DNA of 64,000 nt from Micromonospora sp. HM5-17 (GTDB taxonomy: Bacteria; Actinomycetota; Actinomycetes; Mycobacteriales; Micromonosporaceae): the NCBI RefSeq assembly GCF_003762835.1, contig NZ_RJWA01000003.1, forward strand, positions 248,001-312,000. Reading direction: 5' to 3'. This document shows, in pieces, positions 1-64,000 of the stretch (position 1 is the stretch's first letter; the number at the start of each line of letters is the position of its first letter). Under the pieces are notes generated by a model. It searched no databases. It worked only from the letters and a program-made list of their open reading frames with translations, and had not been told where the DNA came from. Both the position numbers and the translations under genes were made by a program.

Positions 1-700
1 CCAGGACGCGCTCTCCGCACTGAACCCCGTGCTCTCGATCGGCGACCAGCTCGGCGAGGTCTTCCGGATCCACCGCGGTCTCTCCCGCCGGGCGGCCCGG
101 GCCGAGGCGGTGGAGCTGCTCCGGTTGGTCGGCATCCCCGCCCCGGAACGCCGCATCCGGGACTACCCGCACCAGTTCTCCGGCGGCATGCGCCAACGGA
201 TCCTGATCGCGATGGCCGTGGCGCTCGGTCCCCGGCTGCTCATCGCGGACGAGCCGACCACGGCCCTCGACGTCACCGTGCAGGCGCAGATCCTCGCCCT
301 CGTCGACCGGCTGCGCACCGAACTCGGGATGGGTGTCCTGCTCATCACTCACGACCTCGGGGTCGCCGCCGAACTTGCCGACCGGGTCGCGGTGATGTAC
401 GCCGGCCGGATCGTCGAGACCGGCACGGTGACCGAGGTCCTGGACGCCCCGGCGCACCCGTACACCGCGGCGCTGCTGCGCTCCGTACCCGATCTGGACC
501 AACCGGGCGACCGGCTGCGCCCGATCCCGGGCAGCCCGCCGAACCTGCTCGCGCTGCCCAGCGGCTGCGCCTTCCACCCGCGGTGCGACCGGGCCGGCGC
601 CGAGTGTCCGATGGTCCGTCCCGAGCGCCGGACGCTCACCGCCCCCGGCCGGACCGCCGCCTGCCACTACGCCGAGGAGGCCGTCGATGCCGCCGTCTGA
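1..700 (+). CDS. Oligopeptide/dipeptide ABC transporter ATPase, OppD/DppD type (5' end outside window)
   Basis: ATP-hydrolysing subunit of a peptide importer, cytoplasmic face of the membrane. The reading frame is already open at base 2, where the first residues read QDALSALNP (Q-loop region), so the Walker A part lies upstream of the window. Visible here are the ABC signature FSGGMRQR, Walker [13 protein letters not shown] and the switch histidine in LLITHDLG. The C-terminal oligopeptide-transporter domain has the usual cysteine cluster (CAFHPRC...C...C), which in mycobacterial Opp ATPases has been linked to an iron-sulfur cluster. The next ATPase gene overlaps its 3' end by 14 bases. The actual substrate (dipeptide, oligopeptide or nickel) cannot be read from the ATPase. 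Confidence 0.93.
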
Positions 701-1985
701 CCACCCGGCCGCGCCCGGCCGGACCGCCGCCGGTCCAGCCTCCGCCGGTCGGCGTCCCGTCGGGCCGGCCGGGCCTCATCCGGCCGCCGCCGCGCAGGAC
801 GCCGGCAGCGGACCGCCGGCCGCCGACACCGGGATGCCCACGGTGCTGTCGGCCTCCGCTGGCCCGCGCACTCCGGGCCCGCTGACCTCCGGTCCGTCCG
901 AGGCCGCCGGGCCCGGTCCGACCGGCCCGGCGCACCCCGGCCCGGCGCACTCCGGCCCGGCCTCCGGTCCGGCGGGTCCGGGCGAGCCGCTGCTGGTCGC
1001 CGTCGGGGTCCGGAAGTCGTACCGGGCCGGACGCAGCCTCGGCGGTCGCGCCCGGGTACGCGCGGTGGACGGGGTCGACCTGAGCGTCTTCGCCGGGGAA
1101 ACCCTCGGCGTGGTCGGCGAGTCCGGTTGCGGCAAGTCCACGCTGGCCCGGATGCTGGTCGGGCTGGAACGACCCGACGCCGGGCACGTCCGCTACGCCG
1201 GTCTCGACGTCGCCACCGCCCGGGGTGCCCGGCGCCGCGAGCTGCGCCGTGCCGTGCAGATGGTCTTCCAGGATCCGCTCACCTCGCTCAACCCCCGGAT
1301 GCCGATCATCGACGTGGTCGCCGAACCGCTCGACGTGCACCGGCTCGTCCGGGGTGCGGCGGCCCGGCGGGACCGGGTCGCCGAATTGCTGGAGATGGTC
1401 GGGCTGGCGCCGGACATGATGCGCCGGTTCCCACACGAGTTCTCCGGCGGGCAGCGGCAGCGGATCGGCATCGCCCGGGCACTGGCCACCGAACCCCGGG
1501 TGATCGTCTGCGACGAGCCGGTCTCCGCGCTGGACGTGTCGGTCCAGGCGCAGGTGGTCAACCTCCTCGCCGAGTTGCAACAACGGCTCGGGATCGCGTT
1601 GGTCTTCATCGCGCACGACCTCGGCGTGGTCCGCCACGTCTCGCACCGGGTCGCGGTGATGTACCTGGGCCGCGTCGTGGAGCTGGGCCCGGGCGCGGCG
1701 GTCTACCGGGAGCCGGCCCACCCGTACACCCGGGCGCTGCTCTCCTCCGTACCGGTCCGGCACCCGAGCGAGCGGGGACGGCCCCGGATCGTGCTCGCCG
1801 GAGACCCGCCCAGCCCGGTCGACCCGCCCGCCGGCTGCCGCTTCCACACCCGCTGTCCGATCGTGCAGGACGTCTGTCGGCGCGAGGAACCCGTGCTCCG
1901 TACGCCCGGCGGCGAGGCGGCGGAGACCCACGTCGCCGCCTGCCACTTCGCCGGTGCGCCCGTACTCCCCACCCCGGCGGGCTGA
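687..1985 (+). CDS. Oligopeptide/dipeptide ABC transporter ATPase, OppF/DppF type
   Basis: Second ATPase of the same peptide importer. The ATG lies inside the end of the preceding gene and follows GAGGAGG at 674-680 with 6 bases between, so the two are translationally coupled. Motifs: Walker [10 protein letters not shown] (about residue 145), signature FSGGQRQR, Walker [13 protein letters not shown], switch histidine FIAHDLG, and the C-terminal cysteine cluster CRFHTRC...C...C. The first about 100 residues are a Pro/Gly/Ala-rich stretch before the ATPase fold begins, longer than usual for the family. That could be a disordered tail or a sign that the true start is further in, but no better ribosome-binding site is seen there. 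Confidence 0.93.
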
Positions 1986-2113
1986 CCGTCGCACCGGGAG
2001 TCGTCCCCGCCGAGAGCCGGGGCCGGGGTGCGTTGACGACCGACACCACGGTCCCGGGGCGACCCGGTGGGCCGACGGCCGGGTCGATGGTCGGCTGCCG
2101 TCCCGGCGCCCCG

Positions 2114-2119
2114 TACCCT
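2114..2119 (+). promoter_or_regulatory. Putative -10 box (TACCCT) for leaderless rsmA
   Basis: TACCCT ends 8 bases before the GTG of rsmA, and no Shine-Dalgarno sequence lies between. This is the spacing expected when transcription starts at or next to the start codon. Confidence 0.5.
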
Positions 2120-2127
2120 GGCACAGC

Positions 2128-3003
2128 GTGGCCGTAGACCTGCTCGGCCCGGCGGAAATCCGGGAACTCGCCGCCCGCCTGGGTGTCACGCCGACCAAGA
2201 AGCTCGGCCAGAACTTCGTGCACGACCCCAACACGGTTCGGCGGATCGTCGCCGCCGCCGGCCTGGCCCCGACCGACGTCGTCGTCGAGGTGGGCCCCGG
2301 GCTCGGCTCGCTCACCCTCGGCCTGCTGCCGGTCGCCGGACACGTGCATGCCGTCGAGATCGATCCGACGCTGGCCCGGGCCCTGCCCGAGACGGTGGCC
2401 CGGCACGCCGGCCCGGCCGAGGCCGGCCGGTTGACCGTGCACCGCGCCGACGCGCTGCGGATCACCGCCGCCGAGCTGGGCGCACCCGCGCCGACCGCGC
2501 TGGTCGCGAACCTGCCGTACAACGTCGCGGTGCCGGTGGTCCTGCACCTGCTCGCCGAGTTGCCCGGTCTGCGGCACGGCCTGGTGATGGTGCAGAAGGA
2601 GGTCGCCGACCGGCTCACCGCGGGCCCCGGTTCGAAGATCTACGGCGTCCCGTCGGTGAAGCTCGCCTGGTACGCCGAGGCCCGCCCCGCCGGCCGGGTG
2701 CCGCCGAACGTCTTCTGGCCGGTCCCGAACGTCGACTCCGGACTGGTCGCCTTCACCCGGCGCGAGCCGCCCCGGGACGACGTACCCGGGTCGGCGGTCT
2801 TCGCCGTGGTCGACGCGGCGTTCGCGCAGCGTCGCAAGACCCTGCGGGCCGCGCTGGCCGGCTGGGCCGGTGGTCCGGACCGGGCGGCGGCCGCGCTCAC
2901 CGCCGCCGGTGTCGATCCCGGAGCCCGGGGCGAGTCGCTGACCGTCCACGAGTTCGCCGCGATCGCCGCGTCGGCCCCGGTCGTCGCCGGCGGCGCCGAG
3001 TAG
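2128..3003 (+). CDS. rsmA: 16S rRNA (adenine1518-N6/adenine1519-N6)-dimethyltransferase
   Basis: SAM-dependent dimethylation of the two adjacent adenines in helix 45 of 16S rRNA (KsgA). 291 residues, normal for the family. Motifs: [12 protein letters not shown] near the N-terminus, SAM motif [13 protein letters not shown], and the catalytic NLPY at about residues 128-131. The frame stays open further upstream, but GTG at 2128 gives the normal N-terminus and sits just behind a -10-like TACCCT, so I chose it and expect a leaderless mRNA. The order rsmA then ispE is common in actinobacteria. Confidence 0.93.
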
Positions 3004-3036
3004 GCTGACGCCCAGTTCGAGGAGGAGGTGTCCGCG

Positions 3037-3138
3037 ATGGTGGCGCAGCCGGTCGGGGACCGGTCCGGACCCGTCGCCGGCCGGGGCCCGGCGAGCCCGT
3101 CCGAGGCCCGGCCGAGCGTGCGGGACGTCGTCCCGTGA
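3037..3138 (+). CDS. Possible 33-residue leader peptide coupled to ispE
   Basis: A short frame starts with ATG behind a very strong purine-rich site (GAGGAGGAGG, 3018-3028) and runs 33 codons. Its TGA overlaps the ispE GTG in the sequence GTGA. The ispE start itself has no ribosome-binding site. The product is rich in Pro, Gly, Arg and Ser, with no domain I know. It may exist only to deliver ribosomes to ispE. Against it: GTGA overlaps arise easily because the second ispE codon begins with A. Confidence 0.45.
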   Translation: MVAQPVGDRSGPVAGRGPASPSEARPSVRDVVP

Positions 3139-4103
3139 CCGAGGCATGGGGCCCGGACGACGAGGCCGGGCCACCCCGTCGACGTCCACCCGGCCCGGTC
3201 CGGGTTCGGGTTCCCGCGAAGATCAATCTGTTCCTCGGGGTCGGTCCGCCGCGCCCGGACGGCTACCATGAGCTGAATACCGTCTACCAGGCGATCTCGC
3301 TCTACGACGAGCTGACCGCCCGGCACGGCGACACCCTCACCCTGACGATGGAGGGCGAGGGCGCCGGTGAGCTGGCGCTGGACGAGTCGAACCTGGTGAT
3401 CCGGGCCGCCCGGGCCCTGGCCGCGCACACCGGGGTGCCGGCCCATGCCCGGTTGCACCTGCGCAAGCAGATCCCGCTCGCGGCCGGGCTGGCCGGCGGC
3501 AGCGCGGACGCGGCCGCCACGCTGGTCGCCTGCGACGCGCTCTGGGGCACCAACCTCTCCCGCGACGAGCTGGCCCGGATCGCCGCCGGGCTCGGCTCCG
3601 ACGTCCCCTTCCTGGTGTACGGCGGCACCGCGCTCGGCACCGGCCGCGGCGAGACGATCAGCCCGATCCTGGCCCGGCCGGTCACCTGGCACTGGGTGGT
3701 GGCGATCGCCGACGGGGGCCTCTCCACGCCGGCCGCCTACCGCGAACTGGACCGGCTCCGCGCCGAGGACGCCGCCCCGCCGCCGCTACGCAACGCCGAC
3801 GCCCTCCTCGCGGCGCTGCGCGGGCGTGACCCGGCCCGGCTCGGCCGGGCGCTCGGCAACGACCTGCAGGCCGCCGCCGTGTCGCTGCGGCCGTCCCTCG
3901 TCGAGACCCTCAGGGCGGGCGAGGCCGCCGGCGCGCTTGCCGGCATCGTCTCCGGCTCCGGCCCCACCTGCGTCTTCCTCGCACCCGACGCGGGGGAGGC
4001 GGAACGCGTCGCCGCCGAGCTGCGTGCCGCGGGGGTGTGCCGGACCGCCCGGACCGCGTACGGGCCGGTGCCGGGGGCTCGGGCGGGCATCGGAGCCGGG
4101 TGA
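3135..4103 (+). CDS. ispE: 4-diphosphocytidyl-2-C-methyl-D-erythritol kinase
   Basis: GHMP-family kinase that phosphorylates the 2-hydroxyl of CDP-methylerythritol in the MEP route to isoprenoids. 322 residues. Motifs: N-terminal PAKINLFLGVG with GYHELNTVYQ, the ATP-binding glycine loop PLAAGLAGGSADAA, and the C-terminal GSGPTCVF. The GTG start has no Shine-Dalgarno sequence and is overlapped by the stop of a short upstream frame (3037-3138). The first 18 residues before VRVPAKIN are variable. Confidence 0.94.
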   Translation: MTEAWGPDDEAGPPRRRPPGPVRVRVPAKINLFLGVGPPRPDGYHELNTVYQAISLYDELTARHGDTLTLTMEGEGAGELALDESNLVIRAARALAAHTGVPAHARLHLRKQIPLAAGLAGGSADAAATLVACDALWGTNLSRDELARIAAGLGSDVPFLVYGGTALGTGRGETISPILARPVTWHWVVAIADGGLSTPAAYRELDRLRAEDAAPPPLRNADALLAALRGRDPARLGRALGNDLQAAAVSLRPSLVETLRAGEAAGALAGIVSGSGPTCVFLAPDAGEAERVAAELRAAGVCRTARTAYGPVPGARAGIGAG

Positions 4104-4124
4104 GCTCCGACCGCCGACCGTGAC

Positions 4125-4130
4125 TACGGT
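4125..4130 (+). promoter_or_regulatory. Putative -10 box (TACGGT) for a leaderless ABC-F gene
   Basis: TACGGT is followed by 7 bases and then the ATG at 4138, with no ribosome-binding site between. This fits a leaderless transcript starting within the ispE-ABC-F gap. Confidence 0.5.
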
Positions 4131-4137
4131 CAGGGCC

Positions 4138-5952
4138 ATGGCCACCATCGTCAACCTGGACCGGGTCTCCAAGGGGTACGGCGCGGCGGGGCCGCTCCTC
4201 ACCGACGTCTCCCTCGGCCTCAGCGACTCGGACCGGATCGGGGTCGTCGGGCTCAACGGCGCCGGCAAGTCGACCCTGCTGCGACTGTTGACCAAGACGG
4301 AGGAACCGGACAGCGGCCGGGTGACCCACCGCCGTGGCCTGCGGGTCGCCTGGCTGCCGCAGGCCGTCGGTCTCGATCCCGACGCCAGCGTCCGGGACGT
4401 CGTCCTCGGCACCGCCTGGCTCGCCGAGGGGTTTGGCGCCGAGCACGAGTGGGCCGGCGACGCCGGGGTCCGGACCGTCCTCGACGGCCTCGGCATGCCG
4501 CACCTCGGCCTAGACCAGCCGGTCGGGCCGATGTCCGGCGGCGAGCGGCGGCGGGTGGCGCTCGCCGCGCTGCTGGTCCGGGCCGCCGACCTGCTCGTCC
4601 TGGACGAGCCAACCAACCACCTGGACGTGGCCGGGGTCGACTGGTTGGCCCGGCACCTGATCGCCAAGCGCGGCGCGCTGGTGGTGGTCACCCACGACCG
4701 GTGGTTCCTGGACGCCGTCTGCACCACCACCTGGGAGGTCGCCGACCAGACGGTACGCAGCCACGAGGGCGGTTACGCCGCCTGGACGCTGGCCCGGGCG
4801 GAGCGGGAACGGCTCGCCGCCGTGGCCGAGGCGCGCCGGCAGAACCTGTTGCGCAAGGAGATCGCCTGGCTGCGTCGCGGCGCCCCGGCCCGGACCTCCA
4901 AACCGCGCTTCCGGATCGAGGCGGCGAACGCGCTGATCGCCGACGTCCCGTCGCCCCGGGACACGGTGACCCTGCAACGCCTGGCCACCGCCCGGCTCGG
5001 CCGCCAGGTGTACGACCTGACCGACGTCACCCTCCGGGCCGGCGGGAAGCTGATCCTGGAGAACCTGACCTGGCAGGTCGGCCCCGGCGACCGGATCGCG
5101 GTCGTCGGGGCGAACGGCGTCGGCAAGACGACCCTGCTCCGATTGCTCGCCGGCACCCGGCGACCCGACCAGGGGCAGATCCGGGTCGGCGCGACGGTCC
5201 GGCCCGCGTACCTGTCGCAGGAGCTGGCCGAACTCCCGGGCCGGTTGCGGGTGCTGGAGGCGGTCGAGGAGGTCGCCCGGCGGGTCGTCCTCGGCGACCG
5301 CGAGATCGGCGCCGCACAGCTCGCCGGGATGTTCGGCTTCGACGACCGGCGGCTCTGGACCCCGGTCGCGGACCTCTCCGGCGGGGAGCGACGTCGGCTG
5401 CAACTGCTCCGGCTGCTGGCCGCCGAACCGAACGTGCTGATCCTCGACGAGCCGACGAACGACCTGGACACCGACACGCTGGCCGCGCTGGAGGACCTGC
5501 TCGACTCCTGGCCCGGAACGGTGATCGTGGCCAGCCACGACCGTTACCTGATCGAGCGGGTCACCGACGTGGTGTACGCCATGTTCGGCGACGGCCGTCT
5601 GGTACACCTGCCCGGGGGCGTCGAGGAGTACCTCGCCCCCGCCCCGGGGCGAGCGGGCCCGGCCGGGGAGAGCCGGCCGGACGGCGTACCGCCGACCGCG
5701 GTGGGGAAGTCGGGCACGACCGAGCTCTCCGGGGGAGAGCTGCGCGCGGCCCGCAAGGAGCTGACCCGGCTGGAGCGGCAGATCGACCGGCTGACGCGGC
5801 GGGAGGCGGAGCTGCACGACCAGCTCGCAGCGCACGCGACCGACTACGCCAGGCTCACCGAGCTTGACGGCCAGCTCCGGGCCATCCGGGCCGAACGGGA
5901 GCAGATCGAGGAGGCGTGGCTGGCCATCGCCGAACAGGTTCCGGAGAGATGA
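4138..5952 (+). CDS. ABC-F family ATPase (Uup/EttA-like)
   Basis: Soluble twin-ATPase protein of the ABC-F group, which acts on ribosomes and not in transport. 604 residues with no membrane segments. First domain: Walker A GLNGAGKST, signature MSGGERRR, Walker B LLVLDEPTNHLD. Second domain: Walker A GANGVGKTT, signature LSGGERRR, Walker B VLILDEPTNDLD. The C-terminal 70 residues form a charged coiled coil (ELTRLERQIDRLTRREAEL), as in Uup. Whether it is a housekeeping translation factor or a ribosome-protection resistance protein cannot be told from sequence. Its place next to ispE favours housekeeping. Start chosen at ATG 4138, where the ABC domain begins and a -10 box precedes. Confidence 0.9.
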   Translation: MATIVNLDRVSKGYGAAGPLLTDVSLGLSDSDRIGVVGLNGAGKSTLLRLLTKTEEPDSGRVTHRRGLRVAWLPQAVGLDPDASVRDVVLGTAWLAEGFGAEHEWAGDAGVRTVLDGLGMPHLGLDQPVGPMSGGERRRVALAALLVRAADLLVLDEPTNHLDVAGVDWLARHLIAKRGALVVVTHDRWFLDAVCTTTWEVADQTVRSHEGGYAAWTLARAERERLAAVAEARRQNLLRKEIAWLRRGAPARTSKPRFRIEAANALIADVPSPRDTVTLQRLATARLGRQVYDLTDVTLRAGGKLILENLTWQVGPGDRIAVVGANGVGKTTLLRLLAGTRRPDQGQIRVGATVRPAYLSQELAELPGRLRVLEAVEEVARRVVLGDREIGAAQLAGMFGFDDRRLWTPVADLSGGERRRLQLLRLLAAEPNVLILDEPTNDLDTDTLAALEDLLDSWPGTVIVASHDRYLIERVTDVVYAMFGDGRLVHLPGGVEEYLAPAPGRAGPAGESRPDGVPPTAVGKSGTTELSGGELRAARKELTRLERQIDRLTRREAELHDQLAAHATDYARLTELDGQLRAIRAEREQIEEAWLAIAEQVPER

Positions 5953-6084
5953 GCGGTGTCGACGCCCACCCGGTGCCGGCGGTGACGGGCCCGACACGGC
6001 GCCGGGGGTGTGCGGAGACGCCCGGACGCCATGCGCGAGAATCGTCGCCGACCCTCACCCGTACGGCGTTGGAGACTCCCGACC

Positions 6085-6540
6085 ATGTCCCACAACCCCG
6101 TCAACCATCCCGCGCGACCGATCTACCGGGCGATCGCCGGGCTGACCGGTCTCTACCTCGTGGCCTTCGGTGTCCTCGGCATCATCGACACCAGCGGCGC
6201 CGAGTTCTTCGCCCAGGACGACACCACCGTGCTGGGCCAGGGCACCAACCTCGGCAACTCGGTGATCTGCGCCGTCCTCGGCGTGATCATCGTCCTCGCC
6301 ACCCTGATCGGCCGCAACGTCGACGTCGTGGTCAACAAGTGGTTCGGGTACCTCTTCATCGTGCTCGGCCTGGCCACCCTGGCGACGCTTCGTACCGACG
6401 CCAACTACCTCAACTTCACGGTGGCGACCTCGATCGTCAGCATGATCATCGGCCTGGTCCTGCTGATGGCCGGCATGTACGGCAAGGTCGGCACCGACGA
6501 GGAGCACCAGGCCTGGCAGCAGGCCCGCCTGGTGCTCTGA
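6085..6540 (+). CDS. DUF4383 family membrane protein (copy 1)
   Basis: Small integral membrane protein of 151 residues with about four hydrophobic segments (AIAGLTGLYLVAFGVLGII, then VICAVLGVIIVLATLIG, WFGYLFIVLGLATL, and a last one near residue 120). The N-terminal NHPARPIYR and the TEANxLNFT/TDANYLNFT-type loop are shared with the next gene, so the pair arose by tandem duplication. Function unknown. ATG 6085 is preceded by GGAG about 10 bases away. Confidence 0.8.
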   Translation: MSHNPVNHPARPIYRAIAGLTGLYLVAFGVLGIIDTSGAEFFAQDDTTVLGQGTNLGNSVICAVLGVIIVLATLIGRNVDVVVNKWFGYLFIVLGLATLATLRTDANYLNFTVATSIVSMIIGLVLLMAGMYGKVGTDEEHQAWQQARLVL

Positions 6541-6544
6541 GCCG

Positions 6545-6567
6545 GGCCGGCGCACCGCGCGCCGGCC
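6545..6567 (+). terminator. Hairpin after first DUF4383 gene
   Basis: Perfect 9-bp arms GGCCGGCGC and GCGCCGGCC with a 5-base loop, starting 5 bases after the stop codon. There is no T run, as is usual for high-GC actinobacterial terminators. Confidence 0.55.
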
Positions 6568-6698
6568 ACCGGACTCGCGTCCCCGCCCGCCTCCCGGCGC
6601 GGATCTCCGTTCGCCGGGCAGCCTCCGCCGACCTGAGCGACAATCAGGACGAGGCGACAATCGGGACAAAAGTCCTCCCGCGTCGCGGAGGAGGGGCC

Positions 6699-7172
6699 AT
6701 GGGACACATACCCGTCAACCACCCGGCCCGGCCCGTCTACCGGGTCATCGCCGGGCTGATCGCGCTCTACATCCTGATCTTCGGCATCCTCGGGATCATC
6801 GACACCGCCGGCGAACCGCTCCTCAGCCGGGGCAGCCACTGGGTCCTTGGGCTCCGCACCAACCTGGCCTTCTCGCTGGTGTCGGTGGTCTTCGGGCTCG
6901 TCGTGCTCTTCGGCGCGGTGCACCGGGGCAACCTCGGACACCTGATGAACCTGGCCGCCGGGGTGGTGTTCCTGCTCACCGGTCTGATCATGATGAGCGT
7001 GCTGCAGACCGAGGCCAACATCCTCAACTTCTCGATGTCCACGGTCATCGTGTCGCTGATCTTCGGGCTGCTGTTCCTGGCCACCGGGCTCTACGACAAG
7101 GTCGGCCCGCCCGATTACGCCGAGACGGAGGAGGAGCTCCGCGGCAGCACCTCGGTCCGCCCGGGGCGCTGA
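6699..7172 (+). CDS. DUF4383 family membrane protein (copy 2)
   Basis: 157 residues with four predicted membrane segments; paralogue of the preceding gene (shared NHPARPVYRVIAGL at the N-terminus, FGILGIIDT, TEANILNFSMST and GLYDKVG near the end). The start ATG follows a strong GGAGGAGGGG site. It ends with a charged cytoplasmic tail. No known function; actinobacterial genomes often carry several such genes. Confidence 0.8.
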   Translation: MGHIPVNHPARPVYRVIAGLIALYILIFGILGIIDTAGEPLLSRGSHWVLGLRTNLAFSLVSVVFGLVVLFGAVHRGNLGHLMNLAAGVVFLLTGLIMMSVLQTEANILNFSMSTVIVSLIFGLLFLATGLYDKVGPPDYAETEEELRGSTSVRPGR

Positions 7173-7182
7173 CGACACCGGC

Positions 7183-7202
7183 CGCCGGCCACCCGGCCGG
7201 CG
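7183..7202. terminator. Hairpin between convergent DUF4383 and TetR genes
   Basis: Perfect 8-bp arms CGCCGGCC and GGCCGGCG with a 4-base loop, lying between two convergent stop codons, so it can serve both strands. Confidence 0.55.
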
Positions 7203-7227
7203 TCGCCCGTGCCCCGGGCCGACCCGA

Positions 7228-8004
7228 TCAGCGTGGGGTACGTCGGGTCAGCAGGGTCGGCTTGGCCTCGAGGTGGGACAGGCCGTTCCAGGCCAGATTC
7301 ACCAGGTGCGCGGCCACCGTCTCCTTACGAGGCTTGCGCACCTCCAGCCACCAGCGTCCACTCAGCGCCACCATCCCGACCAGGGACTGCGAGTAGAGCT
7401 CGGCCAGCTTCGGGTCGTATCCCCGCGCCTTGAACTCGGCGCCCAGGATGTGCTCGACCTGGTGCGCCACGTCGTTCATCACGCTGCTGAAGCTTCCGCT
7501 GGCAGAGAGGAGCGGAGACTCCCGTACCAGCACCCGGAACCCGTCCGTCTCTTCCTCGATGTAGTCGAGCAGGGCGAGCGCCGCCTGTTCCAGCAGCTCC
7601 CGGGGGTGCCCGGCGGTCAGCGCCGCGGCGATCCGGTCGAGCAGAGCCCGGACCTCCCGGTCGACCACGACCGCGTAGAGTCCCTCCTTGCCGCCGAAGT
7701 GTTCGTAGACGACCGGCTTGGAGACCTTCGCCCGGGCCGCGACCTCCTCGATGGAGGTGGCGTCGAAGCCGCGTTCGGCGAAGGCCTGCCGGCCGATGGC
7801 GATGAGCTGTTCCCGGCGCTGCGCCGCGGACATCCGTACCCGGGAACCGGCTTTCGGCGGGGGCGACGCCGAGGTCGAGACCTGCCGGCGACGGGTACCG
7901 CGGCCCGTGCCCGGGCGGTCCGTCACCGTGTCACCCCGCTGTCGTTCCGCACTGCCGTGTCGACTCGTGCCGTCCCTGGTGGTGCCCTCGCCGCGCTTGG
8001 TCAC
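7228..8004 (-). CDS. TetR family transcriptional regulator
   Basis: 258 residues. The helix-turn-helix lies at about residues 60-105 (RREQLIAIGRQAF...TSIEEVAARAKVSKPVVYEHFGGKEGLY), followed by an all-helical ligand-binding half. The roughly 50 residues before the TetR fold are basic and low in complexity. The long form is supported because GTG at 8004 sits 6 bases behind CAGGAT, a -10-like box on the same strand. Internal GTG 7926 is an alternative start. It reads in the same direction as the neighbouring desaturase, whose upstream region carries tandem TACG-N4-CGTA dyads. It is therefore the obvious candidate repressor of fatty-acid desaturation; that link is inference. Confidence 0.88.
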   Translation of the reverse strand: MTKRGEGTTRDGTSRHGSAERQRGDTVTDRPGTGRGTRRRQVSTSASPPPKAGSRVRMSAAQRREQLIAIGRQAFAERGFDATSIEEVAARAKVSKPVVYEHFGGKEGLYAVVVDREVRALLDRIAAALTAGHPRELLEQAALALLDYIEEETDGFRVLVRESPLLSASGSFSSVMNDVAHQVEHILGAEFKARGYDPKLAELYSQSLVGMVALSGRWWLEVRKPRKETVAAHLVNLAWNGLSHLEAKPTLLTRRTPR

Positions 8005-8010
8005 CTGGTC

Positions 8011-8016
8011 ATCCTG
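8011..8016 (-). promoter_or_regulatory. Putative -10 box (CAGGAT) for leaderless tetR
   Basis: On the minus strand CAGGAT is followed by 6 bases and GTG 8004. The same hexamer and spacing recur before several other genes in this window. Confidence 0.45.
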
Positions 8017-8059
8017 CCAGGGGACGGTACGGGGCAGGATGGTGGTCAGGCGGCGCCGC

Positions 8060-9031
8060 TCACCGTGTCGGGGTCGCTTTGATCAGTTTCGCGGCGATCC
8101 GTTCGGGCCTCGGCCACCGCACGTCGTACGCGGCGCCGCACTTCTCGAGCAGCCAGATGGCGCGGGCCGTGATGTCGATCTGTCCGCGCAGCACGCCGTG
8201 CCGGGCGCAGGTCGGATCGGCGTGGTGCAGGTTGTGCCAGCTCTCCCCGAACGAGAGGATCGCCAGCGGCCAGAAGTTCGCCGCCCGGTCGCCCTGGCGC
8301 ACCACGAACGGCCGCTCGCCGTACACGTGGCAGACGGAGTTGATCGCCCAGGTGACGTGGTGCAGCAGGGAGACCCGGACCAGGCCGGCCCAGAAGAACG
8401 CGGTGAGGGCACCCTGCCAGGACCAGGTGACCAGGCCGCCGAGCGCCGCCGGGGTGAGCAGCGAGATCGCCACCATCAGCGGGAAGAGCCGGTCCACCCG
8501 GTTGACGTCCCGGTCGGCGAGCAGGTCGGGGGCGAACCGCTCTCGGTTGGAGAGCTCCCGGTTGAACAGCCAGCCCACGTGGGCGTGGAACAGGCCCCTG
8601 GTCAGTCCCCAGACGCTGGAGCCGAAGCGCCACGGGGAGTGCGGGTCGCCCTCGACGTCGGAGAAGGCGTGGTGCCGGCGGTGGTCGGCGACCCACTGGA
8701 TGATGCTGCCCTGGATGGCGAACGAGCCGGCGACCGCCAGGCTGACCCGCAGCCAGCGCTTGGCCTTGAACGACCCGTGGGTGAAGTAGCGGTGGAAGCC
8801 GACGGTGATGCCCAGCCCGGCCACCACGTACCACGAGGCGGCGATCGCGATGTCGGTCCAGGACAGCCATCCGCCCCAGGCCACCGGTACGGCCGCGAGC
8901 AGGGCGAGGAAGGGAATGGTCACGAAGCACCAGAGGGCGAGGAGAACGCCTCTGGACTGCATGCCTTCGGTGAGTGGCTTGGGGCCCTTTGCCCCGCCGG
9001 GCGGCGGCGGTTCGAGCAGGACGGACGACAT
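8060..9031 (-). CDS. Acyl-CoA/fatty acid desaturase (delta-9 type)
   Basis: Membrane di-iron enzyme that puts a cis double bond into acyl chains, tuning membrane fluidity. 323 residues. All three histidine boxes are present: HRYFTH (residues 80-85), HRRHH (117-121) and HNLHH in the C-terminal third. Hydrophobic segments lie at about 28-50 and 62-78, plus a pair in the middle. The frame is open upstream, but ATG 9031 is preferred because GAGGTG lies just before it and the extra N-terminal residues would run through the putative operator. It is followed 55 bases later by a TetR gene in the same direction. Confidence 0.9.
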   Translation of the reverse strand: MSSVLLEPPPPGGAKGPKPLTEGMQSRGVLLALWCFVTIPFLALLAAVPVAWGGWLSWTDIAIAASWYVVAGLGITVGFHRYFTHGSFKAKRWLRVSLAVAGSFAIQGSIIQWVADHRRHHAFSDVEGDPHSPWRFGSSVWGLTRGLFHAHVGWLFNRELSNRERFAPDLLADRDVNRVDRLFPLMVAISLLTPAALGGLVTWSWQGALTAFFWAGLVRVSLLHHVTWAINSVCHVYGERPFVVRQGDRAANFWPLAILSFGESWHNLHHADPTCARHGVLRGQIDITARAIWLLEKCGAAYDVRWPRPERIAAKLIKATPTR

Positions 9032-9067
9032 GGCACCTCGCTGGAGCGTAGGGGTGACGAAAAAACT

Positions 9068-9100
9068 TACGCCTACGTCACCGTAACCTACGCCCTCGTA
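9068..9100. promoter_or_regulatory. Tandem TACG-N4-CGTA operator-like dyads upstream of the desaturase
   Basis: Two exact dyads, TACGTCACCGTA (9074-9085) and TACGCCCTCGTA (9089-9100), with centres 15 bp apart, and an overlapping imperfect one starting at 9068. They lie 37-69 bases upstream of the desaturase start codon, just above a likely -10 (TACGCT, 9045-9050, minus strand). The layout fits binding of TetR dimers. Confidence 0.55.
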
Positions 9101-9109
9101 GTCTGCCAT

Positions 9110-9446
9110 GGGTTCGAACCTGAGAATCCGCTGGCAATCATCGACCGATGAGGTCGTACGCCAGTGCGAATCTGCTGGTCGTGCGTGATTCTGGGTACCC
9201 CGGGGTCGAGTCGACGAAACCGCCGTCCGATCGGCGCGGGCGTCGCGTCCGGGCCGTCGCGCCGCGCGGGGCGGGTTGGTCAGTGCCGGGCACCGCGCGG
9301 GAGTTGTGTCGTGCGGTTTGCCTGATCGTCACGGGGCGCGCGGCAGAGCGCTCGATGGGGTGATCGGGGGTAAGATCGACGCGCTCATCGCCCCGGTGGA
9401 CGCTGTGCAAGCGGGTGATCGATGAGTCGTTAGGCTGGTATGCCGA
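9110..9446. other. Intergenic stretch without a recognisable gene
   Basis: About 340 bases between the desaturase operator and tRNA-Gln. Open frames here have no ribosome-binding site or family resemblance. GGTTCGAACC at 9111-9120 looks like a T-arm but has no tRNA around it. The tRNA promoter must lie in the last part. Confidence 0.5.
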
Positions 9447-9518
9447 TGGGGTGTGGGGTAACGGCAACCCGCAGGCCTTTGGAGCCTTGAGCTTCTGGTT
9501 CGAATCCAGACACCCCAG
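9447..9518 (+). tRNA. tRNA-Gln (anticodon TTG)
   Basis: Folds as a full cloverleaf: acceptor TGGGGTG with CACCCCA, D-arm GGGT...ACCC, anticodon loop CTTTGGA with TTG in the middle (reads CAA), variable loop of 5, T-arm TCTGG-TTCGAAT-CCAGA, discriminator G. The 3' CCA is not encoded. One mismatch closes the anticodon stem. A tRNA-Gln before glmU is a common actinobacterial arrangement. Confidence 0.93.
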
Positions 9519-9648
9519 CTCAGCGCGATGCCGACCGCTCACCAGGGGCGCTCGCTCTCGATGCCATTCGTTGTCGGGCCGACGGTGAGGGGGGTTCCCG
9601 GCTGGTTAGCATGAGGCCGCAGACAGTCGTACCGACGGGAGCAACCTC

Positions 9649-11163
9649 GTGTCCCAGCCCCGCCTCCGCACCGTCGTCGTCCTCGCCGCCGGTGAGGGCA
9701 AGCGGATGAAGTCGGCGTTGCCCAAGGTCCTGCATCCGCTGCTGGGTCGTACGCTGCTGGGCCATGTCCTGGCCGCGGCCGCACCGCTGGCGCCGGACCG
9801 CACGTTGGTCGTGGTCGGCCACGGTGCCGCGCAGGTCACCGCCCACCTCGCCGAGATCGCCCCGGACGCCATCCCGGTGCACCAGGCCGAGCAGCTCGGC
9901 ACCGGGCACGCGGTCCGGACCGCTCTCGAGAGCGGTCCGGAGGTCGGGGGCACGGTGGTGGTGCTCAACGGCGACGTGCCACTGTTGCGGGCGGAGACCG
10001 TCGCCGCCCTGCTGACCGCGCACGAGGCGGCGGGGGCGGCGGCCACGGTGCTGGCCGCGAAGGTCGCCGATCCGACCGGACTGGGCCGGATCGTCCGTGG
10101 TCCGGACGGCCGGCTGGAGCAGATCGTCGAGGAGCGGGACGCGACCCCCGACCAGCGCGCGATCCAGGAGATCAACGCCGGAATCTACGCCTTCGACGCG
10201 ACCCTGCTGCGCAACGCCCTGAGCAAGCTCTCCACCGACAACGACCAGGGCGAGGAGTACCTCACCGACGTCTTCGGGCTCCTCGTCGCGGCCGGTGAGA
10301 CGGTGGGCGTCCACGTGGCGCCCGACGCCACCGAGACCCTGGGCTGCAACGACCGGGTGGAGCTGGCGGCGTTGCGCCGGCTGCTGCGCGACCGGGTCAA
10401 CACGGAGTGGATGCGCAGCGGGGTGACCCTGCTCGACCCGGAGTCGACCTGGATCGACGTCACCGTGACCCTCGACCGGGACGCGGTGGTCGACCAGAAC
10501 ACCCAGCTGCGCGGGGTCACCACGGTCGGCGCGGGGGCGACGGTCGGGCCGGACACGACGCTGATCGACACCACGGTCGGGGCCGGGGCCACCGTGCTGC
10601 GGACGCACGCGGTCGGGGCGACGATCGGCCCGGAGGCGAGCGTCGGCCCGTACGCGTACCTGCGGCCGGAGGCGACGCTGCGGGAGAAGGCGAAGGTCGG
10701 CACCTTCGTCGAGGTGAAGAAGTCCGAGATCGGCGAGGGGGCGAAGGTACCCCACCTCAGCTACGTCGGGGACGCGACCATCGGGGCCCGGGCCAACATC
10801 GGGGCCGCCACGATTTTCGTCAACTACGACGGGGTGGCGAAGCACCACACCACGGTCGGGGAGGCGGCCTTCATCGGCTGTGACACCAGCCTGGTAGCGC
10901 CGGTCGAGGTCGGGGCCGGGGCGTACGTCGCCGCCGGCAGCGTCGTCACCACGAACGTACCGCCGGGCGCGCTTGGGGTCACCCGGGCTCCGCAGCGGAA
11001 CGTCGAGGGCTGGGTGCTGCGCCGACGGGCCGGCACGAGGTCGGCCGCGGCAGCGGAGCGTGCCGCACAGGAGGCGGCCAGCGCAAGTGAAGGTGAGGGA
11101 ATCCACGAGGCGTCCGATGCGGGTGGCACCGACCGGCCAGCAGGGGATACTGCAACCGAATAG
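9649..11163 (+). CDS. glmU: Bifunctional glucosamine-1-phosphate N-acetyltransferase / UDP-GlcNAc pyrophosphorylase
   Basis: Makes UDP-GlcNAc for cell wall synthesis in two steps. 504 residues. The N-terminal uridyltransferase domain (about 1-240) has the nucleotide loop LAAGEGKRMKS and lysine in LPKVLHPLLG. The C-terminal left-handed beta-helix (about 260-460) is made of hexapeptide repeats and holds the acetyl-CoA site region NIGAATIFVNYDG. The last about 45 residues are a Ser/Ala/Glu-rich tail typical of actinobacterial GlmU. GTG 9649 follows GGGAG, and a -10-like TAGCAT lies at 9607-9612. The prs gene follows closely, as usual. Confidence 0.96.
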   Translation: MSQPRLRTVVVLAAGEGKRMKSALPKVLHPLLGRTLLGHVLAAAAPLAPDRTLVVVGHGAAQVTAHLAEIAPDAIPVHQAEQLGTGHAVRTALESGPEVGGTVVVLNGDVPLLRAETVAALLTAHEAAGAAATVLAAKVADPTGLGRIVRGPDGRLEQIVEERDATPDQRAIQEINAGIYAFDATLLRNALSKLSTDNDQGEEYLTDVFGLLVAAGETVGVHVAPDATETLGCNDRVELAALRRLLRDRVNTEWMRSGVTLLDPESTWIDVTVTLDRDAVVDQNTQLRGVTTVGAGATVGPDTTLIDTTVGAGATVLRTHAVGATIGPEASVGPYAYLRPEATLREKAKVGTFVEVKKSEIGEGAKVPHLSYVGDATIGARANIGAATIFVNYDGVAKHHTTVGEAAFIGCDTSLVAPVEVGAGAYVAAGSVVTTNVPPGALGVTRAPQRNVEGWVLRRRAGTRSAAAAERAAQEAASASEGEGIHEASDAGGTDRPAGDTATE

Positions 11164-11214
11164 TCTCTGGCCCAACGCCGGGTGACCCACCGACAAACGG
11201 GAGCAGACGAGCCG

Positions 11215-12195
11215 ATGGGCAGCATCGTCGCCGAAAATCGTAAGAGTCTGATGCTCTTCTCCGGCAGAGGATTTCCGGAGCTGGCACAGGAGATCGGTGA
11301 GGTGCTCGGTGTGGCGCCGACCCCTGCCGACGCGTACGAATTCGCCAACGGTGAGATTTTCGTCCGGTTCAAGGAGTCGGTACGCGGTTCCGACGCGTTC
11401 GTGGTGCAGTCCGTGACCCACGGGGTGAACAAGTGGGTCATGGAGACGCTGATCATGATCGACGCCCTGAAGCGGGGCTCGGCCAAGCGGATCACCGTCG
11501 TGCTGCCCTTCTACCCGTACTCCCGGCAGGACAAGAAGCACCGTGGCCGGGAGCCGATCTCGGCCCGTCTCATCGCCGACCTGCTCAAGACGGCGGGCGC
11601 GAACCGCATCCTCACCGTCGACCTGCACACCGCCCAGATCCAGGGCTTCTTCGACGGGCCGGTCGATCACCTCTTCGCGATGGACGTCCTCGCCGAGTAC
11701 GTGCAGCGCAAGTACGCCGGACGGCCGATCACGGTGGTGGCGCCGGACTCCGGCCGGGTGCGGGTGGCCGAGCGCTGGACGGACCGGCTGGGCGGTTGCC
11801 CCCTGGCCTTCATCCACAAGACCCGGGATCCGCTGAAGCCGAACCAGGTGGTGGCGAACCGGGTGGTCGGCGACGTCGAGGGGCGGGTCTGCCTGATCGT
11901 CGACGACATGATCGACACGGGTGGCACGATCTGCAAGGCGGCCGAGATCCTGTACGAGGCGGCCGCCGCCGACGTGATCGTCGCCTCCACCCACGCGCTC
12001 CTCTCCGATCCCGCGACCGAACGGTTGAAGAACAGCCGGATCAGCGAGGTGGTGGTGACCAACACCCTGCCGCTCCCGCCGGAGAAACAGCTCGACAAGA
12101 TCACCGTGTTGTCGATCGCGCCGCTGCTCGCCCGGGCCATCCGCGAGGTCTTCGACGACGGCTCGGTGACGACCCTCTTCGGCGGCCTGAGCTGA
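11215..12195 (+). CDS. prs: Ribose-phosphate pyrophosphokinase (PRPP synthetase, class I)
   Basis: Transfers pyrophosphate from ATP to ribose-5-phosphate, giving PRPP for nucleotide, histidine and tryptophan synthesis. 326 residues. Motifs: FANGEIFVRFKESVRGSD near the N-terminus, the ATP-binding flexible loop YSRQDKKHRGREPIS, and the PRPP loop LIVDDMIDTGGT. ATG 11215 follows GGGAG about 11 bases back; an in-frame GTG at 11182 is less likely because the family starts near SIVAENRKSLMLFSG. Lies 51 bases after glmU, probably in one operon. Confidence 0.95.
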   Translation: MGSIVAENRKSLMLFSGRGFPELAQEIGEVLGVAPTPADAYEFANGEIFVRFKESVRGSDAFVVQSVTHGVNKWVMETLIMIDALKRGSAKRITVVLPFYPYSRQDKKHRGREPISARLIADLLKTAGANRILTVDLHTAQIQGFFDGPVDHLFAMDVLAEYVQRKYAGRPITVVAPDSGRVRVAERWTDRLGGCPLAFIHKTRDPLKPNQVVANRVVGDVEGRVCLIVDDMIDTGGTICKAAEILYEAAAADVIVASTHALLSDPATERLKNSRISEVVVTNTLPLPPEKQLDKITVLSIAPLLARAIREVFDDGSVTTLFGGLS

Positions 12196-12256
12196 CCGCC
12201 CTGAGCCGGCCGGCCTGACCCCGCCCTCGTCGTCATCTGGCGCCCGCAGCCCCGAG

Positions 12257-12277
12257 GCCGCCCGGTCCCGGGGCGGC
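12257..12277 (+). terminator. Possible hairpin downstream of prs
   Basis: Arms GCCGCCC and GGGCGGC with a 7-base loop, 60 bases after the prs stop. Modest strength; such GC hairpins are not rare at this base composition. Confidence 0.35.
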
Positions 12278-12403
12278 GGGAAGGCCGGCCGACCGGATGA
12301 TCCGCTCGGGCCGGGGCGGCGCCGGCGGCATCCGCGAGGACAGCGGTCCAGGTCGGCGGGCGGGCCGGGTGGGGACCGCCGGAAGACCCGATCGTGGCTT
12401 TAG

Positions 12404-12589
12404 TAGACTGGTGCGGTTGCCACGGCGAGGGTGCCCTGCGGGCCGCTGAGCAAGCGCCGCACGGACGCACCGTGATCGACGCGGTGCTCCGGGCAGTGGT
12501 CACCACGCAAGCCCCTAGCGAGCCCCTCGCCCCAGCACCGCCAATCGTCCGCCGACTAGCGCCGCAGTGACCGTATCAGGAGTCTTCCC
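12404..12589 (+). promoter_or_regulatory. rplY promoter and long structured 5' leader
   Basis: This holds most of the 394-base gap between prs and rplY. TAGACT at 12404-12409 looks like a -10 box, which would give a leader of about 170 bases. Within it GGCGAGGG (12424-12431) can pair with CCCTCGCC (12524-12531), enclosing a hairpin GCACCG/CGGTGC (12467-12472 with 12482-12487, 9-base loop). A GTG-started frame of 32 codons (12472-12570) also fits inside. The layout suggests post-transcriptional control of L25; this is not proven. Confidence 0.45.
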
Positions 12590-13267
12590 GTGTCCGAGGT
12601 AAAGATCAGCGCCGAGCCCCGTACCGAGTTCGGCAAGGGTGGTGCCCGTCGTACCCGCCGGGCCGGAAAGGTGCCCGCCGTGCTGTACGGCCACGGCGAG
12701 AAGCCCAGGCACATTTCGTTGCCCGCGCGCGAGTTCGCCGCCGCACTCCGGCACGGTGGCATCAACCAGTTGTTCGCCATCGAAATCAGTGACGGTACCC
12801 AGGCCCTCGCGCTGCCGAAGGCCATCCAGCGTGATCCCATCAAGGACACCCTGGAGCACGTCGACCTGCTGCTGGTGCGGCGTGGCGAGAAGGTGACCGT
12901 CGACGTACCGGTCCAGCTCACCGGCGAGCCGGCCCGCGACACCCTGGTCGTGCAGGAGAGCACCGCGCTCTCGGTGACCGCGGAGGCCACCCACCTGCCG
13001 GAGAGCTTCGAGGTTTCGATCGAGGGCCTGGAGGCCGGCTCCCAGGTGACCGCGGCCGACGTCCGGCTGCCGAAGGGCGTCGAGCTGGCCGCCGACCCGG
13101 AGCAGATCATCGCGCTCGTCACCGCCGCCCCGACCGCCGAGCAGATGGCGGCCGAGGCCGGCGAGGAGCCGACGCCGGAGGAGACGGAGGAGGCCGGGGT
13201 CGAGGGTCCCGGCGCCGAGGCCGCCGAGGGCGAGGCCGCACCGGCCGGGGCGTCCGCCCAGGCCTGA
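12590..13267 (+). CDS. rplY: 50S ribosomal protein L25 / general stress protein Ctc
   Basis: 5S rRNA-binding ribosomal protein of the long (Ctc/TL5) form, 225 residues. The N-terminal L25 beta-barrel covers about 1-95 (EFGKGGARRTRRAGKVPAVLYG, then HISLPAREF). The C-terminal beta domain runs to about 185, and a strongly acidic Glu/Ala/Pro tail completes it. GTG 12590 is preceded by CAGGAG 9 bases away. It lies between prs and pth, the standard actinobacterial order. Confidence 0.95.
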   Translation: MSEVKISAEPRTEFGKGGARRTRRAGKVPAVLYGHGEKPRHISLPAREFAAALRHGGINQLFAIEISDGTQALALPKAIQRDPIKDTLEHVDLLLVRRGEKVTVDVPVQLTGEPARDTLVVQESTALSVTAEATHLPESFEVSIEGLEAGSQVTAADVRLPKGVELAADPEQIIALVTAAPTAEQMAAEAGEEPTPEETEEAGVEGPGAEAAEGEAAPAGASAQA

Positions 13268-13278
13268 CCGATTCCCGT

Positions 13279-13317
13279 GTGACAGGCGCCCCCGAGTCGC
13301 TCGGGGGCGCCTGTCAC
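13279..13317 (+). terminator. Perfect 18-bp hairpin after rplY
   Basis: Arms GTGACAGGCGCCCCCGAG and CTCGGGGGCGCCTGTCAC match over all 18 positions, with a 3-base loop TCG. It starts 12 bases after the rplY stop and stands before pth. The strongest hairpin in the window and almost certainly a terminator, though without a T tract. Confidence 0.8.
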
Positions 13318-13378
13318 CGTATCGGGGACGGTGGCACAGAAGACGGCAGCGAAGCGGCGGTGGTACAGGGAGAGGGAC

Positions 13379-13969
13379 GTGGCGGACGAGGTTCATCCGT
13401 GGCTGTTGGTCGGGCTCGGCAACCCCGGCCGGGAGTACGCCCGCAACCGGCACAACGTCGGGTTCATGATCGCCGACCTGCTCGCCGAGCGTGTCGGGGC
13501 GAGGTTCGGCCGGCATCGTCGCGCGGTCGCGGACGTTGCCGAGGGGCGGCTCGGACTCGGCGGTCCCCGGGTGGTGTTGGTCAAGCCGCTGACGTACATG
13601 AACCTCTCGGGCGGCCCGGTGGCGGCGCTGGCGCAGTTCTACAAGGTGCCGCCGGCCCATGTGGTCGCGATCCATGACGAGCTCGACATCCCGTACGGCC
13701 AGCTGCGGGTGAAGAGCGGCGGCGGCGAGGGCGGACACAACGGGCTCCGCTCGCTGTCGAAGTCGTTGGGGACCAAGGACTACCTGCGGGTCCGGTTCGG
13801 CATCGGCCGGCCGCCCGGTCGGCAGGACCCGGCGGATTACGTCCTCTCGGACTTCTCGGCCGTCGAGCGTAAGGAGCTGGAGTTCCTGGTCGACCGGGCG
13901 GCCGACGTGGTGGAGGCGGTGATCACCCGCGGCCTGGAGTGGACGCAGAACGCGTACCACGGGAGCTGA
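13379..13969 (+). CDS. pth: Peptidyl-tRNA hydrolase
   Basis: Recycles tRNA from drop-off peptidyl-tRNAs. 196 residues, standard length. Motifs: [22 protein letters not shown] holding the catalytic histidine, [10 protein letters not shown], and [14 protein letters not shown] with [12 protein letters not shown]. The frame opens earlier (GTG 13331), but GTG 13379 sits right after AGGGAGAGGG and gives the normal family N-terminus, so I prefer it. Confidence 0.95.
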
Positions 13970-14074
13970 GCGCGGCGACCGGCCGGGGCGGTGGGCACCG
14001 GTGTGGCGTATCAGCTTACGGCGCCCCCGGAGCTGCCCGCCGGTAGTCTGGTGCCGCGGGTGAGGAGGCGAACG

Positions 14075-14128
14075 GTGAGCATGGGGTATCCGAGATCCGG
14101 CGTGGCCAGCGGGCTGGGAACGCACTGA
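14075..14128 (+). CDS. Possible 17-residue leader peptide coupled to cysQ
   Basis: GTG 14075 follows a full GAGGAGG site (14063-14069), and the frame reads MSMGYPRSGVASGLGTH before TGA. The last base of the stop is the first base of the cysQ ATG (TGATG). The cysQ start has only a weak site of its own. A -10-like TAGTCT lies at 14044-14049. The peptide has no cysteine, so cysteine-sensing attenuation is not suggested. It may simply aid translation. Confidence 0.4.
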   Translation: MSMGYPRSGVASGLGTH

Positions 14129-14991
14129 TGGCCGCGCCGCCCGTGATCGATGGCGCCTTCGCCCGCTGGCTGGCCGCCCGCGCCGGCCAGGCCCTGCTCG
14201 ACCTGCGGGCCGAGCTCGGGTACGCGGACCCGGGCGCGCTGAAGGCCGCCGGTGACAAGGTCTCGCACGAGCTGCTCCGGGCCGAGCTCGCCCGGTGGCG
14301 ACCGACCGACGCCGTGCTGTCCGAGGAGGACGAGGGTGCCCGATCGGCCCGGGCGGCGGGTGCGGAGCCGGCGGTGGCGCCCCGATTGGAGGCGGACCGG
14401 GTCTGGATCGTCGACCCGCTGGACGGGACCCGGGAGTTCGCCGAGGAGGGCCGGACGGACTGGGCGGTGCACGTGGCACTCTGGGCCCGCCGCGGCGGGA
14501 GCTCACCGGGGCTGGTCGCCGGGGCGATCGGGCTGCCGGCGCAGCACCGGGTGCTCGCCACCGACCAGCCGCCCGCGTACCCGCCGTTGAATCTCGCCGC
14601 CGTGACCGGGCGGATCGGGACGATCGGCTCGGACGGCACCGGCCGGAGGATCCGGCTGGCGGCGAGCCGGAGCCGTCCGCCCGCGTTCCTCGCCGACCTG
14701 GCCGAGGAGCTGGGCGCGGAGCTGGTGCCGATGGGGTCGGCCGGGGCGAAGATCGCCGCGGTGATCGACGGCCAGGTCGACGCGTACGTCCACGCCGGCG
14801 GCCAGTACGAGTGGGACTCCGCGGCGCCGGTGGCTGTGGCGACGGCCACCGGACTCTTCGCTTCCCGAATCGACGGATCCGCGCTGGAATACAACAAGGC
14901 CGATCCCCGGCTGCCCGATCTCGTGGTGTGCCGGAAAGATCTTGCTTCCCGGTTGCTCGCAGCGCTGCAGCATCACCTCCGGGTACCCTAG
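14128..14991 (+). CDS. cysQ: 3'(2'),5'-bisphosphate nucleotidase (PAP phosphatase)
   Basis: Mg-dependent, lithium-sensitive phosphatase of the inositol monophosphatase fold that removes the 3'-phosphate from PAP/PAPS by-products of sulfate assimilation. 287 residues. Metal site: SEED (LSEEDEG), VDPLDGTREF and the C-terminal WDSAAPVAVA. LEYNKADPRLPDLVVCR near the end is typical of the actinobacterial CysQ group, not of inositol phosphatase. Followed at once by cysD and cysN, which supports the assignment. Confidence 0.9.
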   Translation: MAAPPVIDGAFARWLAARAGQALLDLRAELGYADPGALKAAGDKVSHELLRAELARWRPTDAVLSEEDEGARSARAAGAEPAVAPRLEADRVWIVDPLDGTREFAEEGRTDWAVHVALWARRGGSSPGLVAGAIGLPAQHRVLATDQPPAYPPLNLAAVTGRIGTIGSDGTGRRIRLAASRSRPPAFLADLAEELGAELVPMGSAGAKIAAVIDGQVDAYVHAGGQYEWDSAAPVAVATATGLFASRIDGSALEYNKADPRLPDLVVCRKDLASRLLAALQHHLRVP

Positions 14992-15034
14992 GCGTGGCCT
15001 CTTGACTTGACCAATCGGAAAGGTTGGCAATCGC

Positions 15035-15076
15035 ATGGGCGAGCAGCGGGCGCAGTGGAGTGGAGCGGCGGCATGA
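15035..15076 (+). CDS. Short frame overlapping the cysD start (weak)
   Basis: ATG 15035 opens 13 codons (MGEQRAQWSGAAA) and its stop overlaps the cysD ATG as ATGA. An AAAGG lies about 12 bases before it. Because the second cysD codon begins with A, such an overlap can arise by chance. cysD has its own GGAG site. Low confidence. Confidence 0.2.
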   Translation: MGEQRAQWSGAAA

Positions 15077-15984
15077 CCCAGCCGGCGGCGTACCGGGTGT
15101 CGCATCTGGACGCGTTGGAGGCGGAGAGCATCTTCATCTTCCGCGAGGTGGTCGCCGAGTTCGAGCGCCCGGTGCTGCTCTTCTCCGGCGGCAAGGACTC
15201 GATCGTGATGCTCCGGCTCGCCGAGAAGTCGTTCGCACCGGCCCGGATCCCGTTCCCGGTGATGCACGTCGACACCGGGCACAACTTCCCCGAGGTGATG
15301 GCGTACCGGGACCGGCGGGTCGCCGAGCTGGGCCTCCAGCTGGTCGTGGCGAGTGTGCCGGAGGCGTTGGAGTCGGGGCTGGTCACCGAGCCGGCCGACG
15401 GGGTGCGGAACCGCATCCAGACCCCGGTGCTGCTCGACGCGGTCGAGAAGTACCGGTTCGACGCGCTGTTCGGCGGTGCCCGGCGGGACGAGGAGAAGGC
15501 GCGGGCGAAGGAGCGGGTGTTCAGCTTCCGCGACGAGTTCGGCCAGTGGGACCCGAAGAACCAGCGGCCCGAGCTGTGGGCCCTGTACAACGGCCGCCAC
15601 CACCCGGGGGAGTCGATCCGGGTCTTCCCGCTCTCCAACTGGACCGAGCTCGACGTCTGGCACTACATCGCCCGCGAGCGGCTGACGCTGCCCTCGATCT
15701 ACTACGCGCACGAGCGCGAGGTGGTCGAGCGGGACGGCATGCTGTACGCGGTGAACGAGTTCATCCGGCCACGGGCGGGGGAGACGCCGTTCGTCGCCCG
15801 GGTGCGGTACCGGACGGTCGGGGACGCCTCCTGCACCGCCGCCGTGCGATCGGAGGCGGACACGGTCGAGAAGGTGATCGAGGAGGTCGCCGCGACCCGG
15901 ATCACCGAGCGCGGCGCCACCCGGGGGGACGACCGGTTCAGCGAGGCTGCGATGGAGGACCGCAAGCGGGAGGGGTACTTCTGA
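15073..15984 (+). CDS. cysD: Sulfate adenylyltransferase subunit 2
   Basis: Catalytic subunit that forms APS from ATP and sulfate, driven by the CysN GTPase. 303 residues, the usual size. PP-loop SGGKDSIVMLRLA, then HVDTGHNFPEVM, GGARRDEEKARAKER and the C-terminal DRKREGYF. ATG 15073 is preferred to the upstream in-frame ATG 15007: it matches the family N-terminus (RVSHLDALEAESIFI) and has GGAG upstream. A TTGACTTGACC element at 15002-15012 may be the -35 region. Its stop overlaps the cysN start. Confidence 0.95.
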   Translation: MTQPAAYRVSHLDALEAESIFIFREVVAEFERPVLLFSGGKDSIVMLRLAEKSFAPARIPFPVMHVDTGHNFPEVMAYRDRRVAELGLQLVVASVPEALESGLVTEPADGVRNRIQTPVLLDAVEKYRFDALFGGARRDEEKARAKERVFSFRDEFGQWDPKNQRPELWALYNGRHHPGESIRVFPLSNWTELDVWHYIARERLTLPSIYYAHEREVVERDGMLYAVNEFIRPRAGETPFVARVRYRTVGDASCTAAVRSEADTVEKVIEEVAATRITERGATRGDDRFSEAAMEDRKREGYF

Positions 15985-17273
15985 TGACGGCCGCGCTCGT
16001 GTCCGCCGAGACCCGGACGATGGACCTGCTGCGGTTCGCCACCGCCGGGAGTGTCGACGACGGCAAGTCGACGCTGATCGGCCGTCTGCTGTACGACACG
16101 AAGTCGCTCTTCACCGACCAGTTGGCGGCGGTGGAGGCGGTGAGCGCGGCCCGGGGTGACGAGTACACGAACCTGGCGCTACTCACCGACGGGCTGCGGG
16201 CCGAACGGGAGCAGGGGATCACGATCGACGTGGCGTACCGCTACTTCGCGACGCCACGGCGGAAGTTCATCATCGCCGACACCCCCGGGCACATCCAGTA
16301 CACCCGGAACATGGTGACCGGGGCGTCGACGGCGGACCTGGCGCTGATCCTGGTCGACGCCCGGAAGGGACTGGTGGAGCAGTCCCGCCGGCACGCGTTC
16401 CTCTGCTCGCTGCTGCGGGTGCCGCACCTGGTGCTCTGCGTCAACAAGATGGACCTGGTCGACTGGTCGTCGGAGGTGTTCGAGCGGATCGCGGACGAGT
16501 TCACCGCGTTCGCCGCGAAGCTGGAGGCGCCGGACCTGTCGGTGATCCCGATCTCGGCGCTGCACGGGGACAACATCGTCTCCCGGTCGGAGCACATGCC
16601 CTGGTACGAGGGGCCGTCGCTGCTACACCACCTCGAACACGTGCACATCGCGTCGGACCGCAACCTGGTCGACGTCCGGTTCCCGGTGCAGTACGTCATC
16701 CGGCCCCAGTCGACGACGGTGACCGACTATCGCGGCTACGCCGGCCAGGTCGCGTCCGGGGTGATGAAGCCGGGCGACGAGGTGATGGTGCTGCCCTCGG
16801 GGTTCACCAGCCGGATCGCCGCCATCGAGACCGCGGACGGGCCGGTCGAGCAGGCGTTCCCGCCGATGTCGGTGACCGTCCGGCTCACCGACGAGATCGA
16901 CATCTCGCGCGGGGACATGATCTGCCGGCCGAACAACGCCCCGGCCGTCGCCCAGGACATCGAGGCGATGGTCTGCTGGATGGACGAGACCCGACCCCTT
17001 CGGGCCGGCAACAAGTACGCGATCAAGCACACCACCCGCGCCGCCCGGGCGATCGTTCGTACCCTGCACTACCGGCTCGACGTCAACAGCCTGCACCGGG
17101 ACGAGGCCGCGACCGAGCTCGGGCTCAACGAGATCGGCCGGGTCCGGCTACGGACCACCGTCCCGCTGCTCGCCGACGAGTACCGGCGCAACCGCACCAC
17201 CGGCGGGTTCATCATCATCGACGAGACGACGAACCGTACCGTCGGTGCCGGCATGATCGTCGAGGCCGGCTGA
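15984..17273 (+). CDS. cysN: Sulfate adenylyltransferase subunit 1 (GTPase)
   Basis: GTP-hydrolysing partner of CysD, related to EF-Tu/EF-1A. 429 residues. G1 GSVDDGKST, G2 region ITIDVAYRYF, G3 DTPGH, G4 NKMD, then two beta-barrel domains. The protein ends after the barrels, so it lacks the APS-kinase (CysC) domain that mycobacterial CysNC carries. The start overlaps the cysD stop by one base (TGATG), so the two are translationally coupled. Confidence 0.95.
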   Translation: MTAALVSAETRTMDLLRFATAGSVDDGKSTLIGRLLYDTKSLFTDQLAAVEAVSAARGDEYTNLALLTDGLRAEREQGITIDVAYRYFATPRRKFIIADTPGHIQYTRNMVTGASTADLALILVDARKGLVEQSRRHAFLCSLLRVPHLVLCVNKMDLVDWSSEVFERIADEFTAFAAKLEAPDLSVIPISALHGDNIVSRSEHMPWYEGPSLLHHLEHVHIASDRNLVDVRFPVQYVIRPQSTTVTDYRGYAGQVASGVMKPGDEVMVLPSGFTSRIAAIETADGPVEQAFPPMSVTVRLTDEIDISRGDMICRPNNAPAVAQDIEAMVCWMDETRPLRAGNKYAIKHTTRAARAIVRTLHYRLDVNSLHRDEAATELGLNEIGRVRLRTTVPLLADEYRRNRTTGGFIIIDETTNRTVGAGMIVEAG

Positions 17274-17297
17274 CGCCGTCGGCAACGGCCGTCAGCC
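17268..17297. terminator. Bidirectional hairpin over the convergent cysN and galK stops
   Basis: GGCTGACG (17268-17275) pairs with CGTCAGCC (17290-17297), and inside it CCGT pairs with ACGG around a 5-base loop, with one bulged C. The stem contains both stop codons. It can fold on either strand. Confidence 0.6.
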
Positions 17298-18482
17298 GAG
17301 GCGTTCGACGCCGGGGCCGGGGAGGGCGGTGAAGCACTCCGGAGTGGCGAAGCCGCGTTCGGCGTACGCGCGGGCGACCGCCGAGGCCACCGTGTCGGCG
17401 GCTGCCGCGTCGACCAGGGCGAGGACGCAGCCGCCGAAGCCGCCGCCGGTCATCCGCGCGCCGTACGCCCCGGCGGCCAGTGCCGCCTCGACCGCGGTGT
17501 CCACCTCCGGGACGGTGATCTCGAAGTCGTCCCGCATCGAGGCGTGCGAGGCGGTCAACAGCGGCCCGATCTCGGCGAGCCGGCCGGCCCGGAGCAGGTC
17601 GACGGTCTGGCACACCCGATGGTTCTCGGTGACCACGTGCCGCACCCGGCGGCGTACCACCGGATCGTCGAGCCGGGCCAGCGCCGCGTCGAGGTCGTCG
17701 ATGGTGACGTCGCGCAGCGCCGGTACGCCGAGAGCGGCGGCAGCGTACTCGCAGGCGGCGCGTCGGGCGGCGTACTCGCCGGTGACGTGCCGGTGCGGCG
17801 CCCGGCTGTCGATCACCAGGATGGCGAGGCCGGCGGCGTCGAGGTCGAACGGAACGTGCTCCACCGCCAGGGAGCGGCAGTCGAGGAAGAGCGCCTGCCC
17901 AGCCCGGCAGCGGATCACGGCGGACTGGTCCATGATGCCGGTCGGCGCGCCGACGTACCCGTTCTCGGCCTGCTGGGCGAGCCTCGGCCGCTGGGCGACC
18001 GGCACGTCGAGGTCGCCGAGGTCGAGCAGGGCGGCCTGCACCGCCGCCTCCAGCGCGGCCGACGAGGAGAGCCCGGCGCCCAGCGGTACGTCGGAGGCGA
18101 TGGCCAGCCGCGCGACGGGTACGTCGAGGTCGGCCTCGCGCAGCGCCCAGACCACCCCGGCGACGTACGCCGCCCAGCCGGTGACCCGTCCGGGCTCGGC
18201 GGCGTCGGCCCGGCCGAACGACACCCGCTCGCCGGCCTGCTCGGACCAGACCGTCCAGCGGCGTCCCGGGTCGGGCGCGGCGGCGACGACGGTGCGCCGC
18301 GGGAGCGCGAACGGCAGCACGAAGCCGTCGTTGTAGTCGGTGTGCTCGCCGATCAGGTTGACCCGGCCGGGCGCTGCCCACACCCCGGCCGGCTTCTCGC
18401 CGTACACCTCGACGAATCCGGCGGTGGCGCGGATCTCGACCGGCGTGCCGGGCTCCCCCGACGCCCCGTGCTGGTCTGTCAC
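17292..18482 (-). CDS. galK: Galactokinase
   Basis: Phosphorylates galactose to galactose-1-phosphate, the first step of the Leloir pathway. 396 residues, GHMP family. Signature GRVNLIGEHTDYNDGFVLPFAL, ATP loop PLGAGLSSSAALE, and TGGGFGGC near the C-terminus. GTG start with AAGG upstream. No galT or galE lies beside it, so it stands alone here. It converges on cysN and faces away from the CorC-like gene. Confidence 0.94.
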   Translation of the reverse strand: MTDQHGASGEPGTPVEIRATAGFVEVYGEKPAGVWAAPGRVNLIGEHTDYNDGFVLPFALPRRTVVAAAPDPGRRWTVWSEQAGERVSFGRADAAEPGRVTGWAAYVAGVVWALREADLDVPVARLAIASDVPLGAGLSSSAALEAAVQAALLDLGDLDVPVAQRPRLAQQAENGYVGAPTGIMDQSAVIRCRAGQALFLDCRSLAVEHVPFDLDAAGLAILVIDSRAPHRHVTGEYAARRAACEYAAAALGVPALRDVTIDDLDAALARLDDPVVRRRVRHVVTENHRVCQTVDLLRAGRLAEIGPLLTASHASMRDDFEITVPEVDTAVEAALAAGAYGARMTGGGFGGCVLALVDAAAADTVASAVARAYAERGFATPECFTALPGPGVERLG

Positions 18483-18619
18483 GGCTACCCTTCCCTGGTT
18501 GTCCGGCCCGTCCAGAACGGACCGTGATCAGTGCCCGAGCATTCCACCATGTTTCGCCAACTCTGAACAGAGCCGAACACGGATCTTCGTGGTTGCCCGC
18601 GTCGGACGTCCCCGGTGTT

Positions 18620-18625
18620 TACCAT
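18620..18625 (+). promoter_or_regulatory. Putative -10 box (TACCAT) for leaderless CorC-like gene
   Basis: TACCAT is followed by 7 bases and ATG 18633, with no purine-rich site between. Confidence 0.5.
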
Positions 18626-18632
18626 CTCTGCC

Positions 18633-19664
18633 ATGCGGGCCTCCGGCAGTACCGGGCCCCGGCGACGACCGCCGGGGCGTACTCGACGGCAACCCGGCCC
18701 GCTGGCGCGCGGCCTGGCCCGGATCGTGGTGCGGGCCGCGGACGCGTGCACCCGGCTGGTGACCGCGCTGCTCGGCGCGAGCCCCACCGCCGGCCGGGAG
18801 CGGATCAGCGAGCGGGAACTCCGCGACCTGGTCGCCGCCAACACCCTGCTGGACCCGGTCGAACGGCGGATCATCGACGAGGTGCTGGTCTCCGGGGCCC
18901 GGATGGTCCGCGAGGTGATGGTGCCCCGGACCGAGGTGGTGTTCCTCGCCGCCCGGCTGACCCTGACGGAGGCGGCCGAGTTCGTCCGGGCCGAGACCCA
19001 CAGCCGGTATCCGGTGGTCGACGGCACGCACGACGACGTCATCGGCTTCGTGCACCTGCGGGACGTGCTGCTCCATCCCGAGGACGATCCCCGGAACACC
19101 GTCGGCGAGCTGACCCGGGACATCAAGAAGGTGCCCGGTACCAAGCGGGTCCTCGCGACCCTGATGGAGATGCGTCGGGAGGGCCACCACCTCGCGGTCG
19201 TGGTCGACGAGTACGGCGGCACCGCCGGGATCGTCACCCTGGAGGACCTGATCGAGGAGCTGGTCGGCGAGATCCACGACGAGTACGACGTCGTCGCCGA
19301 CCCGCCGTCCGGCCGGCCCACCGAGGTGGACGGTCGGCTCAACCTGGCCGACTTCGCCGAGCGGATCGGGTTCGCGCTGCCGACCGGTCCGTACGAGACG
19401 GTCGGCGGGTTCGTGATGGCCGCCCTCGGCCGGCTGCCCCGTACCGGCGACGAGGTGGCGGTGCCCGGCACGCACCCCCGCGCCCTTCCCGGGCCGTCCC
19501 GCGTCGCCGAGCTGGACGGCGGGTCGCCCGAGGGCGGCTGGCTGCTGCGGGTGCTGGCCGTGGAGGGACGTCGGGTGGCCCGGGTCGGCATCGTCCCGGT
19601 CCCGGGCCCGGAACACCCCGTCAGCGTGCCGGCGGCCCGGACCGACGAGGACGTCGACGCCTGA
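18633..19664 (+). CDS. CBS-pair/CorC_HlyC protein lacking the DUF21 membrane domain
   Basis: 343 residues. After a basic N-terminal stub (1-50) come EELRDLV-type linker residues (ERELRDLVAANTLLD), a CBS pair (about 90-215, with VPRTEVVFL, SRYPVVDG and VVVDEYGGTAGIVTLEDLIEELVGEI) and the C-terminal transporter-associated CorC_HlyC domain to about 325. Family members normally have a 150-200 residue DUF21 membrane domain in front. Here that is replaced by a short stub, and the -10 box plus ATG place the start after where DUF21 would be. A possible cytosolic regulator or a trimmed divalent-cation exporter. Confidence 0.8.
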   Translation: MRASGSTGPRRRPPGRTRRQPGPLARGLARIVVRAADACTRLVTALLGASPTAGRERISERELRDLVAANTLLDPVERRIIDEVLVSGARMVREVMVPRTEVVFLAARLTLTEAAEFVRAETHSRYPVVDGTHDDVIGFVHLRDVLLHPEDDPRNTVGELTRDIKKVPGTKRVLATLMEMRREGHHLAVVVDEYGGTAGIVTLEDLIEELVGEIHDEYDVVADPPSGRPTEVDGRLNLADFAERIGFALPTGPYETVGGFVMAALGRLPRTGDEVAVPGTHPRALPGPSRVAELDGGSPEGGWLLRVLAVEGRRVARVGIVPVPGPEHPVSVPAARTDEDVDA

Positions 19665-19724
19665 GGGACCGGCCCGTGGCCGCTCCCGCAGCCCGCGCCT
19701 GCTCGCTCACCCGGGCCGCCGTGA

Positions 19725-23072
<3,348 letters not shown>

Positions 23073-23189
23073 CCGTCTCGCCGCCCTCCGCCCCGGCGCG
23101 TCGCCGCCGAGGGAGCCGGTGCCGGGCGGGGCGACGGCGGACGTGGTCGTCGGCCGGGTGGTGCCGGTCGGCGGGGTGGGGAGCGGAGG

Positions 23190-23744
23190 ATGGTTGTCAC
23201 GGACGGATCGCAGGACCCCGACACCCCGATGACTCGGGTCGGGGTCGCGGTGGACATTCCCGAGCCGTGGCGCGGGTTCCTCACCCGGCGCCGCGCGGAG
23301 GCGGGCGACCCGCAGGCGGCGTACGTCCCGGCCCACCTGACGCTGCTCGGGCCGACCGACATCCCGGTGGCCAGCCTGCCGGCGGTCGAGCGCCACCTGG
23401 CCGCGGTGGCCGCCGCGCACCGGCCGTACCGGCTGCACCTGCGCGGGACCGGCACCTTCCGGCCGGTGACCGACGTGGTGTTCGTGGTGGTCGCGGCCGG
23501 GATCAGCGAGTGCGAGCTGCTGGCCGGCGCGATCGGGTCGGCGCCCGAGCTGCGCCGGGAGAACCGCTTCCCGTACCACCCCCACGTCACGGTCGCCCAG
23601 GACGTCGCCCCCGAGGCGCTGGACAAGGTGTACGAGGATCTGGCCGACTTCTCGGCGATCTTCACGGTCGAGAAGTTCACCCTCTTCTCGCACGGTGACG
23701 ACGCCCGCTGGCAGCCGCGCCGGGACTTCCGGCTCGGAGGCTGA
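23190..23744 (+). CDS. 2'-5' RNA ligase-like 2H phosphoesterase
   Basis: 184 residues of the 2H superfamily, soluble. Both HxT motifs are present: HLTLLGP (about residue 50) and HPHVTVAQ (about residue 130). These histidines act on 2',3'-cyclic or 2',5' phosphodiesters; the natural substrate of the bacterial enzymes is unclear. The start is not certain: ATG 23190 overlaps its own purine-rich stretch, and ATG 23229 would remove 13 residues that come before the fold. Confidence 0.82.
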   Translation: MVVTDGSQDPDTPMTRVGVAVDIPEPWRGFLTRRRAEAGDPQAAYVPAHLTLLGPTDIPVASLPAVERHLAAVAAAHRPYRLHLRGTGTFRPVTDVVFVVVAAGISECELLAGAIGSAPELRRENRFPYHPHVTVAQDVAPEALDKVYEDLADFSAIFTVEKFTLFSHGDDARWQPRRDFRLGG

Positions 23745-23857
23745 CCCGCCGGTACGACGCACCACCGGCGACGGCGACGACCCGGACGCGGCGGGTCTCC
23801 CCGCGCGGCGCGGCGCCCGGCACGACGCGGCGGCCCCCGGCTGACGGGCGGATGGGC

Positions 23858-23863
23858 AAGGAT
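23858..23863 (+). promoter_or_regulatory. Putative -10 box (AAGGAT) for leaderless yihY-like gene
   Basis: AAGGAT is followed by 6 bases and GTG 23870, matching the recurring [CA]AGGAT-N6-GTG pattern of this window. Confidence 0.4.
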
Positions 23864-23869
23864 GGCGGC

Positions 23870-24871
23870 GTGAAGGCGTTGGATCGGCTGCTCGCCCGCC
23901 TCAACCAGCGGCTGACCGAGCGGCGTCGGCGGTCGCCGTGGTTCGACGACCTGGCCCGGGCGGTGGGACGCTACACGGACGTGCTCGGCAGCCGCCTCGC
24001 GGCGGCGATCGCCTACTACGGCTTCTTCGCCGTCTTCGCGCTTGGCCTGGTCTCGTACACGGTGCTCGGCGCCCTGCTCGGGGACGATCCGGAGAGCGGC
24101 CAGGTGATCGTGCACTTCATCCAGCGGAACCTGCCGTTCGTCGACCCGGAGCAGATCCGGCAGGCCAGCAGACGGCCGGGAGCCATCGGGCTCGTCCTGC
24201 TGGTGATCACCGGGATCGGCTGGGTGGAGTCGATCCGTTCGTCGCAGCGGCTGATCCACGGGCTGGCCCAGCATCCCGGCTACTTCGTGATCCGCCAGCT
24301 CATCGACCTGGCGATCCTGCTCGGCATCTTCGTGCTGCTCGGGCTCTCGCTCGGCGCGGTGGACGCGCTGGAGTCGCTGTTGCGCTGGGCGCTGGGCGCC
24401 CGCTCCGTCGGCCTCTCGATCGCCAGTTGGCTGCTGGCGTTCCTGGTCAACGTGGTGCTGGCCTCGGCGCTGCTGCTCGCCGTACCGCGGCTGCACATGA
24501 GCTTTCGGCGGTGGTGGCCGCCGGTGGGGGTGGTCGCGCTCGGCATAACGCTGCTGAACTCGGTGGGGCGCTACTACGTGATGCGATGGGAGCGCAATCC
24601 GGCGTACACGGTGGTGGCCGGCGCCGTCGGGCTGCTCATCTACCTCTACCTCCTGAACCAGTTGCTACTCTTCGGGGCGGCGCTCGCGGCGACGAGCCGG
24701 CACGGCCGGGTCGTGGATCTGGCCCGCAGCGCCCCCGTCCCCGACCCGGCGGATCCGGAACGCCGTCCACCGTCCAGGTCACCCACGCTCCAGAGCGACG
24801 ACGGAGGAGGACCAACGGCGCGCGGCGACCGGCGTGGCTGTTCGGGGAAAAGCCGCGAACAGGACTTCTGA
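23870..24871 (+). CDS. YihY/BrkB family inner membrane protein
   Basis: 333 residues with about six membrane segments: after SRLAAAIAYYGFFAVFALGLVSY come IGLVLLVITGIGW, a pair in RQLIDLAILLGIFVLLGL and WLLAFLVNVVLASALLLAV, and VVAGAVGLLIYLYLLNQLLLFGAALAA at the end. The conserved AIAYYGFFA and LxxxYxxNQ features fit the YihY/YhjD family, once misannotated as ribonuclease BN. Function unknown, perhaps export. The C-terminal about 60 residues are a disordered polar tail. Confidence 0.85.
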   Translation: MKALDRLLARLNQRLTERRRRSPWFDDLARAVGRYTDVLGSRLAAAIAYYGFFAVFALGLVSYTVLGALLGDDPESGQVIVHFIQRNLPFVDPEQIRQASRRPGAIGLVLLVITGIGWVESIRSSQRLIHGLAQHPGYFVIRQLIDLAILLGIFVLLGLSLGAVDALESLLRWALGARSVGLSIASWLLAFLVNVVLASALLLAVPRLHMSFRRWWPPVGVVALGITLLNSVGRYYVMRWERNPAYTVVAGAVGLLIYLYLLNQLLLFGAALAATSRHGRVVDLARSAPVPDPADPERRPPSRSPTLQSDDGGGPTARGDRRGCSGKSREQDF

Positions 24872-24877
24872 CATGGT

Positions 24878-24883
24878 CATGAT
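24878..24883 (+). promoter_or_regulatory. Putative -10 box (CATGAT) for leaderless gene at 24890
   Basis: CATGAT, then 6 bases, then GTG 24890; it lies just past the stop of the YihY gene. Confidence 0.4.
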
Positions 24884-24889
24884 GAGCCC

Positions 24890-25327
24890 GTGGGCGCACT
24901 CGTGACGTTGGAACTGCCGGACGACTCCCCGACCCTCGCCCTGCCCTGGATCATCACCTTTGGTCCGCTGGACGACGAGGACGAGTGGGAGCCGGTGGTC
25001 TGCGGCCCATACGAGCGGCCGCACGCGCTCGCGCTGGCCGAGTCCGTGGTCGCCGACGAGGACCTGATGGCGGTGGTCGAGCCGCTACTGCCGAAGGTCT
25101 CTCCCGAGGAGATCCGGGCCGAGATCACCGCTGCGCAGCGCGCCGCCGAGGACGAGGCGGCGCAGCTCGACGACGCGAGCCTCTACGGCGACTTCGAGGA
25201 TCTCGTCCCGGAGACCGAGGTCGGCGAGAGCACCCGTCGCCCGGCGCAGCCGCAACAGCCCCCGTCCGAGGCCGAGGTGCGCGCCGGCTTCGCCCGGATC
25301 GCCGCACTACTCACCGGAGTTCGCTGA
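24890..25327 (+). CDS. Conserved acidic protein of unknown function
   Basis: 145 residues, strongly acidic and soluble. The first part (VTLELPDDSPTLALPWIITFGPLDDEDEWEPVVCGPYERPHALALAESV) looks folded. The middle is helical and rich in Ala/Glu (EEIRAEITAAQRAAEDEAAQLDDA), and a Pro/Gln linker leads to a last short helix. I recognise no family. The third-position GC pattern and the -10 box with GTG support it as a real gene. Confidence 0.65.
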   Translation: MGALVTLELPDDSPTLALPWIITFGPLDDEDEWEPVVCGPYERPHALALAESVVADEDLMAVVEPLLPKVSPEEIRAEITAAQRAAEDEAAQLDDASLYGDFEDLVPETEVGESTRRPAQPQQPPSEAEVRAGFARIAALLTGVR

Positions 25328-25460
25328 CCGGACTCGTCGCCGGCCGATGCTCCGGCGGCGCGCCCAACCCGTGGACATTCCTCGGTCCCGCGCCGTGGCC
25401 GGCGCGGTTGCCCGCCGTGCTCACCATGGACTCACACGCGAGTCCGGCCGGGGCGCGGGC

Positions 25461-25577
25461 ATGCAGATCATCGAGGTCACGGATCTCTGGGTGCGGTCAG
25501 CCGTGGTGCGCCACGGCCTGATGGACCTCGGCTGTCGCCCTCGCGCCTTTGAGTGGCTTGTCGTCGCGGACGTGTAG
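25461..25577 (+). CDS. Possible 38-residue peptide (weak)
   Basis: ATG 25461 opens 38 codons with a plausible composition (MQIIEVTDLWVRSAVVRHG at the start). No clear ribosome-binding site or -10 box is seen. It sits in a 290-base gap before the convergent hydrolase gene. It may be spurious. Confidence 0.2.
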   Translation: MQIIEVTDLWVRSAVVRHGLMDLGCRPRAFEWLVVADV

Positions 25578-25617
25578 CCGGTCGCGCGACGACGAGCCGT
25601 GGACCGGGCAGCGCCGG

Positions 25618-26301
25618 TCAGGCGGCGGCTGTCGCGGCGAGGAGCTGGGCGAGTTCGACCGGCCGGGTGTACATCGGCCAGTGCCCGGAGTTGATGTCGA
25701 CCAGGTCGAGGTGCTTGGCCTTGGCGAGTTCGGGCAGGTCGCCGGCGTTGATCCACTCCTGCGCCTGGGCCGGGGTGAACTCGGGACAGACGAGCGTGAC
25801 CGGTACGTCGTACCGTCGCTCGTCGCGCAGGCGTACGACTGCCTTGGACACCGCCTCCGGGACGGGGTGCGCGGCGGCGGCGATTGTCTGCCGGGTCTGC
25901 TCGTCGAGGTCGGCGGCGTCCGGCCCCTCGAACGGACCCCAGCCGGGAAAGGGCATGAGCCCGTTCTCCACCGGGAAGAAGTCGGCGTAGCGCTCGCCGT
26001 CGGCGGACGGAAAGCCGCCGATCATGACGGCCTTCGCGATCCGCTCCGGTCGTGCGTCGGCGGCCAGCCAGGCGAGGGTGCAGGCAGCGGAGTGCCCGAC
26101 CACCATGGGGCGCTCCGGTGCCGCGTCCACCGCGGCGACCACCGCGGCCACCTGGTCGTCGAGGCTGGCGGTCGTCGACCCGTCGCCCTGGCCGGGGAGG
26201 GTGATCGGGACCGGGCGGTGACCGAGTTGCTCGAGTGCGGGCACGACGTCGTTCCAGGCGGACCCGTCGAGCCAGAGGCCGCCGATGAGCAGAATGTCCA
26301 T
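25618..26301 (-). CDS. Alpha/beta hydrolase
   Basis: 227 residues. Oxyanion/nucleophile region VVGHSAACTLAW with Ser71 (GHSAA instead of the textbook GxSxG), and the catalytic histidine in NSGHWPMYTRP (about 207). The small-esterase layout, starting MDILLIGGLWLDGSAW, resembles plant-type esterases and RBBP9-like hydrolases. The start ATG 26301 has GGAAGAG 8 bases upstream. It is divergent from a WYL regulator with a 9-bp inverted repeat between them, so it is the likely target of that regulator. Confidence 0.85.
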   Translation of the reverse strand: MDILLIGGLWLDGSAWNDVVPALEQLGHRPVPITLPGQGDGSTTASLDDQVAAVVAAVDAAPERPMVVGHSAACTLAWLAADARPERIAKAVMIGGFPSADGERYADFFPVENGLMPFPGWGPFEGPDAADLDEQTRQTIAAAAHPVPEAVSKAVVRLRDERRYDVPVTLVCPEFTPAQAQEWINAGDLPELAKAKHLDLVDINSGHWPMYTRPVELAQLLAATAAA

Positions 26302-26358
26302 GTCCGTCACTCTTCCTTTGGGCGGTTGTGGCCGGTCTCGGCACACGCTAACGCCTAT

Positions 26359-26391
26359 TCCGGACGATCTACTGCCGGATTTTCGTCCGGA
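26359..26391. promoter_or_regulatory. Inverted repeat between hydrolase and WYL regulator genes
   Basis: TCCGGACGA (26359-26367) and TCGTCCGGA (26383-26391) are exact 9-bp arms with a 15-base spacer. The right arm ends 5 bases before the WYL -10 box, and the left arm lies where the -35 of a minus-strand promoter (TAGCGT near 26345) would be. A likely operator controlling both genes. Confidence 0.55.
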
Positions 26392-26396
26392 CCGAC

Positions 26397-26402
26397 TAGG
26401 GT
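26397..26402 (+). promoter_or_regulatory. Putative -10 box (TAGGGT) for leaderless WYL regulator gene
   Basis: TAGGGT, 6 bases, then GTG 26409; no ribosome-binding site. Confidence 0.55.
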
Positions 26403-26408
26403 TTCCGG

Positions 26409-27377
26409 GTGTCCACCGAGCCGAGCCCCACCGCCCGGGCGCTGCGTACCCTCGAGATCCTGCAGAACCGCCCCGGCACGACCGCCGAGGAACTCGCCGA
26501 GCGACTCGGCGTCACCGAGCGGGCCGCGCGGCGCTACGTCGGGATTCTCCGGGAGGCCGGCATCGCCGTCGAGTCAGCCCGGGGGCGCCACGGCGGCTAC
26601 CGACTCCGGCGCGGGACCCGGCTGCCGCCGGTCGTCTTCTCCCAGGACGAGGCGCTCGGCCTGGTCATGGCCGCCCTCGACGGACATCCGGGCGCCGGCG
26701 ACCCCGACAGTCCGGTCGGGGTCGCCCTGACCAAGGTCATCCAGGCCATGCCCGAGGGCGTCGGGCGGCAGGCCGCCGTACTGCGGGAGTACGCCTCGGC
26801 GGCACCCGACCCGTACTCGGCCCGGCCGGATCCCGCGACCACCGGTGCGCTGGTCGCCGCCGTCGCGGCCCGACGCCTGGTGCTGATCAGCTACCGCAGC
26901 GGCGCCGACAACGAGTGGGAGGCCGAGGTGGAGCCGTGGGCGGTGGTGACCCGGTACGGACGCTGGTACCTGCTGTGCCACTCCCGCCGCGCGGACGCGA
27001 TCCGTACGTACCGGATCGACCGGATCCGCGCCGTCCGGCAGACCCCGGAGGAGTTCACCCCGCCCGACGACCTCGACCCGGTCGGGGTGCTCGAGCAGCA
27101 CCTCGGCATCGGGTGGCCGTTCGCCACCCGGGTGGTCTTCGACGCGCCGGCGGCCGAGGTGGCCCGGTGGGTCCGGCCGCCGATGGGGCGGCTCGAGCCG
27201 TCGGGTGACGGGTGCGTGCTGGTCGGCAGCACCAACAATCCGACGATGTACGCCCAGGAGTGGTTGGCGCGCCTGCCGTTCGCTTTCCGGATCCAGGGCG
27301 GGCCGGAGCTGCGGACCGCGTTCGCGGCGCTGACCACGCGGTTCGCCGCCGCCCTGGGCGACCCAGGTCAGGACTGA
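26409..27377 (+). CDS. WYL-domain transcriptional regulator (DeoR-like HTH)
   Basis: 322 residues. The N-terminal winged helix (about 8-65: LRTLEILQNRPGTTAEELAERLGVTERAARRYV, then GGYRLRRG) is followed by the WYL domain (about 130-235), where RYGRWYLLCHSRRADAIRTYRIDRI carries the WYL-type core, and by a C-terminal WCX extension. WYL proteins sense small ligands or nucleic acids. The divergent hydrolase with a dyad in the gap suggests local and self regulation. Its 3' end overlaps the convergent alpha-glucosidase gene by 10 bases. Confidence 0.88.
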   Translation: MSTEPSPTARALRTLEILQNRPGTTAEELAERLGVTERAARRYVGILREAGIAVESARGRHGGYRLRRGTRLPPVVFSQDEALGLVMAALDGHPGAGDPDSPVGVALTKVIQAMPEGVGRQAAVLREYASAAPDPYSARPDPATTGALVAAVAARRLVLISYRSGADNEWEAEVEPWAVVTRYGRWYLLCHSRRADAIRTYRIDRIRAVRQTPEEFTPPDDLDPVGVLEQHLGIGWPFATRVVFDAPAAEVARWVRPPMGRLEPSGDGCVLVGSTNNPTMYAQEWLARLPFAFRIQGGPELRTAFAALTTRFAAALGDPGQD

Positions 27378-28993
27378 CGGAACCAGCCGGCGGCGTCGAC
27401 CGGCAGCAACGGACCGTCGCCGTCGCCGTCGACCAGGGCCGCGCTGGTGAGCACCGGTACGCCGTACCCGCTGGTCGGCACCGGAGCGCTGCCGAAGTTG
27501 ACCACGCAGACCAGGTCCGGTCCGCCAGCGCCGACCCGGCGGAAGGCGAGGACGTCCGACTCGCTCGCCAGCCACTCCACCCGGGCCACCGCCGGCAGCT
27601 CACGCCGTAGCCGCAACGCCGTCCGGTAGAGCTCCAGGGTCGACTCCGGACGTCCGGTCTGGGCGGCGACCGAGAGCGCCCGCCAGGTCGCCGGCGCCGG
27701 CAGCCAGGACGGCCCGCCGTCCCGTGGCCCGAAGCCGTACGGCGGCACGTCGCCGCCCCACGGCAGTGGCACCCGGCAGCCGTCCCGGCTCTGACCGGTA
27801 CGCGGGAAGGCCGGATCCTGCCGTAGGTCGTCTGGAATGTCGCGTACCTCCGGCAGCCCCAGCTCCTCGCCCTGATAGAGGTAGGCGGAGCCGGGCAGGG
27901 CGAGCATCAGCAGGGCGGCGGCGCGGGCCCGGCGCAGCCCGAGCGCGCCGTCGCCGTACCGGGTGACGTGCCGGGGCTTGTCGTGGTTGGAGAGCACCCA
28001 GGTGGTCGGCGCGCGGACGACCGCGGCCTCGGCGAGCGCGGTGTCGATCACCTTTCGGAACGAGTCGGCCGACCAGGTCGCGTCGAGGAAGTCGAAGTTG
28101 AACGCCTGGTGCAGCTCGTCCGGGCCGATGTAGCGGGCCAGCCGCTGCGGGGTCTCGGCCCACGCCTCGGCGACCGCCATCCGGCCGCCCGGGTAGCTGT
28201 CCAGGATCGGCCGCCAGGCGCGGTAGATGTCGTGCACCTCGTCCTGGTCGAAGTACGGGAGCCGCCCCCTGCCGAGCAGTTCGATCTGGGGTTGCCCGGT
28301 GGTGAGCAGGCCGAAGCCGACGTCCGGCAACCCCTCCGCCTTGATCATCCCGTGCGCCACGTCGATCCGGAATCCGTCGACCCCACGGTCGAGCCAGAAC
28401 CGCAGGATCTCCTCGAACTCGGCGCGGACCTCGGGGTGCCGCCAGTTCAGGTCGGGCTGGGCCGGGTCGAAGAGGTGCAGGTACCACTGGCCGTCCGGGA
28501 CCCGGGTCCAGGCCGGGCCGCCAAAGATCGACTCCCAGTCGTTGGGCGGCAGTTCACCGGCCGCACCCCGGCCGTCCCGGAACAGGTAGCGGTCCCGTTC
28601 CGGCGACCCCGGCGGGCTGGCCAGCGCCGCCTGGAACCAGGGATGCGCGGTCGAGGTGTGGTTCGGAACGAGGTCGATGATGATCCGCAGGCCCAGCGCG
28701 TGCGCGTCGGCGACCATCGCGTCGAAGTCGGCGAGGGTGCCGAAGAGCGGGTCGACGTCCCGGTAGTCGGCGACGTCGTACCCACCGTCGATCATGGGGG
28801 AGCGGTAGAACGGGGTGAGCCAGAGGGCGTCCACGCCGAGGTCCCGCAGGTACGGTAGGCGGCTCCGGAGCCCGACCAGGTCGCCGACCCCGTCCCCGTC
28901 GCCGTCGGCGAAGCTGCGGACGTAGACCTCGTAGACGACGGCGGACTGCCACCAGTCGTCGCTCGACCGGGGCGGCGTGGGGGAGGGGCTCAT
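27368..28993 (-). CDS. Alpha-glucosidase (GH13, oligo-1,6-glucosidase/AglA type)
   Basis: Cytoplasmic glycoside hydrolase that cleaves glucose from maltose and short dextrins delivered by the neighbouring transporter. 541 residues, no signal peptide. Catalytic triad visible: Asp211 in GFRIDVAHG (nucleophile), Glu276 in VAEAWAE (acid/base) and Asp338 in LSNHDKP. Other GH13 regions: DLVPNHTS and the N-terminal WWQSAVVYEVYVRSF. ATG 28993 has GGAAG 7 bases upstream. The gene follows malR on the minus strand, with a CTTGCGCAAG box before it. Confidence 0.92.
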   Translation of the reverse strand: MSPSPTPPRSSDDWWQSAVVYEVYVRSFADGDGDGVGDLVGLRSRLPYLRDLGVDALWLTPFYRSPMIDGGYDVADYRDVDPLFGTLADFDAMVADAHALGLRIIIDLVPNHTSTAHPWFQAALASPPGSPERDRYLFRDGRGAAGELPPNDWESIFGGPAWTRVPDGQWYLHLFDPAQPDLNWRHPEVRAEFEEILRFWLDRGVDGFRIDVAHGMIKAEGLPDVGFGLLTTGQPQIELLGRGRLPYFDQDEVHDIYRAWRPILDSYPGGRMAVAEAWAETPQRLARYIGPDELHQAFNFDFLDATWSADSFRKVIDTALAEAAVVRAPTTWVLSNHDKPRHVTRYGDGALGLRRARAAALLMLALPGSAYLYQGEELGLPEVRDIPDDLRQDPAFPRTGQSRDGCRVPLPWGGDVPPYGFGPRDGGPSWLPAPATWRALSVAAQTGRPESTLELYRTALRLRRELPAVARVEWLASESDVLAFRRVGAGGPDLVCVVNFGSAPVPTSGYGVPVLTSAALVDGDGDGPLLPVDAAGWFRQS

Positions 28994-29072
28994 CGGGGTG
29001 CTTCCGTTCCTCGTCTCGACCGGGGGCGTCGCCGTGCCGGCTCGGTGGCGGGCACTGCATGAGTCAGTCAAA

Positions 29073-29084
29073 TCTTGCGCAAGA
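29073..29084. promoter_or_regulatory. Palindromic MalR-like box before the alpha-glucosidase gene
   Basis: TCTTGCGCAAGA is an exact 12-bp palindrome built of the same CTTGC/GCAAG half sites found upstream of malR and malE. It lies in the malR-to-glucosidase gap, 80 bases before the glucosidase ATG. Confidence 0.6.
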
Positions 29085-29108
29085 ATCGTCGCGGGCCGTC
29101 GGGGCGGG

Positions 29109-30179
29109 TCAGACCGGCAGGGCCACGTTCGCGGGATCGGCCGGCCGGGGCGGGCTCCCGGCGGATCCGGGAGCGACCGCGGTGGAGCCGCGGACCACCA
29201 GCTCGGGGCGGAAGACGTACTCCGAGTGTGGGGCGGCGTGTCCGTTGATCTCGTCGACGAGCGCGCGTACCGCGGCGACCGCCATCGCGGTGACCGGCTG
29301 GCGCATCGTGGTCAGCGGCGGATCGGTGAACGCCATCAGCGGCGAGTCGTCGTACCCGACGACCGAGAGGTCGCCCGGGACCGACAGGCCGCGCTGCCGG
29401 GCCGCCCGGATCGCCCCGAGCGCCATCAGGTCCGAGCCACAGACCAGGCCGGTCACCCCGCGGTCGAGGAGCCGGGCGGCGGCGGCCTCGCCACCCTCCA
29501 CCCCGAACAACGACAGCTCGGCCAGCTCGTCGATCTCCTCGTCGGCCATGCCCAGCAGGCGCCGCATCGCGGCCTTGTAGCCGGCCAGCTTCCGCTGCAC
29601 CGGAACGAACCGGGCCGGGCCGGTGATCATCCCGATCCGCCGGTGCCCGAGCGCCACCAGGTGGGCGACGGCCAGTTCGGCGGCCTCCCGGTCGTCACAG
29701 GAGACGAAGGGCGCCGGGATGTCGGGCACGTAGCCGTTGACCAGGACGATCGGCAGGGGCCGGGAGATGAGCTTCCGGTAGCGGGTGTGGTCGGCGGCGG
29801 TGTCGGCGTGCAGGCCGGAGACGAAGACGATCCCGGAGACCTGCCGGTCCAGCAGCATCTCGACGTACTCGTCCTCGGTCACGCCGCCGGGTGTCTGCGT
29901 GCACAGGACCGAGGTGAAGCCGGCCTGCGCCAGCCCCGACTCGACGACCTGGGCGAAGGCGGGGAAGATCGGGTTCTCCAGCTCCGGCACCACCAGCCCG
30001 ACCAGGCCGGCGCTGCGTTTGCGTAGCCGGGCGGGCCGTTCGTAGCCGAGGACGTCGAGCGCGGTCAGCACGGCCTGCCGGGTCTCCGGCGCCACACCGG
30101 GGCGGTCGTTGAGGACCCGCGACACCGTCGCCTCGCTCACCTCGGCCTGGGCGGCGATGTCGGCCAGTCGTGCACGCAT
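29109..30179 (-). CDS. malR: LacI-family regulator of maltose genes
   Basis: 356 residues. The N-terminal helix-turn-helix and hinge (RLADIAAQAEVSEATVSRVLNDRPGVAPETRQAVLTALDVLGYERP) are followed by a periplasmic-binding-like sensor domain (about 60-330). Placed between an alpha-glucosidase and malEFG and flanked by CTTGC/GCAAG palindromes, it matches the MalR repressor of Streptomyces mal clusters. The ATG is 6 bases behind TAGAGT, so the mRNA is probably leaderless. An operator-like palindrome lies just above this -10, which fits autoregulation. Confidence 0.88.
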   Translation of the reverse strand: MRARLADIAAQAEVSEATVSRVLNDRPGVAPETRQAVLTALDVLGYERPARLRKRSAGLVGLVVPELENPIFPAFAQVVESGLAQAGFTSVLCTQTPGGVTEDEYVEMLLDRQVSGIVFVSGLHADTAADHTRYRKLISRPLPIVLVNGYVPDIPAPFVSCDDREAAELAVAHLVALGHRRIGMITGPARFVPVQRKLAGYKAAMRRLLGMADEEIDELAELSLFGVEGGEAAAARLLDRGVTGLVCGSDLMALGAIRAARQRGLSVPGDLSVVGYDDSPLMAFTDPPLTTMRQPVTAMAVAAVRALVDEINGHAAPHSEYVFRPELVVRGSTAVAPGSAGSPPRPADPANVALPV

Positions 30180-30185
30180 GGCCGC

Positions 30186-30191
30186 ACTCTA
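30186..30191 (-). promoter_or_regulatory. Putative -10 box (TAGAGT) for leaderless malR
   Basis: On the minus strand TAGAGT, then 6 bases, then ATG 30179. Confidence 0.5.
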
Positions 30192-30199
30192 ACGTATCG

Positions 30200-30265
30200 G
30201 CAAGATCTTGCGTAGATCCTGCAAGCCCTTCCATTAGCTGCAACGTCTTGCTAACGTCCCGGCAA
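30200..30265. promoter_or_regulatory. Cluster of MalR-like operator boxes between malR and malE
   Basis: GCAAGATCTTGC (30200-30211) is a perfect palindrome. CTTGC (30207-30211) and GCAAG (30221-30225) form a second, wider dyad. GCAACGTCTTGC (30240-30251) repeats the GCAA-N4-TTGC form, and TTGC (30248) faces GCAA (30262). CTTGCAG-type half sites are described for Streptomyces MalR. The cluster covers the promoters of both divergent genes. Confidence 0.65.
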
Positions 30266-30369
30266 CACGCACCAGCAGCGGCGCGACCCGGCGCCGGATG
30301 GACAAGTCCAGAGCTTCCCCCACCGGCCGGCCGTGCGCGGCGGGCCGGCCTTGATTGACAGGAGTACCG

Positions 30370-31617
30370 ATGCGCATCCGTAGCGCGGGCGTGGCCGCCG
30401 CCGTCGCCCTGGCGCTGGCCGCTGCCGGCTGTGGCGGCGGCGAGGAGCCCAACACCACCGAATCCCCCAGGGCCGCCGGCGGCAAGCTGGTGATCTGGGC
30501 GGACGACAAGCGCACCGCCGCCCTCAAGCCCTTCGCCGAGAAGTTCGGCCAGGCCAATGGCGTCACCGTCGAGGTGCAGGCCGTCGCCAACGACGTCCTC
30601 CAGACCACCTTCGTCACCGCGTCGCAGCAGGGCAGCGGCCCGGACATCGTCGTCGGCGCACACGACTGGATCGGCAACCTGGTCCAGAACGGCGCCATCG
30701 ATCCCGTCCAGCTGTCCGCCACGCAGAAGAACGCCTTCCACCCCACCGCCCTCAAGGCGGTCACCTTCAGCGGCCAGACCTACGGCGTGCCGTACGCGAT
30801 GGAGAACCTGGCGCTGATCCGCAACACCCAGCTCGCCCCGGAGGCCCCGCGGACGATCGAGGAGCTGGTCGCGACGGGCAAGCGGCTCAAGGCCGACAAG
30901 AAGGTCAGCGAGGTGCTCTGCCTCCAGGTCGGACAGAACGGGGACGCGTACCACATCTACCCGCTGTACAGCTCGGCCGGTGGCACGCTCTTCGGCACCA
31001 CACCCGAGGGCGACTACGACCCGAAGAACCTCGGCGTCGGCACGCCCGAGTCGATCGCGGCCTTCCGGAAGATCGCCGCCCTCGGGGAGAAGGGCGAGGG
31101 GGTGCTGAAGCGCTCGATCACCGCCGAGAACTCGATCTCCCTCTTCACGGGGAAGAAGTGCGCCTTCCTGGTCTCCGGCCCCTGGGCGATCAGCGACGTC
31201 AAGAAGGCGGGACTCGCGTACGACGTCACCCCGGTCCCCGGCTTCGCCGGTGCGGGCCCGGCGCGGCCGTTCGTCGGGGTGCAGGCGTTCTACGTGGCGG
31301 CCAAGGGCCAGAACAAGGCCGTGGCGCAGGAGTTCGCCGCCAACTACGTCTCCACGCCCGAGCTGGCGGTGGCGCTCTACCAGGCCGACCCGCGCCCGCC
31401 GGCGCTGACCGCCGCGCTCGACCAGCTCATGGGGACCGACCCGGACCTGGCCAAGTTCCTCGACGCGGGCAAGGACGGGGCCGTCCTGCCGGCGATTCCG
31501 GCGATGGCCGCGGTCTGGGACCCGTTCGGCAAGGCCGAGGCCGCGATCATCGGCGGCGCCGACCCGGCCGCCACGCTCACCTCCGCCGGCAAGACCATCG
31601 CGGGCCAGATCAAGTAA
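30370..31617 (+). CDS. malE: Maltose/maltodextrin-binding lipoprotein
   Basis: Extracellular sugar-binding component of the ABC importer, anchored by lipid. 415 residues. A signal peptide of about 20 residues ends in the lipobox LAAAGC, followed by a Gly/Glu-rich linker and the mature fold beginning KLVIWADDKRTAAL. GPDIVVGAHDWIGNLVQNG and TYGVPYAMENLAL are typical of MalE. ATG 30370 has AGGAG at 30359-30363. First gene of malEFG, divergent from malR. Confidence 0.9.
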   Translation: MRIRSAGVAAAVALALAAAGCGGGEEPNTTESPRAAGGKLVIWADDKRTAALKPFAEKFGQANGVTVEVQAVANDVLQTTFVTASQQGSGPDIVVGAHDWIGNLVQNGAIDPVQLSATQKNAFHPTALKAVTFSGQTYGVPYAMENLALIRNTQLAPEAPRTIEELVATGKRLKADKKVSEVLCLQVGQNGDAYHIYPLYSSAGGTLFGTTPEGDYDPKNLGVGTPESIAAFRKIAALGEKGEGVLKRSITAENSISLFTGKKCAFLVSGPWAISDVKKAGLAYDVTPVPGFAGAGPARPFVGVQAFYVAAKGQNKAVAQEFAANYVSTPELAVALYQADPRPPALTAALDQLMGTDPDLAKFLDAGKDGAVLPAIPAMAAVWDPFGKAEAAIIGGADPAATLTSAGKTIAGQIK

Positions 31618-31625
31618 CCGCCACC

Positions 31626-33242
31626 ATGGAGAACCGCGAGTTCGGTGCGGGGCCGGCCACGCCGGTCCCGCACCGCGGCCCGGTCCCGCCGCGCCACCAC
31701 GCCGGCCCCGTCACGGTGACCGGCCTGGCCGTCAAGGTCGTCGTCCTCGGACTGACCGTCGGGATCGCCGTCTGGGCGGCCTTCCCGCTGGTGGACGCCG
31801 GCGCGTGGGCCGGGCTGACACTGCTGGTCGCCGCCACGGCGGGACTCTGCTACCTCTACCTGACCCGGCGGTACGTCCCCGCGAAGTACCTCGTCCCCGG
31901 CACCCTCTTCCTGCTGGCCTTCCAGGTGCTCCCGGTGCTCTACACCGTGGCCACCGCCTTCACCAACTTCGGTGACGGGCACCGGGGGAGCAAGCAGGAG
32001 GCGATCGTCGCGATCCAGACCGCGTCGGTCACCCAGGTGCCGGGCTCCACCGAGTACGCCCTCGCCGTCGCCACGACCGGCGACCCGGCGACCGGTCCGC
32101 TCGTCTTCCTGCTCACCGACCCGGCCACCGGCACCGTCTCGGTCGGGGACGCCGGAGGGCTGCGGCAGCTTGCCGCCGAGGACGTCACGGTCGACGCCGG
32201 CGGTCGGGTCACCGCCGCCAGGGGCTACACCCTGCTCACCATCGGCCAGGCCGGCGCGCGCAGCGAGGAGATCACGAACCTCGCGGTGCCGACCGCCGGG
32301 GGCGCGATCCGCTCCGCCGGGCTCTCTCGGGCGTACGAGGGGAAGGCGCAGCGGACGTACGACGCGGGCTGCGACTGCATCCGGGACGCGGAGAGCGGGA
32401 AGGTGTGGACGGCGGACGCCGACCTCGGCGCGTTCGTGGCCGCGGACGGGGAGCGGCTGGCGCAGGGCTGGAAGGTCGGCGTCGGGTTCCAGAACCTGAC
32501 CCGGGTGGTGACCGATCCGAACATCTCCGGCCCGTTCCTGCGGACGCTGATCTGGAACCTCTGCTTCGCGGTGGCCTCGGCCGGCGGCACCTTCGCCCTC
32601 GGGCTGCTCTGCGCCCTGGCGCTGCACTCGCCCCGGGTGCGCGGCCGCACCATCTACCGGGTCCTGCTGATCCTGCCGTACGCCATGCCGTCGTTCGCGA
32701 TGCTGCTGGTCTGGCGGGACATGTTCAACACCGACTTCGGTCTCCTCAACAACCTCCTCGGTATGCACGTGGACTGGTTCGGGAACGCCTGGTCCGCCCG
32801 GGCGGCGGTGCTCCTGGTGCAGCTCTGGCTCGGCTTCCCGTACATGTTCCTGGTCGCCACCGGCGCGTTGCAGGCCATCCCGGCCCAGCTCACCGAGGCG
32901 GCCTCGGTGGACGGGGCGTCGCGCTGGCAGTCGTTCCGACGGATCACCCTGCCGCTGCTGCTGGTTGCGCTCTCCCCGCTGCTGATCGCCTCGTTCGCGT
33001 ACAACTTCAACAACTTCAACGCCATCTACCTGACCACCGAGGGGGCGCCGTTCCCGGCGGACAATCCGTCGGTCGGCGCGACGGACCTCCTGATCACCTA
33101 CACGTACCGGCTCGCCTTCGGCGGGCAGGGAGCGCAGTACGGCTTCGCGGCGGCGATCTCGATCTTCATCTTCACGCTGGTTGCGATCATCGCGGCGGTG
33201 ACCTTCCGGCGTACCCGGCAGCAGGAGGAGGTCTACTCGTGA
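31626..33242 (+). CDS. malF: Maltose ABC transporter permease
   Basis: Integral membrane permease, 538 residues. Two N-terminal membrane segments and a third near residue 95 precede a long extracytoplasmic loop (about 115-290, the MalF P2 domain). Then come the transmembrane core and the EAA loop EAASVDGASRWQSFRRITLP that docks the ATPase. The start ATG 31626 lacks a clear ribosome-binding site; it lies 8 bases after malE. No MalK-type ATPase is encoded nearby, so a shared ATPase such as MsiK must be supplied from elsewhere. Confidence 0.9.
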   Translation: MENREFGAGPATPVPHRGPVPPRHHAGPVTVTGLAVKVVVLGLTVGIAVWAAFPLVDAGAWAGLTLLVAATAGLCYLYLTRRYVPAKYLVPGTLFLLAFQVLPVLYTVATAFTNFGDGHRGSKQEAIVAIQTASVTQVPGSTEYALAVATTGDPATGPLVFLLTDPATGTVSVGDAGGLRQLAAEDVTVDAGGRVTAARGYTLLTIGQAGARSEEITNLAVPTAGGAIRSAGLSRAYEGKAQRTYDAGCDCIRDAESGKVWTADADLGAFVAADGERLAQGWKVGVGFQNLTRVVTDPNISGPFLRTLIWNLCFAVASAGGTFALGLLCALALHSPRVRGRTIYRVLLILPYAMPSFAMLLVWRDMFNTDFGLLNNLLGMHVDWFGNAWSARAAVLLVQLWLGFPYMFLVATGALQAIPAQLTEAASVDGASRWQSFRRITLPLLLVALSPLLIASFAYNFNNFNAIYLTTEGAPFPADNPSVGATDLLITYTYRLAFGGQGAQYGFAAAISIFIFTLVAIIAAVTFRRTRQQEEVYS

Positions 33243-34156
33243 CCGCAGTCGCGCCCCCGCGAGACCGGACCGACCGCGGTGGACCGTCGGCCGGGCCGCG
33301 CCGCGCCCACCGCTCGTGGGTCAGCGAGGTCGGCTGGCGGCACCTGGTGGGGCTCCTCGCCGTCGCGTTCAGTCTCTTCCCGATCCTGTTCGTGGTCTCC
33401 GCGGCGGTGAACCCGCTCGGCACGCTCAGCTCGACCGGGCTGGTGCCGAGCGGCGGGATCTCGGGGGAGAACTTCGCCAACCTCTTCGCCCGGACGGCGT
33501 TCGGCCGGTGGTTCCTCAACTCCGTCCTGGTCGCCGGCCTGGCGTCGGCGGCCTCGGTCTTCCTCTCGGCGCTGGCGGCGTACGCCTTCTCCCGGATGCG
33601 GTTCTTGGGCCGGCGGATCGGGCTGCTCTCCCTGCTGCTGATCCAGATGTTCCCGCAGTTCCTGGCGATCGTGGCGATCTTCCTGATCTTCAGTACCGTC
33701 ACCGACCTCTGGCCGGAGATCGGTTTCAACACGCCGTTCGGCCTGATCCTGGTCTATCTCGGTGGCGCGCTTGGCGCGAACACCTGGCTGATGAAGGGCT
33801 TCTTCGACACCCTGCCGAGGGAGATCGACGAGTCGGCCACCATGGACGGTGCGAGTCACGCCCAGGTGTTCTTCCGGATCATGCTGCCGCTGGTGACCCC
33901 GATCCTGGCGGTCACCGCGCTGCTCTCCTTCATCACCACGATCAACGAGTTCCTGGTCGCGAGCGTCTTCCTCACCGACACCGAGGCCAAGACCCTCGCC
34001 GTCGGGATGTACGGGCTGATCGACGGGGAGCGCAACAACAACTTCGGCATCTTCGCCGCCGGCACCCTGCTGACCGCGGTCCCGACGGTCCTGCTCTTCC
34101 AGTTCCTCCAGCGCTACATCGTCTCCGGGCTGGCGGCCGGGGCGGTGAAGGGGTGA
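33239..34156 (+). CDS. malG: Maltose ABC transporter permease
   Basis: Second permease, 305 residues, six membrane segments. EAA loop ESATMDGASHAQVFFRIMLP. C-terminal SGLAAGAVKG is typical of MalG. The GTG overlaps the malF stop (GTGA), which shows translational coupling. The gene converges on a DUF305 gene, with a hairpin terminator over the junction. Confidence 0.92.
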   Translation: MTAVAPPRDRTDRGGPSAGPRRAHRSWVSEVGWRHLVGLLAVAFSLFPILFVVSAAVNPLGTLSSTGLVPSGGISGENFANLFARTAFGRWFLNSVLVAGLASAASVFLSALAAYAFSRMRFLGRRIGLLSLLLIQMFPQFLAIVAIFLIFSTVTDLWPEIGFNTPFGLILVYLGGALGANTWLMKGFFDTLPREIDESATMDGASHAQVFFRIMLPLVTPILAVTALLSFITTINEFLVASVFLTDTEAKTLAVGMYGLIDGERNNNFGIFAAGTLLTAVPTVLLFQFLQRYIVSGLAAGAVKG

Positions 34157-34157
34157 G

Positions 34158-34177
34158 CCGGTGAGGCCGCTCACCGG
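34158..34177. terminator. Bidirectional hairpin between malG and DUF305 gene
   Basis: CCGGTGAG and CTCACCGG are perfect 8-bp arms around a GCCG loop, one base after the malG stop, and the hairpin contains the stop codon of the convergent gene. Confidence 0.65.
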
Positions 34178-34923
34178 GTCGGCAGGCCCAGGGCCTCCCG
34201 CATCCGGCCGATCTCGACGGCCTGCTCGAAGGCGATGTTCCGGGCCAACTCCCGGATCTGCGGGTCCACCCCGGAGGTGAGCACCTCCTGGGCCATCTGG
34301 ATGGCGCCCTCGTGGTGTTCGGTCATCATCTCGACGAACCGGCGGTCGAAGTCGGTGCCGGTCGCGGCCGCGAGGGCGGCGATCGCCTCCGGGCTCTGCA
34401 TCCCGTGCCGGGTCCGCGCGTCGTGGCCGCCGTGCTCGGCCGAGCCGGGGTCGAGCCCACGGTCCCGCAGCCAGCTTCGGAGGACCTCGACCTCGGGTTG
34501 CTGCACCGCCCTGATCCGGTCGGCGATGGCGATCACCGCGGCGCTGCCGGCCCGCTGCGGGGCCAGGGCGGCCATCGCCAGGGCCTGCTCGTGGTGCGGG
34601 ATCATCATCCGAACGAAGCGGACGTCCGCGGCGTTCGGTGTCGGGCCGGTGCCGGGGCTGATCTGGTCGGGCCGGAGGACCTCGGCGGACTCGCCCGGCC
34701 GGCCGGGCCGGATCACGGGCGCGGTGCCGTCGGCCTGCGCGGCCGGGGTCGTCGGCGCCGGGGTCACGGTGGCGGTGGGGCCCGCCGCCGGTTCCGGCTC
34801 CCCGGTCAGGGCGGCGACCAGGGCGGCGCCACCGACCAGGAGCACCGCGGCCACCTCGGCGAGCACGACGAGGCCGGTCGCGCGTCGGCGACCGGCTCCG
34901 TTCCCGTTCTTCGCCAACACCAC
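34171..34923 (-). CDS. DUF305 domain membrane-anchored protein
   Basis: 250 residues. One N-terminal membrane segment (about 18-40) and an Ala/Pro/Thr-rich linker lead to a helical exported domain. Two MM-x-x-HH motifs are seen, VRMMIPHHEQAL and EMMTEHHEGAI, the DUF305 signature; the fold is ferritin-like and often linked to metal, especially copper, handling. GTG start after GGGAG. No copper gene lies nearby, so the role is open. Confidence 0.85.
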   Translation of the reverse strand: MVLAKNGNGAGRRRATGLVVLAEVAAVLLVGGAALVAALTGEPEPAAGPTATVTPAPTTPAAQADGTAPVIRPGRPGESAEVLRPDQISPGTGPTPNAADVRFVRMMIPHHEQALAMAALAPQRAGSAAVIAIADRIRAVQQPEVEVLRSWLRDRGLDPGSAEHGGHDARTRHGMQSPEAIAALAAATGTDFDRRFVEMMTEHHEGAIQMAQEVLTSGVDPQIRELARNIAFEQAVEIGRMREALGLPTR

Positions 34924-35121
34924 AGCGTGACTCCCGTCCGCCGCCGGCCGAACGCGACGTAGCCAGGGCCTTCGTGCCGAGGTGGTGGCGCGCCCCGGCG
35001 GTTGGCCGATGGTAGCCGACCGGGTGCGGACCCGGAAGCGTCGCGGCCTGCAAGGACGCCGGGACCAGGAGGCGGCCTCGGCGCCGGGACGGCCGACCGT
35101 GACGGTGCCGGGTGGATGAGG

Positions 35122-35127
35122 CAGGAT
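35122..35127 (+). promoter_or_regulatory. Putative -10 box (CAGGAT) for leaderless gene at 35135
   Basis: CAGGAT, 7 bases, then GTG 35135. Confidence 0.5.
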
Positions 35128-35134
35128 GGCCGCT

Positions 35135-35476
35135 GTGGAAGCGCTGCGACTGATACTCCTCTACGCGCACCTGATCGGCTTCGCGCTGCTACTCGGTGGA
35201 GCCGTCGGGCAGTACGTCACCGGACGGATCCGGATCAACGCGCCCATGCTGTGGGGTGCCGGCATCCAGTTGATCACTGGGATCGGCCTCTCCGCGCCGC
35301 TGCGGGACGGGAACGAGCCGTCGCCGGCGAAGCTCGCCACCAAGCTGGTGATCGCTCTGATGATCTTCGTGATGGTCTTCTTCTCGCGCAAGCGGGAGGT
35401 GGTCAACCGGGGTCACTTCTTCGCGATCATCGGGCTGACCCTGGTGAACGCCGCCGTGGCCGTCTTCTGGCGCTGA
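35135..35476 (+). CDS. Small membrane protein of unknown function
   Basis: 113 residues with about four hydrophobic segments: LILLYAHLIGFALLLGGAVGQYV, a middle one around APMLWGAGIQLITGIGL, KLVIALMIFVMVFF and FFAIIGLTLVNAAVAVFW. The histidine in YAHLIGFALLLGG recalls small DUF2269/CopD-like membrane proteins, but I cannot assign it. The start GTG 35135 is taken from the -10 box position. Confidence 0.75.
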   Translation: MEALRLILLYAHLIGFALLLGGAVGQYVTGRIRINAPMLWGAGIQLITGIGLSAPLRDGNEPSPAKLATKLVIALMIFVMVFFSRKREVVNRGHFFAIIGLTLVNAAVAVFWR

Positions 35477-35622
35477 CGCCGGTTGACGCTGCGGCCGTCT
35501 CCCGGCCCGCCCGACCGGATCGGTGAACCCGTCGCCGCCATCGCGAAATGCCCGATAAAGGGTGACAAGTCGATCGGGGTCAGGCATCGGGCAGGCCGTC
35601 GAGTGATCTCGCACACGCTGAA

Positions 35623-35646
35623 GTTACGTAAGGGTAACGGGCGTTA
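35623..35646. promoter_or_regulatory. Overlapping GTTAC/GTAAC and TAACG/CGTTA dyads upstream of nucleoside uptake genes
   Basis: This is the main structure in the 311-base gap 35477-35787. GTTAC (35623-35627) faces GTAAC (35634-35638), and TAACG (35635-35639) faces CGTTA (35642-35646) with 2 bases between. A possible -10 TACGCT is at 35689-35694, so the dyads lie roughly 45-70 bases above it. A candidate regulator-binding site for the nucleoside cluster; the regulator is unknown. Confidence 0.4.
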
Positions 35647-35787
35647 AACAGTCGGGCACGATTGTCGGCCGGTGGGCAGGGGCGGGCGTACGCTCCCGTC
35701 CGTAACGTGGGACGCCGGCGGCACATGCGCAGGCCGGCACAAGGGCTGCCACCGCGCTGGGCGGTGTGCAATGGGAAGGAGACCGTC

Positions 35788-36870
35788 TTGCGCTCTGCGC
35801 GTGGGATGCGGATCGTCTCGGTACTCGCTGTCGGCGGGCTCGCGCTCGGCGCCGCCGCGTGTGGCGAGGCTCCGGAGGAGAACAACGCCGGCGGCGACGC
35901 GGCCGACAAGTACTCCGCCTGTATGGTGACCGACGTCGGCGGCATCGACGACAAGTCGTTCAACACCTCGGCCTGGGCCGGCCTGGAGGCGGCGAAGGCC
36001 GCGAACAGCAATATCGACATCAAGTACGTGGCGTCCAAGGCCGAGGCCGAGTACGAGCCGAACCTGCGCGGGTTCGTCAACCAGGACTGCGACTTCATCC
36101 TCGCCGTCGGCGGCCTGATGGGCGACGCCACGTCGAAGATCGCCAAGGCGAACCCGGACCAGCAGTTCGGCATCGTGGACGCGAAGCTGCCGGAGAGCAA
36201 CGTCTTCCCGATGCAGTTCGACACCGCGCAGGCCGCCTTCCAGGCCGGCTACCTGGCCGCCGGGATGACCAAGACCGGCAAGGTCGGCACGTACGGCGGC
36301 ATGAAGATCCCGCCGGTGACCATCTTCATGGACGGCTTCGCCGACGGCGTCGCGCACTACAACAAGGTCAAGGGCACGAACGTCCAGCTGCTGGGTTGGG
36401 ACAAGGCCACCCAGAACGGGTCGTTCACCAACGACTTCGTGAAGCAGGACGAGGGTAAGAAGGTCAGCGACGCGCTCGTCGCGCAGGGCGCCGACATCGT
36501 CATGCCGGTGGCCGGTGCGGCCGGTCTGGGTACCACCGCGGCCGCCCAGGCCTCGAACGGCAAGTTCTCGGTGATCTGGGTCGACGTCGACGGTTGCGAG
36601 AGCACCCAGAACTGCTCGGTCCTGCTCACCACCGTGGTCAAGAACATCAAGGACGCCGTCAAGGACGCGGTCCTGAGGGCGGCCAACGGCGAGAAGCTGG
36701 CCCACGACCCCGGCTACCTCGGCACCCTGGCCAACAACGGCGTCTCGCTCGCCCCGTACCACGAGTTCGACAGCAAGGTGCCGGCGGAGCTGAAGGCGGA
36801 GGTCGAGAAGCTCAAGACCGACATCGCCGCCGGTACGATCACCGTCACCTCCGCTGCCCAGCCGAAGTGA
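35788..36870 (+). CDS. BMP-family nucleoside-binding lipoprotein
   Basis: Binding protein of the BmpA/PnrA group, 360 residues, which captures nucleosides for the ABC importer encoded next. A signal peptide (MRIVSVLAVGGLALGAAAC) ends in a lipobox cysteine. The mature part has MVTDVGGIDDKSFN, typical of PnrA, and later DFILAVGGLMGDA and MPVAGAAGLGTTAAA. The start is read as TTG 35788 because AAGGAG sits 7 bases before it; ATG 35806 is the alternative. Binding proteins of this family go with RbsA-like double ATPases and two permeases, as here. Confidence 0.9.
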   Translation: MRSARGMRIVSVLAVGGLALGAAACGEAPEENNAGGDAADKYSACMVTDVGGIDDKSFNTSAWAGLEAAKAANSNIDIKYVASKAEAEYEPNLRGFVNQDCDFILAVGGLMGDATSKIAKANPDQQFGIVDAKLPESNVFPMQFDTAQAAFQAGYLAAGMTKTGKVGTYGGMKIPPVTIFMDGFADGVAHYNKVKGTNVQLLGWDKATQNGSFTNDFVKQDEGKKVSDALVAQGADIVMPVAGAAGLGTTAAAQASNGKFSVIWVDVDGCESTQNCSVLLTTVVKNIKDAVKDAVLRAANGEKLAHDPGYLGTLANNGVSLAPYHEFDSKVPAELKAEVEKLKTDIAAGTITVTSAAQPK

Positions 36871-37103
36871 CGACCGGTCGGCCGTCCCCGCCACGATCGG
36901 GACGGCCGACCAGGGCCGGCGTGTCGACGGACGATCCGGCCGTTCCGGTCCGCGTGGGGACGCTCTCCCACCGGGCCGGGGCGGCCGCTTTTCGCACCGT
37001 CCACCGACGGCCGAACAGTCCGTCATGATCGCCGGACTGACCCTGTCGACCTGGCCCCGCAGCAGCTAGGCTGCACCATCCGCCCATACCCCAGGAGGTT
37101 GCG

Positions 37104-38717
37104 CTGAGACTCGAACTGCGCGGCATCACCAAGCGGTTCGGTGACCTGGTCGCCAACGACCACATCGACCTGACGGTGGAGCCCGGAGAGATCCACGCGC
37201 TGCTCGGGGAGAACGGCGCGGGTAAGTCGACCCTGATGAACGTCCTGTACGGGCTGCTCCAGCCGGACGAGGGGGAGATCATCGTCGACGGCCGGCCGCT
37301 GCGGGTCCGTGGCCCCGGTGACGCGATCGCCGCCGGCATCGGCATGGTGCACCAGCACTTCATGCTGGTCCCGGTCTTCACCGTGGCCGAGAACGTCATG
37401 CTCGGCGCCGAGCAGGTCCGCGGCGGCTTCCTCGGCTTCCTCGACCGGCGGCGGGCCCGCCGCCAGGTCATCGAGGTCTCGACCCGCTACAACCTGCGGG
37501 TGGACCCGGACGCGGTCGTCGAGGACCTACCCGTCGGGGTGCAGCAGCGAGTCGAGATCGTCAAGGCCCTCACCCGCGACGTCGACCTTCTGATCCTCGA
37601 CGAGCCGACCGCGGTGCTGACCCCGCAGGAGACCGAGGAACTGCTCGCCGTCATGAGGGCGCTCCGGGAATCCGGCAAGTCGATCGTCTTCATCACCCAC
37701 AAGCTCAAGGAGGTGAAGGCGATCGCGGACCGGATCACGGTGATCCGGCGGGGCCGCGTCGTCGGCACGGCCGGCCCGGACGCGAGCGAGGACGAGCTCG
37801 CGGCGCTGATGGTCGGCCGTACCGTCAGCCTGCTGGTCGACAAGGGCCCGGCCCGACCCGGCGCGCCGGTGCTGGAGATCGAGGGGCTGGTGGTCGACGA
37901 CGACCGGTCCTGCCGCGCCGTCGACGGGGTCGACCTGACCGTACGGGCCGGCGAGGTGCTCGGCATCGCCGGCGTCCAGGGCAACGGCCAGACCGAGCTG
38001 ATCGAGGCGTTGATGGGGCTGCGACCGATCCTGCGCGGCTCGGTGCGTCTGGCCGGCGAGCGGATCGACGGCTGGCCCACCAAGCGGGTCCTCCGGGCCG
38101 GGGTCGGCTACGTCCCCGAGGACCGCAGCGTCGACGGTCTGGTCCGGGAGTTCAGCGTCGCCGAGAACCTGGTGCTGGACATCTACGACCAGCCGCCGTT
38201 CGGGACGGGACTCGTGCTCAGGCCCGACGCGATCGCCGCCTCGGCCCGGAAGCGGATCCCCGAGTTCGACGTCCGAACCCCGTCCGCCGAGGCCGCCGTC
38301 GGGACGCTCTCCGGCGGCAACCAGCAGAAGGTGATCATCGCGCGGGAGATGTCCCGGCCGCTCAAGCTCTTCGTGGCCGCCCAGCCCACCCGGGGCGTGG
38401 ACGTCGGCTCCATCGAGTTCATCCACCGCCGGATCGTCCACGAGCGGGACATCGGCACCGCCGTCCTGCTCGTCTCCAGCGAGCTGGACGAGGTGATCGG
38501 GCTCGCCGACCGGATCGCGGTGATGTACCGGGGCCGGATCCTCGGCATCGTCGGCCCGGAGACCCCACGCGAGGAGATCGGGCTGCTGATGGCCGGCATC
38601 ACCGGCGCGGTGGACGGAGCCGGGGAGGCCGAGCCCGCCCGCCCGGCCGGCCCCGGTACGCCGACGCCCACCGGGCCCGCCCCCGCCGACGACCCTGGTA
38701 ACGAGGAAGCCCGATGA
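37104..38717 (+). CDS. Nucleoside ABC transporter ATPase (double domain)
   Basis: 537 residues with two ABC domains. First: Walker [10 protein letters not shown], signature LPVGVQQR, Walker [13 protein letters not shown]. Second: GVQGNGQTE in place of a full Walker A, signature LSGGNQQK, and [10 protein letters not shown]; the second half is probably the degenerate site, as in RbsA. No ATG, GTG or TTG lies in frame near the protein start [16 protein letters not shown] at 37104 follows a perfect AGGAGG (37093-37098) by 5 bases, so CTG is the likely start. A -10-like TAGGCT is at 37067-37072. Confidence 0.88.
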
Positions 38718-40141
38718 CCGACGTCAACACCTCCGGGGTGCCCGCGCCGCGGGAGAATCCCGATCGGGAGCACGCCGAGGCCGAGAAGGTGAGCACCGCC
38801 GACGCCTCCGGTGACGCTGGCACGACGAACGGTGACGCCGTCCACACCACCGGTGAGGCGACGCCCCTCGGCGCGACCGCCGCGACGGCCGGCGGGGCAC
38901 CGACCGACCGGGACGGCGGGGCCGCGTTGCTGCTGACGCTCTTCGTCCGCAACCTCTGGTCGGCGAACACCGTCACGGTCACCGTGCTCGCCATCGTGCT
39001 GGCGCTGGTGATCGGCGCCATCCTGATCATCGTCTCCGACCCGGACGTGCTCGCCACCTTCGGCTACCTCGCGGCCCGGCCCTCCGACGCACTGAACTCG
39101 AGCTGGGCGGCGGTCAGCGACGCGTACGCCAACCTCTTCAAGGGTGCGGTCGTCGACCCGGCGGCGGTACGGGACTGGATCAACGGGACGGGTGGCTGGC
39201 AGCCGGTCTTCGCGCCGATCTCCGAGACCCTGACCTACGCCGCCCCGCTGGTCTTCACCGGGTTGGCGGTGTCGCTGGCGTTCCGGGGCGGCCTGTTCAA
39301 CATCGGCGCCCAGGGCCAGGCCACCCTCGGCGTGATCCTGGCCGCGCTGGCCGGTTTCCTGCTGCCGTTGCCGCCGGTCGTCCACCTGATCGTGGCGCTA
39401 CTCGCCGGGGCGCTCGGCGGCGCGCTCTGGGGCTTCGCCTCCGGCTTCCTCAAGGCCCGGACCGGGGCGCACGAGGTGATCACCACGATCATGCTCAACT
39501 ACGTCGCCACGTACTTCCTGGCCTGGATCATCGTGCAGGACGGGGTGCACGCGCCGGACCGTACCGACGCGATCAGCCGGTCCGTCGACGGCTCCGCCCA
39601 GCTGCCCCGGCTGCTCGGCGGCGACCTGCGGGTCCACCTCGGAATCGTGCTCGCCGTCGCCGCCACCTGGGCGGTCTCCTGGTTGCTCAACCGCTCCACC
39701 CTCGGCTTCGAGCTGCGCGCGGTCGGGGCCAACCCGGAGGCGGCCCGGACCGCCGGGATCAGCGTCGCGAGGACGTACGTCCTGGTCATGGCGATCGCGG
39801 GGGCGCTGGCCGGGCTCGGCGGCTCGAACATGGTGCTCGGCAGCACGGCCACCGCGCTCACCCCGTTGGTGGTCGCCCAGATCGGCTTCGACGGCATCCT
39901 GGTGGCGCTGCTCGGCCGGGTGAAGCCGTGGGGGGTCGCGCTCGCCGCGCTGCTCTTCGGCGCGCTGCAGGCCGGCGGCAACCGGATGCAGTCGTACGCG
40001 AGTGTCTCGCTGGAGCTGGTCACGGTGCTCCAGGCGCTGATCGTCATCTTCATCGCCGCGCCGGCCCTGGTGAAGGCGATCTTCGGGCTCCGGGCCGCCC
40101 GGGTCGCCCGGGCCCAGATGAGCATGGCGAAGGGCTGGTGA
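38714..40141 (+). CDS. Nucleoside ABC transporter permease 1
   Basis: 475 residues. An unusually long hydrophilic N-terminal tail (about 70 residues, Ala/Thr/Gly-rich) comes before the membrane core. The family motif [33 protein letters not shown] and [18 protein letters not shown] are typical of BPD_transp_2 permeases of the YufP/NupP group. The ATG overlaps the ATPase stop (ATGA). Confidence 0.9.
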
Positions 40142-40200
40142 GACCGGTGGACGCGAGGAGAGCGTGCGAGCCGCGCAGTCGCGAACGGAGGGCTGCTCTG

Positions 40201-41478
40201 ATGTCAACCGTGACCGCCGATGACGTCGCGGTCGCCGTACGACCGGGGTTCTGGACCCGCGACCGCAAGGTCGGGGCCGGGGCCGTGCTGTTCGGTGTCG
40301 TCGCGGCGGCCCTGTTCGGCGCCCTGGCCACCGGAGCGGACGCCCGGTTCACCATCAGCGAGGATGCCGGCGGTGCCGCGGTGGCGATCGACGGCACGCT
40401 CGGCGCCATCCTCTTCGGGCTGATCGCGGCGGCGGCCGGGGCGGCGCTGCTGGCCGGGGTGCCCACGCGCTGGTTCACCCCGCTGCTCGGCGTCGCGGTG
40501 GTCGGCGTCGTGCTGTCATTCCTCTGCTGGCAGGTCTCGGCGGCCCCGGCGGGTCAGAACTTCATGCCGCTGGTCAACATCGTCCGCGGGACGTTCATCC
40601 TCGCCCTGCCGTTGATCTTCGGCTCCCTCGCGGGCGTGCTCTGCGAACGCTCCGGCGTGGTCAACGTGGCGATCGAGGGCCAGCTGCTGATGGGGGCCTT
40701 CTGCGGCGCCCTGGTCGGCACGATCGCGGCGAACGCCTGGGTCGGGCTGGTCGCGGCGGCGCTCGGCGGGGCGCTGATCTCCCTGCTGCTCGCCGTCTTC
40801 ACCATCCGGTACCTGGTCGACCAGGTGGTGATGGGGATCGTGCTGAACCTCTTCGCGGTCGGCCTGACCGGATTCCTCTACGAGCGGCTGATGCAGCCCG
40901 ATGCGGCGGCGTACAACCAGCCGCCCCGGTTCGAGGCGTGGCCGATCCCGGTCCTGTCCGACATCCCGCTGCTCGGTCCGGCGCTGTTCAGCGGCACCAT
41001 CTTCCTCTACCTGGCGCTGGTCCTCGTGGTGGTGATCCACGTCGCGCTCTTCCGGACCCGGTGGGGACTGCGGACCCGGTCGGTGGGCGAGCACCCGACC
41101 GCCGCCGACACCCTCGGGGTCAAGGTGCTCGCGCTGCGCTACCGCAACGTGCTGCTCGCGGGCATGGTCGCCGGGGTCGGAGGCGCCTCGTACACCCTGG
41201 CGCTCTACACCTTCACCAAGAACATGATCGGGGGAAAGGGCTTCATCGCCCTCGCCGCACTGATCTTCGGGCGGTGGAGCCCGACCGGGGCGCTGCTGGC
41301 CGCGCTCTTCTTCGGCTTCGCCGACCAGCTCGGCACGTACCTCAGCGCCATCAACAGCAAGATCCCGAGCGAGTTCCTGGCCATGCTGCCGTACCTCGCC
41401 ACCCTGCTCGCCGTGGCCGGGCTGGTGGGCAAGGTGCGCGCGCCGGCCGCCGACGGAAAGCCCTACATCAAGGGCTGA
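40201..41478 (+). CDS. Nucleoside ABC transporter permease 2
   Basis: 425 residues, about ten membrane segments. CERSGVVNVAIEGQLLMGAF is the matching family motif, followed by YLVDQVVMGIVLNLFAVGLTGFLY and RTRSVGEHPTAADTLGV, the YufQ/NupQ type. ATG 40201 is preceded by GGAGG about 9 bases away; the 59-base gap after permease 1 holds nothing else. Confidence 0.9.
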   Translation: MSTVTADDVAVAVRPGFWTRDRKVGAGAVLFGVVAAALFGALATGADARFTISEDAGGAAVAIDGTLGAILFGLIAAAAGAALLAGVPTRWFTPLLGVAVVGVVLSFLCWQVSAAPAGQNFMPLVNIVRGTFILALPLIFGSLAGVLCERSGVVNVAIEGQLLMGAFCGALVGTIAANAWVGLVAAALGGALISLLLAVFTIRYLVDQVVMGIVLNLFAVGLTGFLYERLMQPDAAAYNQPPRFEAWPIPVLSDIPLLGPALFSGTIFLYLALVLVVVIHVALFRTRWGLRTRSVGEHPTAADTLGVKVLALRYRNVLLAGMVAGVGGASYTLALYTFTKNMIGGKGFIALAALIFGRWSPTGALLAALFFGFADQLGTYLSAINSKIPSEFLAMLPYLATLLAVAGLVGKVRAPAADGKPYIKG

Positions 41479-41490
41479 CCAGCGGCGAGG

Positions 41491-41496
41491 CAGGAT
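41491..41496 (+). promoter_or_regulatory. Putative -10 box (CAGGAT) for leaderless cdd
   Basis: CAGGAT, 6 bases, then GTG 41503. If used, cytidine deaminase has its own promoter despite following the permease by 24 bases. Confidence 0.5.
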
Positions 41497-41502
41497 GGGG
41501 AC

Positions 41503-42213
41503 GTGACTTTGGAGATTGACTGGGCCACGCTGCGGGCGGCGGCGATCGACGTGATGCGGCACGCGTACGTGCCGTACTCGAACTTCCCGGTCGGGGCGGC
41601 GGCGCTGGTCGACGACGGCCGGGTGGTCGTCGGCTGCAACGTCGAGAACGCCTCGTACGGGATCACGCTCTGCGCCGAGTGCGGGGTGATCTCCGCACTG
41701 CACGCCTCCGGCGGCGGCACCATCGTCGCGCTCTCCTGCGTCGGCGCCACCGGCGCACCGTTGATGCCGTGCGGCCGGTGCCGGCAGCTGCTCTGGGAGC
41801 ATGGCGGGCCGGACTGCCTGGTCGAGGCGGAACCCGTTCCGCTGCGGGTGGCGGAGCTGCTGCCGTTCGCGTTCGGGGCCGCGGATCTGGAGGCGATGGC
41901 GACGGAGACGAAGGTGCCGAGCGTACCGGAGGCGCTGGCCGCCTGGCGGGGCCGCGGGACGGTCTTCCTGCACCCGGACGTCTCCGGCGGCCAGCAGATT
42001 TGGACCGGGTACTGGGAGCGGGCCGCGGGCGACGCCGAGGGTGCCCCGACCGGGGTGCTGGAGGAGGCGCCGACCTGGACCGACGTCGCCGACGCGATCA
42101 CCTGGGCGCAGGCGCGCACGCCCCGGGTCGTGGTGGTCGACGCCGACGGCACGATGTTCTGGGCCGGCGAGGGGGAGCCGCCGGCGGAGATTCCCCGGCG
42201 CTGGGTCGGGTGA
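41503..42213 (+). CDS. cdd: Cytidine deaminase with a C-terminal extension
   Basis: Zinc enzyme converting cytidine and deoxycytidine to uridines. Residues 1 to about 130 form the normal homotetramer-type domain: VGAAALVDDGR, NVENASYGITLCAECGVI (Cys and catalytic Glu) and PCGRCRQLLWE (two zinc cysteines). A further about 100 residues follow, twice the usual length, with WRGRGTVFLHPDV, IWTGYWERAAG and RVVVVDADGTMFW. I do not recognise this part. There is no frameshift; the reading frame is continuous. Placed between nucleoside permeases and thymidine phosphorylase. Confidence 0.9.
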   Translation: MTLEIDWATLRAAAIDVMRHAYVPYSNFPVGAAALVDDGRVVVGCNVENASYGITLCAECGVISALHASGGGTIVALSCVGATGAPLMPCGRCRQLLWEHGGPDCLVEAEPVPLRVAELLPFAFGAADLEAMATETKVPSVPEALAAWRGRGTVFLHPDVSGGQQIWTGYWERAAGDAEGAPTGVLEEAPTWTDVADAITWAQARTPRVVVVDADGTMFWAGEGEPPAEIPRRWVG

Positions 42214-42343
42214 CCATCCCGGCCCACCGACCGGGGTGCGGGTCACCCGCCGGACCACCAGCCGGCTGCTGGGCGGCGGCTCGCGGTCGGCACGCGGACG
42301 GTGCCGCCGCGGACGGTACGACCATGAGAAAGAAGGACGGGTT

Positions 42344-43624
42344 GTGAGTGGGTTCGCCGCGGTCGACGTGATCCGGACCAAGCGCGATGGCGGGGTGCTC
42401 TCCGACGCGCAGATCGACTGGGTGGTCGACGCGTACACCCGGGGTGTGGTCGCGGACGAGCAGATGTCGGCGCTGGCCATGGCGATCCTGCTGCGCGGGA
42501 TGACCCCGGGCGAGATCGCCCGCTGGACCGCCGCGATGATCGCCAGTGGGGAGCGGCTGGACCTGTCGGGGGTTTCCCGGCCCACCGTGGACAAGCACTC
42601 CACCGGTGGGGTCGGCGACAAGATCACGCTTCCGCTGACGCCGCTCGTGGCGGCCTGCGGCGCCGCCGTACCGCAACTCTCCGGGCGCGGTCTCGGGCAC
42701 ACCGGCGGCACGCTGGACAAGCTGGAGTCGATTCCCGGGTGGCGGGCGGCGCTGACCACCGAGGAGTTCACGGCGCAGCTGCGGGAGGTCGGAGCGGTGA
42801 TCTGCGCTGCCGGGGAGCGCCTGGCCCCGGCCGACCGCAAGCTGTACGCGCTGCGGGACGTGACCGGGACCGTGGAGGCGATTCCGCTGATCGCCAGCTC
42901 GATCATGAGCAAGAAGATCGCCGAGGGAACCGGGGCGCTGGTCCTGGACGTGAAGGTCGGCTCGGGCGCGTTCATGAAGTCGGAGGAGGACGCCCGGGAA
43001 CTGGCCCGGACCATGGTGGAGCTGGGGACCGCGCACGACGTGCGTACGGTCGCGCTGCTCACGGAGATGTCGACGCCGCTGGGTCGGGCCGTCGGCAACG
43101 CCGTCGAGGTCGCCGAATCCGTGGAGGTGCTCGCCGGCGGCGGTCCCGCCGACGTGGTGGAGCTGACCCTCGTGCTGGCCCGGGAGATGCTCGTCGCGGT
43201 CGGCCTGCCGGACGCCGATCCCGAGCGGGCCCTGCGAGACGGCCGGGCCATGGACGTGTGGCGGACCATGATCCGGGCCCAGGGCGGTGACCCGGACGCG
43301 CCACTGCCGGCCGCTCCGGAGGTGGAGGTGGTCCGCGCCGACCGGGACGGGTATGTCTCGGCCGTCGACGCGTACCGGATCGGGATCGCCGCGTGGCGGC
43401 TCGGTGCGGGACGGGCCCGTAAGGAGGACCCGGTGAGCGCGGCGGCCGGGGTGGTGCTGCATCGCAAACCCGGCGATCCGGTCCGGGTGGGAGACCCGCT
43501 CTACGAGCTGCGGGCCGAGGAGCCGGAGCGGATCGCCGCGGCTCGGGCCGACGCGGCGGCGGCCGTCTCGATCTCGACCGACCCGCCCGAGGTACGGCCG
43601 TTGGTCATCGACCGGATCGGGTGA
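42344..43624 (+). CDS. deoA: Thymidine (pyrimidine-nucleoside) phosphorylase
   Basis: Splits thymidine or uridine with phosphate. 426 residues. Motifs: DVIRTKRDGGVLS at the N-terminus, the signature SGRGLGHTGGTLDKLESIPG, KHSTGGVGDK for phosphate binding, and SIMSKKIAEGTGALVLDVKVGSGAFMK. GTG 42344 has AAGGA 7 bases ahead. A short frame upstream (MRKKDGL) ends over this start, probably by chance. Confidence 0.94.
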   Translation: MSGFAAVDVIRTKRDGGVLSDAQIDWVVDAYTRGVVADEQMSALAMAILLRGMTPGEIARWTAAMIASGERLDLSGVSRPTVDKHSTGGVGDKITLPLTPLVAACGAAVPQLSGRGLGHTGGTLDKLESIPGWRAALTTEEFTAQLREVGAVICAAGERLAPADRKLYALRDVTGTVEAIPLIASSIMSKKIAEGTGALVLDVKVGSGAFMKSEEDARELARTMVELGTAHDVRTVALLTEMSTPLGRAVGNAVEVAESVEVLAGGGPADVVELTLVLAREMLVAVGLPDADPERALRDGRAMDVWRTMIRAQGGDPDAPLPAAPEVEVVRADRDGYVSAVDAYRIGIAAWRLGAGRARKEDPVSAAAGVVLHRKPGDPVRVGDPLYELRAEEPERIAAARADAAAAVSISTDPPEVRPLVIDRIG

Positions 43625-43870
43625 CCGGGCGCCAAGCCACGCGTACGGCTCGTTCGCCTGCGGCGGCCCCGTCACGGCGGTCGGACCGCCGGCGGCGGCC
43701 AGGCCGCGCGGCACGCCGGCCATGGGCGGGGACCTGGTGGCGTGCCTGGTGAGAGGATATCCTCCGTCGCCGGAGGCTCCCCGGGTCCGCTGCGGCGCCG
43801 GCCCGGGCGGCCAGCCGGGGTCTCGGGCACACCGCCCGGCCCCGCACGGCGCCGATCGACCTGAACCGGA

Positions 43871-43876
43871 CAGGAT
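43871..43876 (+). promoter_or_regulatory. Putative -10 box (CAGGAT) for leaderless DUF4272 gene
   Basis: CAGGAT, 8 bases, then GTG 43885. Confidence 0.45.
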
Positions 43877-43884
43877 CACCAGCT

Positions 43885-44565
43885 GTGAGCGTGCCCGTTC
43901 CCGATCCTCGGGAGGTCCGTGCCGCCAACGTCGCCGAGATGAGCCGGCTCGGCCTGCCGCTGCCGCCCGCGCAGTTCCCGCTCGTGTGGGAACCCGGTGA
44001 CACGGTGGAGCTGCGGCCCACCGCCGAGCTGGAGGCCCGGATCGCCGTTCTCCACCTGGTACTGGCCCGCTGCTTCGGGATGTCGGCCGAGGCGGGGATG
44101 AGCTGGCTGCTCAGCTCGCATCTGGTGGAGACGGTCACGCCGCCGGAGTGGCAGTTCGTGGCCGGGGACCGCGGCGACCACCGATCCTTCGTGCTGCACC
44201 ACGACGCGGTCTTCGCGCTGGCCTGGCTGCTCGGGCTGAGCCGGCACCTGGACCCGACCGCGCCGACGGACGACCGGCTCATGGCCCGGTTGCCGGACCT
44301 GCGCGCGGGAGAAACCTTCGCGGAGTGGCGTTCGCGTACCCTGGCCGCGCCCCGGGACGCCGTGGAGGCGGCCGTCGTACTCGACTACTACTACTGCCTG
44401 GACTGGGGCTACCTGGAGGCCGAGCGGCGGGGCCTCCGGCTGCCCGGCCTGATCGACAGCAACGCGATCGGCCAGCGTCGGTGGGCCCTGGAGTGGGCCG
44501 TGGTCTTTCGGGGACCCTTCCACGACCCCCCGCCCGGGTGGGAAGAGGTCGACCTTTCGACCTGA
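43885..44565 (+). CDS. DUF4272 domain protein
   Basis: 226 residues, soluble. The pattern VRAANVAEMSRLGLPL, then RCFGMSAEAGMSWL and, at the end, DSNAIGQRRWALEWAVVF matches DUF4272, a family of unknown function. Many aromatic residues in the second half (VLDYYYCLDWGYLEAERRG). The 260-base region before it holds a 12-bp palindrome GAGGATATCCTC (43753-43764) and no gene. No functional link to the nucleoside genes is evident. Confidence 0.8.
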   Translation: MSVPVPDPREVRAANVAEMSRLGLPLPPAQFPLVWEPGDTVELRPTAELEARIAVLHLVLARCFGMSAEAGMSWLLSSHLVETVTPPEWQFVAGDRGDHRSFVLHHDAVFALAWLLGLSRHLDPTAPTDDRLMARLPDLRAGETFAEWRSRTLAAPRDAVEAAVVLDYYYCLDWGYLEAERRGLRLPGLIDSNAIGQRRWALEWAVVFRGPFHDPPPGWEEVDLST

Positions 44566-44639
44566 CCGCCTCCGGCCCGATCCTGGCGCTGTCCCACCCC
44601 GCCGGATCCGTCGGGTGTCGGGTGGGGCGCGGGCCCGGA

Positions 44640-45548
44640 TCAGCGCGGGTGGTAGGCGGCGATCCGGACCGCCGCGGTCACCGGCACCGGTTCGACGAGC
44701 GTCCCGATCCGACCGTCGAGGCGGTCGGCATCGGTGTGCCAGGCGCTCGGGCCCATCTCGACCAGGGTGCGTACCTCGGCCCTGGTCAGCCGGAGGGTGT
44801 GCCGCCGTTCCGTGACGTCACCCGGGGTGAAGTGCGGCGTCAGGCTGCCGGCGACCCGCTCCTCCTTGGCCGGGTCCACCCGGAGCAGACCGAGGAGGTC
44901 GACCAGTTCGTGGAGGTGGTCCGCGGCCGGGGTGACCACCAGCAGGGTGCCATCCGGTCGCAGCACCCGCCGGAACTCGGCGCCGTTGCGCGGGGCGAAG
45001 ACGTTGAGTAGGAGGCCGGCCGCGCCGTCGGCCAGGGGCAGCCGGCGCCAGGTGTCGCAGAGCGCGGCGCCGGCCCGGGGATGGGCCCGGGCCGCGCGGC
45101 GCAGCGCCGGCTTCGAGGCGTCCAGCGCCAGGCCCGTCGCGGTGGGCAGGGCGTCGAGGACCGCGGCGAGATGCCGGCCGGTCCCGGCTCCGGCGTCGAC
45201 CACCAGGTCCGGGTACGTCGTCGATCCGCCCGGGCCGGGCGCCTGCCGCTGGGCGGCGGCGCCGGTACCGGTCGTACCGCCGGCGGCCGCGACCGCCCGG
45301 GCGGCGAGCGCGGCGGAGATGAAGTCGTAGTGGCCGGCGCCGAGAAACGCCTCGCGGGCGGCGACCATAGCCGGGGTGTCCCCGGAGTGCGGGGCCCGCC
45401 CCGCCGTCAGGTTCACGTAGCCCTGCCGGGCGACGTCGAAGCTGTGCCCGGCCGGGCACCGCAGCGCGGTCGTGGCGGCGGTCGGCGCCGGGGCCAGCGG
45501 TTGACCGCAGATCGGGCAGCGTAGGTGCCGCAGGGTCTCGGGAGGCAC
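44640..45548 (-). CDS. 23S rRNA guanine-N1 methyltransferase, RlmA/TlrB-like
   Basis: 302 residues. The N-terminal zinc-finger (RCPICGQPL, then LRCPAGHSFDVARQGYVNL) is typical of RlmA-type enzymes that methylate G745 or G748 in hairpin 35 of 23S rRNA. The SAM domain has VVDAGAGTGRHL and LNVFAPRNGAEFRRVLRPDG. TlrB-like members give resistance to tylosin-type macrolides, RlmA(I) members do not; sequence alone cannot decide here. The start is put at GTG 45548, 7 bases behind TATCGT; GTG 45557 is an alternative. Confidence 0.85.
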   Translation of the reverse strand: MPPETLRHLRCPICGQPLAPAPTAATTALRCPAGHSFDVARQGYVNLTAGRAPHSGDTPAMVAAREAFLGAGHYDFISAALAARAVAAAGGTTGTGAAAQRQAPGPGGSTTYPDLVVDAGAGTGRHLAAVLDALPTATGLALDASKPALRRAARAHPRAGAALCDTWRRLPLADGAAGLLLNVFAPRNGAEFRRVLRPDGTLLVVTPAADHLHELVDLLGLLRVDPAKEERVAGSLTPHFTPGDVTERRHTLRLTRAEVRTLVEMGPSAWHTDADRLDGRIGTLVEPVPVTAAVRIAAYHPR

Positions 45549-45555
45549 CCCTGCC

Positions 45556-45561
45556 ACGATA
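45556..45561 (-). promoter_or_regulatory. Putative -10 box (TATCGT) for leaderless rlmA-like gene
   Basis: On the minus strand TATCGT, then 7 bases, then GTG 45548. Confidence 0.4.
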
Positions 45562-45625
45562 GTGCCGCCCCGGCCGAGGGTGGCTTGGCGGCGGGGGTGT
45601 TCGGGGTGGGCCGGCGGCGGGCCAC

Positions 45626-45631
45626 TAGGGT
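45626..45631 (+). promoter_or_regulatory. Putative -10 box (TAGGGT) for leaderless add
   Basis: TAGGGT, 6 bases, then ATG 45638; the same box and spacing as before the WYL gene. Confidence 0.55.
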
Positions 45632-45637
45632 CGGCAC

Positions 45638-46714
45638 ATGGCGGCAATCGGCTACGAAGACATCGTCAAGGTCCCGAAGGCGCTGCTGCACGACCACCTC
45701 GACGGCGGGTTGCGTCCGGCGACCGTGGTTGAACTCGCCGACGCGGTGGGGCATCCGTTGCCGACCACCGACCCGGACGAACTCGGCCGGTGGTTCGTCG
45801 AGGCGGCCGACTCCGGGTCGCTCGAACGCTACCTGGAGACGTTCACGCACACCGTCGCGGTGATGCAGACCGCCGAGGCCCTGCACCGGGTCGCCGCCGA
45901 GTGCGCCATCGACCTGGCCGAGGACGGAGTGGTCTACGCCGAGGTCCGGTTCGCGCCGGAACAGCACCTGGACCGAGGGCTCAGCCTCGACGAGGTGGTC
46001 GAGGCGGTGCTGGCCGGGTTCGCCGAGGGCAGCGCCGACGCGGCGGCGGCCGGGCATCCGATCCGGATCGGCACGCTGCTCACCGCGATGCGGCACGCGG
46101 CCCGGTCGCAGGAGATCGCCGAACTCGCCGTACGGTACCGGGACGTCGGCGTGGTGGGCTTCGACATCGCGGGCGCCGAGGCGGGGTTCCCACCCACCCG
46201 GCACCTCGACGCGTTCGAGTACCTCCAGCGGGAGAACTTCCACTTCACCATCCACGCGGGCGAGGCGTTCGGCCTGCCGTCGATCTGGCAGGCGATCCAG
46301 TGGTGCGGCGCCGACCGGCTCGGCCACGGGGTGCGGATCATCGACGACATCACCCCCGGTGCCAAGCCGGTGCTCGGCCGGCTGGCCGCGTACGTCCGGG
46401 ACAAGCGGATCCCGCTCGAACTGTGCCCCTCGTCCAACGTGCAGACCGGCGCCGCGCCGTCGATCGCGGAACACCCCATCGGGCTGCTGCACGACCTGCG
46501 CTTCCGGGTCACGGTCAACACGGACAACCGGTTGATGAGCGGCACCTCCATGTCCCGGGAGATGGCGCTGCTGGTCGAGGCGTTCGGCTACGGCTACGCC
46601 GAACTCCAGTGGTTCACCATCAACGCGATGAAGAGCGCCTTCATCCCGTTCGACGAACGGCTGGCCATCATCAACGACGTGATCAAGCCCGCGTACGCCG
46701 CACTGCTGCCCTGA
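45638..46714 (+). CDS. add: Adenosine deaminase
   Basis: Converts adenosine to inosine in purine salvage. 358 residues, metal-dependent amidohydrolase fold. [10 protein letters not shown] carries the first two metal histidines, [10 protein letters not shown] the third histidine and catalytic glutamate, DRLGHGVRI another histidine, and [11 protein letters not shown] the last metal aspartate. The N-terminal [13 protein letters not shown] is typical of actinobacterial Add. Extends the nucleoside uptake and salvage cluster to purines. Confidence 0.95.
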
Positions 46715-47282
46715 GCGGGCCGCCCGGCCGGCCGGGACGGAGCGGTTCGGACGAGCCGCCACAGCCACGTCCGGTCACGGTGGCGCGTCCGGTCGGTCCA
46801 CCGTCGTCGACCGGTGGTCGGGCCGTCTGCACGGAGCGCGTAATCCGGCATCTCGCCCGTGCCGTCGTCTTCGGACCGGGTCATCGGCGCTCTGTCCGCG
46901 CCGTTGTCGCCGGGGCCCGGCCGGCGGCGGTCGACCGCGCCACAGTCGGGTGGACGCGGGAGCGTAGGGTTACCACGGTTCCGGTACCGTTCGATGCGTC
47001 GCGGGTGCGGGGGCACCGGATCCGGCGCGAGCAGCGGTTTCTGGATGCGGGCTCCAACAGCCAGGATGAACGTGGACAGGACGTGTCACTACGCTGGGTT
47101 ACCCCGAAAGGGCAATGTGCTGCCAGAACGTGGGGATATTTCGGTGCGCTCGCGCTTGGTGACAGCCTGGGCTTTCTCTTTGAGTTGTGGCGTGATGGAA
47201 TCTCGGGGGTCCGACCCGGCCGGGTCGGTCGTGCAGCGGTGCCCTCGGTCCGCGGCGGGGCGCTGGATGGGAAGGCGGTGAC
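46715..47282. other. Long intergenic region before the Cvn operon
   Basis: 570 bases with somewhat lower GC in the last 250. A -10-like TAGGGT lies at 46965-46970, with a dyad ACGGT/ACCGT (46975-46979, 46986-46990) just after it. The longest frame here (46859-47281) has atypical composition and no family resemblance, so I read the stretch as promoter plus a long leader for the kinase operon. Confidence 0.4.
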
Positions 47283-50200
47283 GTGAGCAAGCGGCCGAAG
47301 AGACCAGATCCGGTCCTGTCGCGTCTCCGCTCGCCGATCGGCCGGCTTCGTGACATGCCGATCTGGTCGAAGCTCGGTCTGATCATGATCGCGCCGACCA
47401 TCGCCGTCGTGGTGGTCGGTACGACCGGGATCATCGACCACCTGCAACGGCTCGAGGACGCCGGCCGGGCGGACAACCTGGCCGCGCTCTCCCAGGCCTC
47501 GGGCGAACTCGTGCACAACCTGCAGGACGAGCGGGCCGGGGCCGTGCTGCTGCTCGGCGCGCGTACCGAGGCGAACCGGCAGAAGTACCTCGACGGCTAC
47601 ACCGAGGTGCACAAGCGCGTCGACGGCGCCAAGGGGCCGTACTCGGAGCGCCGGGCAGAGCTGGACGGGCTGCCCGCCAACTTCGAGGCCCTGCTGAGCC
47701 GGATCGACCAGGGCCTCAGCGACCTGCCCGGGATCCGCAGCCAGGTCGTCAACGAGAAGCTCAAGCTGACCGACGCGGCGCAGTCGTACGAGGGTCTGAT
47801 CAACGACCTGCTCGACATGCGTGACCTGGCCTCGCAGCTCGCCGGTGACACCAGCCTGAGTGACCGGATGCGCGCCGCCGCCGCGACCTCCCGGGCCAAG
47901 GAATATCTGTCGATGCGCCGGGTGGTGGTGCACCGTGCGCTGATCGACGGTCGGCTGACCCCGGCGCTGCGGACCGACTTCATCGCGACCGAGACCGGTC
48001 AGCAGCAGGCGTTGCAGAGCTTCGAGGCCGTCGCCAGCCGCGACGAGGCGGACTTCTACGAGCAGGTGGTCGCCGGCGCCGACCAGCGGGAGGCCGACAC
48101 CTACAGCGGCTGGGTCCGCGGCAAGACCAACGAGAGCATGGCGGACGCCCCGTTCGACGCGGACGACTGGGACGCCGCGATGGTCGGCAACGCCCAGCTC
48201 ATCCGTGAGGTCGAGGCGAAACTCGACGCCGACGTGCTCCGGCTGGCCGGTGCGCTGCGCGACGACGTACGTCAGCAGGTGCTCCTGGAGACCGGCCTGC
48301 TGCTCAGCATGCTGCTGGTGGCGATCCTCTTCGCGTACCTGGTGGCCCGCTCGATGGCACGGTCGCTGCGGGAACTGCGGCAGGGCGCGCTCGCCATCGC
48401 CGAGCACGGTCTGCCGCACGCCGTGTCCCGGCTGCGGGATCCGAAGCTCATCGCGCAGATGTCCCCCGTCCAGCTGGCCAACCAGATCGCCGAGCCGATG
48501 CCGGTGCGAAGCAGGGACGAGTTCGGCCAGGTCACCGAGGCGTTCAACGCCGTCCACCTGGAGGCGGTCCGGACCGCCGCGGAGCAGGCCCAGCTGCGCG
48601 CCTCGGTCTCGACGATGTTCGTCAACCTCGCCCGCCGGTCACAGATCCTGGTCGACCGGCTGATCGGCCACCTCGACCGGCTGGAGCGCGGCGAGGAGGA
48701 CCCGGACCGGCTGGCCGAGCTCTTCCAGCTCGACCACCTGGCCACGCGGATGCGGCGTAACGACGAGAACCTGCTGGTTCTTGCCGGAGCCGACTCGACC
48801 CGGGTGCAGCGGGAGCCGGCCGCGCTGATCGACGTGCTCCGTGCCGCGCAGTCCGAGGTCGAGCACTACACCCGGATCGAGTTCGGGATGGTGGACCGGG
48901 ACATCGAGGTCCAGGCACCGGCCGTCAACGACCTCGTCCACCTGGTCGCGGAGCTCTTCGACAACGCCACCGCGTTCTCCCCACCGGACTCGCAGGTGCT
49001 GGTGGAGGCGCGCCGGGTCGGCGACCGCGCGACGCTGTACGTCGAGGACCGCGGCATCGGCATCAGCCCGGAGCAGTTGGAGGAGCTCAACGAACGGCTC
49101 GCCAATCCGCCCGACGTCGACGTGACCGTCTCCCGGATGATGGGTCTGGTCGTGGTCGCGCGGCTGGCGTCCCGGCACGGAGTCCGCGTCGAGCTGCGTC
49201 CCGGCACCGACCGGGGCACCGTCGCGGACGTGACCCTGCCCGCGTCGATGCTGATCCCGCGGGCGCTGACCGGTCGTACCGGACAGGTGGGTGCTCTCCC
49301 GACCGCCACGCCGCCGCCCGCGCAGCCGGCACGCTCGATGTTCAACGCCCCGCTCGCGTTGGAGAGCGGGCCTGGCGCCTCGGTCTCCCGCCCCGCCGAC
49401 CCCGATCCGGCCCCGTCGGGCCGGCCGTTCGAACCGGCCATGAACGGTGGGGCGAGCGGCCCGGCACGGGGCCTGCCGGCCTGGTCGGACCTCACCGGTG
49501 CCCGGTCCGTCCGTAACAGGGTCGACCCGTTCACGCCCCGGATCCCGGACAGCCGGGACGTGGAGCCACTGCCGCAACGGCGGGCCACCGAGCAGAGCCC
49601 GGCCGGCGAGACGATGTCCGGCTTCACCATCCCCCGGCAGCGCTCCGCAACGCCCGAGCCGCCGGCGGCCAGTGGCCCACTGGCGGTGCCCCCGGTCGCG
49701 GCGCCCGCGCCGTCGGTCCCGCCCGGGCCGCCCCCGGCCCCGGCGACACCTCCGCCGGCTCCCGCCGTCCCGGCGGCGTCGGCGTTCTCGGTGCCGCCCG
49801 TCTCAGCACCACCCGTCTCGACTCCGCCCCCGCTGGACGCGCCGTCCCCGGCGCCGTCCGCCCCCGCTGCGCCGTTCAGCGCCGCGCCCTCGCCGTCGGC
49901 TCCGCCACCGGCGACGCCTGCGCAGCCGGCGGCGTCCGCGCCGGCCGCCGGGGCACCTCCGGCGTGGCCGCCGGTCAACACGCCCGAACCGGAGTCCAGC
50001 GCGCCGCCCGTGCCCGAGCGGCTGGCGGCCGCCCTGGACATGACCGCGGAACTGCCCCGGATGGCGCGGCCGGAGACGGCTCGGCCGGCGACGGAGCCAC
50101 CGGCTACTGTGGAGCCTCGGCCGAAGTTCGCCGACGAGACCATGGAACTGCCGATCTTCCGCGAGGTGGAGTCGGCCTGGTTCCGGACCCGCCGAAAGCC

Positions 50201-50738
50201 GGAGGAGACCGGTGCACAAAACGGTTCCGTCGCCAGCCCGGGGGCCAGCCAGGCCCCCTCGGGTAACGGCGCGGGCCCGGAGGCGGGACAGACGTCAACC
50301 GCACCGACAGGCGGCGCAGCGATGGTGGACCCCTCGATGGCCGCAGGGCAGAGCCCTGGCGGCGCCGCCGGTCATGGTGCCGGTGGACCGACCGAGACGG
50401 CGAGCGGCTGGCGAACGGCGGCCGACGAGGGTTGGCGCGCCGCCATGGCGGCCAGTGCGGCGGCCGCGGCCTTCAGCGGTCAGACCACCCGGGCCGGGCT
50501 GCCGAAGCGGGTGCCGATGGCCCAGCTGGTGCCTGGAGCCGTGGAGAGGCCGACCGCCTCGGTGCAGCGCCGTACGCCGGAGGCGGTACGTGGACTGCTG
50601 TCCGCGTACCACCGTGGGGTGCAGCGTGGCCGCACGCACCCGACGGACGACCAGTCGGCCAGGCTGGGGGCGGTCCCGGTCGAACAGGTCGACGTGGGCC
50701 CCGCGAACGCAAGCGGCCAGAAGGAGCATGAAGGATGA
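47283..50738 (+). CDS. Cvn-type sensor histidine kinase with nitrate/nitrite-sensing-like domain and long C-terminal tail
   Basis: 1151 residues. Membrane segment at about 28-50, an extracytoplasmic helical NIT-type sensor domain (about 55-330), second membrane segment (334-357), HAMP-like linker, a dimerisation helix pair ([22 protein letters not shown]) and an ATPase domain with N box [16 protein letters not shown] (about 553), G1 EDRGIGIS and G2 [15 protein letters not shown]. From about 660 to 950 it is Pro/Ala/Ser-rich and disordered. A C-terminal module follows (SAWF at 964-967, [14 protein letters not shown] at 1072-1085). That module recurs in the protein at 54165-56435. First gene of a CvnA-B-C-D set; no response regulator is adjacent. 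Confidence 0.9.
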
Positions 50739-51139
50739 CATCTACGCAGGATCTTGGTTGGCTTCTAGCCAACTTCGCCGATCGTGTGCCCGGCGTCGCC
50801 CACGCGGTCGCCGTCTCCGCGGACGGCCTGCTCCTGGCGGCGTCACGGGACCTGCCGCGCGATCGCGCGGACCAGCTCGCCGCGATCGCATCCGGCCTGG
50901 TCAGCCTCACTCAGGGCGCGGCGCGGTGCTTCGAGGGTGGGGCGGTGTTGCAGACGGTCGTCGAGATGGACAATGGTTTCCTGTTCCTGATGTCCATCTC
51001 GGACGGGTCGTCCTTCGCGGTGCTCGCTGCCCGGAACTGTGACGTCGGGCAGGTGGGGTACGAGATGGCATTGCTCGTCGACCGGGTGGGTGACGCGTTG
51101 ACGCCACCCCCGCGGGCCGCCGCGGGGATGCTGAGCTAG
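50735..51139 (+). CDS. Roadblock/LC7 domain protein (CvnB type)
   Basis: 134 residues, a single roadblock/MglB-like fold that often acts as a GAP or scaffold for small GTPases. [35 protein letters not shown] and [17 protein letters not shown] are family features. The ATG overlaps the kinase stop (ATGA). Its GTPase partner is encoded two genes on. Confidence 0.9.
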
Positions 51140-51237
51140 CCGGTACGCGGCTGGTGCGCGCTGCCAGCCGGTGCGACGACAATGGAACGACGACGAACTC
51201 CATGGTTGGAGTCTCAGGTACGGCGAGGAGGGGGTGA

Positions 51238-51627
51238 GTGGCGATGATGGCCGAACGGGACGAGCCGACCGGCGCGTTGGTACGGCCATACGCCGTCACC
51301 CGCGGTCGAACCCGCCCGAGGCTCGACATCGCCCTGGAGGCGCTCGTCGAGACGACGGCGCGCGGTCGGTCCGCCGGGAGGAACGGCACTGGTGGCCAGG
51401 GCCGGGAGCATCAATACATCGCCGCGCTGTGTGATGGTCGACTGCAGTCGCTCGCGGAGATCGCGGCGCGGATGCAGCTGCCGCTCGGAGTGGCTCGGGT
51501 TCTGATCGCCGACATGGCCGCGGACGGCTTGGTGGCGGTGCACGAACCGACAATTTTGGACGACTCAAACGACGCGGTGGGCACTGAACTGCTGGAGAGG
51601 GTGCTGAGTGGACTTCGCAGGCTCTGA
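51238..51627 (+). CDS. DUF742 protein (CvnC type)
   Basis: 129 residues. LVRPYAVTRGRTRP and the winged-helix-like C-terminal half (LQSLAEIAARMQLPLGVARVLIADMAADGLVAVHEP) are typical of DUF742. GTG 51238 is chosen because AGGAGG ends 6 bases before it; ATG 51244 is the alternative. The 98-base gap before it holds no gene. It overlaps the following GTPase gene by 20 bases. Confidence 0.88.
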   Translation: MAMMAERDEPTGALVRPYAVTRGRTRPRLDIALEALVETTARGRSAGRNGTGGQGREHQYIAALCDGRLQSLAEIAARMQLPLGVARVLIADMAADGLVAVHEPTILDDSNDAVGTELLERVLSGLRRL

Positions 51628-52216
51628 CATGTCGCACCGCCCGCCGGCCGGGCGCGTGACATCGGCGAAGATCGTCATCGCCGGTGGCTTTGGTGTCGGC
51701 AAGACGACACTGGTCGGCTCGGTCTCGGAGATTACGCCGCTGACCACCGAGGCGATCATGACGTCGGCCGGCGTAGGCGTCGGCGACACGCGGCAGGTTC
51801 CGGGAAAGACGACCACGACGGTCGCCATGGACTTTGGCCGTATCACGATCGACCGGGATCTGATCCTCTACCTGTTCGGCACCCCGGGCCAGACGCGGTT
51901 CTGGTTCATGTGGGACGAACTGGTGCGGGGGGCGATCGGCGCCGTGGTCCTGGTGGACACCCGCCGACTGGCGGACTGCTTCGCGGCGATCGACTTCTTC
52001 GAGCACCGGCGGCTGCCGTACCTCGTGGCGATCAACTGCTTCGACGGTATGCAGTACCACGACCCGCAGGACGTGCGGGACGCGCTGGCGATCTCGAACG
52101 ACGTTCCGGTGGTCCCCTGCGACGCCCGGAACCGGGAGTCGACCAAGCACGTCCTCATCTCGCTGGTCGAGTACGTGCTCACCATGCGCCGCTCCCGCGC
52201 CGTCGCGCCGGCCTGA
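51608..52216 (+). CDS. Small Ras-like GTP/ATP-binding protein (CvnD type)
   Basis: 202 residues. P-loop GGFGVGKTT, Thr in the switch-I-like TTTTVAMDFGRI, G3-like FGTPGQTRFWFMWDELVRG. The G4 position reads INCFD instead of NKxD, as often seen in this bacterial family, so guanine specificity is not assured. GTG start inside the DUF742 gene. With the kinase, roadblock and DUF742 proteins it forms a conservon, a membrane-associated complex compared to eukaryotic G-protein systems. Confidence 0.9.
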   Translation: MDFAGSDMSHRPPAGRVTSAKIVIAGGFGVGKTTLVGSVSEITPLTTEAIMTSAGVGVGDTRQVPGKTTTTVAMDFGRITIDRDLILYLFGTPGQTRFWFMWDELVRGAIGAVVLVDTRRLADCFAAIDFFEHRRLPYLVAINCFDGMQYHDPQDVRDALAISNDVPVVPCDARNRESTKHVLISLVEYVLTMRRSRAVAPA

Positions 52217-52303
52217 CCACAGCGCGTCGACGCGCCACACCGACCACCGGGGACTCCCGGCTGTGGTCGCTGTCATCGCCGCTGCCCGTTGCGTGGTCTC
52301 CCT

Positions 52304-52334
52304 GCCGGCCGGTGCTGCCCCTCCACCGGCCGGC
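52304..52334. terminator. Hairpin between the Cvn operon and the convergent lipoprotein gene
   Basis: GCCGGCCGGTG and CACCGGCCGGC, 11 exact base pairs with a 9-base loop. A wider inverted repeat CGGGAGCCGG/CCGGCTCCCG (52361-52370 with 52429-52438) follows it in the same 245-base gap. Confidence 0.55.
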
Positions 52335-52461
52335 GGGCGACAACCGCGCGGCGGACCTCCCGGGAGCCGGCGCGGTGTCCGGACGACGTCCCACCCGGGC
52401 GCACCCCGGACGTCGCGTCGGGACCCCACCGGCTCCCGGCCCGTCAGCAGCCGTCGACCGG

Positions 52462-53673
52462 TCAGGAGACCCGGCTCCACGCACCGCTGGCCACGGTGAA
52501 GACGCCGAGGGAGTCCGGCTCCATGCCGCCGTGGCGGATCGGGGAGAAGGAGTACGCCCCCGCGATACCCTCGGTCACCTGGGTGGCGAGATAGGCCCGG
52601 ATCCGGCCGCGGTCGACACTCTTGCCGCGTCGGGCCGCGTCCGCGATCAGTCGGATCGCGTCCGCTCCGTAGGGAGCAAAGCCGCTGAACGAGCCGTGCT
52701 GGTGGAGATAGCGGTAGATGAAGTCCCGGCGGGCCAGCCCGGCGGTGGTGGTGTTCGTCAGTGAGGATCCGCTCAACGAGACCGGGTGTACGACGTACGC
52801 GCCCTCGACGGCCGAGGCGTTCTCGGCGGAGAGGAACTCCTCGCTCACCGCGCCGGCGTCGAGGAAGAGCCCTCCGGTGTAGCCGACGTGCCGGAGCGCC
52901 CGGGCCGCCGCGCCCGAGTAGGGTGAGGTGCCCCAGATGATCACCGCTTCGGGTTTCCGGGCGAGGACCGTCCGCGCTGCCGGGCCGAGGTCGGCGTCCT
53001 CGGCACGCGGCAACCGGACCACCCGAACCAGTTCCCGATCCATGCTCTTCAGGGCCGCGGTGACGGCCCGTACGCCGGAGTCACCGTGTGGCCCGGCCGC
53101 CGCCAGCAACCCGACCCGTCCGAGCCGCTGCGTGCGAATGAGCCGTACCAGGGCCCTCGCCACGTCGCGGGCCTCGGGGGTGAGCTTGTAGATGTAGGTC
53201 CGCTCGGCGAGCGGGGTGGTGAGGTTGTCGGCCGCGGCGAAGGAGATGAACGGCACCTGTTGCTGCTGGGCGGCAGGGATGATCTCCAACGAGGTCTCGG
53301 CGAGGCAGCCGCCGACGAGCGCGTGCACGTTCTCCTGGGTGGCGAGTTCGACGGTCTGCGCGGCCGCGCGTCGGGGATCGCTCGCGTTGTCTCGGATGAC
53401 CAGCCGGACGGTGCGGCGCAGGTTGCCGACCGGTACGCCCTCCTCGTTGAGCGTGTCGGCGGTGATCCGCAGCGCGCGTTCCTGAAGGACGCCGAGGAAG
53501 CGGCCGGTGCCGGTGAGTTCGAGACTGGCCCCGATGACCAGTTCCGGCTTCTGCGGCGCCCGACTCCCGGACTGCCGCTCATCCCGGCCACAGGCGGCGA
53601 GCAGACCGGTGGCTGCCGTCGCGAGGAGGCCGCGGCGGCTGAGCGTCCACGCTCCGACCGCTCGTCCCGCCAT
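52462..53673 (-). CDS. ABC transporter substrate-binding lipoprotein (LivK/Peripla_BP_6 type)
   Basis: 403 residues. Signal SRRGLLATAATGLLAAC has a twin-arginine start and a lipobox cysteine, so export may be by Tat. The mature part begins LVIGASLELTGTGRFLGVLQERAL and has VRLVIRDNASDP and ALVGGCLAETSLEIIPAAQQQQVPFISFAAAD, typical of amino-acid or amide binding proteins. No permease or ATPase lies beside it. It may therefore act as a receptor rather than a transporter part, perhaps for the neighbouring kinase; that is inference from position only. Confidence 0.85.
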   Translation of the reverse strand: MAGRAVGAWTLSRRGLLATAATGLLAACGRDERQSGSRAPQKPELVIGASLELTGTGRFLGVLQERALRITADTLNEEGVPVGNLRRTVRLVIRDNASDPRRAAAQTVELATQENVHALVGGCLAETSLEIIPAAQQQQVPFISFAAADNLTTPLAERTYIYKLTPEARDVARALVRLIRTQRLGRVGLLAAAGPHGDSGVRAVTAALKSMDRELVRVVRLPRAEDADLGPAARTVLARKPEAVIIWGTSPYSGAAARALRHVGYTGGLFLDAGAVSEEFLSAENASAVEGAYVVHPVSLSGSSLTNTTTAGLARRDFIYRYLHQHGSFSGFAPYGADAIRLIADAARRGKSVDRGRIRAYLATQVTEGIAGAYSFSPIRHGGMEPDSLGVFTVASGAWSRVS

Positions 53674-54164
53674 CCGCTGCTGCCCTTTCTGCCCTGGTCA
53701 CAGGGGTACCTCTGGCCCCGCGGGTATGGTCCCGACCGGCGCGTGGCGCCGTCAACTTCTCCCGCTGTGGCAAGAAACACCAGGTAAACCAAGGTTTCCC
53801 GCTGATTGGCCGGTCAGGTGACCGGGTCTGGCCCGATCGGTACCGCTGACCGGCCGACCGACGGAACCACGGCCGGAACGAGGGATGACCGACGGACGAC
53901 CGCCACCGGTACGCCCCACGGGGGATACGGCCCAGCGTGCCGCGCGGGCCCGGCGGCCCCGCCAGGAGCAGCGGTGCCCGGCGCGCATCGCCGCCGGGAC
54001 GATCGGCGGCCGAGGTCAGGGGCGGGGACGACGCACCCAGGGGTGAGGCACGGCGTCGCCGACGCGGGGAAGCTCCCGCGCCGGCGTGTCGCCGCGGTGC
54101 GTCGGCCCGGACGAGGGCCGTGCCCGGTCGTGGCGCGCCCGACCCGACGGTGCGGTGGTCGCGG
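53674..54164. other. Intergenic stretch without a recognisable gene
   Basis: 490 bases between two minus-strand genes. A perfect dyad GGTCA-GG-TGACC occurs near 53810. On the minus strand TTGACG followed about 20 bases later by CATACC may be the promoter of the lipoprotein gene. Frames here look like noise. Confidence 0.4.
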
Positions 54165-56435
54165 TCAGGAGCGGTAGCCCGCCGACCGGAACTCGAAGTC
54201 GGGGGCCTCCTCCCGGTCCTCGTGGTCCCGGCTGAAGTCCCAGCCGCCGGCGGCCTCCCGGCCCGGGCGCCCGCCGACCGCGAAGCCGCCGATCTCCTGG
54301 CCCCGTCGCCAACCCTGGAAGTAGCCGGTCGTGTGCGCGGCGATCCGGGCGGGGTCGCGGACGATGCGCAGCGGTCGGTCGTCGCGCAGCGGTGAGCCGG
54401 GCACCAGGTTGGCCTGCGGCACCCGCCGGGGCAGCCCGGCACTGGTCGACGCCCCGACCTGTGGCTTGGCGGCCTGCTCGGCCGCCCGCCAACCGCTGTC
54501 GGCGGTGGACGACCAGTCGACCTCGGCGTTCTCCTTGCGGTTGGTGAACCACGCCGAGCGGGTCGCCGCGAAGATCAGCAGATCGCCGTCGCCATCGTCG
54601 TCGGCGACCGGAGGTTCGCCGGGCTCGACGCCGCGCGGTGCCGCACCCGACTCCGTCTCGGTGACCGGCCGGAGCGGGTTGTCGGCGGGCAGCCCGTCGC
54701 GCGATGCCGGGTCGGGGTGTGTGGGTTCGACGAGCCGCAGTGCGGGCGGCTCCGGTGGCAGGTCGTCCGCCTGCCACGGCGGGGTCACCCGACCGTCGGC
54801 GGGCGCCCCGCTGGTCGGCCGGCTGCCGGACGGGTCGCGGTCGGCAGCCTGGCCACCGGGGTACCCCGGGTAGCCGGCCGCCCGGTCGTCGTCCCCGGAG
54901 TTGACCAGCGGCCAGTTCGCCCGGGAACCCGGCGGTGCCGGCTCGGGCCGGGTGGCGGGCAGCGAGACGGTCAGACCCGCCGCCGAGATGGTGCCGGAGG
55001 ACGTGTCCTCCCCGTTGGTCTTCGGCCGGGGCGGCACCGCGGTCGGTCGCTGCCGTTGCCGTTCGTTGCGGGCGTTGTTGAGCGCCGCCGTGGTGAGGGG
55101 GGCCCGGAATGGCTCCCCGGCGTCGGCCGGCGCGATCCCGCCGCGTTGGGCGGGAGGCATCGGAGTGATCCCCGGCGGGGGCGGCGGGGCGGAGACGGGC
55201 CGGTTCGCCCCCGTGTCGCCCTGCCAGGCCGGCGGGGCCGAGGAGGGCGGAGTCCCCCGGGAGTCACGGGGCGGCCCGGAGACCGGTGGCGTGGCGTGCG
55301 CGGCGGGCGCCATCGGCGCCCCGGCCGGGCTGACCGGCGGTGGCGCGACCGGCGGCGGTGCGACGGGGGGCGGCGCGACCGGCGGCGGACCCATCGGCTG
55401 CGGGCTGGCGGGTGCGGCCGAGGCCACCGGCTGGCGCCGGCCGCGGCGGCCCTGACCGGCGCCCCCGCCGCCCGGTCCGGCGTGGACCGAGGCCGCGGAC
55501 TGGGCGCCCTGGCGGGCCGTACGCGGGGCGTCGTCCGTCCGGGTGCCGACGCGGTCCACCAGGGTGGCGACCAGGGCGGCGCAGCCGGCGTCGCAGGCGC
55601 GGACCGCGGCGACCGCCTGCCGCACGGTCTCGGCGGACGCGGCGATGAAGGCCTTGTTGGCGTTCCGTCGAGGGGTCTCCGCGATGGCGACCTGGAGCGC
55701 GGTCACGGCCTGGGCGAGGGTCTCGGCCTCGGCGACACCGTCGGCGGCGAGGTGCGCGGCGACGGCCTCGGCCGAGACGGAGGTGTCCCGGCCCCCGCGC
55801 GCGCCGGTGCCGGAGCCGGCCAGCATGCCCGGCTCCGGAAGGGCGTCCAGAATGGCGAGGGAGACCGGCTCGGCCGGGTCCGGGTACGCCCGCAGGGCGG
55901 CGGGGTAGAGCTCCCGGAGCACCTCGCGGAGCGCGACGGCCGCGGCGTGCCGGCCGTTGGCGAGCGCCGCGTGGGCGGCGAGGACCGGTGTGACGGAGGA
56001 CAGGTCCCGGGACGGGGGCAGGGTGGCCGCGGAGAGCGCCCCGGCCTGCAGGGCTCGGGCGAGACCGACGGCGCGGCGCTCCGCCGGGCCGGACTCCCGC
56101 TCCTCCGGCGAGTCGTCGTCGGCGAACCGTTCGGCGAAGTCGTCCACCGAGTCGTCGTCGGCGATGGCCAGGGGGCGCCCCGCGGCGTTCAGCAACGAGG
56201 TGACCACGTGGTCGTCGCTGTCGGCCGCGACCGCGACGCCGCTCGGTCCGCCGCCCCGCTCGACGAGAACCGCGACGAGGCGGGCGTAGCCGGCGGGATC
56301 GTCGGTCACCTCGCAGACATGGAGTAGCCTGCCCGCGTCATCAACCACCGCAGAGGTCAGGGTCGAGCCGGCCGGAGCCGCCCCTCCCGCCGAATCCGCA
56401 GAGGCCAGACCGCAGTACACCCGCACGAGCGCCAC
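54165..56435 (-). CDS. Large protein with an IS110-transposase-like N-terminal domain and a kinase-shared C-terminal module
   Basis: 756 residues. Residues 1 to about 200 follow the IS110 (DEDD) transposase pattern: a first beta-strand pair (VRVYCGLASAD...LTSAVVDDAGRLLHVCEV), VAVAADSDDHVVTSLLNAAGRPLAIADDDSV, then a helical part LARALQAGALSAATLPPS and VALREVLRELYPAALRAYP. The acidic residues expected in IS110 seem replaced at each position I can line up. Next come a helical stretch to about 310, a long Pro-rich linker with PPPVA repeats, and a C-terminal module (SAWF 627-630, GLPRRVPQANLVPG 667-680) also present in the Cvn kinase. GTG start behind GGGAGGAGGA. Probably a domesticated, non-mobile protein. 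Confidence 0.7.
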   Translation of the reverse strand: MALVRVYCGLASADSAGGAAPAGSTLTSAVVDDAGRLLHVCEVTDDPAGYARLVAVLVERGGGPSGVAVAADSDDHVVTSLLNAAGRPLAIADDDSVDDFAERFADDDSPEERESGPAERRAVGLARALQAGALSAATLPPSRDLSSVTPVLAAHAALANGRHAAAVALREVLRELYPAALRAYPDPAEPVSLAILDALPEPGMLAGSGTGARGGRDTSVSAEAVAAHLAADGVAEAETLAQAVTALQVAIAETPRRNANKAFIAASAETVRQAVAAVRACDAGCAALVATLVDRVGTRTDDAPRTARQGAQSAASVHAGPGGGGAGQGRRGRRQPVASAAPASPQPMGPPPVAPPPVAPPPVAPPPVSPAGAPMAPAAHATPPVSGPPRDSRGTPPSSAPPAWQGDTGANRPVSAPPPPPGITPMPPAQRGGIAPADAGEPFRAPLTTAALNNARNERQRQRPTAVPPRPKTNGEDTSSGTISAAGLTVSLPATRPEPAPPGSRANWPLVNSGDDDRAAGYPGYPGGQAADRDPSGSRPTSGAPADGRVTPPWQADDLPPEPPALRLVEPTHPDPASRDGLPADNPLRPVTETESGAAPRGVEPGEPPVADDDGDGDLLIFAATRSAWFTNRKENAEVDWSSTADSGWRAAEQAAKPQVGASTSAGLPRRVPQANLVPGSPLRDDRPLRIVRDPARIAAHTTGYFQGWRRGQEIGGFAVGGRPGREAAGGWDFSRDHEDREEAPDFEFRSAGYRS
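55333..55389 (-). repeat. 15-bp tandem repeat encoding PPPVA units
   Basis: About 3.8 copies of a GC-rich 15-base unit (plus-strand ACCGGCGGTGGCGCG and variants), all in frame, giving APPPV repeats in the linker of the IS110-like protein. Copy number could vary between strains. Confidence 0.7.
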
Positions 56436-56493
56436 GGCGTCGTCCTCCTCCCGAACCCAGGTGTGCCAAAGACTGATGCTCCCTGGTGAGGGG

Positions 56494-57465
56494 TCAGTCG
56501 CGCCAGTCCACAGCAGCAGAGATCTTGCCGATAATCGTGCGCCAACCGAGACTCGCGGTCTGCGCCCCGATCTTCCTGAGCCGACGCCGCCCCCGGAAGC
56601 CGCTCACCAGGCCGCCGCTCACGGTCGCCCGGAGCGCCTCGTCCAGGTCGTCCAGACTGGAGCCGGGCGCCAGCATGTCGAGCACCGCCGGCAGCCGTAG
56701 CGCGTACGCCAGGTCCCGGGCGATCTCGCCGGCCTCGATCAGCAGCGTGGCGTCCCACACGTCGTGGCCGCCGCGCAGATTCTCCACCACGAGGTCCAGC
56801 TCGTAGGAGTCCTGGTCGAGAGGGACGATGTCCGCCGGCTCCACCCGCTCGACGAGCTGCTCCCAGGTGTCGAGCTGGGCCAGGTCGTGCGGCGCGCCCG
56901 AGCGGATGAAGGTGACCAGCCCTTCCGGACTCTTGAAGAGCAGCAGCTTGCCGCGGTGGGTGAGGAAGATCGGCACCTCCTCGGTGTCGGCCTCCTTCTT
57001 GGCGGCCTGGTCGGCCTTGTCTGCCGGCTCCTCGTCGGTGTCGGCCTTGTCGGCACCGTCCGCCTTCGCCTCCTCCTCGTCGGCCTCGGCGAACTGCTCG
57101 GCGAGTTCCTCGTCGAGGATGACGACCGTCTCGTCGTCCTCCTCGATCTCGGTGCCGCGGGACCGGCTGGCGAACACGTCCTCGCCCTCGCGGTCGCTGA
57201 TGTCGGTCGGGGTCACCTCGTTTGCCGGGCGGTAGGCGCGCAGGGTGAACCCGGCGCCGGCGGGCAGTGCGATCTCGACCGGATCGATCCGTACCTTCTC
57301 CCACAGCGACCGGTCCGCGGGTGCGGATTCGCCGGTCTTCTGGTCGGTGGTGGCGGCCTCCGGGGACTCGGCGTCGCGGGACTGCGAGTCGGTGGGGCTG
57401 TCGCTCTCGACGGGCTCGTTGCCGGGCTCGTCGGTGTCGGGCCGGTGGGACGACTGGCGGGCCAC
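56494..57465 (-). CDS. Conserved actinobacterial protein of unknown function
   Basis: 323 residues. A disordered N-terminus (Asp/Ser/Pro-rich, 1-50), a folded segment (SLWEKVRIDPVEIALPAGAGFTLRAY), a very acidic insert (about 95-165, with DADEEEAKADGADKAD-like runs) and a conserved helical half with VPIFLTHRGKLLLFKSPEGLVTFI and DLVVENLRGGHDVWDATLL. Relatives are sometimes annotated as DNA primase, but no primase motif (zinc finger, TOPRIM) is visible. GTG 57465 follows GGAGG 6 bases back. Lies 58 bases upstream of the IS110-like gene on the same strand, so they may be co-transcribed. Confidence 0.7.
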   Translation of the reverse strand: MARQSSHRPDTDEPGNEPVESDSPTDSQSRDAESPEAATTDQKTGESAPADRSLWEKVRIDPVEIALPAGAGFTLRAYRPANEVTPTDISDREGEDVFASRSRGTEIEEDDETVVILDEELAEQFAEADEEEAKADGADKADTDEEPADKADQAAKKEADTEEVPIFLTHRGKLLLFKSPEGLVTFIRSGAPHDLAQLDTWEQLVERVEPADIVPLDQDSYELDLVVENLRGGHDVWDATLLIEAGEIARDLAYALRLPAVLDMLAPGSSLDDLDEALRATVSGGLVSGFRGRRRLRKIGAQTASLGWRTIIGKISAAVDWRD

Positions 57466-57597
57466 GCTGACCTCCGTGTGCACTCGGTATGGGCACCCCG
57501 ACCCGGCGAGGGTGCCGGCGGATCGGTGACTCTGCGCACACACTAGTCGGCCCGCGCGGAACGCGAACGCCCGCACCCCATTGGTCCACGCCGAGCC

Positions 57598-57620
57598 CAT
57601 TAGTAGGCTTGCTACCTATG
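57598..57620. promoter_or_regulatory. Dyad over the padR promoter and start codon
   Basis: CAT-N2-GTAG-N5-CTAC-N2-ATG reads as a 23-bp interrupted dyad centred on 57609. It includes the -10-like TAGGCT (57604-57609), which lies 8 bases before ATG 57618, and the start codon itself. This is a natural place for autorepression. Confidence 0.5.
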
Positions 57621-57980
57621 AACGCGCAGGCGTTGCACGGCCACCTCGACGCGCTGCTGCTCGCGGTCCTCGAGGGGGGCCCGCTGCACGGGTACGCGAT
57701 CATCGAGGCGCTCCGGACGCGCAGCCGTGGCGTCCTCGCCCTGCCGACGGGCACCATCTATCCGGCGCTGCGCCGGTTGGAACGTGCCGGCTACGTCAGC
57801 AGCGTCTGGAGCACCGTCAACGGTCGCGCGCGCCGCACGTACGAGCTGACCGACGCCGGGCGGCGGGCGCTGGCGGGCGAGCGGAGCAACTGGCGCACGT
57901 TCAGCTCGACCGTGGCCCGGTTCCTGGGGTCGGCCGAGCCGCTGCTGGGCAGCGCGACACCGCCCGCGGCGCCGGTGTGA
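57618..57980 (+). CDS. PadR family transcriptional regulator
   Basis: 120 residues. Winged helix typical of PadR: LHGHLDALLLAVLEGGPLHGYAIIEALRTRS, then LPTGTIYPALRRLERAGYV and RARRTYELTDAGRRAL. The C-terminal dimerisation helix is short. Start ATG 57618 agrees with the family N-terminus and the -10 box. It converges on cydC 133 bases away. Whether it controls cytochrome bd, itself or the divergent acidic protein is not known. Confidence 0.88.
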   Translation: MNAQALHGHLDALLLAVLEGGPLHGYAIIEALRTRSRGVLALPTGTIYPALRRLERAGYVSSVWSTVNGRARRTYELTDAGRRALAGERSNWRTFSSTVARFLGSAEPLLGSATPPAAPV

Positions 57981-58113
57981 GCCACCGCCGGCCCCACCCC
58001 GAGCCGTCGTCGCCTTCGATCCGAGCCGTCCACACTCGTGGCCCGGGTCCGGTCCGGGCGACGCCCGGGGCACCGCCTGCGGCAGCGCCGCGGGTGAGCG
58101 CGTCGCCGCCGGG

Positions 58114-60009
58114 TCAGCCGCACGCTGCCGGGTAGGCGAGCTCCGTCGTGACCTGGCGCTGCCACTGGTCCCGGTACCACCCGGGCTGGTGGATCAGCTC
58201 GGCATGGCTGCCCCGTTGCACGATCCGTCCGGAGTCGAGGACGACTATCTCGTCGTACGCGTCCAATCCGGATAGGCGATGCGTGACCAGCAGCACCGTA
58301 CGGGTCGGTCCGGCGTGGGCGGTGGCCGAGGCGAGCACCCGGTCGGCGGCCCGAGGATCGAGACCCTCGGTCGGCTCGTCGAGCACCAGGACGTCGGTGG
58401 GGGCCGCGAGCAGGGCCCGGGCCAGGACGAGCCGTTGCCGCTGGCCCCCGGAGAGCTGGCCGCCGTCCTCGCCCACCACGGTCTCCCAGCCGGCGGGCTG
58501 TCGGCGTACCCAGTCGAGGAGGCCGGCGGCCGCGGCCGCCGCGGTCAGCTCGTCCTCAGTGGCCGTTCCCCGGCCGAGCAACAGGTTCTCCCGAACCGTG
58601 GCGTGAAAGACGTGCGCGTCGGCGAGCAGACCGCTGACCGCGCGGGGAAGTTCCTCCGGCGAACGCTCGCAGATGTCCACGCCGTCGAGGGTGACCCGAC
58701 CGTGGTCGGGACGGACCGCGCCGGTCAGGACGGCGAGCAGCGTGCTCTTGCCGGCACCGCTCGGCCCGACCACGGCGACCCGGCGTCCGGGCGGGAGGTC
58801 GAGACTCACCCGGTCGAGTGCGGGTGGGCCGTCCGCGCGGTACCGCACGGTCACCTGCTCCAGCCGGCAGCCGGTCCGGCGGCGCGCGGCACCGCGCCGG
58901 CCGGCACCGGTCCCGGCGCGTCCGGTCGGATCCGCCGGGCCACCGGTCCCGTCGCCGGACGTGGCGGACATTCCGGCGGGGCCGCCCGGTGCCGGGGCGG
59001 TGGTGTCAACCCCGGCCCCCGCGCGGGTGCCGCCGACCCCGGTGCCGCCGGTCGCGACGGCCAGGTCCGCCGGACCGGTCAGCAGTTCGGCCACCCGGTT
59101 CAGTCCCGGACGCAGCCGGGTCCACTGTCGGGCCGCGCCGACCAGCGCCAACGCCGCCTCGACCGCGGTGAGCGCGCCGACCGCGAGTACGCCGACCAGG
59201 ACCCCGCCGACCTCCGACCGCAGGGCCACCACGACCACCGCCGCGCTGGTCGCGCCGGAGAGCAGCACCCCGAGGCCGTCGACGGCCCAACCGGCCGCCG
59301 CCATCCGCCGCTCCAGCCGGGCCAGTTCGCGGGCCCGTGCCCCGGCCCGGTCCAACGCCGTCCGGGCCGCCCCGAAGGCGATCAGCTCGGCGGCGCCGTG
59401 GGTGAGGTCAACGGCGTCCACCGCGAGGGCACCCCGCACCGGAGCGATCCGGGCGGTACGGCGGGTGAGGGCGGCGGCCGCCGCCGGAAGAGCGGCGCCG
59501 GCCAGCAGCAGACCCCCGGCGAGGACCACCGCGGCCGCGACCGAGACGACCGCCGTACCGGCGACGGCGAGCAGTCCCACGACGAGTGCCGCGAACGCCG
59601 GGACCAGGACCCGGAGCAGCAGGTCCTGCACGGTGTCGACGTCCGAGACGAGCCGGCTGAGGAGATCGCCGGACCGCCGGCCAGCGGGGGCCCGGCCGGC
59701 CGCGGCCAGCGTGGCGAAGACCCGGGCCCGGACCTCGGTGACGACCCGCAGCGCGGCGTCGTGGCCGGCCAGCCGCTCGGTGTAGCGCAGGACGCCGCGA
59801 CCGATGGCCAGGGCCCGGACCGCGACGATCGCGACGGTGAGGGTGTCCAGCGGGGGGCGGCCCGCCGCGCTGACCAGCAGCCAGGTCGCGGTCGCCATCA
59901 GGGCGAGTCCGGCGAGTTCGGTGCCGGCGGCGAGCAGGCCCGCGCCGGCGAGCCGGCCCAGGTACGGCCGGCTGAGCCGCCAGACGGTGCGTTCGGCGCC
60001 CAGGTTCAT
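58114..60009 (-). CDS. cydC: Cytochrome bd assembly ABC exporter subunit
   Basis: 631 residues. N-terminal six-segment exporter domain (about 15-300) and C-terminal ATPase with Walker A GPSGAGKST, signature LSGGQRQR and Walker B VLVLDEPTEGLD. With CydD it exports reductant (glutathione/cysteine in E. coli) needed for cytochrome bd maturation. Between the domains lies a Gly/Ala/Thr-rich insert of about 60 residues absent from short homologues. Its ATG overlaps the cydD stop (ATGA) and has GGAGGGGAG before it. Last gene of the cydABDC operon. Confidence 0.92.
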   Translation of the reverse strand: MNLGAERTVWRLSRPYLGRLAGAGLLAAGTELAGLALMATATWLLVSAAGRPPLDTLTVAIVAVRALAIGRGVLRYTERLAGHDAALRVVTEVRARVFATLAAAGRAPAGRRSGDLLSRLVSDVDTVQDLLLRVLVPAFAALVVGLLAVAGTAVVSVAAAVVLAGGLLLAGAALPAAAAALTRRTARIAPVRGALAVDAVDLTHGAAELIAFGAARTALDRAGARARELARLERRMAAAGWAVDGLGVLLSGATSAAVVVVALRSEVGGVLVGVLAVGALTAVEAALALVGAARQWTRLRPGLNRVAELLTGPADLAVATGGTGVGGTRAGAGVDTTAPAPGGPAGMSATSGDGTGGPADPTGRAGTGAGRRGAARRRTGCRLEQVTVRYRADGPPALDRVSLDLPPGRRVAVVGPSGAGKSTLLAVLTGAVRPDHGRVTLDGVDICERSPEELPRAVSGLLADAHVFHATVRENLLLGRGTATEDELTAAAAAAGLLDWVRRQPAGWETVVGEDGGQLSGGQRQRLVLARALLAAPTDVLVLDEPTEGLDPRAADRVLASATAHAGPTRTVLLVTHRLSGLDAYDEIVVLDSGRIVQRGSHAELIHQPGWYRDQWQRQVTTELAYPAACG

Positions 60010-61841
60010 GCCGCGCTCCCCTCCGGAACCGCTCCGACGGCGGTGAACGGCACCGCCGGCCGCCGCTCCTCGGTCACCCGCCCGTCCTCGACCCGCAGGA
60101 CGCGGTCCACCTCGGCGAGCAGGGCCGGCCGGTGCGCGACGAGCAGCGCGGTCCGGCCGGCGACGAGCCGCCGGGTCGCGGCGAGGACCGCGGCCTCCGA
60201 GCCGCTGTCGAGTCGGGCGGTGGGCTCGTCGAGCAGTACGACCGGCGCGTCCCGGAGCAGCGCCCGCGCCAGGGCGACCCGCTGCCGCTGCCCGCTGGAG
60301 AGCCCGTGGCCGCGCTCGCCGAGCCGGGTGTCCAGGCCATCGGGCAGCAGGGCGACCACCTCGTCCAGGACGGCGTCCCGGACCGCCGCGTGGAGCGCCT
60401 CGGCACTGGCCTCCGGGGCGCCGAGCCGGATGTTGTCGGCCAGCGAGGCGGCGAAGAGGTGGGGCCGTTGCGGGACCCAGGCGAGCCGGCGGCGCCACTC
60501 GTCGAGATCGACCCCGGCCAGGTCGACGCCGCCGACCGTGATCCGTCCGGCGGTCGGGGTGACGAAGCCGAGCAGCAGGTGGAGAAGTGTGCTCTTGCCG
60601 GCGCCGCTGGGGCCGACGATGGCGATCCGTTCGCCGGGCCGGATGGTCAGCGACACGTCCCGCAGCGCGGTGGTGCGGGCGTAGGCGACGGTGACGGACT
60701 CGAAGCGAATCTCTCCCTCGATCCACGCGCCCAGGGGCCGGTCCGCCATCCCGGGCCGGACCCACCCGGTCGACCAAACCGGCGTCGTGGAGCGCGCCGG
60801 AGGCGTCGAGAGCGGCGGCGCGGGGGCCGGGGCGGAGGCGGCGTCGTCGGCCACCGTGCCCGGCGTCCGGCTCGCCCGCTCCGGCGGCGCGGTCGGCGGG
60901 GCCAGCAGCGCGAGCGCCTCGTCCAGCGCGGTCAGCCCCTCCTGGCTGGCGTGGAACTGGCTGCCGGCGGCGCGTAGCGGCAGGAACGCCTCGGGGGCGA
61001 GCAGCAGGACCAGTAGCGCGGTCTGCAGGGTGAGCCCGCCGCCGAGCAGCCGTAGGCCGACCGGTACCGCGACCAGTGCCACCGAGAGGGTGGCGACGAG
61101 TTCGAGGACCAGCGCGGAGAGGAAGGCGACCCGCAGGGTCCGCATGGTCGCCACCCGGTGCTGGTCGGCCATCCGCCGAACCACCGCCACCTGGGCCCGG
61201 GCCCGGCCGAAGACCCGCAGCGTTGGTAGCCCGGTCACCATGTCGAGGAAGTGGCCGCCGAGCAGGCGGAGTCGCCGCCACTGCCGCTCGGTGGCCGCCT
61301 GCGCCTGCCAACCCAGCAGCGCCCCGAAGACCGGGACCAGCGGCAGCGTCACCGCGATCACCATGGCCGAGCTCCAGTCGGCGTACGTCAACCGGGCGAG
61401 GACCGCCAACGGCACCGTGACGCCGAGTACGAGCTGTGGCAGGTATCCGGTGAAGTACGCGTCGAGCGCGTCGAGCCCGCGTCCGACCAGGGTGGCGAGC
61501 TGTCCGGCCGGTTGGCCGGCGAGCCAGGCCGGGCCACGCCGGACGACGGCGTCGAGCAGGTCGGCGCGGAGCGCCGCCTTCACCGCCGCGGCGGCCCGGG
61601 CCGCGACCGCCCCGCGCGCCCAGGCCAGGGCGGCCCGCCCGGCCACGCTGCCCAGGAAGCCGGCCAGGGCGGTCCGGTCGAGCCGGCCGCCGGCCGCCGC
61701 CGCCAGCACCGCCGCGAGGGCGCCGGCCTGCGCGACGATCAGCCCGGCGGTGAGGACCCCGAGCCCGGCGAGCACGCCGAGCGGCCGCCGAGTGCCGGGC
61801 ACTCGGCGGAGCAGTCGCGGGTCGAACGGAGGCCGGCTCAC
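60006..61841 (-). CDS. cydD: Cytochrome bd assembly ABC exporter subunit
   Basis: 611 residues. Exporter domain to about 310 (GRGLDALDAYFTGYLPQLVLGV and LRVFGRARAQ are typical of CydD) and an ATPase with GPSGAGKST, LSSGQRQR (LSSGQ in place of LSGGQ) and VVLLDEPTARLD. A Pro/Ala/Ser-rich linker of about 60 residues joins them. GTG 61841 is chosen because it overlaps the cydB stop (GTGA); an ATG 15 codons earlier would lie inside cydB. Confidence 0.92.
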   Translation of the reverse strand: MSRPPFDPRLLRRVPGTRRPLGVLAGLGVLTAGLIVAQAGALAAVLAAAAGGRLDRTALAGFLGSVAGRAALAWARGAVAARAAAAVKAALRADLLDAVVRRGPAWLAGQPAGQLATLVGRGLDALDAYFTGYLPQLVLGVTVPLAVLARLTYADWSSAMVIAVTLPLVPVFGALLGWQAQAATERQWRRLRLLGGHFLDMVTGLPTLRVFGRARAQVAVVRRMADQHRVATMRTLRVAFLSALVLELVATLSVALVAVPVGLRLLGGGLTLQTALLVLLLAPEAFLPLRAAGSQFHASQEGLTALDEALALLAPPTAPPERASRTPGTVADDAASAPAPAPPLSTPPARSTTPVWSTGWVRPGMADRPLGAWIEGEIRFESVTVAYARTTALRDVSLTIRPGERIAIVGPSGAGKSTLLHLLLGFVTPTAGRITVGGVDLAGVDLDEWRRRLAWVPQRPHLFAASLADNIRLGAPEASAEALHAAVRDAVLDEVVALLPDGLDTRLGERGHGLSSGQRQRVALARALLRDAPVVLLDEPTARLDSGSEAAVLAATRRLVAGRTALLVAHRPALLAEVDRVLRVEDGRVTEERRPAVPFTAVGAVPEGSAA

Positions 61842-62917
61842 CAGTACACCGGGGTTCGCGAGTCGAGCCGGCCGCGGAAGATCCACCAGGAGAGGACCTG
61901 GCAGGCCAGCAGGAGCGGCAGGAGCGGTCCGACCAGCCAGCCGAGCAGTTCCAGCGTCGGTGCGCCGGCGGCGGCGTCGGCCACGGTCAGGCCGGTCCCG
62001 GGGTCGAGGCTGGAGACGAGCGCGTACGGCCAGGTCGTCGCCCCGATCAGCGGCACCGGAGCGGCGAGCGCCGCCGAGGTGGCGGCGAACGCGAGGCCGG
62101 GGCGCCGGCCCAGGAGCCGGCGGGCGAGCAGCAGGGTTCCCGCGACCAGTACCGGCAGCAGGAACGCGGCGATGGGCTGGTGCGCGGCCTGACGTACCCG
62201 GTCGGAGAGCAGGCCCAGCACGGTGGCCGCACCGAGCGCGGCGAGGGCGACCGGCACCAGCCGCCGGCCCAGCCGGGCGGTCCGGTGGGCCGGCCCGGTC
62301 GGGAGCCGGAGCGCCAGGAAGGCGGCGCCGTGCACGGCGACCAGCGTGACCATGGCGAGCCCGGCGGCGACGGTGAACGGGGTGACAACCTCGGCCACCC
62401 CGGCGAGGTGGGCGTCCGGGGCCAGCGGTACGCCCTGGAGCAGCCCGCCGAGGGTGGCTCCCCAGCCGGCGGCGGCGAGGATCCCGCCGAGGACCAGCAG
62501 CCGGTCCCAGCGGCGGCGCCAGCGTGGGTGGGCCGGACGGCTGCGTAGCGGTACGGCGGCGGTGACCATGACCACGCCGGCGAGGGCGACCACGACCGTG
62601 GGGTACAGGCCGGCGAGTAGTTCCCCCTCCAGCAGCGGGAAGGCGCCGAGGAGGAGACCGGCGGTCGCGACCAGCCAGACCTCGTTGCCGAGGAAGAACG
62701 GCCCGAGCGCGGTGAGCGCGCCGCGCCGGGTCGGTGTCGGCTCCGGGTCGACGGCCGGCTCCGGTTCTCGGCCGGGCTCAGGGGTCCGGGCCGGCCGCGG
62801 CCCGGCGGGTTCGGCGCGGAACCGGGCGGTGAGGATCCCGACCCCGTAGTCGGCGCCGCCGAGGACGAGGTAGGCGGCGAAGAAGAGGCCGAGCAGAACG
62901 AACCAGGCAGTGGGCAC
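61838..62917 (-). CDS. cydB: Cytochrome bd ubiquinol/menaquinol oxidase subunit II
   Basis: 359 residues, about eight or nine membrane segments. N-terminal WFVLLGLFFAAYLVLGGADYGVGIL and the conserved LGPFFLGNEVWLV. Between them is a Pro/Glu-rich insert of about 35 residues (about 32-70) in what is normally a short loop. C-terminal LLPLLLACQVLSWWIFRGRL. GTG 62917 follows GGGAGG. 11 bases after cydA. Confidence 0.92.
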   Translation of the reverse strand: MPTAWFVLLGLFFAAYLVLGGADYGVGILTARFRAEPAGPRPARTPEPGREPEPAVDPEPTPTRRGALTALGPFFLGNEVWLVATAGLLLGAFPLLEGELLAGLYPTVVVALAGVVMVTAAVPLRSRPAHPRWRRRWDRLLVLGGILAAAGWGATLGGLLQGVPLAPDAHLAGVAEVVTPFTVAAGLAMVTLVAVHGAAFLALRLPTGPAHRTARLGRRLVPVALAALGAATVLGLLSDRVRQAAHQPIAAFLLPVLVAGTLLLARRLLGRRPGLAFAATSAALAAPVPLIGATTWPYALVSSLDPGTGLTVADAAAGAPTLELLGWLVGPLLPLLLACQVLSWWIFRGRLDSRTPVYW

Positions 62918-62928
62918 GAACGCCTCCC

Positions 62929-64000
62929 TCAGGCAAACACGGGTGTGGGCGCGGGTTCGGGATGGCGCACCGGCGGCCGGCCCAGCACCGGGTCGTCGGC
63001 ACCCCGGGCGGCGTGTCGGGCGATCAGGATCCAGTTGGCGACCGCGAGGCCGCCGAGCAGCAGTGTGAAGCCGAGGTACGAGGCGAGGAGCAGGCGACCG
63101 TCGACCGGGCTGACGGCGTCGGCGATCGGCAGCACGCCGTACGCCGCCCATGGCTGGCGACCGACCTCCCGGACCAGCCAGCCCGAGATCGCCGCGACGA
63201 ACGGCAGCGGAATGCTGAGAAGCAGCAGGTACAGCGGGGCGCGCAGCCGGATGATCCAGTCCCGGTAGAGGAGCGGCAGCAGCAGGACCAGCAGGGAGGC
63301 CAGGTAGCCGATGCCCATCATCGCCTCCAGCGGAGCCCCGATCCACTCCGGCGGGGTGTAGTCGCCGGGACCGAACTGGTCCGTCCAGCGCGCGATCAGC
63401 GCCGACCGGGCCGCCTCGTCGCCGAACTTGGTCGGCTGCATCGCACGGACCTCACCGAGCTGCGGAAAACCGGTGCCCAGCGCGATCGTGCAGCCGAGCA
63501 CCCCGGCGACCACGCCGATCCGCAGCGAGGTGCGGAACGCGGGGTCGGTGGTGCGCCGTATGAGGTGCCAGGAGCTGATCCCGGCCATCAGGACGCCGCC
63601 GGTCATCAGCGCGGCGCCGAGGACGTGCGGGAGCGCGTGCCGCAGCGCCGGGTTGCCGAGCAGGGCCGCGACGTTGGTGAGCTGGGCGACGCCGTCGCGT
63701 ACCTCGTATCCGACCGGGTTCTGGAGCCACGAGTTGGCGACCATCACCCAGAACGCGGAGGCGTACGCGGTGAGCGCGACCCCCCAGAGCAGCGCCAGGT
63801 GGAGACCGGGCCGGAGCCGGTGCCAGCCGAAGATCCACATGCCGAGCAGGGTGGACTCCAGGAAGAAGGCGACCAGCGTCTCGATGGCGAGGGGAGCGCC
63901 GACGACGTTGCCGACGTACCTCGACAGGCCGCTCCAGTTCAGTCCGAACTGGAACTCGAGCACGATGCCGGTGGCGATGCCGAGGACATAGTTGATCACG
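62929..64000 (-). CDS. cydA: Cytochrome bd oxidase subunit I (5' end outside window)
   Basis: Haem b558/b595/d-binding subunit of the high-affinity quinol oxidase. The frame remains open to the window edge, so about the first 65-70 residues, with the haem-d axial histidine, are missing. Visible: GIVLEFQFGLNWSGLSRYVG, FFLESTLLGMWIFGW, ANSWLQNPVGYE and GWLVREVGRQPW, all conserved in CydA. The region before VREVGRQPW is short, so this is the short Q-loop form found in actinobacteria and Bacillus. Ends in a Pro-rich tail. Confidence 0.93.
   Translation of the reverse strand, partial: VINYVLGIATGIVLEFQFGLNWSGLSRYVGNVVGAPLAIETLVAFFLESTLLGMWIFGWHRLRPGLHLALLWGVALTAYASAFWVMVANSWLQNPVGYEVRDGVAQLTNVAALLGNPALRHALPHVLGAALMTGGVLMAGISSWHLIRRTTDPAFRTSLRIGVVAGVLGCTIALGTGFPQLGEVRAMQPTKFGDEAARSALIARWTDQFGPGDYTPPEWIGAPLEAMMGIGYLASLLVLLLPLLYRDWIIRLRAPLYLLLLSIPLPFVAAISGWLVREVGRQPWAAYGVLPIADAVSPVDGRLLLASYLGFTLLLGGLAVANWILIARHAARGADDPVLGRPPVRHPEPAPTPVFA

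Follow-up and report, generated by a model that had tools for sequence, protein, structure and literature searches.

The window, which here means the whole stretch of 64,000 nucleotides from Micromonospora sp. HM5-17, carries the genes of a sensor kinase, a roadblock protein, a DUF742 protein and a small GTPase one after another, which is the gene order of a conservon (CvnA to CvnD). The kinase has the domain composition of CvnA, with an NIT sensor, a HAMP and a HATPase domain recognised by Pfam. The HATPase domain is followed by a long Pro-rich linker and then by a C-terminal tail. A similar tail ends a protein of 756 residues, called q756 below, which is encoded on the opposite strand. The features of the locus are as follows:

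47283–50738, forward strand: CvnA-type sensor kinase of 1151 residues, with NIT (residues 75–318), HAMP (353–423) and HATPase (549–654)
50136–50201, forward strand: first segment of the kinase tail, mostly invariant across an alignment of 24 kinase sequences
50385–50639, forward strand: core of the kinase tail
50735–51139, forward strand: CvnB-type roadblock protein (PF03259, 7.5e-23), overlapping the kinase frame by 4 bases
51238–51627, forward strand: CvnC-type DUF742 protein (PF05331, 9.7e-31)
51608–52216, forward strand: CvnD-type small GTPase (PF03029, 2e-33)
54165–56435, reverse strand: q756, with a catalytically dead IS110-like N-terminal domain, a Pro-rich linker and a CvnA-type tail
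54252–54587, reverse strand: tail of q756, with DLLIF..SAWF, D.GWR.A, GLPRRVPQANLVPG and Y..GWRRG, located by alignment and profile
54588–55538, reverse strand: Pro-rich linker of q756, of low conservation and with predicted pLDDT mostly below 50
55539–56435, reverse strand: domain of q756 resembling the IS110 DEDD transposase (residues 1–299), acidic and with the DEDD set lost
56494–57600, reverse strand: gene weakly similar to SatS, upstream of q756 and a neighbour of it in nearly all loci of the family

The product of this last gene matches the profile of SatS, a chaperone of the SecA2 pathway, at 8.3e-10 (NF050072), but the score of 38 bits lies below the cut-off, which is 700. The conservon itself is adjoined by a gene for a Peripla_BP_6 substrate-binding protein (52462–53673, reverse strand), through which a ligand may reach the NIT sensor. 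A relative of this protein is present in 17 of the 110 kinase loci numbered L184 or higher, and L031, L189, L192, L200 and L219 are also among the carriers.

The sequence-only reading had claimed that the kinase and q756 share a set of ordered motifs at their C-termini, and this claim is borne out. The motifs SAWF, D.GWR.A, GLP[KR]RVP.A.LVPG and a final helix with Y..G..RG are common to both, and the number of residues between SAWF and GWR.A is much larger in the kinase. When the whole proteins are compared by BLASTP with SEG, residues 1043–1117 of the kinase match residues 641–713 of q756 with 41% identity (E=1.7e-8), and the tails compared alone reach 5.9e-12 with SEG off and 2.3e-10 with SEG on. 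The Smith-Waterman score of the two tails is 131, while the mean of the shuffled sequences is 38 and their maximum is 76, and none of the 2000 shuffles reaches the observed value. The profile built from 123 kinase tails, fetched outside the family set, matches 55 of the 61 q756 frames, including the window copy at 2.3e-25, whereas among 20483 reversed frames the best matches, which vary with the profile, are at 0.014 and 0.029. Chance similarity of Pro-rich, low-complexity sequence, to which the Pro-rich linkers before both tails and the absence of the tail match from the list of the whole-protein BLASTP with SEG off could point, is refuted by the shuffles, the reversed-frame null and the cross-profile matches, and the linker is less conserved than the tail.

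The tail is conserved in the orthologues of both proteins, as judged by the mean identity of 150 random pairs. In q756 (53 frames) it amounts to 0.61 for the tail, 0.52 for the N-terminal domain and 0.26 for the linker, and in 170 kinases to 0.45 for the tail core against 0.24 for the 180 residues that precede it. The core is basic, and its net charge lies between +4 and +6 in the four sequences examined. Searches of the tail against Pfam and against solved structures returned no convincing family and no convincing chain match. In two poor AlphaFold models, one of q756 and one of the cytosolic part of the kinase, with mean pLDDT of 49.6 and 47.7, short helices are predicted at the tail motifs with low confidence, as would be expected of a segment that becomes ordered on binding. 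The homology of the two tails, on proteins otherwise unrelated, is thus confirmed by sequence comparison, as the earlier reading had supposed.

That reading had treated the tail as a feature linking these two proteins. Both do carry it, and a search for other carriers by profile, which had been proposed as a check, finds it also on many CvnA-type kinases. It occurs in at least 111 of the 246 sampled genomes of the class, in at least 34 of 104 genera, and on conservon kinases of at least 14 families, which rules out a tail unique to the kinase and q756. DUF742 was matched in at least 128 of the 246 genomes (115 above the curated cut-off by tally), and all 111 genomes with the tail are DUF742-positive among the matches listed. 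Among these matches, 17 genomes have DUF742 and no tail at the threshold used, of which 14 have a weak DUF742 match and three (G090, G111 and G193) a strong one. In the genome to which the window belongs, with seven NIT kinases, nine roadblock genes and five DUF742 genes, the direct search places the tail on four kinases besides q756. A widened profile also accepts the divergent tails of L304 and L306, two more of the kinases, but not L305, in which the final helix is absent by eye. In the loci chosen by q756 rather than by the tail, 44 of the 46 kinases are tailed in frame and the remaining two in another frame.

The fetched loci, which cover part of the places in the match lists, contain 249 tail-bearing frames: 180 conservon kinases, 55 copies of q756 and 14 others. 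The 14 others comprise 12 pieces of such kinases or of q756, each cut off by a contig end or a break in the frame (two lie at the same place), a spurious frame of 79 residues (L220) and one stand-alone tail. In the analysis of the loci, repeated kinase domains are taken once, and L123, where the q756 domain is too short, and a second, unfetched match of G059 are left out. The stand-alone tail, in locus L199 from another family, is a frame no longer than 170 residues (3940–4449, forward strand) directly before roadblock, DUF742 and GTPase genes, and no kinase domain was found anywhere in this locus at E≤10. Its nearest relative among the matches listed, which cover 120 genomes of that family, is an 843-residue frame of the same genus. 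Most simply, L199 holds a kinase reduced to its tail, a remnant or a one-off in one genome. The comparison indicates that the tail is a general C-terminal feature of conservon kinases, and among the fetched loci q756 is the only other regular carrier.

The distribution of q756 is much narrower. It is found in 60 of the 61 genomes of the Micromonosporaceae, with one match in 58 of the 60 positives, and in the class sample clear orthologues occur, among the matches listed, only in three members of the same family. Across 60 distinct contexts, the tail is in frame in 55 and in another frame in one; three copies are cut by the end of a contig, and the last is an additional match that lacks the tail. 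A further 80 named loci (from Micromonospora, Salinispora, Plantactinospora, Phytohabitans and others) contain 62 q756 frames that reach a stop codon, and 60 of these are tailed (54 by pattern and six by eye), two ending early out of frame; the other 18 loci run off the contig. The neighbours of q756 recur: it shares its strand with the SatS-like gene upstream and is, in most loci, convergent to a conservon. In most q756 loci, the far flank of the conservon is occupied by an adenosine deaminase-like gene. Through this gene order and the shared tail, q756 is tied to conservons.

A second roadblock gene directly follows 14 of the 55 tailed q756 genes, its domain beginning 16–40 bases after q756 in 13 cases and 149 bases after it in one. 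In six of these 14 loci there is no conservon in the fetched stretch of about 20 kb, and all 41 tailed q756 genes without a second roadblock gene have conservon genes in view. The Fisher test of this relation gives 1e-4, as a measure of association and not of independent events, since the groups are also clades. Beside the window copy of q756, no second roadblock gene was found among frames of at least 60 residues, and nothing is recognisable by eye in the 490 bases that separate it from the next gene. Two roadblock genes elsewhere in the same genome, C3:107491 and C34:300284 (L307 and L308), have no NIT kinase beside them. It is unlikely that either is the relocated copy of the roadblock gene of q756, as they match both roadblock groups only weakly.

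The partner of the tail was sought in the genes that accompany it. The kinase set comprises 175 distinct tailed frames, of which the window's own genome and the family loci supplied 50 and searches with the tail the other 125. Within 700 bases downstream, 171 of the 175 have a roadblock gene as the first recognised gene of Cvn type, a rate that is biased, as those 125 were selected through the tail; DUF742 alone follows in three cases and neither in one, at a contig end. The seven NIT kinases of the window's own genome, picked regardless of the tail, all precede a roadblock gene. The co-occurrence with roadblock and DUF742 genes, another check proposed on the basis of the sequence, holds for roadblock genes in nearly all arrangements and for DUF742 in all 111 tail genomes among the matches listed. 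In three loci (L032, L033 and L188) an NIT-type kinase with the tail is followed by a roadblock gene and by no DUF742 or GTPase gene, which represents a reduced form of the conservon. The roadblock protein is the common denominator of these kinase–roadblock pairs, the full conservons and the pairs of q756 and roadblock alone.

Coevolution was assessed on 43 of 161 conservons, which were kept after the removal of those at least 85% identical. The partial correlation of tail distances is 0.28 with CvnB (bootstrap 0.03–0.48), −0.01 with CvnC and −0.06 with CvnD, and the bootstrap probability that CvnB exceeds CvnC is 0.95 and that it exceeds CvnD is 0.98. An earlier run with 54 conservons gave 0.22, −0.06 and 0.10, respectively. 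The signal of the tail with CvnB is weak, as 0.27 and 0.31 are obtained with CvnB for other stretches of the kinase that equal the tail in length, and the sequence distances are at most suggestive of coevolution between the tail and CvnB. In addition, an interaction of CvnA9 with CvnB9 and with CvnC9 is reported (Komatsu 2006, cited in the accessible part of PMC8510531), and negative epistasis is described among CvnA8, CvnF8 and CvnB8 (accessible part of PMC13343842).

The presence of a roadblock gene in nearly all arrangements, the stand-alone tail of L199 among them, the tail distances and the reported contact of CvnA9 with CvnB9 make docking to the roadblock protein CvnB the most likely function of the tail, and a probability of roughly 0.5 is assigned to this reading of the gene order and the distance correlation. 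Several loci count against it. In L209, L311 (13041–15926) and L314 (2274–5414) the tailed kinases are followed by DUF742 and by no roadblock gene, and in L185 and L383, which are the same place, a tail piece at the start of a contig has neither gene after it; other conservon genes share the fetched stretch or contig with all of these. The lineage of the window itself has no roadblock gene directly behind q756. The common docking partner suggested by the sequence-only reading is still the most economical account of one tail on two proteins, as far as sequences can tell. Of the two candidates that it named, a Cvn component fits, with CvnB as the best one, and nothing was found in support of a polar scaffold.

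The main rival explanation is that the tail binds another protein of the conservon, the DUF742 protein CvnC or the GTPase CvnD, and that the adjacent roadblock gene merely reflects the order of the operon. The constant company of DUF742 in the tail genomes, the three tailed kinases followed by DUF742 alone and the contact of CvnA9 with CvnC9, described alongside that with CvnB9 in the accessible part of PMC8510531, would all agree with it. The stand-alone tail of L199 precedes CvnB, CvnC and CvnD alike, so CvnB is not singled out there. However, the tail is kept in the three kinase–roadblock sets without DUF742 or GTPase and in the six q756–roadblock loci with no conservon in view, and its partial correlation with CvnC and CvnD is close to zero. 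A partner other than CvnB within the conservon is thus unlikely.

A further explanation places the target of the tail outside the conservon, either within the same molecule, on the domains of the kinase itself, or in the envelope or the cell body, at the membrane, the nucleoid or a general polar scaffold. The basic core and the predicted terminal helix would suit a contact with membrane or nucleic acid. Nevertheless, the tail-bearing frames are nearly all conservon kinases, q756 or pieces of these, and autoinhibition of the kinase cannot account for the copy on q756. Such a target is considered distinctly unlikely.

The nature of q756 bears on a third explanation. Over its whole 756 residues, the window copy has no match in Pfam or NCBIfam at E≤1, and PF01548 (DEDD_Tnp_IS110), when set against this copy alone, gives 0.031, under the curated cut-off. 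The same family matches 17 of 34 q756 orthologues, the best at 1.3e-10, and the profile of the q756 N-terminal domain recovers IS110-like frames in other families, so the description of q756 as IS110-like is right for this domain. Catalytic residues were judged by the profile alignment of the 34 q756 sequences with 25 IS110-like frames. The first catalytic aspartate is absent in all 34, in a column set by five of the 25 IS110-like frames and gapped in the other 20. The catalytic glutamate is kept in two of the 34 (aspartate stands there in 25), the third acidic residue in three and the fourth in two. Regular expressions for the IS110 motifs matched no complete set. The C-terminal transposase half, which follows the coiled coil in IS110, is absent from q756, where residues 300–616 form the Pro-rich linker and lead to the tail. 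The search of the q756 model with Foldseek gave no match at ≤0.001; the best match in the PDB is the complex of ISCro4, an IS110 element, at E=4.6e-3, which is not significant by itself.

By these alignments, q756 is a domesticated descendant of an IS110-like protein whose catalytic set is lost, in line with its presence in nearly all genomes of the family. Neither the variable place nor the variable copy number of a mobile IS110 element was found, and the near-constant single copy and the lost catalytic set rule out an ordinary element of this type. The tail was probably gained from CvnA, and q756 looks like the borrower. The third explanation holds that q756 is a nucleic-acid-binding effector, in which the retained binding role of the IS110 domain links the G-protein switch with DNA or RNA. 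The homology to IS110 transposases and the ISCro4 complex as best, though not significant, fold match would favor this, and a DNA-binding effector has been postulated downstream of CvnD8 (accessible part of PMC13343842). On the other hand, the N-terminal domain of q756 is acidic, with a mean net charge of −12 across the 34 orthologues (range −17 to −1) and fewer than two lysines on average, compared with +1.5 in the corresponding region of the 25 IS110-like frames. The loss of the catalytic set and of the C-terminal half also argues against this role, which is regarded as improbable.

The docking of the tail to CvnB would lead to the following model. The tail would be a short docking module of actinobacterial conservon systems, carried on a disordered, Pro-rich tether. 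By binding CvnB, it would allow the kinase to keep the regulator of the GTPase CvnD nearby. In turn, q756 would have descended from an IS110 transposase long ago and would be kept, as a rule, in one copy. Having lost the catalytic set and the C-terminal half and gained the tail, it may now act as a non-enzymatic client or scaffold offering the same ligand to the roadblock protein. In some genera its target may be its own adjacent roadblock protein, and in genera like Micromonospora the CvnB encoded in the conservon next to it. It could either compete with CvnA or bring a second input. The complete picture is proposed tentatively, with the odds somewhat against it as a whole: a portable roadblock-docking tail in actinobacterial G-protein systems and, throughout the Micromonosporaceae, a dead IS110 transposase that bears the same tail and, without being a kinase, provides a second input, which competes with the kinase or bridges to it at CvnB, so that a transposase would have been turned into a signalling scaffold.

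The conserved tail, which CvnA proteins of many families carry, would offer a concrete contact point, open to deletion, for the passage of the signal between kinase and GTPase. The signal path through conservon systems is called poorly understood in the accessible part of PMC13343842. If the model is true, q756 would also represent an unusual domestication, in which catalysis was lost and the protein reused as a signalling partner, kept in nearly all sampled genomes of the family.

Among known systems, the closest is the conservon itself, known as the Mfp system in mycobacteria, which has the same gene order and domains as the kinase, roadblock, DUF742 and GTPase genes of the window. A conserved C-terminal module of CvnA, found here on kinases of many genomes of the class, is absent from the accessible parts of the published descriptions. 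According to the accessible part of the MfpD preprint (PMC13015309), the CvnA homologue in Actinobacteria shows 'no notable sequence conservation' in its longer C-terminal part, and in the accessible literature outside subscription papers neither a conserved tail of CvnA nor an IS110-like protein bearing such a tail was found to be described. Like q756, CvnE and CvnF are additional proteins with genes next to a conservon, and a role together with CvnA is assumed for them in the accessible part of PMC13343842. There, CvnF is described as a GAF protein, with its gene after the core genes, behind cvnD and four genes from cvnA, and with predicted contacts to the HATPase and DHp domains. By comparison, q756 has no GAF match, is IS110-like, is encoded convergently on the strand opposite to the conservon, and itself bears the tail of CvnA.

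A functional likeness, with no relation of sequence claimed, is offered by the partners of MglB-type roadblock proteins, such as RomY of Myxococcus. RomY reportedly pairs with MglB in this organism. A further protein acts there together with the roadblock GAP of a Ras-like GTPase, as described in the accessible part of PMC9481161. The IS110 transposases, or bridge recombinases, share with q756 a homologous N-terminal DEDD domain. They differ from q756 in that the latter stays at a fixed place, nearly always in one copy, has lost the DEDD set, and carries a linker and a CvnA tail where the transposases have their C-terminal half.
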